Shown here one piece after another: positions 1-44,209 of a stretch of DNA of 44,209 bases. Both the position numbers and the translations under genes were made by a program. Source of the DNA: a virus; the IMG/VR virus record IMGVR_UViG_3300020233_000053, positions 1 to 44,209 of that record; one strand, 5' to 3'. The notes under the pieces are model-generated. The model had not been told where the DNA came from and made no database searches. It saw only the letters and a list, made by a program, of their open reading frames with translations. Within the stretch, counting starts at the first letter, position 1; every line of letters starts with the position of its first letter.

Positions 1-119
1 CTACAAGTGTAGGGACTTTATGGGTTACACAAGGCGGAGCGGGAGTGGCTGATGTATTGGAAGTCTGCTTGAAGTCGGCGGCAGATACTTACAGTTGGGT
101 GAGTGTGGCTACAGGATAA
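1..119 (+). CDS. Tail fibre protein, C-terminal fragment (cut by the window edge)
   Basis: The frame is open from base 3 and ends at the TAA at 117-119. The 38 visible residues (ending DTYSWVSVATG) have the look of the last strand region of phage fibre or adhesin proteins, with a GGAGVADVLEVCLK segment I have seen as a typical fibre terminus. The next gene starts on the same bases (TAATG). No function beyond 'fibre end' can be read. It could be the missing C-terminus of the gene that runs off the right edge at 43929, if the genome is circularly permuted; that is inference. Confidence 0.55.
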   Translation, partial: TSVGTLWVTQGGAGVADVLEVCLKSAADTYSWVSVATG

Positions 120-376
120 TGAAACCGCAAATACGAATTACAAAACATTCAGGTAAGAAAGTATATACTACTTTATGGGATGACGGGACTTTATGGGATA
201 GTAGTATTAAATGGGACGTAGCGACTATAACAACTGGAATAATTCCACAGTTTATGATTCAAGTAAATCAACCAGTAATGGCAACAATAATAAGCAAACC
301 AACAATGACAAGTTTAATGAATAGACCAACAATGACGAGTTTAGTAAATAAACCGCAGATAAAAATAAATGGCTAG
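119..376 (+). CDS. Small tail-fibre-region protein with internal PTMTSL repeats
   Basis: 85 residues, starting at the ATG that overlaps the upstream stop (TAATG). An in-frame TTG at 95 would lengthen it by 8 residues, but the overlap makes 119 the better start. The C-terminal half carries two near-identical units (KPTMTSLMN, RPTMTSLVN) followed by NKPQIKING. It ends 8 bases inside the next gene. I do not recognise a family. Position between two fibre genes suggests a structural or fibre-associated role, which is inference. Confidence 0.6.
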   Translation: MKPQIRITKHSGKKVYTTLWDDGTLWDSSIKWDVATITTGIIPQFMIQVNQPVMATIISKPTMTSLMNRPTMTSLVNKPQIKING

Positions 377-2249
377 AACAATAACCAATCCAGCAGATAG
401 TTCAAATCTTGACAGTTCGGTAATACGAAACGAACTCCAACTTCTTGAAACTGAAATCGCTAATACTTCAACCGGGCACGATCACGACGGCTCGGACAGT
501 AAATTAGTCTTAGTTACAAATCTAGATGTAACAGGACTCACTGCTAATAAAATTCTGCGAGTTAATTCTGGAGGAACTGCGATTGAAAGTTATACAACTA
601 TTGCAGTAGCAGACGGAGGAACAGGAGCAAGCGATGCCACAACGGCAAGAACAAATCTTGGCGTAGATCCTGCGGGAACAGATAATTCAACCAATGTAAC
701 GATAGCGACAGGATTAAATTATATTACAATTACTGGACAAGAATTAACACTTGGTTCGGTTGACTTAACAACAGATGTTACAGGGTTATTGCCAGACGCT
801 AACATCTCTTCTGCATCAACTTGGAACGCCAAAGAACCAGGATTAGGAAATCCATCAACAGACGGTTATGTTTTAAGTTCCACAGCATTAGGAGTTAGAA
901 GTTGGATTGTTGCGGGTGGCGGTGGCTCTGCCTCTGGCGTAAACGCAGGAATAAATGTTGAAACATTATCTGCAGACAAAACAATAACAGCGGGCACAGA
1001 CCCGATGTATCAATACCTTGACCCCAACGGAGCGAACAGGATAATTACAATGGCAACAAGCACAGCCTCCGCTGGCGATAGGTTTGTGATTAAGAATAAT
1101 GGGGCATCTACTATCACTTATTATTTACAAATAAATCAAGGGGCAACAGCTCTTGATTATATCTACGCACAAGGTTCTAAAGTATTTATCTTTGACGGCA
1201 TAGATTGGCAAGGAGCGGATAATGGAAGTAAGGATGGAAATGTTGCGGTTGGGCAAAATGCACAAGGCTTTTCATACGGTGCGGCGATTGGATCTTATGC
1301 AAACGGCCACTCACTCGGTGCGGCGGTTGGATTTAATGCAAACGGCTACACAAACGGTGCGGCGGTTGGGTATACTGCGTTTGGCTACTCAAACGGTGCG
1401 GTATTGGGGTATCAAGCAATAGGACGATACAACGGCGTATCCATCGGCTATCAAGCAGGTGTTAATCTCGGCACGCAAAACCCAGGAGGCAATGTCCTCC
1501 TCGGTTATCAAGCAGGCGATAACCTAACAACTGGCACTTACAACATAGTCCTCGGCTACGATGTTGACGCTCCCGCTATCGGTAGCACGCAAACTCTAAA
1601 CATAGGCAACCTTATCTACGGCACAGGTTTGGACGGAACGGGAACAACATTAAGCACAGGCAATATAGGAATAGGAGTTGTCGTTCCAACTGAAAAATTA
1701 GATGTAAGTGGAAATGGTTTATTCTCTGGTACACTTACAGCATCAAATCTCTCTGGCACGAACACTGGCGATCAAACCACTATTACAGGCAACGCAGGCA
1801 CAGCAACTGCTCTGCAAACAGCAAGATTAATAGGTGGTGTATCCTTTGATGGCACAGCAGATATAGTACCAAATATAGTCACAGACACTACTCCTCAACT
1901 TGGCGGACAACTTGACGCACAAGCTAATTCAATAGGCTTTACACTTCAAACTTACACAGGTGTTGTCGGCACAACAGCGATTGACTTCACAAAAGGAAAC
2001 AAACACCAATTCACATTCGGAGCAGGAAACGAAACACTTACTTTCACAGCACCAGCAAAGCCAGGTAACTTTGTGTTATATGTAATTCAAGACGCAACAG
2101 GTGGAAGAACCTTAACATACCCAGCAACAGTTCGCTGGGCAGGAGGAACAGCCCCAACATTAAGCACGGCAGCATCAGCTGTTGATATTATTAGCTTTAT
2201 ATGGAACGGCACCAATTATGACGGCGTAGCCAGTCTTAACTTCGCATAA
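369..2249 (+). CDS. Large tail fibre / adhesin with left-handed-roll repeats
   Basis: 626 residues. The N-terminus (MARTITNPADSSNLDSSVIR) is a fibre attachment-type sequence, followed by the collar-like GGTGASDATTARTNLG motif widespread in phage tail fibres. Five 13-residue repeats of the type GAAVGFNANGYTN lie around residues 304-368, like the beta-roll repeats of trimeric adhesins (YadA/Hia). Then come GNVLLGYQAG and NIGIGVVVPTEKLDVSG segments and a C-terminal beta domain (around 530-626) of the kind that ends phage fibres. Role: host recognition at the virion tip. Its start overlaps the preceding stop; the next gene begins 4 bases after its stop. Confidence 0.75.
   Translation: MARTITNPADSSNLDSSVIRNELQLLETEIANTSTGHDHDGSDSKLVLVTNLDVTGLTANKILRVNSGGTAIESYTTIAVADGGTGASDATTARTNLGVDPAGTDNSTNVTIATGLNYITITGQELTLGSVDLTTDVTGLLPDANISSASTWNAKEPGLGNPSTDGYVLSSTALGVRSWIVAGGGGSASGVNAGINVETLSADKTITAGTDPMYQYLDPNGANRIITMATSTASAGDRFVIKNNGASTITYYLQINQGATALDYIYAQGSKVFIFDGIDWQGADNGSKDGNVAVGQNAQGFSYGAAIGSYANGHSLGAAVGFNANGYTNGAAVGYTAFGYSNGAVLGYQAIGRYNGVSIGYQAGVNLGTQNPGGNVLLGYQAGDNLTTGTYNIVLGYDVDAPAIGSTQTLNIGNLIYGTGLDGTGTTLSTGNIGIGVVVPTEKLDVSGNGLFSGTLTASNLSGTNTGDQTTITGNAGTATALQTARLIGGVSFDGTADIVPNIVTDTTPQLGGQLDAQANSIGFTLQTYTGVVGTTAIDFTKGNKHQFTFGAGNETLTFTAPAKPGNFVLYVIQDATGGRTLTYPATVRWAGGTAPTLSTAASAVDIISFIWNGTNYDGVASLNFA
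1278..1472 (+). repeat. Five tandem 39-bp repeats inside the tail fibre gene
   Basis: Five consecutive 39-bp units encode 13-residue repeats (GAAIGSYANGHSL, GAAVGFNANGYTN, GAAVGYTAFGYSN, GAVLGYQAIGRYN, GVSIGYQAGVNLG). Units 1-4 are similar at DNA level around the core GGTGCGGCGRTTGG. Such a region could expand or contract by recombination and change fibre length. Confidence 0.85.
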
Positions 2250-2252
2250 AAT

Positions 2253-2975
2253 ATGGCAAACACAAATTCAATTTCATTAGTAGCCTCCTCCTCTCAATAT
2301 CTTTCTATTACTGACGCTAATCAGACAGGTTTAGATTTGAATAGTGATTTTACTATTGAGGCGTGGGTGAAATTATCAAGCCAACCCGCAACTGATGCTA
2401 ATTTCAAGATTGTTAGTAAATACAACGCTAGCACTAATGACCGTTCATATTGGTTCGCCTATCGTGATGTTGCGGGAGTAAAAAAAATAAATGTAAGATG
2501 GGGGACAAATGGAACCAACGGAGAAGACCATTGGTATACTTATACTCTTAATAACAATACTTGGTATCATCTTGCAGTGGTAGTTGATTTATCTTTACAT
2601 TCGGCAGAGTTTTTCATAAATGGTTCAAGTGTTGGGACAGATAGTTCTGGGACATTTATATCTATTTATAATGGTGCCGCTGATTTTATAATAGGAGCAC
2701 ACGCACCCGGAGCTAGTTTTTTTGATGGCTTAATAGATGAAGCTCGTGTTTGGTCAGACATCAGAACCGCAACAGAAATAAGCGACAACTACCAAAAAGA
2801 ACTCACAGGAAGTGAAGCCAATCTCGTAGGATACTGGAAACTCAATAATGATTTACTGGACGAAACAGCAAACAACAACGACCTAACAAACAACAATTCA
2901 GCAACATTCAGCACTGATGTTCCTTTTACTGGAACCGCAACAGACAACGCCGTATTCTTCGGCTGTAACTTTTAA
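2253..2975 (+). CDS. LamG/concanavalin-A-like jellyroll protein (probable carbohydrate-binding fibre component)
   Basis: 240 residues. The pattern SLVASSSQYLSITDANQTGLDLNSD..FTIEAWVKL, then WYHLAVVVDLS..AEFFINGSSVGTDSS, then FFDGLIDEARVWSDIRTATEI, followed by LVGYWKLNN, is the classic LamG_3 (concanavalin A-like lectin/glucanase) sandwich. In phage virions such domains usually bind glycans. It lies between a tail fibre and a small membrane protein, with a 3-base gap before and 1 base after. No signal peptide. Family assignment is firm; ligand unknown. Confidence 0.8.
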   Translation: MANTNSISLVASSSQYLSITDANQTGLDLNSDFTIEAWVKLSSQPATDANFKIVSKYNASTNDRSYWFAYRDVAGVKKINVRWGTNGTNGEDHWYTYTLNNNTWYHLAVVVDLSLHSAEFFINGSSVGTDSSGTFISIYNGAADFIIGAHAPGASFFDGLIDEARVWSDIRTATEISDNYQKELTGSEANLVGYWKLNNDLLDETANNNDLTNNNSATFSTDVPFTGTATDNAVFFGCNF

Positions 2976-2976
2976 T

Positions 2977-3201
2977 ATGGAAAACGGAAATATAGAAAAA
3001 TTAAAAAACCTTGAGAAGAATGTAGAATTGATAAGAGATAACCACCTCCCGCATATTCAAGATTCTATTCAAGGAATAAAGATTGACCTTATTAAGACAA
3101 GAACAGATGTAGCGTGGATAAAGAGATTTTTCTGGATTATCGCCACGACATCAATAGGGGCATTGATTACTGGAATAATTCAACTTATAATAAATAAATA
3201 A
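2977..3201 (+). CDS. XhlA-like small membrane-anchored protein
   Basis: 74 residues from the ATG one base after the LamG stop (an earlier in-frame ATG at 2917 lies inside the LamG gene and is less likely). A coiled N-terminal half (IEKLKNLEKNVELIRDNHL) leads to DVAWIKRFFWII and one strong transmembrane helix (about residues 50-71). This is the layout of the haemolysin XhlA family of phage membrane proteins, often next to lysis or tail genes. Its location away from the endolysin-holin pair leaves its role open: accessory lysis factor or virion-linked membrane protein. Confidence 0.6.
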   Translation: MENGNIEKLKNLEKNVELIRDNHLPHIQDSIQGIKIDLIKTRTDVAWIKRFFWIIATTSIGALITGIIQLIINK

Positions 3202-3202
3202 T

Positions 3203-4597
3203 ATGTCATTAGTAAAATTACAAATAGAAAATAAAGATTTAAATCTAGAAGTAGATTTCGGCTTTTTAAACGTTGACGCTTCAAGTGGATCTGGAACAAT
3301 TAGTTTGCAGAGTATAAATCAATTCGCAGTCAACCAAATACTTCTCATAGGCGAAATTGGAAGTGAAAAAACAGAGATAATTAAAACTCACGCAACAACC
3401 GCTCCATCAGGAAATACAGTAACTTTAGCATCAAACCTAGTCTACGACCATTCTCAAGGAACGAAAGTATATATAATTAAATACGACCAATACGAACTCT
3501 CACACGCGACAAGCTCAACAGGAACGAAAACCTTACTTACTACTACTCTTGGAAGTGGTTTAATTGCAATCAATCCCGAGAATAGTGAGACCTATTATTA
3601 TGATAGTGAATATACTTCAGGTGGATATTTTATACGAAAGAAAAATACTATAGATTCCAGTTTTTCTGACTACTCAGATTATGTTCCTTATGCAGGGTTT
3701 GGAAATGATACAGTTGCATCAATTAAACAAAGAGCACTTTCACAGCTCGGAAAAGAAGTTGGCGGACTTATAACAGATAATTTCTTGAATGAAAGCTTAT
3801 GGCAAGCAAGACGAGAACTTGACTCTGAGAGAAAGAAATGGTCTTTCAGAACTTCTTTCAATAGTAATATAGGAAACATAACAACAGGAGCATATTCAAT
3901 AAGTGTTCCAAGCACTCTCCGAAATCCTGATAGCCCTCAAAATATCTTGGGATTACGAATAGGTAACGACGGACGAAACCTTAGATATATTCCTAAAAGG
4001 ACATTTGATATTTGGTATCAAGGCTCAAGTCATACTACAGTAGCTACACAGCCTAGTATTGGAGATACGTCAATAGTGCTTAATAATACTAGAGATTTAG
4101 ACGAATCTGGTTCAATAACAATAGCTACTAATACAATAACTTATACCGCCAATAATGAATCCACAGGAACGCTCACAGGTATTCCAAGTTCGGGAACTGG
4201 CTCAATTACAATAGCACACACAGTAGATACAGATGTTTGGCAGAATATAGGATTTGGACTACCAACAGAATATACAATCTTTGAAGATGCCCTATATTTC
4301 AATACTCCTTTTGATAGCACTTATGTAGACCAAAATATCTGGATGGATTATTATCGCACATTACCGGTTTATGATAGCGATGCCGACGCCTTAGACGAAC
4401 CACAATATGACCTCTTTGTTTCTTATCTTAAATATAAAATCAAAGACTTGGAAAAAAGAGGAACACTTAATATGTTAAGAGATTCGGATTATATGGAATG
4501 GATTCAAGGAAAAGAAAAATTGAAGAAATTAGAAACACTAAATCAAGACATTCAATTTATACCAGATAATTCGTATCTGGATATGAGTGATGAATAA
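3203..4597 (+). CDS. Virion structural protein, possibly head-tail adaptor / tail tubular A-like
   Basis: 464 residues. The N-terminal ~110 residues are beta-rich (INQFAVNQILLIGEIGSEKTEI). The middle contains TVASIKQRALSQLGKEVGG..ITDNFLNESLWQARRELDSERKKW, and the end GLPTEYTIFEDALYFNTPFDST..WMDYYRTLPVYDSDADALDEPQYDLFVSYLKYKIKD. The last part resembles the adaptor/tail-tubular-A group of podoviruses (a beta sandwich followed by helices packing around the portal). I base this on pattern only. One base separates it from the gene before and two from the gene after. Confidence 0.45.
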   Translation: MSLVKLQIENKDLNLEVDFGFLNVDASSGSGTISLQSINQFAVNQILLIGEIGSEKTEIIKTHATTAPSGNTVTLASNLVYDHSQGTKVYIIKYDQYELSHATSSTGTKTLLTTTLGSGLIAINPENSETYYYDSEYTSGGYFIRKKNTIDSSFSDYSDYVPYAGFGNDTVASIKQRALSQLGKEVGGLITDNFLNESLWQARRELDSERKKWSFRTSFNSNIGNITTGAYSISVPSTLRNPDSPQNILGLRIGNDGRNLRYIPKRTFDIWYQGSSHTTVATQPSIGDTSIVLNNTRDLDESGSITIATNTITYTANNESTGTLTGIPSSGTGSITIAHTVDTDVWQNIGFGLPTEYTIFEDALYFNTPFDSTYVDQNIWMDYYRTLPVYDSDADALDEPQYDLFVSYLKYKIKDLEKRGTLNMLRDSDYMEWIQGKEKLKKLETLNQDIQFIPDNSYLDMSDE

Positions 4598-4599
4598 AT

Positions 4600-6009
4600 A
4601 TGGAAGATTTATACAAAGAATATAATCGCCAATTATACAAGAGAACAAATTCTAATCAAGTAATCTTGGCGAACTCAAAATCTGAAATAGATCCGGCGTT
4701 ACTCGGCGTTGGCTCTTTTCAAGGTAATCTAGAACTTGTAGGAGGAAATATGCAATCTCCAGATTTCGTGAGTGGTTCAACTGGCTGGAAAATAAGCAAC
4801 GATGGAAGTATTGAAGCTGCAGACTTAACACTTACTGGTGGAACAATTAAATATAACAAAACTTCTTTCACAGATTCAACTAATGCTGGTTACTGGATAG
4901 GATCAAACGGTTTATATTTTGGCTCAGCGAGTGATGCTAGTTATATTAAATACGACATAAGTGCTGCGACATTTGTAGTAAAAGGAGCTTTAACGGCAAA
5001 TTCCGGCTCTATTATAAATGGTCAATACTTAACAAGTAATACAGTCACTGGAATTAAATTAAAGATAGGAAATCAAAGTTGGTCTCACGATTTAGTTTTT
5101 AGCTCCACGGATGCAGATACAGTTGCTTGGGCACTAGGAACGATAACAATGGCTGACGGGACAACAACATATAGTATAGATGCTGGCAACACTAGTAATA
5201 TGACCGCACGGACTTATATTTATCTAGACATAACGGTATCAACAACAGTTTTACAAATAACAACAACTGCTGGCTCTGCGGTTGGAGACGGTAAAATTTT
5301 AATAGCAGTAGCTGAGAACAGCACAACACAAGCTGGCTTTCAAGTTTACGGCGGTATTGGAGGTATAGCAATAAGCGGCGGAGATATAGAAAATCTTTCA
5401 ATATCAGAAACAAAAATAACAGATCTAGCGATATCTACTCCAAAACTAGCAGCAGGAGCGGTAACAGCGGCGAAAATAACGGCTGGAACCATAACAGCAA
5501 ACGAAATAGCGGCGAATACTATTTTGGCGGCTAATATCGCGGCTGGAACTATCACAACCACGGAACTAAATGTATCTCAACTTTCCGCCATATCAGCCAA
5601 CTTGGGAACGGTAACGGCTGGAAGTATTACAGGAGTTACAATAACAGGAGGAACGATAAGAACCGCTTCGTCAGGAGCAAGAGTTGAGATGAGTGGTTCA
5701 ACAAATAAATTAAGCATATATGATTCATCAGGATTGGTTGGATCTATGTATGGATATGGCTCTACAACATACATAAGTAGTAATTCTTTTGTAATATCAA
5801 CCTCAGGTAATGTTGATATATTTTCAATCGTAGCATCGGCGTCTAAAGCTCAATTTTCAGTAACTGTTGTTCCAGAATACGATAATACTTGGGATCTAGG
5901 TGGAGATGTTCAATATTGGAGAAATCTTTATCTTGCTGGAATCGCTTATATTGATACCCTTTCACTTTCGTCCAAATGTAAATTACCAGTAGGAACTAAT
6001 ATGTATTAA
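4600..6009 (+). CDS. Tail fibre / central spike-like protein with AAGTIT-type repeats
   Basis: 469 residues. Residues ~260-360 hold the repeat language of phage central fibres (KITAGTITANEIAANTILAANIAAGTIT), followed by TAGSITGVTITGGTIRT, a parallel-strand-type segment. The N-terminal part has a GWKISNDGSIEAADLTLTGG motif, and the C-terminus VPEYDNTWDLGGDVQYWRNLYLAGIAYI is common at fibre ends. Role: receptor-binding or fibre shaft. Start ATG is two bases after the previous stop, with no Shine-Dalgarno. Confidence 0.65.
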   Translation: MEDLYKEYNRQLYKRTNSNQVILANSKSEIDPALLGVGSFQGNLELVGGNMQSPDFVSGSTGWKISNDGSIEAADLTLTGGTIKYNKTSFTDSTNAGYWIGSNGLYFGSASDASYIKYDISAATFVVKGALTANSGSIINGQYLTSNTVTGIKLKIGNQSWSHDLVFSSTDADTVAWALGTITMADGTTTYSIDAGNTSNMTARTYIYLDITVSTTVLQITTTAGSAVGDGKILIAVAENSTTQAGFQVYGGIGGIAISGGDIENLSISETKITDLAISTPKLAAGAVTAAKITAGTITANEIAANTILAANIAAGTITTTELNVSQLSAISANLGTVTAGSITGVTITGGTIRTASSGARVEMSGSTNKLSIYDSSGLVGSMYGYGSTTYISSNSFVISTSGNVDIFSIVASASKAQFSVTVVPEYDNTWDLGGDVQYWRNLYLAGIAYIDTLSLSSKCKLPVGTNMY

Positions 6010-6010
6010 A

Positions 6011-6913
6011 ATGGCACATCTTTCTTCAATAACAAATAGAATATCGCAAGGGGTAACAAATATAGACGACACCTCAATTAAAGCAAAATGGTATAAGACT
6101 AATTTTAATATGCCTGTTAAGAATTTTTCTACTGGAACATATGTTAGAGGTCAAGGTAGTTTTACTTACGATACAGAAACGACAACATATGATTTAGCCA
6201 GTTTTGTTCCAGGATATGAAATATGTAATGGGATATGTATATATGATTTTGAAAATACAGATGCGACAAATTGGGACATAGATTGTTATTTATATGTGAA
6301 TTGGTACAATACTGACAATTCCACTATTTTAGTCCCATTACAAACTGGATATCATTTTATACATACATTATTGCCAAATTATTGGATTGAAATTTGGTTC
6401 GGTGGAAATATCGGATGTGCACCTTGGGAAGTAGATGGAACAGGTATTTATTATTTTAATTCCTTTGCTACAGGTGACCCAGTAATTTCTGAAATAAGTA
6501 CGGCGGTTACTATGCAAAATGTTCCATCAACAACACAATTATCTTCAGGAACTGATGGACATATATGGGTAGAAGGGAATAACTTGGCATATGTTAACGC
6601 TAATATGTGGAAACATAGTATGGTTGGTACTTTAGTTGATTCATTGCCCGGCACATCAAAGGCTGGGAGTATATGGCTTGACGGAACAGTATTACATTGG
6701 GTTGGAAGTGATGGAAATAATTATAAAGCCAATTGGGAAGTTAAACAGTTTGCATCATATTATTCAAATAGTGCAACAGGAAGCACATTTGCTGGAACAT
6801 TTAATTATGGAAAAATATGGGTTGACAATGAATTTGGTTGGACTCACTTAGCATATATAGGAAATGATGGTTATAAATATCTAACAGGTGCTGGAGATAA
6901 TCCATATATATAA
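6011..6913 (+). CDS. Putative receptor-binding tail protein
   Basis: 300 residues, aromatic- and glycine-rich. The C-terminal third has three related strands around the words GHIWVEGNNLAYVN, GSIWLDGTVLHWVGSDGNNYK and GKIWVDNEF..HLAYIGNDGYKYL, i.e. a short propeller- or sandwich-like repeat of the G-x-IW-V/L-D type. I recognise no named family. Placement at the end of the fibre block, directly after a fibre with one base between them, suggests a receptor-binding tip; that is inference. Confidence 0.5.
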   Translation: MAHLSSITNRISQGVTNIDDTSIKAKWYKTNFNMPVKNFSTGTYVRGQGSFTYDTETTTYDLASFVPGYEICNGICIYDFENTDATNWDIDCYLYVNWYNTDNSTILVPLQTGYHFIHTLLPNYWIEIWFGGNIGCAPWEVDGTGIYYFNSFATGDPVISEISTAVTMQNVPSTTQLSSGTDGHIWVEGNNLAYVNANMWKHSMVGTLVDSLPGTSKAGSIWLDGTVLHWVGSDGNNYKANWEVKQFASYYSNSATGSTFAGTFNYGKIWVDNEFGWTHLAYIGNDGYKYLTGAGDNPYI

Positions 6914-6915
6914 TT

Positions 6916-7152
6916 ATGAATAAAAAAATAGTAACAATTATAAATTACAAAGAAGCTAAAAAACTGTTTAACAATCACGGAACGGGTTCTGGTAATAATA
7001 AAGATATAATGATTCAAGTAACCGGAAAATCTGGTAGTAATAAAATAGTCGAAGTAATAGAAATTAACCCAAAAACAAACAAGGAAAAAATAATCTTTCA
7101 AGATTTGCAATATAAGAAACTTAAAAAGAAATCTGGTTTAAAAATTATTTAA
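6916..7152 (+). CDS. Small basic protein of unknown function
   Basis: 78 residues, lysine- and asparagine-rich (ends KKLKKKSGLKII), soluble by sequence. No motif recognised. It closes the tail-fibre block; the next gene has its own promoter just downstream. The ATG lies two bases after the previous stop, again without a Shine-Dalgarno. Confidence 0.5.
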   Translation: MNKKIVTIINYKEAKKLFNNHGTGSGNNKDIMIQVTGKSGSNKIVEVIEINPKTNKEKIIFQDLQYKKLKKKSGLKII

Positions 7153-7171
7153 AATATGTTATAATAAAAAT
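7137..7171 (+). promoter_or_regulatory. Promoter for the internal-virion-protein block, leaderless
   Basis: TATAAT at 7160-7165 with TTTAAA at 7137-7142 (17-base spacer). The seventh base after the -10 hexamer is the A of the ATG at 7172, so the expected transcript starts at the start codon. The -35 is weak. No DnaA box here. Confidence 0.55.
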
Positions 7172-8224
7172 ATGTATAAAGCGATAAAAAAACCAAACGG
7201 GAATTACGAAGTCTATAAAGACGGAAGCCGAATATCAACTACGATTGCTTCGGGACTTTCAAGGTTTGGATTATCTGAAACAAATCTCGGAGGAACAACC
7301 GTTCCCACAACTCAACCTGTTGCTCCGATAATCCAACAAACCCCTACAGGAAGTGTCCCGAAACCAACACCTCAATCAACACAACCCTCCCCAACAGGAA
7401 CAATTTATGACTTTAATAATGCGATAGTCAATAAAGATTACAACGCTCTTAATCAAATGGGAGTGGATACTTCGGCATATCAATCTGATACTCCTACCAA
7501 AACAGTAACCTTACCGAATGGGCAAGAAGTTCAGATTAACGATACTGGAGATATAGTTTCGGGACTTACAGATAATCAGACAAATATCCAGAATCAAGTA
7601 AATAATCAAACGACCGCCGCTCAACAAACTAATCCTTTCAAAAATGTTGTAGATGTCTTAGATAAAAGCGGATATAAACCTAATCCAGATTTAACCCCAG
7701 AAGATATAGCCGCTCTTGATCCTAAGAATTTTATGCAACAAGCGGAAGGACTTGTCGCTCCTTTCTATAAACAAGAATTTAATCAAGCAAAAACTGATTT
7801 TGGAAGAATACTTGACCAAATTAAAGGTACTTACGGAAGAAACGAACAGGATATCAACAGACAAACCGAACAGGCACAACTTACAGGAAGAGAATCTTTA
7901 GCAGGAAGAGGTCTTGCGTTTAGTGGACAGAGAAATACTTTTGAACAGAATACTCTAGACACTAAACAACGAGCAGAAGATCAAGCAAGACGTTTAGCTT
8001 TTAATCAAGCGGGAACAGTAGGTCGTTCACTTGAAAGACAATTAGGAACAGCAAATATAGGAGATTTACAAGCCCCACAAATAAATGGTCGGTCTTTGTT
8101 TAATTTTAGTCAAGAACCAGTAATTGGGACTTTGGAAAGACAAAGACTTTACGAGAAAAAGCAGATGGCAAGACAACTTTCTACGGATGCTGCAAGAAAG
8201 AGAGGTTATCTAGCATTTGCATAA
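7172..8224 (+). CDS. Putative internal virion / ejection protein
   Basis: 350 residues. A short N-terminal segment (MYKAIKKPNGNYEVYKDGSRIS) is followed by a Pro/Thr/Gln-rich low-complexity linker (about 45-75 and 125-150). A long helical, Arg/Gln-rich part (about 185-350) contains RESLAGRGLAFSGQRNTFEQ, a pattern I associate with structural proteins of podoviruses. No enzymatic motif. It is the first of four consecutive genes (to 13209) that share Pro/Gln-rich linkers and would fit proteins packed inside the capsid and ejected with DNA. Starts leaderless from its own promoter. Confidence 0.5.
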   Translation: MYKAIKKPNGNYEVYKDGSRISTTIASGLSRFGLSETNLGGTTVPTTQPVAPIIQQTPTGSVPKPTPQSTQPSPTGTIYDFNNAIVNKDYNALNQMGVDTSAYQSDTPTKTVTLPNGQEVQINDTGDIVSGLTDNQTNIQNQVNNQTTAAQQTNPFKNVVDVLDKSGYKPNPDLTPEDIAALDPKNFMQQAEGLVAPFYKQEFNQAKTDFGRILDQIKGTYGRNEQDINRQTEQAQLTGRESLAGRGLAFSGQRNTFEQNTLDTKQRAEDQARRLAFNQAGTVGRSLERQLGTANIGDLQAPQINGRSLFNFSQEPVIGTLERQRLYEKKQMARQLSTDAARKRGYLAFA

Positions 8225-8228
8225 AAAT

Positions 8229-9371
8229 ATGACACAAGATCAACCAAAAAACTTATACGAGTATTTTTCATCAAAAGGAAGAAACCTTCCTTCTTGGAAA
8301 GAACGTGCTCCTTTATACGAACAATTAGGACTTGGACGAGAGTCAGATTATGCTGGTTCAGAATCTCAGAACAATAAATTGCTTCAAGCATTAGTAACTA
8401 GTGGAGCAACGACTCCAACCAATACTCGCGCCTTAGCTTTTGGACAAGACCAACCGCCGGCTTCAACAAGTCTTCAACCTCAGACAGATGTTACAGGAAC
8501 ACAAGATTTAGGAACTTTACTTCAAAAACAATTAGTGGAAGCACTACAAGGAGGGAATAATCAACAGTTAGGAGGATTAGAGGCTCAAAGACAATCGCTT
8601 ATACGAAAGGAACTTACAGCGCCCGCCTATTCACAACAAGAGGGACAGATTCTAAGTCCTATGCAACAACTCTCGCTTATGAGGCAAAGAGGGAGTGAAT
8701 ACGAGCCATTACTTAAAGGAATAGAAACTCAAATAGCAGCTCTTAAACAAGGAAAGATAGATAAATTAACAGCACTTACACAAGTAGCAAATATAGCCAC
8801 TAAACTCGGAATGTTTGGAGGAAAAGAAGCACCTAAAACTTTACAAACCGATCAAGGAATTCTTCAATGGAATAAAGATACCGGTAAATGGGAAAAGACC
8901 GGATTTACAAAGACAGCTTCAGTTTCTCAATCTTCGTCTTCTCAGAAACCAGCAAGCACAGCACAATATAAATTTGCCAGTTTTGCTAAAAGATTAGTTC
9001 AATCTGAATCTCTTCTAAATAATCTTTATAAAAAATTAGAACAAGAAGGCTCCTTAAAGCAGTTATGGGAAAGAAATGCTCCTAACATTCTAACATCTAG
9101 TTTAATGCAACAAATTCAACAAGCAGAGAGAAACTTCTTGAATGCGAAACTTAGACAAGAATCTGGAGCTGCAATTGGAGCCGACGAATTTACAAATGGT
9201 CAGAAACAATACTTTGCAACGCCAGGAGATAGCCCAGAAGTTATAAAACAAAAAGAAGCGAATAGAAAATTGGTAATACAAAATATGATTAGATCAGCTG
9301 GTCCAGCTTATTCTCTTTCAGATAATTTACAAGGTCAAGAAATTAATAACGATCCATTAGGAATACGATAA
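8229..9371 (+). CDS. Putative internal virion protein
   Basis: 380 residues from ATG 8229, four bases after the previous stop; an in-frame ATG at 8217 inside the previous gene is less likely. N-terminus MTQDQPKNLYEYFSSKGRNLPSWKERAPLYEQLGLG (residues 1-36 read from the frame) and many Gln-rich helices. The C-terminal region AERNFLNAKLRQESGAAIGADEF..QKQYFATPGDSPEVIKQK is a motif I have seen in phage internal or coat-associated proteins (an LRKESGAAI-type box). No catalytic motif. Its last base is the first base of the next ATG. Confidence 0.5.
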   Translation: MTQDQPKNLYEYFSSKGRNLPSWKERAPLYEQLGLGRESDYAGSESQNNKLLQALVTSGATTPTNTRALAFGQDQPPASTSLQPQTDVTGTQDLGTLLQKQLVEALQGGNNQQLGGLEAQRQSLIRKELTAPAYSQQEGQILSPMQQLSLMRQRGSEYEPLLKGIETQIAALKQGKIDKLTALTQVANIATKLGMFGGKEAPKTLQTDQGILQWNKDTGKWEKTGFTKTASVSQSSSSQKPASTAQYKFASFAKRLVQSESLLNNLYKKLEQEGSLKQLWERNAPNILTSSLMQQIQQAERNFLNAKLRQESGAAIGADEFTNGQKQYFATPGDSPEVIKQKEANRKLVIQNMIRSAGPAYSLSDNLQGQEINNDPLGIR

Positions 9372-11041
9372 TGTCATTTGAAACACTAGGACAACAAATA
9401 AAGGCAAAATATCCTCAATATAATGATATGAGTGATAAAGAGCTCGGTCAGAAAATGGTTGTAAAATATCCTCAATATAAAGATATTGTTGAACAAACAA
9501 CTCAACCGATAGCTCAACCGACTCCTCAATCTTCTGGATATGAACCAACCTTTCCTGCTAAAATAGGAGACGTAACTTCAGAACCATTAAGAACTCTTGG
9601 AAATATACCTGCTTCAGGATATCAAACAGCAAAAGATGTGGCTAGTAGTTTTAATCCTCTTAACGCAATTAAAACCATAGGACAAATACCTGGGGAATTT
9701 TCTGGATTACAAAAAGAAGTAGGAACTCAAAAAGCAATCACAAGTACTCTTAGTGAAATCCCAAATCAACTCTATAAAATAGTTCCAAGTTCTATTAGAA
9801 AATTGATTTCGGGAGATACTCAAGGAGCAGAAAAAGATGTTGTAGAAGATCCTGTTGGGCAAATTCTTCCTCTACTTCTCGCCTTTGAAGGAATTGCAAA
9901 AGGAGTAGGAAAAGGAGCTGAATTTAATGATGCTATGAGTAAAATAGCAGAACCAATAACAAAAACAGGAAAAATTATTCTTAAAAAAGCAGCAAAAGGA
10001 ATTGGTGCTCCTATTATTGCCGGACTTGGAATAACTACTGGTGTCGGACAGCAACCAATACACGAGGCATTTGTCGGAGGAAAAAGAGGATTAAGTGGAA
10101 CTCCTTTTACTGAAGCATTAAGAGGAAAAGCTGAACCAATTTCTATTGTTAATACAGCCACAGAAGCAGTAAGAGCATTAAAAGAAAAAAGGGCTATTGA
10201 TTATAGTAAAAGGCTTAAAGAAATATCTAAACAAAAGCAAAGTTTAGATATTAGTCCATTAACTAAAAAATTAGAAGAACAATTAAAGCATTATAATATA
10301 ATTACTGATGATTCTGGTAATCTAGATTTTAGTAGGTCAACAATTGGACGAACAGAAGGAATTAAAGATGTAAAAGGGGTCGTAGAAAGAGTAAGAAGTT
10401 GGGGAACAAAACCTAATGATAGAACTCCTATTGGATTAGATATTCTTAAAAGACAATTAGATGATTTTTATTCTGATTCTGGGCAAGCAAGGTCTTTTGT
10501 AACAAATATAAATCATAGTTTAAAGCAAATTTTGAGAAAACAAGTTCCTGGATATCAGAAAATGACTTCAAATTATCAAAAAACAAGCGAATTACTTAAT
10601 GATTTTAAAAAAACAATGAGTCTTGGGGGAAAATCAGCACCTGATGCAATAATGCGAAAACTTATTTCAGGAATGAAAAGAGATAATGAATTTAGAACTC
10701 AATTACTTCAAAGTTTGGAAGATATTGGAGGAAAAGAAATAACTGAAAAAATTGCTGGTTCTCTTATGTCCACCTTATCAGCAAAAGGATTGATTGGACG
10801 AGGCGCTCAAATAGGAGCAGCTGGAGGTATAATGAGTGGTATTCTAGCGCCAAAGACTATAGCTTTCTTGCTCGCCACTTCTCCAAGATTGGTTGGAGAA
10901 TTTTTACTTACTCTTGGATATAGCACAGAGAAAGTCCATTCTTTTTTAAGATTTTTAAATGAAGCAAAATTTTTAAATAAAAAAATAGGTTTTCCTAAAA
11001 AATTGAAAGGAAAAATAAAATTAAAGAGTCTTATTAGATAA
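9371..11041 (+). CDS. Putative internal virion protein with duplicated KYPQY motif and C-terminal hydrophobic helices
   Basis: 556 residues. The N-terminus carries two copies of a short unit: AKYPQYNDMSDKELGQKM and VKYPQYKDIV, seen in other phages at the start of large virion proteins. The middle is a helical, Lys/Glu-rich section (about 270-440). The C-terminus has two hydrophobic stretches (GAAGGIMSGILAPKTIAFLL and LVGEFLLTLGY) that could insert in a membrane during DNA ejection. No enzyme motif. It follows the previous gene without a gap (A of ATGT shared with the stop TAA). Confidence 0.5.
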   Translation: MSFETLGQQIKAKYPQYNDMSDKELGQKMVVKYPQYKDIVEQTTQPIAQPTPQSSGYEPTFPAKIGDVTSEPLRTLGNIPASGYQTAKDVASSFNPLNAIKTIGQIPGEFSGLQKEVGTQKAITSTLSEIPNQLYKIVPSSIRKLISGDTQGAEKDVVEDPVGQILPLLLAFEGIAKGVGKGAEFNDAMSKIAEPITKTGKIILKKAAKGIGAPIIAGLGITTGVGQQPIHEAFVGGKRGLSGTPFTEALRGKAEPISIVNTATEAVRALKEKRAIDYSKRLKEISKQKQSLDISPLTKKLEEQLKHYNIITDDSGNLDFSRSTIGRTEGIKDVKGVVERVRSWGTKPNDRTPIGLDILKRQLDDFYSDSGQARSFVTNINHSLKQILRKQVPGYQKMTSNYQKTSELLNDFKKTMSLGGKSAPDAIMRKLISGMKRDNEFRTQLLQSLEDIGGKEITEKIAGSLMSTLSAKGLIGRGAQIGAAGGIMSGILAPKTIAFLLATSPRLVGEFLLTLGYSTEKVHSFLRFLNEAKFLNKKIGFPKKLKGKIKLKSLIR

Positions 11042-11136
11042 ATCTTCAATAGTTTTAAGTATAAGTATACCAAAAATAACTGCGAAGATAAATTGTATCA
11101 TATCTATATTATAAAGTAAAAATAGAAAAAAATCAA
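11042..11136 (+). other. Intergenic 95 bases, very AT-rich, no clear signal
   Basis: Contains a 6-base inverted repeat (ATCTTC / GAAGAT) and TATA-like runs (TATATTATAAAG), but no convincing -35/-10 pair at proper spacing. No ORF on either strand looks real. Confidence 0.4.
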
Positions 11137-13209
11137 GTGAAATATCCACCCTTACAATTTAACGATAATAAGCCTATTGACTTGAATACATCTCAATATC
11201 TTTTTAATAACCAACAACCAACCCCTCAACCAGTCTCTCAATTTACTCCTCAATCAGCCTCTCCATCAATTCCTAAGCCGTTATTTGTGCCTAAAGATAA
11301 TCTTTCTCAGACCACACCTAAAATAATAAACCAAGAACAAGCTAATCAATATCCACTCAACAAGGCGGCTAATTTTCTTGGAGATCAATTCAATAAAAAC
11401 CAAGAAGCATATAATGCACTTACTATTCCTTTGTCGGGTGGTAAAAAATTAGATGTGACAGGCTTTGCTGCTCCATTAAAGGCAGTTAATCTTGGAAGAG
11501 AAGCAATCCAAGAAGCTCCTCAAGTTTTCAAAGAGTTCAAAGACTTAACAACTCGCGTCCTTGAAAACTTAAAAGGAAAATCTAAAGTATCAAAGCAATT
11601 TATTGAAAATCTTACAAATCAACCTCAACTCAAACAAGCCGAACGAGATATAATTCGCGAAACACTTCAAGATAGTCCAAAAGATGTTTCGGTTAAAGAA
11701 TTTGCAGATAGAGTTAAGACAAGATTATTACCTTTAAAAGTAAGAGAGCCGACGTTAGAGTCAAGATATGAAAACATAGCATTACCTCCAGAACTTAGAG
11801 GCAATGTAGCTAATTATTCAGAACATATATATGAAAGCCCTATTAAAACATCAGCAGGAGATGTTCATTTTGACAGTTCTCAATTTCCCAACTACTTTGC
11901 CCATACAAGGGTAGAGGATTTGGCAGATAAAACTCGTCGAGTAATAGAAATTCAAAGTGATTTAATGCAGAAAGGAAGATTAGAGGAAGAGAATTTTAAG
12001 GTAGGAGGTAGCTTGGGGGGATTAAAACCTCTTCATCTTCTCGGGCAAGAAGCTTTAGGGGAAATATCGCAAAATTTAGAACAACTCCAACCTTATCGGA
12101 ATACCTGGTACGAGCGCATAATCCGTGAAGAAATCAAAAAAGCCGCACAAGACGGTAAGACGACACTTCTATTTCCTACAGGAGAAACCGCAATGAAGAT
12201 TGAAGGGTTAGGAGAAAGTAATAATTTTTTTGTCAAAGATACAACAGGAGTAGAGGGAGCGATGAAAAGTATAAAGAAGGAAGAACTTAAAGTTGGGAAA
12301 TTAATCAGAGATAATGCAAGTATTCACGGTAATGACTGGATAATAACCGATGTCCTTGGCGACGGGAAGTTTAGGGCAGTGCCGAAAGGCAGATTAGAAA
12401 GCGTAGGAATAAAAACATTATCTGAAGCAAGTTCTAATGATATGCGATTCATAGAATTAGGCACAGAAGCTTTCGATATTTCAGGTAAAGTAGATACTTC
12501 TAACCCTATCTACAAATTCTACGAGAAAGACGTTCAGAAATTCCTTAAACATTTAGGAATGAATATGAAACAAATTAAAGATCCACAAGGCGTAGAATGG
12601 TTTAAAATACCTGTTAAAAAAGAAATAGCGGAAGAACCTGTCTTAAATCTCGGTCACGCAAATCTCAAGACAATTCTAAAAACCGCAGGAATAAGCGCTG
12701 GCGGCGCTACTGGAGCTCTAGGAATTAAAAAAGCGTTCAAACAAAGCGATAAACCAAATTATACTTATAAGCGAAAAGGAAATAGATTAAAGAAACAAGA
12801 CATATTGAAAGCAATTGCTTATAATGAAACAGGAATAATTCCAGAAGGAAAAAAGTATAGTTATCATAAATATAGTGGAGATCCAAAACTTGGAGAAGAT
12901 ATGGGTAAATACCAAGTAACAGAAGGAGAATTAAAAAGATACTCTAAAAGATATTATGGTCGTCAGCTTACTCCTGACGAATTTCTCAATAATCCTAAAA
13001 TACAAGACGACTATATGTTGGGTAAGATTAGATATTTACGAGAAGCTGAAGGGTATTCCGATGATCAAATAATAGTTATGCATAATGGTGGATTAAATAT
13101 AGACACGGAAACATTAAAAGCTCGAAAATATGTACAGAAAGCAAGAAATTATCTCAAGGAAAGAAAAATCAAATTAAAAGCAAAGAAACCATTGTTTATT
13201 AAGCAGTAA
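11137..13209 (+). CDS. Polyvalent virion protein with a C-terminal lytic transglycosylase domain
   Basis: 690 residues, GTG start. Residues 1-75 are Pro/Gln-rich. Around 225-345 lies a phage polyvalent-protein-type domain: FPNYFAHTRVEDL..RRVIEIQSDLMQKGRL and WYERIIREEIKKAAQDGKTTLLFPTGE, matching the AHxR / EIQSDWHQxGR / AAxxGxD..TTG pattern of those proteins. Residues ~555-665 look like a transglycosylase: AIAYNETG with probable catalytic Glu564, then GKYQVTEGELKRYSKRYYGRQ (21 residues, split here for reading) and MHNGGL. Likely cuts peptidoglycan during DNA entry. The preceding three genes are probable ejection partners. Confidence 0.6.
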   Translation: MKYPPLQFNDNKPIDLNTSQYLFNNQQPTPQPVSQFTPQSASPSIPKPLFVPKDNLSQTTPKIINQEQANQYPLNKAANFLGDQFNKNQEAYNALTIPLSGGKKLDVTGFAAPLKAVNLGREAIQEAPQVFKEFKDLTTRVLENLKGKSKVSKQFIENLTNQPQLKQAERDIIRETLQDSPKDVSVKEFADRVKTRLLPLKVREPTLESRYENIALPPELRGNVANYSEHIYESPIKTSAGDVHFDSSQFPNYFAHTRVEDLADKTRRVIEIQSDLMQKGRLEEENFKVGGSLGGLKPLHLLGQEALGEISQNLEQLQPYRNTWYERIIREEIKKAAQDGKTTLLFPTGETAMKIEGLGESNNFFVKDTTGVEGAMKSIKKEELKVGKLIRDNASIHGNDWIITDVLGDGKFRAVPKGRLESVGIKTLSEASSNDMRFIELGTEAFDISGKVDTSNPIYKFYEKDVQKFLKHLGMNMKQIKDPQGVEWFKIPVKKEIAEEPVLNLGHANLKTILKTAGISAGGATGALGIKKAFKQSDKPNYTYKRKGNRLKKQDILKAIAYNETGIIPEGKKYSYHKYSGDPKLGEDMGKYQVTEGELKRYSKRYYGRQLTPDEFLNNPKIQDDYMLGKIRYLREAEGYSDDQIIVMHNGGLNIDTETLKARKYVQKARNYLKERKIKLKAKKPLFIKQ

Positions 13210-13218
13210 AACAGCGCA

Positions 13219-13244
13219 TAATTCAAAAGACAATCGCTTGTCCT
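13219..13244 (+). repeat. Copy 1 of a 26-bp intergenic repeat with a small hairpin
   Basis: Identical over 26 bases to 33226-33251. The core GACAA-TCGC-TTGTC is a 5-bp stem with a 4-base loop. Here it lies between the transglycosylase gene and the propeller-like gene, upstream of a -10 box; the second copy lies between TerS and TerL. Could be an RNA-processing site, weak terminator or operator. Confidence 0.7.
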
Positions 13245-13265
13245 AGATTTAAATAGTAAAGAGGA

Positions 13266-13277
13266 TATAATATATAT
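13266..13277 (+). promoter_or_regulatory. -10 box for the tail-hub gene, leaderless
   Basis: TATAAT at 13266-13271, seven bases before the A of ATG 13278. The -35 region (CTAGAT at 13243-13248) is poor and overlaps the end of the 26-bp repeat, so an activator may be required. Confidence 0.45.
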
Positions 13278-14714
13278 ATGAGCAACATTAAACCATTCTT
13301 AATCACAAATTTTAAAGACGGGATTATTACCGAAGGAGTTATTAGTGAGTCCTTAATGCCAGCAGGAGCGGTGGCAGAAGCTATTAATGTTCATTTCGAT
13401 AAAATGGGTTCTGTAGAATTAAGAAAAGGGCTTACGCTTCTTGGAAGTCAAATATCTGCCGGAAATACAATTCTTGGATTACATCAATTCTTAGATGAAG
13501 GAGCTGGAACAAATAATCAACTCCTTGCCGTTGTGAATACGGTAACTTATTATCTTGCTTCGGGAACTTGGACTTCCAAACGAACAGGATTAACAGCAAA
13601 TAAAAAAGCTAGATTTACAAATTTTCTAGATTCTATTTTTATGGTTAATGGAGCAGATGCAATGAATACTTGGGATGCTGATCCAGCAACTAGTTTTACA
13701 ACAACAAATACGGTTTCAGCCCCGGTAGCTAGTTTTATAGACAATTATCGTTCAAGAGTATGGGCTGCAAATACATCAGCAAATCCATCTCGTTTATGGT
13801 ATAGTTCAGTAGCGGCTACAGATGGAACTATAGATTGGACTAGTTCTGATTCTTCATATATTGATATTGCTCCTGGAGATGGAGAAGATATAACAGGAAT
13901 AATAAAATCACCTCGAGCCTTACTAGTCTTTAAGAATAATCATATTTATAGAGTTTATAATATACACGAAACAGAACCGGACGCTAAAATTTTTGTTGGC
14001 ACATATTCTCAGGAATCAATTGTAAGTGCAAAAGATGGAGTTTATTTTCATCATCCTTCAGGAATTTATAGAATTAGAACAGGAGAATCTTTGCCTGTTG
14101 AAATTTCTAAACCTATTTATGATTTTATAAAAAATATTTCCAGTTCTTTTTATACAAATGTTGGAGGCTGGAAAGATAACGATCATATTTATATGAGTCT
14201 TGGAAATATAACTATAAATGGCATCTCTTTTACGAATGTAGTAGCAAGATGGACAATCTCAACAGAAGTTTGGACAATTTATTCTTATACAACACAATTA
14301 AGATTAGGAACAGATTATGATGATGGTTCTAATATCTTACAAGTAGTTGGAGATAATAACGGAAATGTTTTACAATTAAATACCGGAAATGACGATAATG
14401 GTGGCGCTATTTTTTATTCTTTAATAACTGGATGGCATAATTTTGATGGCTTACGAAGTGAAACAAAAACAATTACAAAATTAGCTAGTTTACATAAAAA
14501 TGCTCAAGGAATAAAATTGGAATGGCAGAACGAAAATATGAAAAATTTTGAATGGGAATCAGTTGGAATGTTAGACAGTAAGGAGACTATTTTTGAAGAT
14601 AAAAATATAAAAGGACATAAGATTAGATTTCGTCTATCAGGTAATTCAAAAGGTGGTCAATGGCAATGGGACGGGTTAGAATTATTAGAAGGAATTAATG
14701 AAGGGGTAATATAA
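13278..14714 (+). CDS. Beta-propeller-like tail hub / DNA-stabilisation protein (gp10-like)
   Basis: 478 residues. Opening INNFKDG-type motif (ITNFKDGIITEG), then AINVHFDKMGSVELRKGL, blade-like segments (DSIFMVNGADAMNTWD, DNYRSRVWAANTSANPSRLWYSS), DGEDITGIIKSPRALLVFKNNHIYRVYN, and HHPSGIYRIRTGESLPVEIS. This series is what I know from P22 gp10-type and podovirus tail-tubular-B-type proteins that close the portal channel. Assignment by pattern. It starts leaderless and its last base is the A of the next ATG. Confidence 0.55.
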   Translation: MSNIKPFLITNFKDGIITEGVISESLMPAGAVAEAINVHFDKMGSVELRKGLTLLGSQISAGNTILGLHQFLDEGAGTNNQLLAVVNTVTYYLASGTWTSKRTGLTANKKARFTNFLDSIFMVNGADAMNTWDADPATSFTTTNTVSAPVASFIDNYRSRVWAANTSANPSRLWYSSVAATDGTIDWTSSDSSYIDIAPGDGEDITGIIKSPRALLVFKNNHIYRVYNIHETEPDAKIFVGTYSQESIVSAKDGVYFHHPSGIYRIRTGESLPVEISKPIYDFIKNISSSFYTNVGGWKDNDHIYMSLGNITINGISFTNVVARWTISTEVWTIYSYTTQLRLGTDYDDGSNILQVVGDNNGNVLQLNTGNDDNGGAIFYSLITGWHNFDGLRSETKTITKLASLHKNAQGIKLEWQNENMKNFEWESVGMLDSKETIFEDKNIKGHKIRFRLSGNSKGGQWQWDGLELLEGINEGVI

Positions 14715-15196
14715 TGAAGAAATTTCTACAGTTTTTATTCCAAATACAACGACAAAATGCAGAGGCAAAACAAATTGCCAAACATCTTTCTCGAGTTCTT
14801 TTATATGAATTAAAAGGAAAAGATACATTATATCCAGACTTAAAAGAGGGATTTGAAAAATTAGAAAAAAGAATGGAACAACTTAATAAACCAATCTTTC
14901 TTGTAGAAGCGTTTAGGTCTGCTAAAAAGCAAAACGATTATTATAAAAAAATTCCTAAAATAACTAACGCAAAAGGACTACAATCATATCATCAATATGG
15001 ATTAGCATTTGATGTTGCATTCAAGAAATATAAATGGAGTCCTCCTGGATGGCATTGGTGGGTAACTCTCGGAGACGAAGGAAAAAAACTTGGACTTATC
15101 TGGGGAGGAGAATTCAAAGATTATGGTCATTTTGAATTACATCAGAATTTTACTTGGAAAAACTTGATTAATTATTTTCAAAGGTCGGCAAATTAA
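14714..15196 (+). CDS. M15-family peptidoglycan peptidase (endolysin)
   Basis: 160 residues. The C-terminal domain has the D-Ala-D-Ala carboxypeptidase / L-Ala-D-Glu endopeptidase pattern: EAFRSAKKQNDYY, SYHQYGLAFD (zinc ligands His93 and Asp100), and GGEFKDYGHFEL with His139. The N-terminal ~55 residues are a helical hairpin without a clear signal peptide. It would cut the peptide stem of peptidoglycan at lysis. A holin-like gene follows 13 bases downstream, making a lysis cassette. Confidence 0.85.
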   Translation: MKKFLQFLFQIQRQNAEAKQIAKHLSRVLLYELKGKDTLYPDLKEGFEKLEKRMEQLNKPIFLVEAFRSAKKQNDYYKKIPKITNAKGLQSYHQYGLAFDVAFKKYKWSPPGWHWWVTLGDEGKKLGLIWGGEFKDYGHFELHQNFTWKNLINYFQRSAN

Positions 15197-15209
15197 AAAA
15201 GTAAAAAAC

Positions 15210-15416
15210 ATGAATAAAGCATACGAAAGAATTTTATTTAGATTTATTAGAGCGTTTCTTGCTGGAGCTATTTCAACTATGATTGTAGTTCTTCCTTTTA
15301 GTGGTAGTTCTTGGGGAGAAATTAGAATATGGTTAGGGTCCTTGGTTTTTGCGGGATTGATTGGAGGAATTACAGGCCTTATTATGGCGGCTGATAAGTA
15401 TTTTCGACATAAATAA
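15210..15416 (+). CDS. Putative holin (two membrane helices)
   Basis: 68 residues. Two hydrophobic helices (about 12-30, FIRAFLAGAISTMIVVLPF, and 42-60, LGSLVFAGLIGGITGLIMA) are separated by a short polar turn. N-terminus and C-terminus (DKYFRHK) are basic, the usual form of a class II-like phage holin. No family match claimed; the call rests on topology and on position next to the endolysin. Confidence 0.6.
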   Translation: MNKAYERILFRFIRAFLAGAISTMIVVLPFSGSSWGEIRIWLGSLVFAGLIGGITGLIMAADKYFRHK

Positions 15417-15425
15417 TCTAAAAAA

Positions 15426-15475
15426 TGTGGATAACTAACTTGATTTTTTGATATTTTTTATCTATACTTTAGATA
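15426..15475 (+). promoter_or_regulatory. Promoter with inverted DnaA box, upstream of the replication genes
   Basis: TGTGGATAA at 15426-15434 (reverse complement of the DnaA box TTATCCACA), TTGATT at 15440-15445, 17-base spacer, TATACT at 15463-15468. The ATG at 15476 lies 8 bases after the -10, so the mRNA is expected to have no leader. The first 26 bases are identical to those at 20057-20082. Confidence 0.75.
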
Positions 15476-16255
15476 ATGGTTTTCAGTATTCAACAACTTA
15501 TTGATAACGAGTTATTAAAAAAAAATCAAGAAAGAAGCTCTAAAGAACAGACTACCTGGCACGCATCGTCGCTAGGTAGTTGTTTGTGTGGAACTTATCT
15601 AAAAAGAATAGGAGCTCAACCTGATGAGGGAAAAGAAATTGATTCAAGAACATTACGTGTTTTTGATATGGGAAATAAAATAGAAGATTGGGTAGTTGAA
15701 TTACTTAAAAAGCAAAATAAATACAAAATTCAAACCCAACAAAGAATTTTTAACGAAGAATATAATTTTAGTGGTTATGACGATGTTGAAATTCTTGATA
15801 AAGAAACTAAGGAAATAGAAATAGTTGAAATAAAATCGAAGCATTCCAGAGCTTTTTGGTATATGGATAAAAAAGGACAAGGAGCAATGATACATCATAA
15901 AATGCAACTTTGGTCTTATCTTAATTTTAGGGAAGCTGGAAAAATAAATAAAGGTAAGGTTGTTTATATTTCTAAAGACGACTCAGCAATTCTTGAATAT
16001 CCTGTTTTTTTAAATGACAAAAAGTTAAAGACTCAAATTATTGATCAATTAGAAATTCTCAACGAATCTTGGAAAGAAAAGGTTCCACCCTTACCTGCTC
16101 CAAATGGAAGTTGGCAAGCAAAATACTGTAATTTTCATAAACAATGTTTACAACAAGAAAAATATCTAAGAAAAGAACCATTATTTTATAAAGATTTAGA
16201 AATTTCGAAAATAGTAAAAAGGTCGATAGAAAACAAAAAATTACAAATTAAGTAG
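15476..16255 (+). CDS. PD-(D/E)XK nuclease, Cas4/RecB-like
   Basis: 259 residues. Motifs in order: HASSLGSCLCGTYLKR with Cys36/Cys38, GNKIEDWVVELL, FSGYDDVEI (active-site Asp), IEIVEIKSK (ExK, Glu118/Lys120), HHKMQLWSYL (QxxxY, Gln144), and a late pair Cys218/Cys224 (YCNFHKQC). Four cysteines flanking the nuclease fold are the iron-sulphur layout of Cas4/AddB-like exonucleases. It probably trims DNA ends in phage recombination or replication. Next to an SSB gene 10 bases downstream; no CRISPR array or other cas gene is present. Confidence 0.75.
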   Translation: MVFSIQQLIDNELLKKNQERSSKEQTTWHASSLGSCLCGTYLKRIGAQPDEGKEIDSRTLRVFDMGNKIEDWVVELLKKQNKYKIQTQQRIFNEEYNFSGYDDVEILDKETKEIEIVEIKSKHSRAFWYMDKKGQGAMIHHKMQLWSYLNFREAGKINKGKVVYISKDDSAILEYPVFLNDKKLKTQIIDQLEILNESWKEKVPPLPAPNGSWQAKYCNFHKQCLQQEKYLRKEPLFYKDLEISKIVKRSIENKKLQIK

Positions 16256-16265
16256 ACTTAAAAAA

Positions 16266-16913
16266 ATGACATATAATTTTAACGAACAAATCAAAGGAAC
16301 AGAAAAAAAATACGGAGTTGGGGGAAATCAAGACGAATACTTTAACTTTGAAAAAGGAGATAATCGCATTAGAATTTTAACTCCTAATGAGCCTTATGGC
16401 TATCATTATTTAGGTAAAGGAGCTAAAAGTCCTGTTTGTTATGGGCAAGACAAAGGATGTCCTCATCACGGAGAAGATGCTCCTAAAGTGAATGTAAAAT
16501 GGTGTGGATATGTATTAGACAAAAAAGACGATAAAATAAAAATCGCAATGTTTCCACATACTGTTATTAAAGCGGTAGGCCTTTTACAGAGCGATGAAGA
16601 TTATGCTTTTAGCGATCTTCCAATGCCTTACGATATTAAAGTAACTTTTGATCCGGATGCTTCTCCAGGAGATATGTATAAAATTCTCCCTACACCGCAA
16701 AAAGAAGAATTATCTGAAGAAATTAAGAAAGAACTCGATAAAAGATTAACTGAGATAACTCCTGAGCAATTAATTGAAAAAATGAAAAAGAAACAAATGA
16801 AAGCTGATGGAATTGATCCTACCAAACTTCAAGAAGTTGAACAAGTCCCACCTCAAGAATCTGTAGTCGAGTATCCTGAAGATGATATTAATCCTGAAGA
16901 TATTCCTTTCTAA
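16266..16913 (+). CDS. Single-stranded DNA-binding protein with zinc site and acidic tail
   Basis: 215 residues. N-terminal OB-like region (EYFNFEKGDNRIRILTP), then a zinc-type site CYGQDKGCPHHGEDAPKVN...WC (Cys58, Cys65, His67/68, Cys80) as in T4 gp32-like proteins, a helical middle, and the acidic C-terminus EYPEDDINPEDIPF. The DDIPF-like tip is what bacterial SSBs use to recruit partner enzymes. Placed between the nuclease and replication protein O genes, two bases before the latter. Confidence 0.7.
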   Translation: MTYNFNEQIKGTEKKYGVGGNQDEYFNFEKGDNRIRILTPNEPYGYHYLGKGAKSPVCYGQDKGCPHHGEDAPKVNVKWCGYVLDKKDDKIKIAMFPHTVIKAVGLLQSDEDYAFSDLPMPYDIKVTFDPDASPGDMYKILPTPQKEELSEEIKKELDKRLTEITPEQLIEKMKKKQMKADGIDPTKLQEVEQVPPQESVVEYPEDDINPEDIPF

Positions 16914-16915
16914 AA

Positions 16916-17698
16916 ATGGTAAGAGAATTAAAAGTATTCCCCGGATTTGAACCTCCGCATGAAAATTACTGGCAATACCCTAAAGCTTTGAATGGTTATT
17001 GGAGTCAATTAAATGGTTCAGAGCAAAAAGTATTGGATTATATTTTGCGCCATACTTGGGGTTATCAAAAAACTTGTGATAAAATTAGTCTTTCTCAATT
17101 TAAAAACGGAATTAAAAAGAAAAATGGAGAATACTTTGATAGAGGAACAGGAATAAAACAAGATTCAACCATCTTAAAAGCTATCAAAATGCTCGAGAAA
17201 ATAGGCTTTATTGAGTGTGTACAAATTGCAAGGAAAACTAAATTTATTAAATTACGACCTCTGTATAAATTACAGGAGTCTTCTGTAAAAAATACAGGAG
17301 TCGCTACTGTAAAAAATACAGATACAATATATACCGATACAATAAATAAATTAACAATAACTGCAAGCAAGAAGCTTGCTGCACGTCCTCTCAAGAGAAA
17401 ACTCGACGATAAATCAGAGATGTCTTTACGGGAATTTATTGAATGGTGTAGAAAGTCGTCGCAGCGTCATATTAACATTATCGGAGAGTACGCGGATCAA
17501 AAACAACTCTCGGATTACAACACTAAAGGTCAATGGACAAGCTTCATTAAAAGAAATCTTCGTGCCTCACGACAACTTTCACCTTATACTGATGATCAAT
17601 TAAGTAAAGCCATGAAAAGATTAAATCGTGCAAAAAACGAACAAGGATACATAAAAAAATGGACATTAGAAACTTTAGCTAAGTTTTTAGACGAATAA
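16916..17698 (+). CDS. Replication protein O-like initiator (winged helix)
   Basis: 260 residues. Residues ~15-115 match the phage replication protein O N-terminal domain: NYWQYPKALNGYWSQLNGSEQKVLDYILRHTWGY (broken here by length rules after each 20), then DKISLSQFKNGI, and TILKAIKMLEKIGFIE for the recognition helices. A linker leads to a C-terminal helical domain (about 165-260, FIEWCRKSSQRHINIIGEYADQ) that may contact the helicase loader. No helicase or polymerase gene is seen, so host replication proteins would be recruited. Confidence 0.65.
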   Translation: MVRELKVFPGFEPPHENYWQYPKALNGYWSQLNGSEQKVLDYILRHTWGYQKTCDKISLSQFKNGIKKKNGEYFDRGTGIKQDSTILKAIKMLEKIGFIECVQIARKTKFIKLRPLYKLQESSVKNTGVATVKNTDTIYTDTINKLTITASKKLAARPLKRKLDDKSEMSLREFIEWCRKSSQRHINIIGEYADQKQLSDYNTKGQWTSFIKRNLRASRQLSPYTDDQLSKAMKRLNRAKNEQGYIKKWTLETLAKFLDE

Positions 17699-17699
17699 A

Positions 17700-18026
17700 A
17701 TGTTTGAAAAAGAAAAAAAAGAAAAAATCAAAAAAGAGTTTACACAATCAGAAATAATTGCCTTAGATAACGAACTTGAAACATATCGCTCAGATATTAT
17801 TTTTGAAGGAAGAAAGTTTTGGGGGTTAACTTTAGCAAATAGATTCCGCTTCTTACAAAATAAAGGAATTATAGTTATGAAAGAAATAAAAGACGAAATG
17901 TTAACTATGTCGCAATTACCAAATCTTGGAATACGAAAAATTAAAGAATATGCAGAATTTGAAAACAAAATAGAATCAGTCGAAAAAATGCGTCAGATTA
18001 AAAAGGCTGGAAGTTTTGGAATATGA
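17700..18026 (+). CDS. Small helical protein of unknown function in the replication block
   Basis: 108 residues, Lys/Glu-rich at the start (MFEKEKKEKIKKEF) and helical throughout; includes MSQLPNLGIRKIKEYAEFENKI. One base after the replication protein stop, and overlapping the next gene by 4 bases (ATGA). The position suggests a replication accessory protein (for instance a helicase-loader-sized factor), but there is no motif to prove it. Confidence 0.5.
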   Translation: MFEKEKKEKIKKEFTQSEIIALDNELETYRSDIIFEGRKFWGLTLANRFRFLQNKGIIVMKEIKDEMLTMSQLPNLGIRKIKEYAEFENKIESVEKMRQIKKAGSFGI

Positions 18027-18436
18027 ATAAAAAACTTACAATCAAGGAAGTTAAAGAAATAGAAGAATTAAGAAAGCAAAATAAAACTTTAAATTTTATT
18101 GCCCAAAAATTCTCCGTTACAGTTGAAACAATAAGAAGACAGCTTAATTATAACTATTGCGACAAGCATAAGAATAGATATTCTAATAGATGTTATTTTT
18201 GTAATAAAGAAATAATAGAATTAGAATATAACAAAAAAATAAATAAATTAAGCAAATCTGGATTACTTGCCGAAATCAGAAAATTGTCAAAACCAAATAG
18301 AGAAGAAGAATTAGTTATTAAAAGAATTAAAATTATTAAAAAACTACACAACGAACTTAATTTTAATTTTTCACAAATAGCAAAACTAATGCGTCGACAT
18401 CATAGTTCAATTATTAATCTTTATTACAAAAAATAA
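18023..18436 (+). CDS. HTH protein with a C-terminal DnaA-domain-IV-like segment
   Basis: 137 residues. N-terminal helix-turn-helix (about 6-42, LRKQNKTLNFIAQKFSVTVE), a cysteine knuckle (Cys46, Cys57, Cys60), and a C-terminal segment (about 104-137) IIKKLHNELNFNFSQIAKLM plus RRHHSSIINLYYKK. The latter resembles the DNA-box recognition helix-turn-helix of DnaA (pattern xxIGxxFGxRDHTTVxHAxxK), as in Bac_DnaA_C-type small phage proteins. No AAA+ ATPase domain. Since DnaA boxes sit at seven promoters here, this protein may bind them, which is inference. Confidence 0.55.
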   Translation: MNKKLTIKEVKEIEELRKQNKTLNFIAQKFSVTVETIRRQLNYNYCDKHKNRYSNRCYFCNKEIIELEYNKKINKLSKSGLLAEIRKLSKPNREEELVIKRIKIIKKLHNELNFNFSQIAKLMRRHHSSIINLYYKK

Positions 18437-18437
18437 A

Positions 18438-18965
18438 ATGAATGAAAAAATAGGAAAGGAAGCATTTGAACTTTACGACCAAATTAGAGAGAATGAACTT
18501 CACCGTCGAGAATTAATGGCTAATAATACTGAATTGCTTTATAAAATAAAAGAGAGAGAATTATATAAAGCAATTCTTGGTGACGAAAATGGTGAATGGG
18601 CAGGATTTTTAGGATTAGTAGATGTTTATTATTCTAGAAGTGATGTAAATAAATTAATTAGTATTTTTAAAAAATTTACTTTAGAGCTTGAAATCAAAAT
18701 AGAACAAATAATAGATATCCCACGAACAAGATTAGTTGATATCCTTAAATTGGTAACAAAAGAGAATGTCGATGACTGGTTAAGTAAAGCAAAAGAACTA
18801 ACTTCAAGGGATTGGAGAATAGAGACAAGAGAAGCAAAAGGACTACCGACAGAAGACGATTGTCTTCATAAATATCAAAAATATGAGATATGTAAGATAT
18901 GTGGAGAGAGGCATAAGCTAGAACATAGCGAAATTAGCGAGGAATCTGCGAAGTCTCAAAAGTAA
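18438..18965 (+). CDS. Unknown protein with C-terminal zinc-binding motif
   Basis: 175 residues. Helical N-terminus (EAFELYDQIRENELHRRELMANN), a middle segment VDILKLVTKENVDDWLSKAKELTSRDWRIE that resembles host-factor or ParB-like linker sequences, and a C-terminal CLHKYQKYEICKICGERHK with three cysteines and two histidines. Function unknown. It ends the replication-protein run; a 72-base gap follows. Confidence 0.5.
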   Translation: MNEKIGKEAFELYDQIRENELHRRELMANNTELLYKIKERELYKAILGDENGEWAGFLGLVDVYYSRSDVNKLISIFKKFTLELEIKIEQIIDIPRTRLVDILKLVTKENVDDWLSKAKELTSRDWRIETREAKGLPTEDDCLHKYQKYEICKICGERHKLEHSEISEESAKSQK

Positions 18966-19037
18966 ATAGGAAAGTAATATAAAACCATATCTAAGAAAAA
19001 AAATGCTAGGACATCTTAATTATGCGCGAATTACGAA

Positions 19038-19370
19038 ATGAAATTAAATAATCCGTTTACAGACAAAACAAGAGAATTATTCCGTTGGCAATACGAATGC
19101 TGGGTTTGTGGTAAGAATCAACAAGACGCTCTTCATCATATTATGGGACGAGGAGAAAAAGATTCTAAAATAAATACTAGTCCTTTAAATGCCGCTCCAA
19201 TTCATAACTTTAGTTGTCATTTAGAAAATTCTGGACCGTTAGCGACAGACGAAATACGAGGAAAATTATTAAGAAAAACTAGACAATATTTAATAGATAA
19301 TAATTATCAATTAACAGACTTAGACAGACAATTTATAGAAAAATATCAAAAAATTTATGAATCTTATTGA
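19038..19370 (+). CDS. HNH endonuclease
   Basis: 110 residues. Motif CWVCGKNQQDALHHIMGRG (Cys21, Cys24, His33-His34), then SPLNAAPIHNFSCHLEN with Asn51 and Cys60-His61: a compact HNH fold with a structural zinc. It ends 14 bases into the RusA gene, so the two are translationally linked. Such pairs in phages act in recombination or packaging-linked cleavage (NinG/Rap-type position), although homing activity cannot be excluded. Confidence 0.65.
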   Translation: MKLNNPFTDKTRELFRWQYECWVCGKNQQDALHHIMGRGEKDSKINTSPLNAAPIHNFSCHLENSGPLATDEIRGKLLRKTRQYLIDNNYQLTDLDRQFIEKYQKIYESY

Positions 19371-19704
19371 AATTAAACCATTATCAATAAATCAGGCGTG
19401 GAAAGGACGAAGATTTAAAACCGAGGCATATAAAGATTTTGAAGCCACTCTTTTTTTACTTCTTCCTAAAAAGATTAAAATTCCCGAAGGAAAATTAGAA
19501 GCTAACTATCTTTTTGGAGTTAGTAGCAAGAATTGTGATTACGATAATTTTATAAAAGCATTTCAAGATATTCTATCAAAAAAATATAATTTTAATGATA
19601 AGAAAATTTACAGAGGAATTATTGAAAAAGTAGATGTAAAAAAAGGAAGTGAATTTATACAATTCCAATTTAGGAATTATGGTCGTAATTTATTAGCCAA
19701 GTAG
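19357..19704 (+). CDS. rusA: RusA-family Holliday junction resolvase
   Basis: 115 residues, about the family's usual length. N-terminal SINQAWKGRRFKTEAYKDFE, then FGVSSKNCDYDNFIKAFQDIL with acidic residues Asp61, Asp63 and Asp71, and NFNDKKIYRGIIEKVDVKKG with Asp81 as the further metal ligand. RusA proteins are dimeric nucleases that cut four-way junctions, resolving recombination intermediates before packaging. Overlaps the HNH gene by 14 bases. Confidence 0.85.
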   Translation: MNLIEIKPLSINQAWKGRRFKTEAYKDFEATLFLLLPKKIKIPEGKLEANYLFGVSSKNCDYDNFIKAFQDILSKKYNFNDKKIYRGIIEKVDVKKGSEFIQFQFRNYGRNLLAK

Positions 19705-19714
19705 AAATAAAACT

Positions 19715-19879
19715 ATGACAGAAGAAATAAACGAGAAGACAATTGAGGAGGCAGTGGAAGAGACGGCGAAGGAAACAAATACACCAGAAGCTCCTCTTTC
19801 TGAGCCAGAAGAAGTTTCTACAGTTGTAGAGCCAGAAACTGGTGAAGGAACAACTCCTCAAGTAAGTGAAGAAAATTAA
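19715..19879 (+). CDS. Small acidic protein of unknown function
   Basis: 54 residues, start context AAACTATG. Very rich in Glu, Thr and Pro (EEAVEETAKETNTPEAPLSE), with no hydrophobic core, so likely disordered. Ten bases after RusA. A protein this acidic could be a DNA mimic or a partner-binding tail, but nothing proves that. A stem-loop follows at 19921. Confidence 0.5.
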   Translation: MTEEINEKTIEEAVEETAKETNTPEAPLSEPEEVSTVVEPETGEGTTPQVSEEN

Positions 19880-19920
19880 AAACTAATCACGGTAAATAGC
19901 CGACCTGATAATTTTTTTAT

Positions 19921-19949
19921 AGAGACGGTTTGTGGATTAAACCGTTTCT
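19921..19949 (+). other. 11-bp stem-loop between two small genes
   Basis: AGAGACGGTTT (19921-19931), loop GTGGATT, and AAACCGTTTCT (19939-19949), 11 pairs with one G-T wobble. The T-run (ATTTTTTTAT) is upstream of the stem and not after it, so it is not a standard + strand terminator. It may stabilise the 3' end of the upstream mRNA. Confidence 0.55.
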
Positions 19950-19961
19950 ATTAAGAAAGTT

Positions 19962-20069
19962 ATGAAATATATATGCGAAAAATGTAAAAAGGAATGTGGA
20001 ATTATTTTTTATATCAAAGATATTAAAAAATGGATTTGTCAGAAGTGTTTCAAAAGTGTGGATAACTAA
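19962..20069 (+). CDS. Tiny zinc-ribbon protein
   Basis: 35 residues (MKYICEKCKKECG...KWICQKCFKSVDN) with two CxxC knuckles spaced as in rubredoxin-like zinc ribbons. Its stop lies inside the inverted DnaA box and spacer of the following promoter. Probably a metal-binding adaptor; target unknown. One of several CxxC microproteins in this genome. Confidence 0.6.
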   Translation: MKYICEKCKKECGIIFYIKDIKKWICQKCFKSVDN

Positions 20070-20105
20070 CTTGATTTTTTGAAAAAAATTATATATACTA
20101 TAAAT
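20057..20105 (+). promoter_or_regulatory. Promoter with inverted DnaA box, upstream of the queuosine-type operon
   Basis: TGTGGATAA at 20057-20065, TTGATT at 20071-20076, 17-base spacer, TATACT at 20094-20099. The expected start is near 20106, giving a leader of about 30 bases that contains GGTCGCATT before ATG 20136. The first 26 bases equal those at 15426-15451. Confidence 0.75.
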
Positions 20106-20135
20106 AAGGTCGCATTACAAATCAAATAATTAAAT

Positions 20136-20552
20136 ATGACAACTAAATTTTATTTTACTCCTTTAAAAAAAAGAGTAAAAATTGAAAAAGAGTTAACAGT
20201 TTCGGTTCTTAAAAGAGGTATATATCTTTCAAGACAAACTTTAATTACGTTAGGAAATTTTGGAGAACCATTTCATATTTTCCTATATGAAGATATAGCA
20301 AAAAAAGCCTTAGCATTTCAAATTAAAAGAATTGAAGGACCTTTAATAAGAGATTCAAATAAAAGACTCATAACTCCAATAAAGACCAATAATACAAAAT
20401 CATTTCATGCTTTTGTTGGAATTAAACCGTTCTTAGAACTTTTACCAGATATTAAAATTCCTCAAAAAAACCTACCACTAAAAAAATATAACGATACTTC
20501 TTTTAGTGGAGCAGGCGAAGTTTACTATTTTCAACTTAAAACATTAAAATGA
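20136..20552 (+). CDS. Unknown first gene of the 7-deazaguanine operon
   Basis: 138 residues, soluble, mixed alpha/beta, with no known motif. Contains RGIYLSRQTLITLGNFGEPF and FHIFLYEDIAKKALAFQIKR, an arrangement like an AbrB/SpoVT or double-psi-barrel style DNA-binding strand pair, but I would not rely on that. Overlaps queD by 4 bases (ATGA), so it is co-translated with the modification genes and may regulate or assist them. Confidence 0.45.
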   Translation: MTTKFYFTPLKKRVKIEKELTVSVLKRGIYLSRQTLITLGNFGEPFHIFLYEDIAKKALAFQIKRIEGPLIRDSNKRLITPIKTNNTKSFHAFVGIKPFLELLPDIKIPQKNLPLKKYNDTSFSGAGEVYYFQLKTLK

Positions 20553-20944
20553 AATTAAAATTACGACATCATTTTGACGCAGCTCACCGACTAGAGTTTC
20601 ATAAAGGTCTTTGTAGAAATCTTCACGGTCATCGTTGGGATGTGTTGATTGAAATCGAGCAAGAAGAAGTTGAGAATATGATTCTTGATTTTGGAGAGAT
20701 TAAAAAAATAATAGATGAATATGACCACTCCTGTATTCTAAGCTCCACACCAGAAAACCACGATTTATTAACTTTATTATATAAAATGGAGTTAAGAGTT
20801 ATACATTTTAACGATCCACCTACTGCTGAAAATCTCGTGAGAGCAATCCATGGAAATTTACAAGAAATCTTACCATTACAAACAAAATTAAAAGTAACAT
20901 TATGGGAAAGTCCTGGAGCGGGAATTTCTTATGAAAAAATATGA
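20549..20944 (+). CDS. queD: 6-carboxy-tetrahydropterin synthase QueD
   Basis: 131 residues, normal length. Zinc ligands His13 (FDAAHRL), His26 and His28 (LHGH); catalytic Cys22 (LCRNLHGH); DHS at 59-61; PTAEN at 91-95; and LWESP with Glu120. The enzyme turns dihydroneopterin triphosphate (made by FolE) into 6-carboxytetrahydropterin. In bacteria this feeds queuosine, in phages the 7-deazaguanine base for DNA. Overlaps the gene before and the gene after by 4 bases each. Confidence 0.92.
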   Translation: MKLKLRHHFDAAHRLEFHKGLCRNLHGHRWDVLIEIEQEEVENMILDFGEIKKIIDEYDHSCILSSTPENHDLLTLLYKMELRVIHFNDPPTAENLVRAIHGNLQEILPLQTKLKVTLWESPGAGISYEKI

Positions 20945-21594
20945 AAATATCTGAACTTTTTTACTCAATACAAGGCGAAGGAAAAACAGTAGGTAAACCG
21001 GCGATTTTTATTAGATTTGCCGGATGCAACCTTAGATGTAATTTTTGTGATAGTAAATATACTTGGAATATCAACGAAAGTGAAGAAGTAGAATTTGACG
21101 AAGTAATTGCCAGGATTAAAATAATTAACTGTAAACATATTATTTTTACAGGAGGAGAACCATTACTTCGAGAGCAAATTATTTATAAAATAATAAATAA
21201 TTTATCTCAAGAATATACTTACGAAATTGAAACAAATGGAACTATTCAACCTAAATATCCTTTTGGAAGAATTCAATTTAATGTTTCTCCTAAATTAGAA
21301 AATTCAGGTAATCCAAAAGAACTTAGAGAAAAAGCATACTGTTATAAATTTTTTAAAGACAAGAATGCTATCTTTAAATTTGTCATAGATAAAGAATCAG
21401 ACTTAGAAGAGGTTCTCAAAATAATTGCAACACATTGTTTATCAAATGAAAAAATTTATTTAATGCCAGAAGGAGTTGATCCAGAAATAATTAAAGAAAA
21501 AACAAAATGGGTCGTTGAAATTTGTAAGCGTTATAATTTTAATTTTTCTCCGAGAATGCATATTAGTATCTGGGGAAACAAAAGAGCAATATGA
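20941..21594 (+). CDS. queE: 7-carboxy-7-deazaguanine synthase QueE (radical SAM)
   Basis: 217 residues. Cluster-binding CNLRCNFC (Cys29, Cys33, Cys36; CX3CX2C), upstream SIQGEGKTVGKPAIFIRFAG as in QueE, SAM-binding FTGGEPLLRE (71-74 GGEP), and a short C-terminus typical of QueE. It contracts the pterin ring of 6-carboxytetrahydropterin to 7-carboxy-7-deazaguanine, the substrate of QueC. ATGA overlaps with queD and with the next gene. Confidence 0.92.
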   Translation: MKISELFYSIQGEGKTVGKPAIFIRFAGCNLRCNFCDSKYTWNINESEEVEFDEVIARIKIINCKHIIFTGGEPLLREQIIYKIINNLSQEYTYEIETNGTIQPKYPFGRIQFNVSPKLENSGNPKELREKAYCYKFFKDKNAIFKFVIDKESDLEEVLKIIATHCLSNEKIYLMPEGVDPEIIKEKTKWVVEICKRYNFNFSPRMHISIWGNKRAI

Positions 21595-23306
21595 AAATAA
21601 CACTAGAACAACTTATCAAAGATAGTAAAGAATTGGCAAGTCAAATTCCAAACGGAAAATACGAATCTATTTATGGAGTCCCTGCTGGAGGAATTTTACC
21701 AGCGTATGTAATTGCTGAAGAATTATGGTTGCCTCTCGTAGACGAGCCAGAAGAAGGTACTTTGATTGTAGATGATTTAGTTGATAGTGGTAAAACTCTT
21801 AAAAATCTAGATTGTGGTCTTGATACAGCTACACTTTATATTAAATCTCACAGCCCTAGACCCACTCACTATTTAGAACAAGTTGAAGGTTGGATAGATT
21901 TACCGCACGATAAAGAAACAGACTCCGAAGATTTAATTGTAAGAATGTTTGAGAAAATAGGAGAAAATCCGAATCGCGAAGGACTTTTAGATACACCTAA
22001 ACGAGTAGTTAAAATGTGGGAAGAAATCTTCCGAGGATATGACGAAAGTCAAAAACCTAAGATTACGGTTTTTGACAATGATACAGATGGAATCAAATAT
22101 GACCAAATGATTTTGGATTCAGGGAATTATTATAGTCAATGTTTAGTAGGAGATACTCAAATAAGAACTACTAAAGGAATTTTTAAGATAAAGGATTTGG
22201 TAGGAAAAAATGAAGATGTATTTTGTTATGATGAAAAGAATAAAAAATTTACAATTTCGCGGGCTACAAAAATAGAAAAGAAAAAAAGGAACGCAGAAGT
22301 TTGGAAATTAACAACCGAAACGAATACTATTTATGCTACGCCAGACCATAAATTTCTAACTTATACTAATGGATGGGTAATGTTAAAAGATTTGAAGCCA
22401 AACGATAGTTTGGTAGTTTTGAATTCTGTTTTAAGTGATAATTATATTAGTGTTCAGTTTCAGAAATCTCAGAATGGTTGGAAAAAAGAGCATCAGTTTA
22501 TTTATGAAGAAATGAAAAAGAAAAAAATAAAAAAAGGGCAAGTAATTCACCATATTGATTGTAATAAATTAAACAATAATATAGATAATTTATTAGTTTT
22601 ATCAAATAAGAAACATATAAGTTTACATTCAAAAATGTTTCAAGAATCACTATCTATTAAAGAAAAATCAGAAAGAGGAAAATGCGCCAATAGAGGATTT
22701 GTAAATTTGAAATATACTAATCCTGAAAAATTTAATGAAGTTAGAAAAAGAGCATCAAAGTCATTGAAAAATACTTATAAAACTGAGAAAGGTAAAAAAA
22801 TAAGAAAGAAAAAAAGTATTTTTATGACAAAATTATGGAAACAAAGAAAAGATGAACAAAAAATGGCTAATCATAGAGTTATTAGAACAGAATTTTATGG
22901 GTATGAAGATGTTTATTGTATGGATGTGAAAAAATATCACAATTTCGTTGCAAATGAAATGATAGTGCATAACTGCGAACATCATATGGTGCCATTTTTT
23001 GGAAAATATAACTTTGCATATATTCCTAATAAAAAGATTCTCGGATTAAGTAAAGTTGCAAGAATTGTTCAATACTACTCAGCAAAACTTCAAGTTCAAG
23101 AAAGATTAACAAAAGAAATAGTAGATGAAATAGAAAAAGCAGTCCAGCCATTAGGAATAGCTCTTATTATGAAAGGTCGGCATCTTTGCAAAGAAATGAG
23201 AGGAATAAGAGATAAAGGAGAAATGATTACAAGCGAAATGAGAGGGGTTTTTAAAGAAAAACCTGAAACACGAATGGAGTTCTTGAGATTATTAAATGTT
23301 AATTAA
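21591..23306 (+). CDS. folE: Phosphoribosyltransferase-GTP cyclohydrolase I fusion interrupted by an intein
   Basis: 571 residues: PRTase-like (about 1-105), FolE N-half (about 110-183), intein (184-461), FolE C-half (462-571); 293 residues after splicing. The first part has GVPAGGILPAYVIAEELWLP and the PRPP loop LIVDDLVDSGKTL. FolE starts with EDLIVRMFEKIGENPNREGLLDTPKRV and ends with CEHHMVPFFG (zinc Cys462, His464/465), VQERLTKEI and GRHLCKEMRG (zinc Cys533). FolE turns GTP to dihydroneopterin triphosphate, the first step to preQ0. The fused PRTase may salvage guanine/xanthine to feed GTP, or act on a deazapurine; both are inference. Confidence 0.88.
   Translation: MKITLEQLIKDSKELASQIPNGKYESIYGVPAGGILPAYVIAEELWLPLVDEPEEGTLIVDDLVDSGKTLKNLDCGLDTATLYIKSHSPRPTHYLEQVEGWIDLPHDKETDSEDLIVRMFEKIGENPNREGLLDTPKRVVKMWEEIFRGYDESQKPKITVFDNDTDGIKYDQMILDSGNYYSQCLVGDTQIRTTKGIFKIKDLVGKNEDVFCYDEKNKKFTISRATKIEKKKRNAEVWKLTTETNTIYATPDHKFLTYTNGWVMLKDLKPNDSLVVLNSVLSDNYISVQFQKSQNGWKKEHQFIYEEMKKKKIKKGQVIHHIDCNKLNNNIDNLLVLSNKKHISLHSKMFQESLSIKEKSERGKCANRGFVNLKYTNPEKFNEVRKRASKSLKNTYKTEKGKKIRKKKSIFMTKLWKQRKDEQKMANHRVIRTEFYGYEDVYCMDVKKYHNFVANEMIVHNCEHHMVPFFGKYNFAYIPNKKILGLSKVARIVQYYSAKLQVQERLTKEIVDEIEKAVQPLGIALIMKGRHLCKEMRGIRDKGEMITSEMRGVFKEKPETRMEFLRLLNVN
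22140..22973 (+). mobile_element. Intein with HNH homing endonuclease inside FolE
   Basis: 278 residues, first residue Cys (CLVGDTQIRT, block A), ATPDHKFLT (block B, TxxH), an HNH nuclease (VIHHIDCNKLNNNIDNLLVL), and the end VYCMDVKKYHNFVANEMIVH (block F) with a final Asn, followed by Cys of the host protein. All residues for splicing are there. It sits exactly before the zinc-binding CEHH of FolE, so the unspliced enzyme must be inactive. A mobile protein intron. Confidence 0.92.
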
Positions 23307-23311
23307 AAAAA

Positions 23312-23509
23312 ATGAGTAAAATTAAAAAATTTAGAGAATTAGTTATAGAAGGAAAAACAAGAGAAGAGGCCAGAGATATTAGTGGAGTAGCAGACGCTAC
23401 ATCAAAAATCCAAATCTACAAAATAAAAAAAGAAGGATTATTAAACAATAAACCAGAACCTAAAGTCGAAGATTCTGAAGATGTAACTATTGAAGAAACC
23501 AATGACTAA
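23312..23509 (+). CDS. Small HTH-like protein with acidic tail
   Basis: 65 residues. KKFRELVIEGKTREEARDIS and GVADATSKIQIYKIKKEGLL form a helix-turn-helix-like basic part, then a Glu/Asp-rich tail. It overlaps QueC by 8 bases. Start is 5 bases after the FolE stop. Could regulate the operon or be a small partner; no family recognised. Confidence 0.5.
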   Translation: MSKIKKFRELVIEGKTREEARDISGVADATSKIQIYKIKKEGLLNNKPEPKVEDSEDVTIEETND

Positions 23510-24209
23510 AGCAATTTGTGTTTTAAGTGGAGGAATGGATTCAACCACTCTTCTATATAAGCTCTTAGATGAAGGTAAAGAAGTAAAAGCAATCTCTTTT
23601 AATTATGGCCAGAGACATAAAAGAGAATTAGAAGAAGCTAAAAAGACCTGTGCTTCTTTGGGAGTAGAACATAAAATAGTGGAACTAGATTTTATGCGAG
23701 ATTTATGTTCTAATTCAGCTCTTACTGGAGATATTGATGTTCCTTATGGACATTATGAGGCAGAAAATATGAAACAAACAGTAACACCAAATAGAAATAT
23801 GATTATGGCTTCTATTGCTATTGGATGGGCAGTCAACGAAGAATTTGACGAAGTAGCTCTAGGAGTTCATGCTGGAGATCACGCTATTTATCCAGACTGT
23901 AGACCTATGTTCATAAATTGTCTAGAAAACATCGCACAAACAGCAAACTTTAGGTCAATTAAAATATATACTCCTTTTTTGAATATAGATAAAGGAGATA
24001 TAGCAATTGAGGGTAAAAAATTAGGAGTAGATTATTCCTCAACGCATACTTGTTATGAGGGAAGAGAAATTCCTTGCGGAAAATGCGGAGCTGATATGGA
24101 AAGATATGAAGCATTTTTGAAAGCAGGAATGAAAGATCCTCTATATTCAGACGAACAATGGATTAAAGTAGGAGAAAATTATAGAGAAATGAAAAAGACA
24201 GGTGTGTAG
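23502..24209 (+). CDS. queC: 7-cyano-7-deazaguanine synthase QueC
   Basis: 235 residues from ATG 23502 (a TTG-type start at 23490 is possible but poor). PP-loop VLSGGMDST (Ser9-Thr15), FNYGQRH, GDIDVPYGHYEAENM, TPNRNMIMASIAIGWA and HAGDH as in QueC. It converts 7-carboxy-7-deazaguanine to preQ0 with ATP and ammonia. Zinc site: Cys184, Cys192, Cys195, but the fourth position (usually Cys) is Asp198 in CGKCGADME. Last member of the preQ0 pathway before the transglycosylase. Confidence 0.92.
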   Translation: MTKAICVLSGGMDSTTLLYKLLDEGKEVKAISFNYGQRHKRELEEAKKTCASLGVEHKIVELDFMRDLCSNSALTGDIDVPYGHYEAENMKQTVTPNRNMIMASIAIGWAVNEEFDEVALGVHAGDHAIYPDCRPMFINCLENIAQTANFRSIKIYTPFLNIDKGDIAIEGKKLGVDYSSTHTCYEGREIPCGKCGADMERYEAFLKAGMKDPLYSDEQWIKVGENYREMKKTGV

Positions 24210-24224
24210 AATGAATAATTGCTA

Positions 24225-24236
24225 TATAATAACTAT
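24225..24236 (+). promoter_or_regulatory. -10 box of the homing nuclease gene, leaderless
   Basis: TATAAT at 24225-24230, seven bases before the A of ATG 24237. The -35 region (GTGTGT at 24202-24207) is poor, so this may be a weak or activator-dependent promoter that came with the element. Confidence 0.45.
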
Positions 24237-24866
24237 ATGGCACCACCCAAAGGACATATTCCTTGGAATAAAGGAAAAACTGGAATTTATTCACTTGAGA
24301 CAAGAAAAAGAATAAGCATAGGAAATAAAGGTAAAATATCTCCTATGAAAGGGAAGCATCATACCAAAGAAACTAAGAAATTACTCAGTGATAAGTTTAA
24401 AATTATTGCCAAACAAAAAGGTTTTGGAAAATGGATGAAAGGTAGAAAAAATACTCCTTTTCTCTTGGGACATAAAAAAGTAGCAGAATTTAGAAAAGGA
24501 AAAACTTATAAAGAAATTTATGGAGAAAGAGCAAGAGAAGAAGCTTTAAAAAGAAAAATAAGTAATAGAAATCGTTGGAAAAATAGAAAGAGAAGTGAAG
24601 TTAGATTAAAACATAATGCTGATTATAGATATAATGAATGGAGAAAATTTGTTTTTGAAAGAGATAATTATATTTGTCAGAAATGTAAAGAAAAGGGTCG
24701 TTTAGAAGCTCATCATATTCTTAGTTGGAAAAATTATCCTGAATTGAGATATGAATTAAATAACGGTATTACTTTATGCCTAGCTCATCATCCAAGAAAA
24801 AGAGCTGAAGAAAAACAATTAGCTTCATTTTTTATGAATCTAATTGAAACAAAAGCAGAATTTTGA
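24237..24866 (+). CDS. Free-standing HNH homing endonuclease with NUMOD3 motifs
   Basis: 209 residues from ATG 24237. N-terminal PWNKGKTGIYSLETRKRIS and a second GKHHTKETKKLLSD unit are NUMOD3 DNA-binding repeats of homing enzymes. The C-terminal HNH carries CQKCKEKGRLEAHHILSW and NNGITLCLAHHPRKR. It lies between queC and the transglycosylase gene, whose TTG start overlaps its stop (TTGA). As a selfish element it could spread between related phages; it does not interrupt a gene here. Confidence 0.82.
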   Translation: MAPPKGHIPWNKGKTGIYSLETRKRISIGNKGKISPMKGKHHTKETKKLLSDKFKIIAKQKGFGKWMKGRKNTPFLLGHKKVAEFRKGKTYKEIYGERAREEALKRKISNRNRWKNRKRSEVRLKHNADYRYNEWRKFVFERDNYICQKCKEKGRLEAHHILSWKNYPELRYELNNGITLCLAHHPRKRAEEKQLASFFMNLIETKAEF

Positions 24867-25648
24867 AATTATTTTTTGCAGGAGCTGAGCCAAAACAAAC
24901 ACGCCGACTTTTAAAAGAATGTAATGCTAATAAATTTCTTGTTTCTTATTATTCTTTTAGAAAGCAAGACGATTTAACTAATGAAGATGTTTTTCTTGAC
25001 TCAGGAGCTTTTACTGCGTTCACTCAAAATAAAGAAATCGATATTCAAAAATATATAGGGTATTTAAAAAAACATAAAGAAAAATTTTCTGTATACGCCA
25101 ATCTAGATGTTATAGGAGATCCTGAAGCTACTTTAAAAAATCAACAAATAATAGAAAAAGCTGGATTAAATCCTCTTCCTACTTTTCATTATGGTTCAGA
25201 CATCAAGTATCTTAGAAACTATATTGACAATTATGGTTATATTGCCTTAGGAGGACTAGTTCCTTTAACACGGAAACCTGTTGAGCTTATTAATTGGCTA
25301 AATTATTGTTTTTCTTTCTTGATTAAACCAATTAAAGAAAAAGGACTCAAAATACACGGTCTTGGAATGACAAGTAGTAAGATTTTAATTAAATATCCTT
25401 TTTATAGCGTAGACGGAACTTCTTGGTTATGTGGCGCTAAATTCGGAACTGTAATTAAGTGGGAGAAATATAAAATGCAGGGAGCAATACATTTGAGTCA
25501 TAAAGAAAAATTTATTGAAGCTGGTTTAAATTTAAAACTTGCAGAAAACGATAACGAGAAATCTAAACATAATATAATAGAATTTCTTAAAATGGAAAAA
25601 GACATTACAGAACTTTGGAAGAAAAGAGGAATTGAATGGAAAGACTAG
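24863..25648 (+). CDS. dpdA: DpdA-like DNA transglycosylase (TGT fold)
   Basis: 261 residues, TTG start overlapping the homing gene stop. LFFAGAEPKQTRRLLKECN opens it. FLDSGAFTAF (Asp46) matches the DSGGF motif of tRNA-guanine transglycosylases; NLDVIGDPEATLKNQ follows, then PTFHYGSD, ALGGLVPL (GG as in the TGT loop), IHGLGMTS and SVDGTSW (a further Asp for catalysis). Phage DpdA proteins exchange guanine in DNA for a 7-deazaguanine such as preQ0. No zinc site of tRNA enzymes is visible. With FolE, QueD, QueE and QueC just upstream, this completes a DNA-modification pathway. Alternative: tRNA TGT, less likely. Confidence 0.75.
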   Translation: MKLFFAGAEPKQTRRLLKECNANKFLVSYYSFRKQDDLTNEDVFLDSGAFTAFTQNKEIDIQKYIGYLKKHKEKFSVYANLDVIGDPEATLKNQQIIEKAGLNPLPTFHYGSDIKYLRNYIDNYGYIALGGLVPLTRKPVELINWLNYCFSFLIKPIKEKGLKIHGLGMTSSKILIKYPFYSVDGTSWLCGAKFGTVIKWEKYKMQGAIHLSHKEKFIEAGLNLKLAENDNEKSKHNIIEFLKMEKDITELWKKRGIEWKD

Positions 25649-25700
25649 TTATCCACACTTCATACTTGATTTTTTAAGAAAAAAAATATATAATATAAGT
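25649..25700 (+). promoter_or_regulatory. Promoter with DnaA box, leaderless
   Basis: TTATCCACA at 25649-25657, TTGATT at 25666-25671, 17-base spacer, TATAAT at 25689-25694, ATG at 25701 on the expected +1. The box overlaps the end of the dpdA gene region. The 31 bases from 25646 are identical to those from 26855. Confidence 0.8.
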
Positions 25701-26036
25701 ATGAAGTTAAAAGAACAAGTTAAAATATATTTAGAAGAAAATCCGAGAGCAAGAGAGAGACGAGTTAGAGCAAACACGGTATGGGAAATTCTAAAAGATA
25801 GATTTCAATTAGAACAATTAGGAGAAAATATGATGATTGATAAAAGATTCTTTATTGACGAAGCGTTTACAGAAATTCAAAACATAAATAGAGTAGTTAG
25901 AAAAGTTCAACAAGATTATCCTGAATTAAGAGGTCGAGATTATGAAGATAAATATATATTAGAAAAAAATTATCAAAGTAATTTAGGATATGAAGGAAGA
26001 TATTATCAGGATTTAAAATTTTTTAAAAACTTATGA
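25701..26036 (+). CDS. Unknown protein, leaderless start
   Basis: 111 residues. Start chosen at ATG 25701, which sits exactly on the predicted transcription start; the frame is open further upstream (an in-frame ATG at 25632 would run through the promoter and is rejected). Sequence: basic N-terminus (ENPRARERRVRANTVWEILKD) suggesting a helical nucleic-acid or partner-binding part, Tyr-rich end. Unknown family. Overlaps the next gene by 4 bases. Confidence 0.55.
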   Translation: MKLKEQVKIYLEENPRARERRVRANTVWEILKDRFQLEQLGENMMIDKRFFIDEAFTEIQNINRVVRKVQQDYPELRGRDYEDKYILEKNYQSNLGYEGRYYQDLKFFKNL

Positions 26037-26215
26037 AAATTAAAAAAACAATTCAAATAAAAACAATAAAAGAATATATCTTAGATGATATAGAAGCAAA
26101 AGAAATTCGTACATGTCTTGATTACTGTTTTCACCGAATGACAAAACATTATTCGTGTGGTTTACCGATAAATCTAGAAGAACTTAATAGATTAAGGAGA
26201 GAATTACGAAAATGA
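26033..26215 (+). CDS. Small basic protein, unknown
   Basis: 60 residues, ATGA overlaps on both sides. Includes EAKEIRTCLDYCFHRMTKHYSCGLPINL with three Cys and two His, perhaps a metal site, and a basic tail. Function unknown. Co-translated with the ParB-like protein. Confidence 0.5.
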   Translation: MKIKKTIQIKTIKEYILDDIEAKEIRTCLDYCFHRMTKHYSCGLPINLEELNRLRRELRK

Positions 26216-26853
26216 ATAACTTTACAACTCAAAAAATAGAAGTAGAAATAAAATTAGTCGAGCCAAATCCTTGGAATCCAAATCTTCAAACCGATTTTAT
26301 CTTTAGAAAAGAAATAGAATCAATTAAAAAGTTCGGATTACTTGGCTCAATACTTGTAAGAGAAGTTGCAGGAATTTATCAAATCTTAGATGGTGAGCAT
26401 CGATGGAAAGCTTGCAAAGAATTAGGATATACAAAAATTCAAGTAGAGACATTAGGAGAGATTCCTGATCAAGAAGCAAAAACATTAACCGTCTTACTTA
26501 ATAATCTTAGAGGAAAAGATGATATCGAAAAAAGAGCAGAAATTCTTAAACAACTCAGTGATGGGCAATTATCTTTACTCCCTTTTACCGAAGAAGAAAT
26601 AAATAACGAGAAAGCATTATTTGAATTTGATTTCAGTCAATACGATAAACAAGAAAAAATCGAAAAGCGAAAAATAGACAATACTCTTTGTTTCGGATTA
26701 ACAGAAAAAGAAAGAGAATTATGGAATAAAAGCTTGGCATTTGCTAAAAAGGAAGAAAATCTTAGCGATATTTCATTATTTCTAAAAATGCTTGAAGGAT
26801 ATTTAGAACTTAGATGTATAAGAGATAATAAAGGAAATTGGAAATTAGATTAG
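26212..26853 (+). CDS. ParB/Srx-domain protein
   Basis: 213 residues. KLVEPNPWNPNLQTDFIF, SIKKFGLLGSILVREV, YQILDGEHRWKACKELGYTK (Asp60-GEHR-64): the ParB N-terminal nuclease/CTPase-like core. C-terminal half is helical (LTEKERELWNKSLAFAKKEE) without a clear HTH. Phage ParB-like proteins can bind or nick DNA or regulate replication; no parA or centromere is seen, so plasmid-style partition is not supported. A promoter follows directly at its end. Confidence 0.7.
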   Translation: MNNFTTQKIEVEIKLVEPNPWNPNLQTDFIFRKEIESIKKFGLLGSILVREVAGIYQILDGEHRWKACKELGYTKIQVETLGEIPDQEAKTLTVLLNNLRGKDDIEKRAEILKQLSDGQLSLLPFTEEEINNEKALFEFDFSQYDKQEKIEKRKIDNTLCFGLTEKERELWNKSLAFAKKEENLSDISLFLKMLEGYLELRCIRDNKGNWKLD

Positions 26854-26857
26854 TTAG

Positions 26858-26909
26858 TTATCCACACTTCATACTTGATTTTTTATATAAAAAAATATAT
26901 AATATAAGT
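26858..26909 (+). promoter_or_regulatory. Promoter with DnaA box before a leader peptide
   Basis: TTATCCACA at 26858-26866, TTGATT at 26875-26880, 17-base spacer, TATAAT at 26898-26903, ATG at 26910 on the expected +1. Very close copy of the promoter at 25649. Confidence 0.8.
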
Positions 26910-26984
26910 ATGAAAGTGCAAGGGGGAGTTTATAAAATAACAAAATCGGAAATCCCGATTTATCCAAAACTATGCAATCATTAA
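26910..26984 (+). CDS. Putative leaderless leader peptide (24 residues)
   Basis: ATG sits on the predicted +1 of the promoter at 26858-26903. Encodes MKVQGGVYKITKSEIPIYPK plus LCNH, stop TAA at 26982-26984. It overlaps the start of the next gene (ATG 26972) in another frame, so ribosomes finishing it could re-initiate there. It also covers a 7-bp hairpin (26943-26961). Might be a true small protein or a regulatory uORF. Confidence 0.45.
   Translation: MKVQGGVYKITKSEIPIYPKLCNH
26943..26961 (+). other. 7-bp hairpin just before the start of the 158-residue gene
   Basis: AAATCGG (26943-26949), loop AAATC, CCGATTT (26955-26961). It lies 10 bases before ATG 26972 and within the leader peptide, so movement of ribosomes through the peptide would open it. 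Possible translational switch. Confidence 0.5.
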
Positions 26985-27448
26985 AACAAATAAAAGAAAA
27001 AGTCCCTGAAGTGAGAATACTTGATTCTACTTATGGCATAATAGTAAACGAAGCAAAAAAAATGATAGGAGGAGAATTTGAAGTTATGAGGATTAACTAT
27101 TATGATAAAACTATCTATGTCTGGAACAAAGACAAATCAAATTGGTGGATATTCAACCTCTCCGATGTCCAATTCCTAACCCCTCTCTCTTTTAACGGCA
27201 GGAGAATAGGAATAGGAGATGAGGTGAAAGATGTTTACGGATGGTGTGAAGTCTATGGATATAGTTGGAATGACGGAGAATGGGGAGTAGATGTTGCTGA
27301 GAATAAAGATTATAAAGATGATACTCGTTGGTTAACAGAAAACAAAATCACCGACCTCCGCCCTCTCTACCAAGACGACAAAGTCCAAAAGGCAATTAAC
27401 CTCCTTCAAGAGAAAGGTCGCATTAAAGACGGAAAAATAATTATATGA
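26972..27448 (+). CDS. Unknown early accessory protein
   Basis: 158 residues. LTPLSFNGRRIGIGDEVKDVYGWCEVYGYSWNDGEWGVDV has the look of small SH3-like beta barrels (a KOW or 'IGIGDxV' type) common in phage accessory genes. C-terminus helical. Start context AACTATG. Overlaps the next gene by 4 bases. The region from here to 29800 has richer codons (CCT, CTC, CGC) than the structural genes, suggestive of acquired DNA. Confidence 0.5.
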   Translation: MQSLKQIKEKVPEVRILDSTYGIIVNEAKKMIGGEFEVMRINYYDKTIYVWNKDKSNWWIFNLSDVQFLTPLSFNGRRIGIGDEVKDVYGWCEVYGYSWNDGEWGVDVAENKDYKDDTRWLTENKITDLRPLYQDDKVQKAINLLQEKGRIKDGKIII

Positions 27449-27708
27449 AAATAAACATTAAAGAAGAAAGAGAAGAAGAACTCAAAGTCGGAGATATAGT
27501 TAAGTTTAACGACGGTATTATCGGCTTGATTGTTAACGGAGATGGTTGTGAATATAAAACAAAAGAAGGATATGGTTGTGTATTATTGAAATATTCTGCT
27601 GGCAATGATTGTTTTAATATGGCAGGTATTTACATTAATGACCTAAACAAAAAAAGATACACCCTCCTCGCCCACGCAGACGAATGGGAGATTAACATTA
27701 AGAAGTAA
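27445..27708 (+). CDS. Small beta-rich unknown protein
   Basis: 87 residues. LKVGDIVKFNDGIIGLIVNG is again an SH3-like 'VGDxVxF' strand pattern, and YTLLAHADEWEI closes it. Related in style to the gene just upstream. Function unknown. Confidence 0.5.
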   Translation: MKINIKEEREEELKVGDIVKFNDGIIGLIVNGDGCEYKTKEGYGCVLLKYSAGNDCFNMAGIYINDLNKKRYTLLAHADEWEINIKK

Positions 27709-27716
27709 ACGGGCAA

Positions 27717-27734
27717 CCGCCTCCCTTATGGCGG
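27717..27734 (+). other. GC-rich hairpin before a start codon
   Basis: CCGCC (27717-27721) and GGCGG (27730-27734), 8-base loop TCCCTTAT. It ends 8 bases before ATG 27743 and is followed by GGAA. A similar one lies before ATG 27983. Confidence 0.5.
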
Positions 27735-27742
27735 GAATGATT

Positions 27743-27943
27743 ATGAAATATATAAGACGAATAGATGATATTATTCACAACCAAAGCCGTTCAAATTATC
27801 GTGGCAATAAAGACCACGAAGAATGGGTAATAGCAAAACCAGAAGAAGCAATAGGATTACTAAAATGGCGTATCAGAATTATAAAAGCATTGGCGGTTCT
27901 TATGGGTAAGGCAGATGCTTTTACTTATGATATTTATCAATAA
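27743..27943 (+). CDS. Small unknown protein
   Basis: 66 residues from ATG 27743; ATG 27728 in the same frame lies inside the loop and stem of the hairpin and is less likely. Basic N-terminus (MKYIRRIDDIIHNQSRSNYR), then EEWVIAKPEEAIGLLKWRI, then IKALAVLMGKADAFTYDIY. Unknown family. Confidence 0.45.
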   Translation: MKYIRRIDDIIHNQSRSNYRGNKDHEEWVIAKPEEAIGLLKWRIRIIKALAVLMGKADAFTYDIYQ

Positions 27944-27955
27944 ACTAACCCCTCC

Positions 27956-27975
27956 CCCGCCGAGGTAAAGGCGGG
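27956..27975 (+). other. GC-rich hairpin before the YopX-like gene
   Basis: CCCGCC (27956-27961), loop GAGGTAAA, GGCGGG (27970-27975), followed by AAATAAA and ATG 27983. The loop contains GAGGT, the best Shine-Dalgarno-like string nearby, so access to it may be controlled by structure. Confidence 0.5.
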
Positions 27976-27982
27976 AAATAAA

Positions 27983-28312
27983 ATGAAAAAGAAATTTAGA
28001 GCGTGGGACGAATTTGATAAAAAAATGTCGTTTTGGACAATGAATGACTTATGTAATTACTGTCCAGACAGAGATAAACCAAGTTGTTTAGATGAATGGA
28101 TGCAATATATCGGTTTGTCGGACAAAAACGGAAAAGAGATTTGCGAATCAGATATACTAAAATTAATACGTAAAGGAAAAACATATATTGGCGTAGTTAA
28201 ATACTTTGAAGACTTCTGTAGTTTCCTACTTGAAGGAAAAGGTTTTAGAGTAGATATCTTTTCGGGCGATGAAATTATTGGAAATGTTCACGAAAATCCA
28301 AAACTTATATGA
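27983..28312 (+). CDS. YopX-family protein
   Basis: 109 residues. KKKFRAWDEFDKKMSFW at the start, MQYIGLSDKNGKEICESDIL in the middle and DEIIGNVHENPKLI at the end are the three signature blocks of the YopX family of phage proteins (beta barrel, role unknown). Extra CNYCPDRDKPSC insert may bind metal. Overlaps the next gene by 4 bases. Confidence 0.8.
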   Translation: MKKKFRAWDEFDKKMSFWTMNDLCNYCPDRDKPSCLDEWMQYIGLSDKNGKEICESDILKLIRKGKTYIGVVKYFEDFCSFLLEGKGFRVDIFSGDEIIGNVHENPKLI

Positions 28313-28608
28313 CATACCTAAAACAAGTAAAAAGGAATAAGGAGAGCTTTGATAAAGAGTTTTGTAAAAATTATCCAGATGGAAGAAGCAGATTTCTTCG
28401 TTATCGCTCTGTGTCAGAAGACGGCGATAAAGAAATCAAATCCCACCTCACCACCTCCCGTATCTCTGAACTGAAAGCGTTGGCGGAGGAAATAAAGAGT
28501 GAGAAAGGGGACATAACAGATTATGGGTTTAACGCCCCCATTTTTAATAAAGGTATATCAACCGCCATCAAAATTATCAACAACATAGTAAAAGAATTAG
28601 AAAAATGA
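28309..28608 (+). CDS. Small phage protein of unknown function
   Basis: 99 residues; KESFDKEFCKNYPDGRSRFL then KSHLTTSRISELKALAEEIK and a helical C-terminus. I have seen this pattern in hypothetical proteins of other phages, usually near YopX-type genes, with no known role. Overlaps both neighbours by 4 bases. Confidence 0.5.
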   Translation: MTYLKQVKRNKESFDKEFCKNYPDGRSRFLRYRSVSEDGDKEIKSHLTTSRISELKALAEEIKSEKGDITDYGFNAPIFNKGISTAIKIINNIVKELEK

Positions 28609-28949
28609 GAGAAATAAACATAAGCAACCTCCGCCAATGGCTTAACGAGGACAAAATAACAGACCCAAAGAGAATGGTAACAAATGAAGATTTGAAACAT
28701 TGGCTTGATTTTGATTTCACTGAACCAATAATAAAAGAAAAAATAAAAGCCTACAACAAAGGCTACATCGGTGGACTAAATCTCCGCAAAGACTACAACA
28801 ACATAAAACCCAAGATATTGGAAAAGGAATATGAAAAAGGTCGGCAAAACGAGCGGAAAGCGTGGATAAATGGCGAACGATGTGATAACTGCGGAGGTCT
28901 AAAAGAGAAAAGTTTATCAAGTTGGTGTTTAAGTTGTTTAGAGGAATAA
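28605..28949 (+). CDS. Unknown protein with C-terminal zinc ribbon
   Basis: 114 residues. Basic helical body and the C-terminal CDNCGGLKEKSLSSWCLSCL (two CxxC pairs). Ends four bases before the next ATG. Possibly nucleic-acid or partner binding; unknown. Confidence 0.5.
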   Translation: MREINISNLRQWLNEDKITDPKRMVTNEDLKHWLDFDFTEPIIKEKIKAYNKGYIGGLNLRKDYNNIKPKILEKEYEKGRQNERKAWINGERCDNCGGLKEKSLSSWCLSCLEE

Positions 28950-28953
28950 TAAA

Positions 28954-29439
28954 ATGAAAAATAATATATCACTAAAACTATCAAAAGAAATACACGCCCT
29001 TGCAAAAGAGAAAGGAGTGGAGTTGACGAAGTGCAAGTATTATTACAATAATAAAAATAAGATAACCAAACAATTTAAAAAGTATAAATGGGCTCATTCA
29101 ATTACAGAAGCTGGGACAGAAACTGAGTATAAAAAAGAAATTGGTAATAATCTTCCAGCCTACACAACAAACGAACTCTTTGAAATGTTGCCAAATAGAT
29201 TAGAAGATGAAGGTATGGATTATTCTTTGACATTGAGAAAAATCAAAGACACAGAACAAGAGTGGGAAAACAAAAAAACCATACTCCCAGACAATATAGA
29301 AAGATGTAATGGATATGAAGCAAGTATTGGTGAGCCATCAAGATTAGGGCATAAACAATTTATATTCTTAGCCGACACCTCCGCCGAAGCCCTAGGTCTT
29401 CTTTACAAGGAGTTAATCTCACAAGGAATAATAATATGA
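28954..29439 (+). CDS. Phage accessory protein with an AYTTNELFEMLP motif
   Basis: 161 residues. AYTTNELFEMLPNRLEDEGM, SLTLRKI and a C-terminal FLADTSAEALGLLYKELISQ: three blocks shared by a broad group of phage hypothetical proteins. The last block looks like a substrate-number annotation helix of unknown role. Overlaps the next small gene (ATGA). Confidence 0.55.
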   Translation: MKNNISLKLSKEIHALAKEKGVELTKCKYYYNNKNKITKQFKKYKWAHSITEAGTETEYKKEIGNNLPAYTTNELFEMLPNRLEDEGMDYSLTLRKIKDTEQEWENKKTILPDNIERCNGYEASIGEPSRLGHKQFIFLADTSAEALGLLYKELISQGIII

Positions 29440-29597
29440 CAACCTCTTGCAACCACAACTACGAAAAAGCAATAAAAAAAGGGAGATGTTATTATGTTTG
29501 CCCGAAGTGTGGGGGAGACATAACGATGCAGATATATTTAGTATCTCTCTTGGAAAAAAAGAAAGATAATGAAAAATATGGTATAATTAAGGAGTAA
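29436..29597 (+). CDS. CxxC microprotein
   Basis: 53 residues (starts MTTSCNHNYEKAIKKGRCYY). One CPKCGG knuckle plus Cys5 and His7, as in a small zinc ribbon. Start overlaps the upstream stop (ATGA), stop TAA at 29595-29597 followed by the next ATG after 8 bases. Supported by position and motif. Confidence 0.6.
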   Translation: MTTSCNHNYEKAIKKGRCYYVCPKCGGDITMQIYLVSLLEKKKDNEKYGIIKE

Positions 29598-29605
29598 ATA
29601 ATAAA
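29579..29605 (+). promoter_or_regulatory. Extended -10 promoter candidate and Shine-Dalgarno
   Basis: TGGTATAAT at 29579-29587 (TGnTATAAT) with no good -35, followed by AAGGAG at 29589-29594, 11 bases before ATG 29606. It would give a 12-base leader to the gene upstream of the structured RNA array, so it could be the promoter of that array too. Confidence 0.4.
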
Positions 29606-29797
29606 ATGAAATTACAAGATATCCCAAAAGGGTCAAAAATAAAAGTAGAAGAAGGAATAATCACTTTCCACCACCTTGACGGAATGTATTCTTATTGCAC
29701 GGCTGATTGGCGGAAAAAAGAGGAAAGCATTATCCACTTATCAAGAATGACACCATTAAAGAAAGAAGGTGATTATTATTTTATGGAAGAGGAGTAG
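29606..29797 (+). CDS. Small phage protein (YSYC-type), unknown
   Basis: 63 residues: KLQDIPKGSKIKVEEGIITF, HHLDGMYSYCTADW, HLSRMTPLKKEGDYYFMEEE. Matches a small beta-barrel-like family I have seen in many phages next to YopX genes. Preceded by a real Shine-Dalgarno (AAGGAG). Its TAG stop is the first triplet of the boxA-like motif of structured module 1. Confidence 0.6.
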   Translation: MKLQDIPKGSKIKVEEGIITFHHLDGMYSYCTADWRKKEESIIHLSRMTPLKKEGDYYFMEEE

Positions 29798-29953
29798 TTC
29801 ATTGAAAATAGAATATCTTGTAATGGGAAAGCGACTAGAAATAAAACTAGGAAGGACTGATATAAGAGAAACCATTAAATATATCGTTCGCGTGTTGATT
29901 TTATCTAGGTGGTTTTTGGTAAAATCAACTTCCCATTACAAGGTATTTTATTT
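29795..29953 (+). ncRNA. Structured RNA module 1 with boxA-like start
   Basis: TAGTTCATTGAA at 29795-29806, then a closing stem of 24 pairs: 29806-29829 with 29930-29953 (two G-T wobbles, no mismatch). Inside are a 10-bp stem (29894-29903 with 29920-29929), a 6-bp GATATA/TATATC stem and shorter ones. No ORF. The long stem could be an RNase III target. No known RNA family recognised. Confidence 0.7.
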
Positions 29954-30083
29954 AGTTCATTGAAAACCAGTGAGAATACGGTGAAGTAAGGTAACTTACC
30001 CCATTGCTAAGCTGCGGGGGAGGAGGTCGCAGTGGAGTCAGGGTTATCCGAGTTAAAATCTCGGGCGTATCCTCATTGGTTTT
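29953..30083 (+). ncRNA. Structured RNA module 2 with boxA-like start and a GNRA hairpin
   Basis: TAGTTCATTGAA at 29953-29964, closing stem 29963-29980 with 30066-30083 (18 positions, one mismatch, one wobble). Inside: GTAAG-GTAA-CTTAC (29986-29999, a GNRA tetraloop), CTGCG/CGCAG (30012-30016/30028-30032) and CCGAG/CTCGG (30048-30052/30060-30064). Folds like a four-way or three-hairpin junction. No ORF. Confidence 0.7.
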
Positions 30084-30091
30084 GAGTGAGT

Positions 30092-30196
30092 TAGTTCATT
30101 GAAGGGGGTGAGGACGGCTTATGTCCAAGAAAGGTTGCGACTGACATTAAGCAAAATGTCGCATAAACCCTTGTCCCCTTGAGTGAATTATCACTC
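30092..30196 (+). ncRNA. Structured RNA module 3 with boxA-like start
   Basis: TAGTTCATTGAA at 30092-30103, closing stem 30102-30108 with 30174-30180 (AAGGGGG/TCCCCTT, with one wobble), inner hairpins GGAC/GTCC and GCGAC/GTCGC, then GAGTGA-ATTA-TCACTC at 30181-30196. About 100 bases long, no T-arm or anticodon arm that would make it a tRNA. No ORF. Confidence 0.6.
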
Positions 30197-30198
30197 GT

Positions 30199-30223
30199 TA
30201 GCTCTTTGAAAGGAAGGTGAAAT
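30199..30223 (+). promoter_or_regulatory. Fourth boxA-like copy overlapping a Shine-Dalgarno
   Basis: TAGCTCTTTGAA at 30199-30210 (closest of the five to the bacterial boxA GCTCTTT core), directly followed by AGGAAGGTG and ATG 30224. Here the motif feeds two small genes and not an RNA stem. Confidence 0.55.
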
Positions 30224-30385
30224 ATGAAAGCCATTATTTTCGTCTGCCCGGATTGTAAAAGAGTTTTACATCACGGTGAATGGATAAGACTTAACCTTGA
30301 ACGATTACTAAAACTAAAAGCGGGATTTGAACGCTTTGAAGTTTTGGGAATGTATTGCAACAAACCCTGCGGAGGTGTCAAATGA
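30224..30385 (+). CDS. CxxC microprotein
   Basis: 53 residues. CPDCKRVLHHGEWIRL at the N-terminus and CNKPCGGVK at the end form a small zinc ribbon with four Cys. Strong Shine-Dalgarno (AAGGTGA) 5 bases upstream, one of the few in this genome. Overlaps the next gene by 4 bases. Confidence 0.65.
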   Translation: MKAIIFVCPDCKRVLHHGEWIRLNLERLLKLKAGFERFEVLGMYCNKPCGGVK

Positions 30386-30525
30386 TAAAGGCATATTGCC
30401 AAAAGAAATCATTATGGATTACAGACCACAAAGCAGTAAGGTATTGCTTTACAAAGGCAAAGTGCAAATGGCTTCATTTCCGTTTATGGAACCTTGAAAA
30501 AAGGATACGGAAATCACGCTCCTAA
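30382..30525 (+). CDS. Small basic protein with three cysteines
   Basis: 47 residues: MIKAYCQKKSLWITDHKAVR then YCFTKAKCKWLHFRLWNLEK, basic tail. ATGA overlap with the upstream microprotein supports translation. Might bind RNA; unknown. Its stop is 5 bases before the first pseudoknot. Confidence 0.55.
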   Translation: MIKAYCQKKSLWITDHKAVRYCFTKAKCKWLHFRLWNLEKRIRKSRS

Positions 30526-30530
30526 GCGAA

Positions 30531-30571
30531 AGGGTAAGGCGTCCCTAAAAAACGCCACTATAAAATCAAAC
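30531..30571 (+). ncRNA. H-type pseudoknot 1 upstream of the PEP-synthase-like gene
   Basis: Stem 1 AGGG/CCCT (30531-30534/30543-30546), stem 2 GGCGT/ACGCC (30538-30542/30552-30556), linking loops TAA, none, and AAAAA. Followed by ACTATAAAATCAAAC and ATG 30573. The same design recurs at 31660 with different stem bases that still pair. Confidence 0.65.
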
Positions 30572-30572
30572 T

Positions 30573-31079
30573 ATGAAAGCAAAAACATTATTAAAATTAA
30601 AAAAACATTTTTCAGTTCCCGTTTTTATTGTTGTTGAACAAAAATTAAAAGGATTGAAAAAAATAAAAGGTGCTAAATTTGCTGTTCGTTCATCAGCAGA
30701 TTGCGAAGACGGAAAAAAGTATTCTTGGGCTGGTATTTTTGAAAGTTATCTAGATGTTCCTAAAAATCAAATAAAAAATAAAATAGAATTAGTTAAAAAA
30801 TCCGCAAATTCTAATCGTGCCAAAATCTATGCCCAAAAAATAGGATATAAGAAAAAAATTAAAATTCGTGTTATAATACAAGAAATGATACAAGGGGACA
30901 CGGGAGTTTGTTTTACAGACACAATGACTTTTGAATCAAATCCGCCATTTTATTCTGTAGAATTAGAAAAGTTATGTAAAAAAGTTGAACAATTTATGGG
31001 ATGTTCACAAAACATTGAATGGATAAGAGATAATATGGGAAAGTTTTGGATTTTGCAATCAAGACCAATAACAAAATGA
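30573..31079 (+). CDS. Miniature PEP synthase / PPDK ATP-grasp domain
   Basis: 168 residues. FAVRSSADCEDGKKYSWAGI and FESYLDV (Arg39, the VRSSA..ED..AG..SYLNV block), VIIQEMIQGDTGVCFTD (substrate-linked lid), and a closing CSQNIEWIRDNMGKFWILQS followed by RPITK, which is exactly where the ATP domain of PEP synthase ends. About 100 residues found in full-length enzymes between the FTD block and the QSRP end are missing, so the fold is compact and activity is uncertain. The next gene encodes the phospho-histidine domain. Start context AAACTATG. Confidence 0.75.
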   Translation: MKAKTLLKLKKHFSVPVFIVVEQKLKGLKKIKGAKFAVRSSADCEDGKKYSWAGIFESYLDVPKNQIKNKIELVKKSANSNRAKIYAQKIGYKKKIKIRVIIQEMIQGDTGVCFTDTMTFESNPPFYSVELEKLCKKVEQFMGCSQNIEWIRDNMGKFWILQSRPITK

Positions 31080-31567
31080 TATTAAGTAAAGGGAAAATTA
31101 AAGGAATTATTGATAAGGATATTTTGGTTTGTAAAAAGACGACTCCAAAAATGATAGAGAAGATAATGCAATCTAAAGCGGTATTTGTTGAAGAAGGAGG
31201 ATTACTTTCTCACGCCTCAATAATTTGCCGAGAACTTAAAATACCGTGCGTAAGAATTGATAACGCAACAAAAATTTTCAAAAAAGGAACAGAAATAGTG
31301 GGACTTAATTGGATATATGGAGAAGTATTGAATGAAATAAATAAACTGGTTAAAAAATACGCCAATCCTGATTTCAAAGTCAACGGCGAACCCTTGGAAA
31401 AGATTGGAAAAATTATGATAGAAAAAATTCAAGATATTAAAATGGATAAAGATTGGTATAATCAAGTAAAGCAACCGATAGATTTATTCAGAACGGCAAA
31501 GGATAATTCCCAAAGGATGATAGCAATCAGTTGGATGGATAAGATAGTAAGGGCATCAAATTTATAG
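31076..31567 (+). CDS. PEP-utilising enzyme swivelling (phospho-His) domain protein
   Basis: 163 residues from ATG 31076, which overlaps the previous stop (ATGA); an upstream in-frame TTG at 31046 lies inside the neighbour and is rejected. VEEGGLLSHASIICRELKIP with His46 is the mobile phospho-histidine motif (GGxxSHAAIxARELxIP). C-terminus adds ~75 residues (NKLVKKYANPDFKVNGEPLE) that are not the PEP-binding TIM barrel, so PEP synthesis in the usual way is not possible from this pair alone. The TAG stop is the first triplet of the fifth boxA-like motif. Confidence 0.75.
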   Translation: MILSKGKIKGIIDKDILVCKKTTPKMIEKIMQSKAVFVEEGGLLSHASIICRELKIPCVRIDNATKIFKKGTEIVGLNWIYGEVLNEINKLVKKYANPDFKVNGEPLEKIGKIMIEKIQDIKMDKDWYNQVKQPIDLFRTAKDNSQRMIAISWMDKIVRASNL

Positions 31568-31659
31568 TTCTTTGAAAAGATTCAGAGGCAGGCAAAAGGG
31601 CAAACGCCGTTCGGCGTAAGGTATCACATTGATAAAGACCTAGATGACGCTCTGAATCT
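31565..31659 (+). ncRNA. Structured RNA module 5 with boxA-like start
   Basis: TAGTTCTTTGAA at 31565-31576, then AGATTCAGAG (31578-31587) pairing perfectly with CTCTGAATCT (31650-31659). Inside: ACGCC-GTTC-GGCGT and TATCA-CAT-TGATA hairpins. The second pseudoknot follows without a gap. No ORF. Confidence 0.7.
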
Positions 31660-31706
31660 AAGGGTTGGCAGTTATCCCTTAAAACTGCCACTTTATAAAA
31701 TCAAAC
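31660..31706 (+). ncRNA. H-type pseudoknot 2, paralogue of the one at 30531
   Basis: Stem 1 AAGGG/CCCTT (31660-31664/31676-31680), stem 2 GGCAGT/ACTGCC (31667-31672/31684-31689), loops TT, TAT, AAA. Followed by ACTTTATAAAATCAAAC, nearly the same 3' sequence as copy 1. Stem 2 differs from copy 1 on both strands so that pairing is kept. Confidence 0.7.
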
Positions 31707-31740
31707 GGAGAACCGATTATAAGTTAAGTAAAAAAAAACT

Positions 31741-31944
31741 ATGGAATGTGAAGTAAGCCCAAATTATAGAAAAGACGAAAACAAAGACCTCCATTTCTTC
31801 TGCGATTATTGTGATGAAGAAATGAAATTAGGAGAAAGTAGGAAATGCTCCGCAAAACCTGAGATGTGTAGGAAATGCGGAAAGCCTATCGGTTGGAGTG
31901 ATTTATCAATGGGGAGATGTATAATTTGCAAGAAGAAATTATGA
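31741..31944 (+). CDS. Double zinc-ribbon protein
   Basis: 67 residues. CDYCDEEMKLGESRKCSAKP then EMCRKCGKPIGWSDL and CIICKKK: eight or more cysteines, enough for two zinc sites. Start context AAACTATG. Overlaps the next gene by 4 bases. Function unknown. Confidence 0.65.
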   Translation: MECEVSPNYRKDENKDLHFFCDYCDEEMKLGESRKCSAKPEMCRKCGKPIGWSDLSMGRCIICKKKL

Positions 31945-32093
31945 AAACACATAAAAAATTCTTCAAATCGCCAAGACTGGAAATTGGAAGAATACTTATC
32001 CAAGAAATGGAGAAATGGGAAAGCACGGATAAAGTAAAGTCGAAAGAGTTTTATCAATTAGTGGATAGATTGGCAAAATTATGCAAAAAATAA
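31941..32093 (+). CDS. Small basic helical protein
   Basis: 50 residues (MKTHKKFFKSPRLEIGRILI then QEMEKWESTDKVKSKEFYQL). ATGA overlap with the previous gene and a 13-base overlap with the next support translation. Unknown. Confidence 0.5.
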   Translation: MKTHKKFFKSPRLEIGRILIQEMEKWESTDKVKSKEFYQLVDRLAKLCKK

Positions 32094-32239
32094 AAACAGA
32101 CTACATAACAGTCGACGAAGAGTGTCTTATCTGCGGAAGAAAAGCGGAGAAGAGAATAAACGAAGACTTTTATCTTTGCGAAACCTGCCTCCCTTTTCTG
32201 AGATTATTGGAGAAGTTAAATTTGATAGAAATAGATTAG
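32081..32239 (+). CDS. CxxC microprotein
   Basis: 52 residues: CLICGRKAEKRINEDFYLCE then TCLPFLRLLEKLNLIEID. Two CxxC pairs form a zinc ribbon. Overlaps the previous small gene by 13 bases. Stop is 8 bases before a DnaA-box promoter. Confidence 0.6.
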   Translation: MQKIKTDYITVDEECLICGRKAEKRINEDFYLCETCLPFLRLLEKLNLIEID

Positions 32240-32247
32240 TTAGAAAG

Positions 32248-32299
32248 TTATCCACACTTGATACTTGATTTATTATATAAAAAAATATATAATATAAAT
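32248..32299 (+). promoter_or_regulatory. Promoter with DnaA box and a structured leader
   Basis: TTATCCACA at 32248-32256, TTGATT at 32265-32270, 17-base spacer, TATAAT at 32288-32293, +1 near 32300. Unlike the sister promoters, no ATG is at +1; about 90 bases with a strong hairpin follow. Confidence 0.75.
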
Positions 32300-32333
32300 A
32301 GAGATAAAAGGTCGAAGATTAAAAATTAACTGT

Positions 32334-32383
32334 AGAGTTGGGTATATGAGTTTTAAGCAGTTAATTCTCATATGTCCAACTCT
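32334..32383 (+). other. 17-bp hairpin in the leader after the promoter
   Basis: 32334-32350 pairs with 32367-32383 over 17 positions (two adjacent G-T wobbles), loop TTTTAAGCAGTTAATT. It ends 10 bases before ATG 32394. It could control access to that start, protect the mRNA 5' end or be an sRNA; no T-run follows, so it is not a terminator. Confidence 0.7.
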
Positions 32384-32393
32384 TATTAGAGAA

Positions 32394-32594
32394 ATGACAA
32401 CAAAAGAAAAGTTCTTAGAGGGAATTAAGATAGAGGCACAAAAACAAAAGGGTCGAAAAGAAGTCTTTAACTGGTTAATAAATAGTGAAGTTTATGAAAA
32501 ATTACATCAAGAAAGAACAGAAGACAATTCAAGAAATATACAGTTGGTTGGGGTTTGTAGTGTTTTGGACAATAGTATGGATGGGGATAATTAA
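32394..32594 (+). CDS. Small protein overlapping a membrane protein gene
   Basis: 66 residues from ATG 32394 after the hairpin (the same-frame ATG 32346 lies in the hairpin stem and is less likely). KEKFLEGIKIEAQKQKGRKE and VFNWLINSEVYEKLHQERTE look like genuine coding; the last ~20 residues overlap another gene and look less so. Weak Shine-Dalgarno (AGAG). Confidence 0.4.
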   Translation: MTTKEKFLEGIKIEAQKQKGRKEVFNWLINSEVYEKLHQERTEDNSRNIQLVGVCSVLDNSMDGDN

Positions 32595-32640
32595 TATCTC
32601 AATACTCATTATAGGATTAATAGTAGGAGCAAAAATATGA
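32494..32640 (+). CDS. 48-residue single-pass membrane protein
   Basis: MKNYIKKEQKTIQEIYSWLG followed by FVVFWTIVWMGIINISILII and GLIVGAKI: a basic N-terminus and a long hydrophobic stretch. Its stop overlaps the ATG of the next gene (ATGA at 32637-32640), which supports it. It overlaps the 3' part of the previous gene in another frame. Could be a small holin, antiholin or host-membrane effector. Confidence 0.5.
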   Translation: MKNYIKKEQKTIQEIYSWLGFVVFWTIVWMGIINISILIIGLIVGAKI

Positions 32641-32852
32641 ATAATTACATAAAAGCTGGTCTTGTTCCGGTAGGCAAAAACGAAGAGGGAGAAATGGAAT
32701 ATATAGGTACAAAACAAGAATGGGAAAAACTTGATGAAATGTCGCTTGCTAAAACAGAAGCAGAAATAAATTTTACAAACGAATTAGATATTGCTGAAGA
32801 ATCAACGAGACAGGCAATTTTTCACGAAGAAAATAAAGAGGAACTTGTTTAA
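32637..32852 (+). CDS. Small acidic protein, unknown
   Basis: 71 residues: MNNYIKAGLVPVGKNEEGEM, then EYIGTKQEWEKLDEMSLAKT and a Glu-rich end. Unknown; it sits just before the terminase promoter. Confidence 0.5.
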   Translation: MNNYIKAGLVPVGKNEEGEMEYIGTKQEWEKLDEMSLAKTEAEINFTNELDIAEESTRQAIFHEENKEELV

Positions 32853-32853
32853 C

Positions 32854-32899
32854 TTATCCACACTGTGATATATTATAAATAATTATCTATAATATATTT
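32854..32899 (+). promoter_or_regulatory. Promoter with DnaA box before the small terminase, leaderless
   Basis: TTATCCACA at 32854-32862, TATAAT at 32888-32893, ATG at 32900 on the expected +1. The -35 is poor (TGTGAT at 32864-32869), so the box protein may be needed to activate it. Confidence 0.65.
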
Positions 32900-33223
32900 A
32901 TGGGATATGAAAATTGTGGAGGAAAAAGACCAGGAGCTGGTAGAAAAAAGGCACCACATACAATTGAAACAGAATTGATGCGTAAAAAGCTTGTGGAAAA
33001 AGTTAATCAAGAATTTGAACCAATTCTTGAAGGACAGATAGAAAAAGCAAAAGGGCTTTATTATGAAAAACAAATGCTTGATGGTCAAATTAGAATCTAT
33101 AAGAAAGAACCAGATAATAAAGCGGCAGAGTATTTAATCAACCAAAGTATAGGAAAACCGAAAGAGACATTAGATTTAGGAAACAAAGATGGAGAACCGA
33201 TAGCTATCCGCTTAGATACATAG
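32900..33223 (+). CDS. terS: Terminase small subunit (TerS)
   Basis: 107 residues. NCGGKRPGAGRKKAPHTIET is the GRPxxGAGRK-type N-terminus of many phage TerS proteins, then helical EKVNQEFEPILEGQIEKAKG, and YLINQSIGKPKETLDL. Directly precedes TerL. It recognises the packaging site. Starts leaderless from its own promoter. Small for the family but full-length in form. Confidence 0.7.
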   Translation: MGYENCGGKRPGAGRKKAPHTIETELMRKKLVEKVNQEFEPILEGQIEKAKGLYYEKQMLDGQIRIYKKEPDNKAAEYLINQSIGKPKETLDLGNKDGEPIAIRLDT

Positions 33224-33225
33224 CG

Positions 33226-33251
33226 TAATTCAAAAGACAATCGCTTGTCCT
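33226..33251 (+). repeat. Copy 2 of the 26-bp intergenic hairpin repeat
   Basis: Same 26 bases as 13219-13244, here 2 bases after the TerS stop and before TerL. GACAA-TCGC-TTGTC stem-loop. 40 bases later the motif GGTCGCACTT precedes TerL. Confidence 0.7.
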
Positions 33252-33305
33252 CAAAGTATATAAGAAAGCAATAGAATACGTCATTAAAAAAGGTCGCACT
33301 TTAAA

Positions 33306-34721
33306 ATGATAGATAATGAGATAACTTGGTCAGAATTAACACACTATAATGAAAAGCAAAAAATAGCAGACGAAGCATTAAAGAAATATAAGTATATTCT
33401 GTACGGCGGAGCTATGGGAGGAGGAAAATCTTACTGGTTACGTTGGACTTTAATAAAATTATTGCTGAGATATTATAAGCAAACAAAACAAAAAGGCATT
33501 CGTGTTGGTCTATTTTGTGAAGATTATCCTGCATTAAAAGACAGACATATGTCGAAAATGGAATGGGAACTTCCAAAATGGCTAGGGACAATAAAAAGAG
33601 GAGATAATGAATATCATTTGAAAGACAAATGGGGTGCTGGAGTTATTTGTTTACGAAACTTAGATGATCCTAGTAAATATGCATCTTCTGAGTTTGCCGC
33701 AATTGCAGTAGATGAATTGACAAAAAACGACAAAAGAGTCTTTGATAACTTAAGAACAAGAATGAGATGGAAAGGAATATCTGATACTAAATTTATTGCT
33801 GGAACAAACCCTGGAGGCAGGGGACACGGCTGGGTTAAAAAGAAATGGATGGACAAAGAACACGAAGTTGCAGAAAAAGAAGCTTATCTATTTTATTACA
33901 TCCCTGCAACAGTATACGATAACAAACAAAATCTTCCGGATTCTTACTTTACACAGCTTTCAGGATTACCGGACGAAATGAGAAGAGCCTTTCTTGAAGG
34001 AGACTGGAATTTGTTTGAAGGACAGTATTTTACAGAATGGAGAGACAATATACATATTATTGATCCTTTTGAAATACCAGATACCTGGAGAAAGTTTGGA
34101 GGATATGACCACGGAAGAGCAAAACCGGCGTGTTTTAAATGGTATGCATTAGATTATGACGGAAATATATATGTTTATAAGGAATACTACGTTAACAAAG
34201 AAGATGGAAGTATTAGAAAAGAAGCACAACAAATAGCAGAAGAAGTAGTAAAACTTAACGGAGACGATAAACTTGAATATGTAGTAGCAGATAGCGCAAT
34301 CTTTAGTAAGACAGGACACGGAGAAACAATAGCAGAGATACTAAAGAAAAACGGAATAGGAAAACCTGGAACAAATATCCCTTTACTTATTCCGAGTCAT
34401 AAAGACAGAATAGCAGGATGGGCGATAATGCATCAAATGTTATATTGGGACGAGAAAGTAATACCTAAATTGAGATATTTCCGTAATTGTAAGGATAGTA
34501 TAAGAACAATACCGGCATTAGTTTACGACGAACATAAAGCTGAGGATTTAAACAGCAATGGTGAAGATCACGCAGCTGACGTAGATAGATATTTCTTACA
34601 GACGCTAAGAAATAAAAAAACACAACCACCAAAAACATACGTAGAGAGAAAGGTATTAGAATTTAAAAAGAAAAGAGAAGGGACATTAGATAATCCGTTT
34701 AAAATATATGACGACTTATAA
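33306..34721 (+). CDS. terL: Terminase large subunit (TerL)
   Basis: 471 residues. Walker A GGAMGGGKS (34-42), Walker B FAAIAVDELT (Asp136-Glu137), coupling motif FIAGTNPGG, and a C-terminal RNase-H-like nuclease with acids at FGGYDHG (Asp268), VVADSAIF (Asp329) and GEDHAADVDRYF (Asp421/425). It cuts the concatemer and pumps DNA into the head with ATP. Preceded by GGTCGCACTT 5 bases from the start codon. Confidence 0.92.
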   Translation: MIDNEITWSELTHYNEKQKIADEALKKYKYILYGGAMGGGKSYWLRWTLIKLLLRYYKQTKQKGIRVGLFCEDYPALKDRHMSKMEWELPKWLGTIKRGDNEYHLKDKWGAGVICLRNLDDPSKYASSEFAAIAVDELTKNDKRVFDNLRTRMRWKGISDTKFIAGTNPGGRGHGWVKKKWMDKEHEVAEKEAYLFYYIPATVYDNKQNLPDSYFTQLSGLPDEMRRAFLEGDWNLFEGQYFTEWRDNIHIIDPFEIPDTWRKFGGYDHGRAKPACFKWYALDYDGNIYVYKEYYVNKEDGSIRKEAQQIAEEVVKLNGDDKLEYVVADSAIFSKTGHGETIAEILKKNGIGKPGTNIPLLIPSHKDRIAGWAIMHQMLYWDEKVIPKLRYFRNCKDSIRTIPALVYDEHKAEDLNSNGEDHAADVDRYFLQTLRNKKTQPPKTYVERKVLEFKKKREGTLDNPFKIYDDL

Positions 34722-34722
34722 A

Positions 34723-35043
34723 ATGACAAAAAAAGAATTTACAGAAATAATAAAAGAACTTATGTCTCTTGAAAAAGATATACAAGAAGTTGATAAAGCA
34801 CTTAAAAAACTAGACCCTGACTTTGGAGGATTTTACTTATCAAGAATATCGACATTGATAGTTAAAACATTACAGATAGTAATGAAAGATAAAGCCGATT
34901 GGATAGGATATTGGTTTTGGGAACTAGATTGTGGAAAACTAACAAAAAAGAACTCTGTTCAATTAAAGAACGGTAAGAATGTTCCAATTAAAACAATCAG
35001 CGATCTGTATAAGATATTGACAACCGAAGATCTGAATACTTGA
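34723..35043 (+). CDS. Small conserved phage protein after TerL
   Basis: 106 residues from ATG 34723, two bases after the TerL stop; ATG 34708 in frame would overlap TerL by 14 bases and is also possible. KKEFTEIIKELMSLEKDIQE, LKKLDPDFGGFYLSRISTLI and DWIGYWFWELDCGKLTKK are blocks I have seen in other phage genomes in this position, role unknown. Confidence 0.6.
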   Translation: MTKKEFTEIIKELMSLEKDIQEVDKALKKLDPDFGGFYLSRISTLIVKTLQIVMKDKADWIGYWFWELDCGKLTKKNSVQLKNGKNVPIKTISDLYKILTTEDLNT

Positions 35044-35068
35044 TTTTTATTTAAGTATAATGTATAAT
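35040..35068 (+). promoter_or_regulatory. Promoter before the 103-residue gene
   Basis: TTGATT at 35040-35045, 17-base spacer, TATAAT at 35063-35068. It would begin transcription near 35075, inside the gene. A second TATAAT at 35056-35061 would start transcription at 35068-35069, on the ATG, but lacks a -35 at proper distance. No DnaA box. Confidence 0.5.
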
Positions 35069-35380
35069 ATGGAATATAAACTTTACAGCATCGCATATAA
35101 AAGCAAATTAAAAAACAAAAAAGCCTTGTATACTATTCCAGCACTTAATTCTCAAGACGCATATAAAGCCGGAATAGAAAGTTTAATCAAGGAAAATGGA
35201 GATTTGATTTGGGAAGCAGATATGATGACGATATCAGAACTACCACAAATGGAAGTCAAAAAAGACAAGAATTATTTTCTTAAATGTATCGTAGATAACA
35301 AAGACAAAGAATTATTTACAGCTGGTAAAAAGTATTTATCAGACAACGAAATCAAATATGTAGAAAGTAGTTTGATTTAA
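35069..35380 (+). CDS. Unknown small protein
   Basis: 103 residues from ATG 35069 (ATG 35060 overlaps the -10 region). MEYKLYSIAYKSKLKNKKAL and TIPALNSQDAYKAGIESLIK: mixed alpha/beta, a form like small phage beta-barrel proteins. Its stop overlaps the -35 of the co-chaperonin promoter. Confidence 0.5.
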   Translation: MEYKLYSIAYKSKLKNKKALYTIPALNSQDAYKAGIESLIKENGDLIWEADMMTISELPQMEVKKDKNYFLKCIVDNKDKELFTAGKKYLSDNEIKYVESSLI

Positions 35381-35406
35381 TTTAAAAGATAAGTTATAAT
35401 AAAAAT
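35372..35406 (+). promoter_or_regulatory. Promoter of the co-chaperonin gene, leaderless
   Basis: TTGATT at 35372-35377, 17-base spacer, TATAAT at 35395-35400, ATG at 35407 on the expected +1. Good consensus without a DnaA box. Confidence 0.75.
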
Positions 35407-35676
35407 ATGAATATACAACTTAAAAACGAATACGTGATTTTAAAAGCCTTAGAAGATGAAGACACAAAAACAGAAAGTGGATTATATATTCCAAAAGAGA
35501 CACGAGCAGAAGAACAAGTCGCAACTGGTGAAATCTTATTGGACAGTGGAGAATATAAAAAAGGCGACAAGATTCTTTTTCATAAAATAATTCCGATAGA
35601 TGCCCAATTAGAAGTTAATGGAAAATCAGAACAAGTTTGGTTTATTAAAATAAAAGATATAATTGCAGTAATTTAA
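35407..35676 (+). CDS. groES: GroES-like co-chaperonin
   Basis: 89 residues, near the bacterial length. YVILKALEDEDTKTESGLYI has the GroES start and mobile loop (the GLYIP part corresponds to GIVLP that docks on GroEL), then VATGEILLDSG, YKKGDKILFHKII, and FIKIKDIIAVI as the last strand. T4 gp31 is a known phage GroES replacement for folding the capsid protein. Set between TerL and the portal, so probably for head protein folding with the host GroEL. Confidence 0.82.
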   Translation: MNIQLKNEYVILKALEDEDTKTESGLYIPKETRAEEQVATGEILLDSGEYKKGDKILFHKIIPIDAQLEVNGKSEQVWFIKIKDIIAVI

Positions 35677-35694
35677 TAGGGTCGCACTTATTAA

Positions 35695-37641
35695 ATGTCA
35701 AACGCACTAGAACTTAAAAAACAAAAAGAAGAACATTTGGCGAATGCTCCGTCATATTCTATTTCCAAAGAAGACAAGGCAGCACAAGACTTTTTTGAAG
35801 ACCGCAAAACAGTTCTTAAAGAATATAGAAAAAAATACGAACAAATATGGAATAAAGCAGATGTAGCATATATTCCTCATAGTTTAAACGAAAAAGGAAA
35901 GAAGATATTAGTAAGCGACGACGAGTTAGGATGGCGTTCAACGCAAATAACTCTAGGATCAGATAAATGGCAAGAAGATAGTATTTCTCCAAATCCGTAT
36001 ATTAAAATACAAACAGCTCTAGGAATTATAGTGGATAGAAATCCTACCGGTATATTTTCTCCTGGAAGTAAGAAATATCAAAAGAACACTCCTCTTATCC
36101 AAAACTTATACGCTCGTAGTTGGGACATAGCTAAATCAAAAGAACAACTTAAATTATTTGTATTCAATCAAGCTAAGTATGGAATAGGGATTGCCAGAAC
36201 ATTTCCTCTTAAACTTGAAAGACAAGGACATGTATATTATGACGATATCTTTAGAGAGAACTTAGATCCACGAACTGTTTGGTTAGACAATAATACAAAA
36301 CCTGGAAATAAATTTTCTTGTAACGATTGGATATATTATAAAGATTATGATTGGGATAGATTTGTTGAACAATTTGGACATCTTGAGAATTTTAAATATG
36401 TTAAAATAACCTCAGCAAATAAAGAAAACGAAGATGACGACAATGATAATGAAAAAGTTCGAGTCTGGTTTTACGAAAATCTTTCAAGAGATAATTTCTT
36501 TGTTCAAACTGACGATAATATAGTCTTAGTTAACGAGGAATTACCACAACCAGTAAAAAATAAAAGACTTAGTTGTTGGTTTGCTCCGTGGACAATAAGA
36601 AGTGCAAATGAGATTCATGGTATTGGAGTATACGAAGCAATGAGAAATGATTATAAGATTGCCACTAAGATAAGAAATATGTCAACAGACCAACTTACTT
36701 TGTCTATTTACAAAGAGTTTTTCTTTGAAGGAACAGATAATCTTGAAGGAGATGGACAAATGTTAACAAGACCAGGCAAAGGACGACAAGTTGTCAATCC
36801 ACAAAATGTTCGTTGGAATGAAATTCCGGGTCCTGGTCAAGAATCAATAGAATGGCTAAAATACTTTGAACAACTACAAGAGAAAAGCACAGGAATAACT
36901 GCTACACTTGAAGGTGCTGTAATAGGAAAGACAGCATTTGAGACCGCACAGGCTAGAGAAATGGCTCTTAGGCGAATGAAAACTCCTCTAGATAATATCT
37001 TAAACGCACTAGAAACAGAGGCGTATATAACTTTAACTATTATAGAAGACTTATATAGTTTGCCTAAAATAGAAGAATTAGCAGAGCCAAGATTTATAGA
37101 ACAATGGAATGAGGCTAAACAGGAAATGGAAATAATTAAACAGACGACACAAGAAGTTCCCAAAGAATTTCCATTAAAAGTTGAAAAAGATAAAGAGGGC
37201 AATATAATAGAAACAGATAAAGAAGAATTCCTTGAAATATCTCCAGAAGATTTGCCTTGGGAGGGAGTGGTTAAAATAAAAGCCCAATCAATACTAGCTC
37301 AATCAGAATTATTGGAACGTACAACAAAACTAGAAATGGCGAATATAGTTATTCCTTTACTAGAACAACCAGAAGAGATAGTAGGGAAAGCGGCTAAACA
37401 GATTATTAAAGTTTACGGAGAAGATCCGAAAGACTGGTTACCGGATAGTTGGTTACAAGAAAAACAAAAACCCTTATTTGTTCCTCAAGGACAACAGCCA
37501 GTGGGACAGCAACCACAGTCACCGCAACAACCTCAACCAGTAGGAGGACAAGCACAAACAGTACAGCCATCAACACAAATAAGACCTCAACAAGGAATGG
37601 TCGGTAATTTTATTAACAAAATAAATCCCTTTACAAAATGA
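35695..37641 (+). CDS. Portal protein
   Basis: 648 residues. KTVLKEYRKKYEQIWNKADV, NPYIKIQTALGIIVDRNPTG, NQAKYGIGIARTFPL, GIGVYEAMRNDYKIATKIRN, STGITATLEGAVIGKTAFET, AREMALRRMKTPLDNILNAL: the layout of podovirus-type portals. The C-terminal ~60 residues are Gln/Pro-rich (QPVGQQPQSPQQPQPVGG). It forms the dodecameric DNA gate. Preceded by GGTCGCACTT. Confidence 0.82.
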   Translation: MSNALELKKQKEEHLANAPSYSISKEDKAAQDFFEDRKTVLKEYRKKYEQIWNKADVAYIPHSLNEKGKKILVSDDELGWRSTQITLGSDKWQEDSISPNPYIKIQTALGIIVDRNPTGIFSPGSKKYQKNTPLIQNLYARSWDIAKSKEQLKLFVFNQAKYGIGIARTFPLKLERQGHVYYDDIFRENLDPRTVWLDNNTKPGNKFSCNDWIYYKDYDWDRFVEQFGHLENFKYVKITSANKENEDDDNDNEKVRVWFYENLSRDNFFVQTDDNIVLVNEELPQPVKNKRLSCWFAPWTIRSANEIHGIGVYEAMRNDYKIATKIRNMSTDQLTLSIYKEFFFEGTDNLEGDGQMLTRPGKGRQVVNPQNVRWNEIPGPGQESIEWLKYFEQLQEKSTGITATLEGAVIGKTAFETAQAREMALRRMKTPLDNILNALETEAYITLTIIEDLYSLPKIEELAEPRFIEQWNEAKQEMEIIKQTTQEVPKEFPLKVEKDKEGNIIETDKEEFLEISPEDLPWEGVVKIKAQSILAQSELLERTTKLEMANIVIPLLEQPEEIVGKAAKQIIKVYGEDPKDWLPDSWLQEKQKPLFVPQGQQPVGQQPQSPQQPQPVGGQAQTVQPSTQIRPQQGMVGNFINKINPFTK

Positions 37642-37808
37642 GTTCAACATCAACAGCAGTAAACAATAAACAATTTTATGACAGCTATCAATCAAACAAA
37701 ATTATTAGCCCAGCAATTTCAACAAAGTCCTTATTTTCTTTTATTGGAAAAATTAAGAAATACCTTAGAGAAAAAATGGCGAGAAGAAAATCTAGTAAAA
37801 GAAACTGA
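37638..37808 (+). CDS. Possible 56-residue basic protein overlapping another gene
   Basis: MSSTSTAVNNKQFYDSYQSN then KIISPAISTKSLFSFIGKIK and a Lys/Arg-rich end. The ATGA overlap with the portal stop favours translation, but 130 bases overlap the next gene in another frame, which has the better coding look. Confidence 0.35.
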   Translation: MSSTSTAVNNKQFYDSYQSNKIISPAISTKSLFSFIGKIKKYLREKMARRKSSKRN

Positions 37809-37899
37809 ATTTGAAACATTGAAAGCAGTTATAAGACAAGAAGAACGATTAAAAGCTTTGGAAATATACTTTCAAGAGTTGGAACAGTTAAGTTATTAG
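37678..37899 (+). CDS. Small coiled-coil protein
   Basis: 73 residues: MTAINQTKLLAQQFQQSPYF, LLLEKLRNTLEKKWREENLV, then a helical end. Looks like a small head-associated or scaffold-like helix protein between portal and the following head genes. No Shine-Dalgarno. Confidence 0.55.
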   Translation: MTAINQTKLLAQQFQQSPYFLLLEKLRNTLEKKWREENLVKETEFETLKAVIRQEERLKALEIYFQELEQLSY

Positions 37900-37900
37900 T

Positions 37901-37939
37901 TTATCCACACTTGACTTATTAAAAAGAATAATTTATTAT
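37901..37939 (+). promoter_or_regulatory. DnaA box with a weak promoter
   Basis: TTATCCACA at 37901-37909, TTGACT at 37911-37916, 17-base spacer, TATTAT at 37934-37939. The -10 overlaps ATG 37938, so a transcript starting near 37946 would favour the downstream ATG 37974, or this promoter serves later genes. Confidence 0.5.
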
Positions 37940-38294
37940 GAAATTAGAAAGAGAACTTTTATCATTACAAGATATGGCAGGCAGAGGAGAAGAGATTCTT
38001 TTTGAAACGAATTGGAATTCAAAAGTTCAGCAGAATAAATATATCAAAGTAATGCTTGGCGATAAAGAAATTATTCTTTCACAAGATCAATTATATTCAA
38101 TTCTATTTATTATAGGGAATGAAAAATTACAAGATAGAGCGATTAGTCGTTTCACAACCCAGACTCCTATAAGAAGTGAATTACATAGAATTGCGATAAC
38201 AACGACAAGAGATATTAAACAAGGAGAGGAAATTACAATACCGATACGATTAACAATTGATAAAGAAAAAGGAAAGGTTAGAATTACAAAGTAG
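37938..38294 (+). CDS. Unknown head-region protein
   Basis: 118 residues from ATG 37938; ATG 37974 (MAGRGEEILFETNW) is the alternative if the promoter over the first start is used. KYIKVMLGDKEIILSQDQLY and EEITIPIRLTIDKEKGKVRI suggest a beta sandwich. Function unknown. Confidence 0.5.
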   Translation: MKLERELLSLQDMAGRGEEILFETNWNSKVQQNKYIKVMLGDKEIILSQDQLYSILFIIGNEKLQDRAISRFTTQTPIRSELHRIAITTTRDIKQGEEITIPIRLTIDKEKGKVRITK

Positions 38295-38301
38295 ATTATA
38301 A

Positions 38302-38333
38302 ATTAGTCATCTTCCACTTCAAGGAAGTAAAAG
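38302..38333 (+). repeat. Leader repeat copy 1 (CTTCC-GGAAG hairpin)
   Basis: ATTAGTCATCTTCCACTTCA followed by AGGAAGTAAAA. Similar to 39614-39645. CTTCC pairs with GGAAG. Just before ATG 38349. Confidence 0.6.
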
Positions 38334-38348
38334 ACCGAAGTAAAAACA

Positions 38349-38912
38349 ATGGCAAAATGTTCAAAATGTGAAAAAGAGTTTAAGAATTTAGGTGTTCACG
38401 AAAGGTTCTGTAAAGGAATTGTAGATGAAGATGTGACTGATTTAGTAGCCACAAAAGAGGAAAGAATTGAAGTAAAACCAGACGATAAAGTAATTACAGC
38501 AATCAATAATCTTACAAGTTTGGTTAAGAATTTAGCTGAAAGAGTTGAAGAAATAGAAAAACCAGTTATAAAACAAGCCGAAGAACAAAATAAATATGTT
38601 CCCGCACAAGACGAAACCTATCCTGATAAAAGAAAACCAACCCAGTATAGACGAATAGTCGATGAAATACTTTCAACAGAATTTGATTTCGATGTAGAAG
38701 ATATAGATCCACATAATTTTCAATTCACAATATATGTTCCAAACAAATTTAGTTCATTAACTGCGGAAGATAAAGAAAAAGGAATGAAAGATATTAGATC
38801 AAGAATTATTCCAATTATTGTAGGAGAGAACGGAGTAACAGATTGGTGTAAGAAAATTAAAGAAAATCTTTCGAAATATCTTTCGGAAAATAAGCTTACA
38901 CAGCAATTATGA
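38349..38912 (+). CDS. Zinc-finger head-region protein
   Basis: 187 residues. Starts MAKCSKCEKEFKNLGVHERF with CxxC...H...C, a C2HC zinc finger, then a coiled region (NNLTSLVKNLAERVEEIEKP) and a globular C-terminus (QYRRIVDEILSTEFDFDVED) ending in Gln-Gln-Leu. Seen as a hypothetical head-cluster protein in other phages; role unknown. Overlaps the next gene by 4 bases. Confidence 0.6.
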   Translation: MAKCSKCEKEFKNLGVHERFCKGIVDEDVTDLVATKEERIEVKPDDKVITAINNLTSLVKNLAERVEEIEKPVIKQAEEQNKYVPAQDETYPDKRKPTQYRRIVDEILSTEFDFDVEDIDPHNFQFTIYVPNKFSSLTAEDKEKGMKDIRSRIIPIIVGENGVTDWCKKIKENLSKYLSENKLTQQL

Positions 38913-39073
38913 TAGTAAAAATCAAAAACGGATATGAAGTCAAGAGTGAGACAACTGGACGCAATCTCGGAAAATCAAAGACAAGAGCCGGAGCAATTAA
39001 AAGATTAAGACAAGTCGAATACTTTAAACACAAAAAAAAGATTTCATCAAGTGATGGATATATAAAAATATGA
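38909..39073 (+). CDS. Small basic phage protein
   Basis: 54 residues: MIVKIKNGYEVKSETTGRNL, GKSKTRAGAIKRLRQVEYFK, then Lys-rich. I know this pattern (a NLGKSKTRAGAxKRLRQVEYFKH-like motif) from small proteins in phage head clusters. ATGA overlaps on both sides. Likely real; function unknown. Confidence 0.7.
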   Translation: MIVKIKNGYEVKSETTGRNLGKSKTRAGAIKRLRQVEYFKHKKKISSSDGYIKI

Positions 39074-39501
39074 AAACACTCAAAATTGCAAACAACTTAG
39101 TAGTAGGATTGATAAAATTCCTCAATAGTTTAGACTTGGAAGGTAATAAATCCAGACAAAGAACTCGATTTATTAAACTTTTGATAGAAAGAGCACAAGA
39201 AATAGAAAAAATAAAGAAAGAGATTATAGAAAAGTATGCAAAGAAAGATAAGGACGGGAAAGTAATAATGACTCAAATGGAAAATAACCAGACTTCATAT
39301 GAATTTGAGAACGATAATCTAGAAGAGGCAAATAAAGAATTAGGAGAATACTTGAAAGAAGAGTTAATTGTTGATATACTAGAAGAAAGGAAGACAGAAA
39401 TTGAAACAATGAAAGACTTAATTTTAAATACCGAAAAGAAATTCAGCGAGGCGGATGCAGTAATGTATAACGATTGGTGCGAAGCGTTCGAGAAAATATA
39501 G
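39070..39501 (+). CDS. DUF1617-like protein
   Basis: 143 residues. The first 50 residues (KIANNLVVGLIKFLNSLDLE, SRQRTRFIKLL) match the DUF1617 phage family; then a charged helical body (DNLEEANKELGEYLKEEL). Role unknown, lies before the scaffold. Confidence 0.55.
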   Translation: MKTLKIANNLVVGLIKFLNSLDLEGNKSRQRTRFIKLLIERAQEIEKIKKEIIEKYAKKDKDGKVIMTQMENNQTSYEFENDNLEEANKELGEYLKEELIVDILEERKTEIETMKDLILNTEKKFSEADAVMYNDWCEAFEKI

Positions 39502-39517
39502 GAATCTTTACAATTAG

Positions 39518-39569
39518 AAGGTCGCACTTTGAGTGGTAATAGAGCTCTCTACTTAAGATTTGCGACCTT
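39518..39569 (+). other. Hairpin containing the GGTCGCAC motif after the DUF1617-like gene
   Basis: AAGGTCGCA (39518-39526) pairs with TGCGACCTT (39561-39569), 9 pairs; the 34 bases between hold a small inner TAGA/TCTA stem. The left arm is the same motif found in front of TerL and portal. A terminator follows. Confidence 0.6.
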
Positions 39570-39586
39570 TCTTAAATAGAGAGTTT

Positions 39587-39617
39587 AAATTACCCCTTAA
39601 AAGGGTAATTTTTATTA
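39587..39617 (+). terminator. Intrinsic terminator before the scaffold-capsid genes
   Basis: AAATTACCC (39587-39595), loop CTTAAAA, GGGTAATTT (39603-39611), 9 perfect pairs, then TTATT. Strong stem but the U-run is partly in the stem. It would separate upstream transcription from the scaffold and capsid genes. Confidence 0.65.
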
Positions 39618-39645
39618 GTTCATCTTCCACTCCGAGGAAGTAAAA
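39614..39645 (+). repeat. Leader repeat copy 2 (CTTCC-GGAAG hairpin)
   Basis: ATTAGTTCATCTTCCACTCC then GAGGAAGTAAAA, the twin of 38302. After it, AGGAG at 39649-39653 is a Shine-Dalgarno 8 bases before ATG 39662. Confidence 0.6.
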
Positions 39646-39661
39646 TATAGGAGTAAAAATA

Positions 39662-40495
39662 ATGAACAAAATAGGCAATATTCCTTCATTCGAAGGAGAA
39701 GAGGAAGTAAAAGAAGCCGTTGACGATAATTTCGAAGAGGAAACTCCAGAAGAAATTAAAGAAACGGAGGAGAAGGAAACTCCAGAGGATTCTTCCACCG
39801 AAGAAGAACCAGACGAAGAGGAAGTCGTCGATGATTCTGAAAAAGAAAAGGAAATTGCCGGACTTGAACGAGAACTTGGCAAACTTGATAAAGAGGATTC
39901 GCTTTATGACGAAAAAATTGCTGAATTAAGGCAATTGGTAACTGAGAAAAGAACCAGTCGTAGAGACAAGAAAAATCTTATTAAAGATGTCGCAATAGAG
40001 CCAGAGGAAGAAGTTGTGGATCTTTCAGATATTGATCAAGAGACATTAAAGATTCTTGATAGATATACGAAAGCAAAAGGATTAGTTCCCGCTAGTGAAA
40101 TAGAGAAACGTTTGTATGTCTCCGAACATGAAAAAGCAGAACAGCGATTTTATGAAAGGCATCCGGAATACAAACCGGAAAATGACGATAACGATACTCT
40201 TTATAATGCACTAAAAAGCGAACTTACTTATTTTGCACAACCGAAAAGTCCTTCAGAGATTGAAAAACTTTTTGAAAAGGCTCACAAATTCGTTCAAGAG
40301 AAATATCCGAGCAAATTCAAATCTAATAGGAATCCTTCTAAAGATCTCACTAAAGAGGAAAGAATTAAAAAAGCTGGACTTGGAAGTGGTGGAGGAAGTG
40401 CAACTCCTAATGCGAAATCTAAAATAAACCCTAAACAGGTAGATATTCTTCGCAAGTCGGGATGGAGTGAAGAAGATATTAAAGAATTAATGTAA
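39662..40495 (+). CDS. Scaffold-like head assembly protein
   Basis: 277 residues. The N-terminal ~65 residues are extremely acidic (EETPEEIKETEEKETPEDSS), then coiled coil (LERELGKLDKEDSLYDEKIA), helical body and a basic Gly-rich end (GLGSGGGSATPNAKSKINPK). Typical length and composition of scaffold proteins that sit before the capsid gene. Preceded by a good Shine-Dalgarno. Confidence 0.7.
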   Translation: MNKIGNIPSFEGEEEVKEAVDDNFEEETPEEIKETEEKETPEDSSTEEEPDEEEVVDDSEKEKEIAGLERELGKLDKEDSLYDEKIAELRQLVTEKRTSRRDKKNLIKDVAIEPEEEVVDLSDIDQETLKILDRYTKAKGLVPASEIEKRLYVSEHEKAEQRFYERHPEYKPENDDNDTLYNALKSELTYFAQPKSPSEIEKLFEKAHKFVQEKYPSKFKSNRNPSKDLTKEERIKKAGLGSGGGSATPNAKSKINPKQVDILRKSGWSEEDIKELM

Positions 40496-40505
40496 AAAAC
40501 AACTT

Positions 40506-40943
40506 ATGAGTTTTGGAATAGTTAAAGACCCTGGAGAAACCGAAGTCAAGGAGGTGACAATTAGTTCTCTTACATTATCGCCTGGAGATATGCTTGAGCT
40601 TAATGCTGGAGCTACGGCTTGGACTGTAGCAGACGCGTCAACTCAACACTGGCAGAAAAAAGTGGTTTGTATTGAACCAGCCACATCTTCAGATACTAAA
40701 GTTAAAGCTATTGTAGTTACAGATCATCAGTCTTGGGCTGTTGAATCTGCCAACAATAGTGCTAGCGCAGATAATGGAGATAGAATGATATTAACGGATA
40801 AAAATACTGTTAATAACACTGGAACCGATAACGCCTCACAAAACGCAATCTTTATTCAGGAAAATCCTGTTGGAGATGCAACTGATAAGAAAATTATCGG
40901 AACTTTCAAAGGAGGAGCAGGAATCGATCCTGATGCCGCCTAA
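40506..40943 (+). CDS. Head decoration-like protein
   Basis: 145 residues between scaffold and capsid: FGIVKDPGETEVKEVTISSL, LSPGDMLELNAGATAWTVAD (a decoration-protein style strand run), then KAIVVTDHQSWAVESANNSA. Small beta-rich protein in the usual decoration-protein slot. Call by position and composition. Confidence 0.55.
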   Translation: MSFGIVKDPGETEVKEVTISSLTLSPGDMLELNAGATAWTVADASTQHWQKKVVCIEPATSSDTKVKAIVVTDHQSWAVESANNSASADNGDRMILTDKNTVNNTGTDNASQNAIFIQENPVGDATDKKIIGTFKGGAGIDPDAA

Positions 40944-40974
40944 TTATCAATCTAACGTAAACTAAAAAACATAT

Positions 40975-41979
40975 ATGGGAGTACCACTAACGTTAGGAGA
41001 TGCTACGGATACTGTAGACGCGGCAATTCAGAATATGTGGCTTAAAGTTTCTAAGGCTGAAAAACCGACATATTACGATAAGTATTTTAATATAGTAAGA
41101 GGAATAACTGATTACTATGAAAAAGACTCATCGATGTCAGGCCTTAGTGAAGCCGCCAGAATTGTAGAAAATGCAGTTATAACTGGAGAATCACCTATAC
41201 AAGGATTTGATCAGACTTACACACAGGTAGAGTTCGGAAAATTACTTTCTGTAACAAAACAAATGTGGAAGTTTGGCATTAAGAAGAGGAAGCTAGAAGG
41301 TGTCGTTAATCAGCTTCGCGCTACTTGTGAGCGTAAAAGAGAACGACTTTGTGCTGACCGATTAGATAACGGTTTTAGCACTTCGTACACTGTGAGCGAT
41401 GATTCAGGAAACTATTCAGCTAGCATTACAGGTGGTAATGGAGTAGCATTATTCTCCGCTTCTCAAACGAGAGAGGATGGAGGAACAAATAACAATAACA
41501 TTATTACAGATGGAACAACTGTTAATATGGATATTGATTATGATGCTATTAAAGCTCTTGGTAGAACAGAATCATTGATCAAAGACCCGAAGAACAACGA
41601 TATGGATATCAATACCGACACGCTTATTTTCAAAAGTAAGAGTGCTCAGTATTACAAAGCACAGGAAATTATGCGAACCGTTAAAAATGGTGGCAAAATT
41701 CCTGGCGAGATTTCCAACACCGCTGCGGGTATCGGAGAAATGAAGATTATTGGCTTGCCTTGGCTTAAAACCAACACTGCTTATTGGTACGCTTTTGATA
41801 GTTCAATGAAAAGCGACGAATACGGTCTACAGTACAAGGAATCACAGCCGATTTCTTTAGAGGGACCAAATGTTGTATTCAAAACATCTGAAATTCAGTA
41901 CAAATCTACAATGATGTTTGATATTGGATTCAATGATTATCGCGGATGGTTTGCCTCTAAGAACACTAACGCCTCCTAA
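40975..41979 (+). CDS. Major capsid protein
   Basis: 334 residues. AKLLSVTKQMWKF-type segment (VEFGKLLSVTKQMWKFGIKK), a P-domain-like helical middle, KALGRTESLIKDPKNND, NTDTLIFKSKSAQYYKAQEI, and a C-terminal SLEGPNVVFKTSEIQYKSTM. This is the HK97-like capsid organisation of related phages. It follows scaffold and decoration genes. No delta-domain Gly motif needed here. Confidence 0.75.
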   Translation: MGVPLTLGDATDTVDAAIQNMWLKVSKAEKPTYYDKYFNIVRGITDYYEKDSSMSGLSEAARIVENAVITGESPIQGFDQTYTQVEFGKLLSVTKQMWKFGIKKRKLEGVVNQLRATCERKRERLCADRLDNGFSTSYTVSDDSGNYSASITGGNGVALFSASQTREDGGTNNNNIITDGTTVNMDIDYDAIKALGRTESLIKDPKNNDMDINTDTLIFKSKSAQYYKAQEIMRTVKNGGKIPGEISNTAAGIGEMKIIGLPWLKTNTAYWYAFDSSMKSDEYGLQYKESQPISLEGPNVVFKTSEIQYKSTMMFDIGFNDYRGWFASKNTNAS

Positions 41980-42012
41980 TAGTCGGTAGGAATTAATTAA
42001 GAATATCAAACT

Positions 42013-42297
42013 ATGAAAGTAACTGACAAGGAAATTGGATTCTTTGGCTCAACAGAAATTGTTCAACCCGCTGCGTCGGGTCAAGCAGATCCTGGAGCAA
42101 TGACTACTGCCGGTTCTAATACCGGAACTGCTGGAGCAGGTTTATCTCTTATTGGAGATACCTCGACAGTTAACCAGTCGGCGGCGTTAATGAACGATCT
42201 TAAAGCTCTTCAAGAGGACATAACCGCCCTAGACACACTTCTTACAGAAGTTAGGACGAGTCTCGTCAACCTTGGATTGATGAAAGGTTCAGCTTAA
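42013..42297 (+). CDS. Head fibre-like small protein
   Basis: 94 residues. Starts MKVTDKEIGFFGSTEIVQPA, then Ala/Gly/Thr-rich (ASGQADPGAMTTAGSNTGTA), and a helical C-terminus LMNDLKALQEDITALDTLLT ending GLMKGSA. The pattern VGFxGxxxxVQPA...LxxLxxALxxxGLxKG is known from head-fibre/trimeric proteins next to capsid genes. Start context AAACTATG. Confidence 0.6.
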   Translation: MKVTDKEIGFFGSTEIVQPAASGQADPGAMTTAGSNTGTAGAGLSLIGDTSTVNQSAALMNDLKALQEDITALDTLLTEVRTSLVNLGLMKGSA

Positions 42298-42364
42298 TGA
42301 GTCCACTCAGTCCCTTAACAGGGATTGGGATGGGGTCGTTATTATTAAATAGAAAATAAAAACT

Positions 42365-42697
42365 ATGCAAACAAATACAAAAGTAAGTCCTTATTATGAG
42401 AGTATTGAATTTAATCTTGCTACTGCGACTACTGACTATAATCTAGACACTAATCAGGCAACATTTCTTTCAGTGTTCGGTCCAGGAAATGTTCACGAAG
42501 TATTTCCTAGTCAAGTAGAGATACGAACCGATCAGACAATTACGATTAAATTAAATTCAACAGGAAATCACGCGATTACGATTGCTGCAACAGATAGTCC
42601 TTTCACGATAAAAGGAATCGAGATAACAAATATGTTTATCTCGAATGCATCTGGGTCTACTGCGGCAATTAAATTATTCTTTCAAGACGTAGAATAG
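42365..42697 (+). CDS. Small beta-sandwich virion protein
   Basis: 110 residues. SPYYESIEFNLATATTDYNL, then VEIRTDQTITIKLNSTGNHA and PFTIKGIEITNMFISNASGS: two-sheet pattern, likely capsid-associated. No family recognised. Start context AAACTATG. Confidence 0.5.
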   Translation: MQTNTKVSPYYESIEFNLATATTDYNLDTNQATFLSVFGPGNVHEVFPSQVEIRTDQTITIKLNSTGNHAITIAATDSPFTIKGIEITNMFISNASGSTAAIKLFFQDVE

Positions 42698-42698
42698 T

Positions 42699-43529
42699 AT
42701 GGAATTATCAAAAAGAACATTAGATTCAATTAGAATTGAAAAAAACGAGCTTCTTCGTATTTCAAAAGAATACGAGGATAGAATTATACAGAGCGAACAA
42801 CAGCTCGCTACTTTGGAATCGGAAATTAAGTTATTTCAGAAAGAGAAAGAAAAACTTACGAATGAGAAGAAAGAATATCTAAAAGAAAAAGAAAATAAGC
42901 TCGATGAAAGAGAAAAGGAATTAAACGAGAGAGAAGAAGAGGTAAAACAGCAGTTGTCACGAATGACAATCGCTTCTAACAAAAGTAAAGAAGAGAGTGA
43001 TGGTATAAGTCGTAAGCTTGAAATTCTTAGCAATAACGAGAAGTCTTTGATTGAAAAAGAAAAGAAGATAAATGAAAAAGAGGCCGAAGTTAAGAACAAG
43101 ATTCTGGAATTAAAAGAAGTTGAGAAAAAAATTAAAGATGACACAGAAAATAATAAAAAGATATTTCAAGCAATTAAGCAGACAATAATTGAAATCAAAG
43201 ACAAAGAAGAGAACAATAAGATTCAAGAACAAGAAAATAAAGTTAAATCAGAAAGATTGAAAGAAGAAAAAGAGAGATTATCTGCTTTCGAGGTTGAATT
43301 AAAATACTCACTATCTAAAGAAAAAGAAAAAAGAGAAGAAAATATCAAGAAAGAGGCTGAATTACAAGACAAAGAAAGTAAAATAAAAGAAAAAGAAGTA
43401 AAATTACAAGAACGAGAGCAAGCGTTAGAAAAAAGACAAGAATCTCTCGAAGAAAGAGACTTAGAATTAACTGTTCTCGAAAAAGAACTTCATAAAAAAG
43501 CGTTAAAAAACCAAATCAATGGCAAATGA
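42699..43529 (+). CDS. Long coiled-coil protein
   Basis: 276 residues, almost all charged heptad repeats (DEREKELNEREEEVKQQLSR; KEKEVKLQEREQALEKRQES). No enzymatic motif. In a head-to-tail gene block this may be a structural rod, or a scaffold-like protein. Ends 11 bases inside the next gene. Confidence 0.6.
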   Translation: MELSKRTLDSIRIEKNELLRISKEYEDRIIQSEQQLATLESEIKLFQKEKEKLTNEKKEYLKEKENKLDEREKELNEREEEVKQQLSRMTIASNKSKEESDGISRKLEILSNNEKSLIEKEKKINEKEAEVKNKILELKEVEKKIKDDTENNKKIFQAIKQTIIEIKDKEENNKIQEQENKVKSERLKEEKERLSAFEVELKYSLSKEKEKREENIKKEAELQDKESKIKEKEVKLQEREQALEKRQESLEERDLELTVLEKELHKKALKNQINGK

Positions 43530-43932
43530 ACGAGTAACAATAGCAAATGAGGGAGGAAGTAAGAAAGTATCTGTCACTAGCGCTGGAGCTAAAACACCTC
43601 TTGATATTGCTCTAATAAACGATACAGGAACTCAAGTTAATCCTCTGAGTATTTCCAACAACCTCGAGGGCAAAGGGAAAGTTGCTGTCGGCACTACTGC
43701 AGTAGAAATAACCTTTACCGGGACGCCTCAGAGTATAATTATCTCGGCTGACACTTCTAATTCAGGGACGCTTTATATTGGAAAGTCAGATGTAACCTCT
43801 CTCGGGGCTAACGCAATCGCTTTTCTTGAAGCGGGAGAGAGTGTTGAAATAGATTACGACGACACTTCTAACGCTTTATATGTAGTGGCTTCAGAGGCAA
43901 GCCAGAACTATTGGGCGGGAGCTTTGATATGA
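43519..43932 (+). CDS. Small beta-rich virion protein
   Basis: 137 residues. ERVTIANEGGSKKVSVTSAG, VGTTAVEITFTGTPQSIIIS, TLYIGKSDVTSLGANAIAFL, EAGESVEIDYDDTSNALYVV: a common phage decoration- or fibre-associated barrel. Overlaps the preceding gene by 11 bases and the next by 4. Confidence 0.6.
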   Translation: MANERVTIANEGGSKKVSVTSAGAKTPLDIALINDTGTQVNPLSISNNLEGKGKVAVGTTAVEITFTGTPQSIIISADTSNSGTLYIGKSDVTSLGANAIAFLEAGESVEIDYDDTSNALYVVASEASQNYWAGALI

Positions 43933-44209
43933 TAAAAAAACTAACAAAAATAATTATAGGTTCAGTTATTCCAAAAGGAACTTCAGGTTCTATTTTGTTT
44001 ATAGATAGTAGCGGGAAGTTGGCTCAAAGTAATTCAAATCTATTTTTTGACTCCGCCAACAACAGGGTGGGGATAGGGACGGCGAGTCCTGCTTATCCTT
44101 TAGATATATACAAAAACATAAATGGAGTTGCTGGATTTAGAGTCTATAATCCTAATATAGGGGGAAATGCTCAAATTCAAAATGTTTTAAAAAATAATAG
44201 TGGTTATTT
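43929..44209 (+). CDS. Tail fibre protein, N-terminal part (cut by the window edge)
   Basis: 94 residues visible from ATG 43929, which overlaps the previous stop (ATGA). KLTKIIIGSVIPKGTSGSIL, then FFDSANNRVGIGTASPAYPL and DIYKNINGVAGFRVYNPNIG: the VGIGTxSPxxxLDI motif of phage fibres and adhesins. The frame is open to the window end. May be the front of the gene whose C-terminus is at 1-119. Confidence 0.7.
   Translation, partial: MIKKLTKIIIGSVIPKGTSGSILFIDSSGKLAQSNSNLFFDSANNRVGIGTASPAYPLDIYKNINGVAGFRVYNPNIGGNAQIQNVLKNNSGY

Follow-up and report, generated by a model that had tools for sequence, protein, structure and literature searches.

A probable phage dPreQ0-type modification operon encodes a widespread PRT-FolE fusion with a possible role in guanine recycling

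Does the preQ0 operon of this virus modify the phage's own DNA, and what would a phosphoribosyltransferase (PRT) domain at the head of its FolE protein contribute? The window, a stretch of 44,209 bases with a GC content of 33.6%, is the entire IMG/VR record of an uncultivated virus, and its terminase, portal, capsid and tail-fibre matches identify a tailed phage. The genes for QueD, QueE, FolE, QueC and a TGT-fold protein run head to tail at 20549-25648 (Table 1), neighbouring operon genes overlapping by a few bases or nearly abutting. Because the family E-values of these five enzymes are so low (~1e-25 to 1e-67), chance family matches are excluded. An earlier note on this DNA had placed the five in one operon, which holds; the extent that it gave covers the enzyme genes, but the unit opens one gene earlier, at ORF 20136. 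Two items had been overlooked: the PRT domain at the N-terminus of FolE and a small ORF at 23312-23509. QueD matches TIGR03367 at 4.3e-21 with 75.1 bits, under the 89.25-bit cut-off, and QueC possesses the motifs SGGMDS and CX8CX2C. QueC was taken to start at the ATG at 23502, the listed TTG start being 23490, and the ATG at 24237 is the likely start of the NUMOD3-HNH gene. Rfam and tRNA scans gave no matches.

Table 1. Features of the preQ0 operon and its flanks, in window coordinates
Feature	Position	Strand	Evidence or remark
TGTGGATAA (DnaA-box consensus, reverse orientation), then sigma70-like promoter TTGATT-17-TATACT	20057..20099	+	box at 20057-20065
ORF 20136, 138-aa protein, no family match	20136..20552	+	first gene past promoter; 4-base overlap with queD
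QueD, 6-carboxytetrahydropterin synthase	20549..20944	+	PF01242 (PTPS) 4.7e-25; phrog_2389
QueE	20941..21594	+	phrog_2076 2e-56; cluster motif CNLRCNFC
FolE ORF, whole	21591..23306	+	TIGR00063 3.7e-54, two pieces, above cut-off
PRT domain (XGPRT family, ~110 aa), N-terminal part of FolE ORF	21591..21920	+	profile, model, fold match
FolE N-extein	21921..22139	+	PF01227 on aa 116-175
Intein, 278 aa, with HNH domain	22140..22973	+	PF14890 1.1e-22; HNH_3 2.8e-9; TIGR01445; TIGR01443
FolE C-extein (GTP cyclohydrolase I)	22974..23306	+	TIGR00063 3.7e-54; CEHH and HLC in alignment
65-aa ORF, no family match	23312..23509	+	overlaps QueC start
QueC, preQ0 synthase, 235 aa	23502..24209	+	PF06508 2.1e-65; TIGR00364 9.5e-60, above cut-off
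Free-standing NUMOD3-HNH endonuclease gene, between queC and dpdA	24219..24866	+	PF07460 4.2e-8; PF01844 3.3e-5
DpdA-like DNA-guanine transglycosylase, 261 aa	24863..25648	+	phrog_887 2.7e-55; clade; model
TTATCCACA box and promoter TTGATT-17-TATAAT, start of next unit	25649..25694	+	box count, promoter pattern
ParB-N domain protein	26212..26853	+	PF02195 9.2e-11; phrog_723 2.6e-25

The operon had also been described as driven by a DnaA-box promoter. Box and promoter are indeed present, but they sit before ORF 20136, and the box is one of seven genome-wide. Exact TTATCCACA boxes occur 7 times in the window, compared to 0.45 expected from dinucleotide shuffles; six of the seven have, 1, 5 or 8 bases downstream, a -35 of the TTGA type that is itself followed by a -10-like hexamer, and the seventh, at 32854, is followed by AT-rich sequence in which no clear -35 is seen. 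Only this box-promoter pairing exceeds chance, not the sigma70-like sequences alone, as a sigma70 scan of the region found 39 against 34.4 expected. The putative DnaA box is a promoter mark across the genome and is not specific to the preQ0 operon. Beyond dpdA, two small ORFs downstream, lies the ParB-N gene. A ParB-like gene adjoins dpdA in 18 of the 80 loci of one sample and in none of the 77 of the other, and PADLOC gave no DpdB match; the ParB-N protein is a possible partner of DpdA in a DpdB-like role.

The prediction that the last gene encodes a DpdA-like protein was borne out by phylogeny. A maximum-likelihood tree of the window protein, 43 further phage-type proteins and six TGTs places it among the phage DpdA proteins with a support of 100/99, leaving the TGTs outside. 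The window protein lacks the CXCX2C zinc motif that is present in all four bacterial TGTs used, a pattern that failed to pick up the zinc motif in the two archaeal TGTs of the tree set. Moreover, in 14 control genomes the phage DpdA profile phrog_887 had no match, whereas TGT was matched in every one of them. On these grounds a tRNA TGT identity was rejected, and an operon that supplies a queuosine precursor for host tRNA, with the last protein acting as tRNA TGT, is highly improbable, although the protein does have the TGT fold. Its AlphaFold model (pLDDT 92.9) adopts this fold at a Z score of 20, and the residues D46, D82, H109, H165 and D184 are invariant among 53 homologous sequences. Compared to tRNA TGT, the window protein shares the TIM-barrel fold and the DSG motif, but it is shorter and belongs to a separate clade. 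Nor does it have the extended C-terminal region of the Queuovirinae proteins. No Pfam model matched the protein, and a close-relative scan using the window sequence alone found nothing; the relatives were found with an 18-sequence profile. Against solved sequences, the family profile had a sole and weak match (E 0.0037), to the DNA-guanine transglycosylase 7ui4.

With FolE, QueD, QueE and QueC encoded beside a DpdA homologue distinct from tRNA TGT, the operon has the gene content of a dPreQ0-type system. As the earlier note had held, gat-queC and QueF-like genes are absent: Pfam scanning of about 50 ORFs found no QueF, ArcS or glutamine amidotransferase apart from a weak FolE-QueF cross-match, and the 235-residue QueC has no GAT (amidotransferase) domain. 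Cui et al. 2023 (NAR gkad657) reportedly describe further 7-deazaguanines in phages. According to PMC6884629, phage CAjan and Mycobacterium phage Rosebush likewise encode FolE, QueD, QueE, QueC and a phage-type DpdA, with no amidotransferase or QueF; dPreQ0 makes up 28-32% of G in their DNA, and deletion of dpdA in CAjan abolishes both dPreQ0 and the protection from restriction enzymes. The window differs from both in gene order, in the PRT domain and intein of its FolE, in the HNH gene before dpdA and in its short DpdA of 261 aa. Because its gene set equals theirs and holds no amidotransferase, dPreQ0 is the expected product in the window phage, which would make the modification system an already known one, that of the dPreQ0 phage group. 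Judged from these sequences, FolE, QueD, QueE and QueC very probably make preQ0 from GTP, and the phage DpdA would insert this base into the DNA of the phage in place of guanine, so that the resulting dPreQ0 blocks host restriction.

Both selfish elements previously noticed in the operon were recovered, namely the HNH intein in FolE and the free-standing NUMOD3-HNH gene. The intein spans aa 184-461 of the FolE ORF, with the junctions YSQ/C and HN/C. It has the features of a class-1 intein, including an N-terminal Cys, a C-terminal His-Asn, a +1 Cys nucleophile and intein domains. As the FolE zinc motif CEHH begins with this +1 Cys, FolE should be inactive until spliced; the precursor would thus first excise the intein at its zinc-binding cysteine. 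Similar insertions occur elsewhere: a homologous intein occupies the identical FolE site in locus L042, and the QueC gene of locus L085 carries another intein.

Residues 1-110 of the FolE ORF form a PRT domain of the xanthine-guanine PRTase (XGPRT) family. Its family profile retrieves the XGPRTs of E. coli and Yersinia and the PRTase of P. horikoshii at 1e-10 to 1e-11, with 3.4e-10 for E. coli XGPRT and 1.8e-11 for the P. horikoshii protein. In the model of the FolE ORF, the pLDDT is mostly above 90 across the PRT domain. Structural comparison placed E. coli XGPRT on top by Z (17.6), with the larger rmsd of the XGPRT matches arising because their alignment extends past the PRT domain; the P. 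horikoshii PRTase (1vdm) was superimposed with a Z of 16.2 and an rmsd of 2.0 A over 109 residues. The domain folds as a PRTase and has both the PPi loop and the PRPP loop. In the PRPP loop, D61, D62, G67 and T69 are present in at least 58 of 59 PRT copies, and base-side conservation extends to K85 (54/59 copies), W101, W106 and E107 in most of them. The window copy departs from the family at its terminal WE, with H106 and D107 where 57 of the 59 copies have W and E. Compared to E. coli XGPRT (Gpt) and the archaeal XGPRT-like PRTases, the family shares the fold, both loops, the lysine on the base side and a W-x-x-P-W-[DE] motif, whereas the domain is fused to FolE, measures only ~110 aa and has the flexible loop deleted. 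In the profile alignment about 22 residues are missing against XGPRT at this loop, and fused copies lack roughly 20; the GG-to-DD gap is mostly 21-32 in fused copies, compared to 45-56 in stand-alone ones. This loss may cripple catalysis.

The PRT-FolE fusion recurs with DpdA. It was found in 67 of 148 sampled phage loci with FolE and DpdA, comprising 37 of 71 FolE-bearing loci found via DpdA and 30 of 77 DpdA-bearing loci found via FolE, two samples with at least one contig in common. None of six FolE phage loci without a phage-type DpdA in the locus has the fusion, a contrast that rests on few DpdA-less loci, as the FolE scan of phages was led by a 9g-like sequence. On bacterial genome contigs, scanned with PRT-FolE as seed, the fusion occurs in 4 of 74 FolE loci, all four beside queD, queE or queC. 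Cultured Pseudomonas, Vibrio and Stenotrophomonas phages also have it, and two PRT queries matched 34 and 35 cultured-phage records. These matches lie on FolE, or beside FolE in one poorly annotated record, two Brevundimonas phages being the exceptions; in the records examined, PRT-FolE is annotated simply as GTP cyclohydrolase.

Among the closest architectures are eight uncultivated IMG/VR phages (L025, L027, L032, L038, L045, L054, L055 and L078), which share the order QueD-QueE-[PRT-FolE]-QueC-DpdA-ParB and have a DpdA roughly 40-45% identical to that of the window; unlike the window, no intein or HNH insert was found in their operons, and ParB follows DpdA directly. The Queuovirinae Nipunavirus phages NP1 and Quinobequin-P09, together with Pseudomonas phage PSASB_03, also combine PRT-FolE with DpdA. 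In NP1 an annotated homing endonuclease gene immediately precedes dpdA, as in the window, but its QueC is an amidotransferase-QueC, so dG+ is expected, and the FolE proteins of NP1 and PSASB_03 lack the intein. Quinobequin-P09 exists in culture and was part of the original study on dPreQ0. In loci L050 and L069, stand-alone XGPRT-like genes adjoin FolE and look like an unfused form of the fusion. Many DpdA phages, such as 9g, Skure, CA8 and RHEph04, have no PRT domain. In Brevundimonas phage StAshley, a PRT lies beside FolE with a dNMP kinase and a ribonucleotide reductase close by, and no phage-type DpdA was found in the whole record; PRT is therefore not tied to base exchange everywhere. The open-access papers searched yielded no description of the fusion, though an earlier mention elsewhere is possible. 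What appears to be new is the PRT-FolE fusion, which many relatives have as well; another unusual trait is the intein at the zinc site of FolE.

In TGT-type exchange, one free guanine is released per base inserted. DpdA should likewise release guanine, and because of this we propose that the PRT domain recycles it: guanine and PRPP would yield GMP, which host kinases would convert to GTP, and GTP is what the FolE part of this polypeptide uses as substrate. From domain identity and gene association, this role is a tentative one, at somewhat less than an even chance, and the complete account of dPreQ0 modification plus a guanine-recycling PRT-FolE is about evenly poised. Several observations weigh against recycling, including the loss of the loop in nearly all fused PRTs, the change of WE to HD in the window and the many DpdA phages without PRT; in addition, host Gpt or Hpt could already salvage the guanine. 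The main rival holds that PRT is a loop-less ligand sensor; on binding PRPP, GMP or some other guanine nucleotide, it would adjust FolE so as to spare the host GTP pool. Retention of the phosphate and PRPP loops in copies that have lost the flexible loop fits such a sensor, as does the existence of regulatory PRTase folds, with PyrR among the fold matches of PRT; yet most copies keep K85, W101, W106 and E107, as expected of an enzyme, and a stand-alone version with the loop adjoins FolE in L050, which makes a sensor unlikely on balance.

Rather less probable is a PRT that ribosylates preQ0 or another 7-deazaguanine to a nucleotide, opening a dNTP route parallel to DpdA. The StAshley cluster of FolE, PRT, dNMP kinase and ribonucleotide reductase, in a phage where phage-type DpdA was not found, would suit such a route, and PMC6884629 mentions that for Campylobacter phages a modified-dGTP route has been proposed; the fusion, however, overwhelmingly accompanies DpdA, an enzyme that inserts the base in free form, and no reductase or dNMP kinase was detected among the window ORFs scanned. 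It is also very improbable that the operon is inactive, with an intein that fails to splice or a dead DpdA amid decaying genes: apart from the missing WE motif of the window PRT, every ORF is open, the catalytic residues are preserved and those at the splice junctions are compatible with splicing.

Returning to guanine recycling, the PRT-FolE fusion would link DNA base exchange to purine supply. If recycling holds, the fate of the guanine released by DpdA would be explained, and the cost of replacing up to a third of the guanines would be met. A more doubtful extension is that many dPreQ0 and dG+ phages run a closed guanine cycle, in which the loop-less XGPRT is active only within the FolE complex; were this true, DNA modification would cost these phages little net purine.

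An additional divergent QueC-like gene adjoins QueC in the operon of three comparison loci (L052, L075 and L094), which may serve a further modification, and an intein interrupts QueC in a fourth (L085). DpdA-like genes form adjacent pairs in L034, L047 and L086, the members of which possibly differ in target sequence. In Brevundimonas phage StAshley, genes for a dNMP kinase and a ribonucleotide reductase lie close to the pair formed by FolE and a xanthine-guanine phosphoribosyltransferase (XGPRT)-like gene, and no phage-type DpdA was found across the entire record; this gene set suggests a possible nucleotide-level route to modified DNA.

In the window, two adjacent, overlapping ORFs resemble pyruvate phosphate dikinase/PEP synthase domains, with matches to the ATP-binding domain (PPDK_N, 4.7e-26) and the PEP-utiliser mobile domain; by these matches, the pair is a predicted short or split dikinase-like enzyme of a phage.

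Coordinates of the features
Feature	Locus	Position	Remark
TTATCCACA boxes	window	15426, 20057, 25649, 26858, 32248, 32854, 37901	exact matches
YopX-family protein	window	27983-28312	PF09643, 2e-16
Dikinase-like ORF pair	window	30573-31567	
XGPRT-like gene, stand-alone	StAshley (L099)	8040-9195	immediately 3' of FolE
QueC with intein	L085	4016-5719	

Exact copies of the DnaA-box consensus TTATCCACA number seven in the window, against 0.45 expected. Promoter-like sequence lies shortly downstream of six, and an AT-rich stretch follows the remaining one. The gap to the -35 element is 5 bases for two reverse-oriented boxes and 8 bases for three forward-oriented ones. The box and promoter together may represent a class of DnaA-responsive phage promoters.
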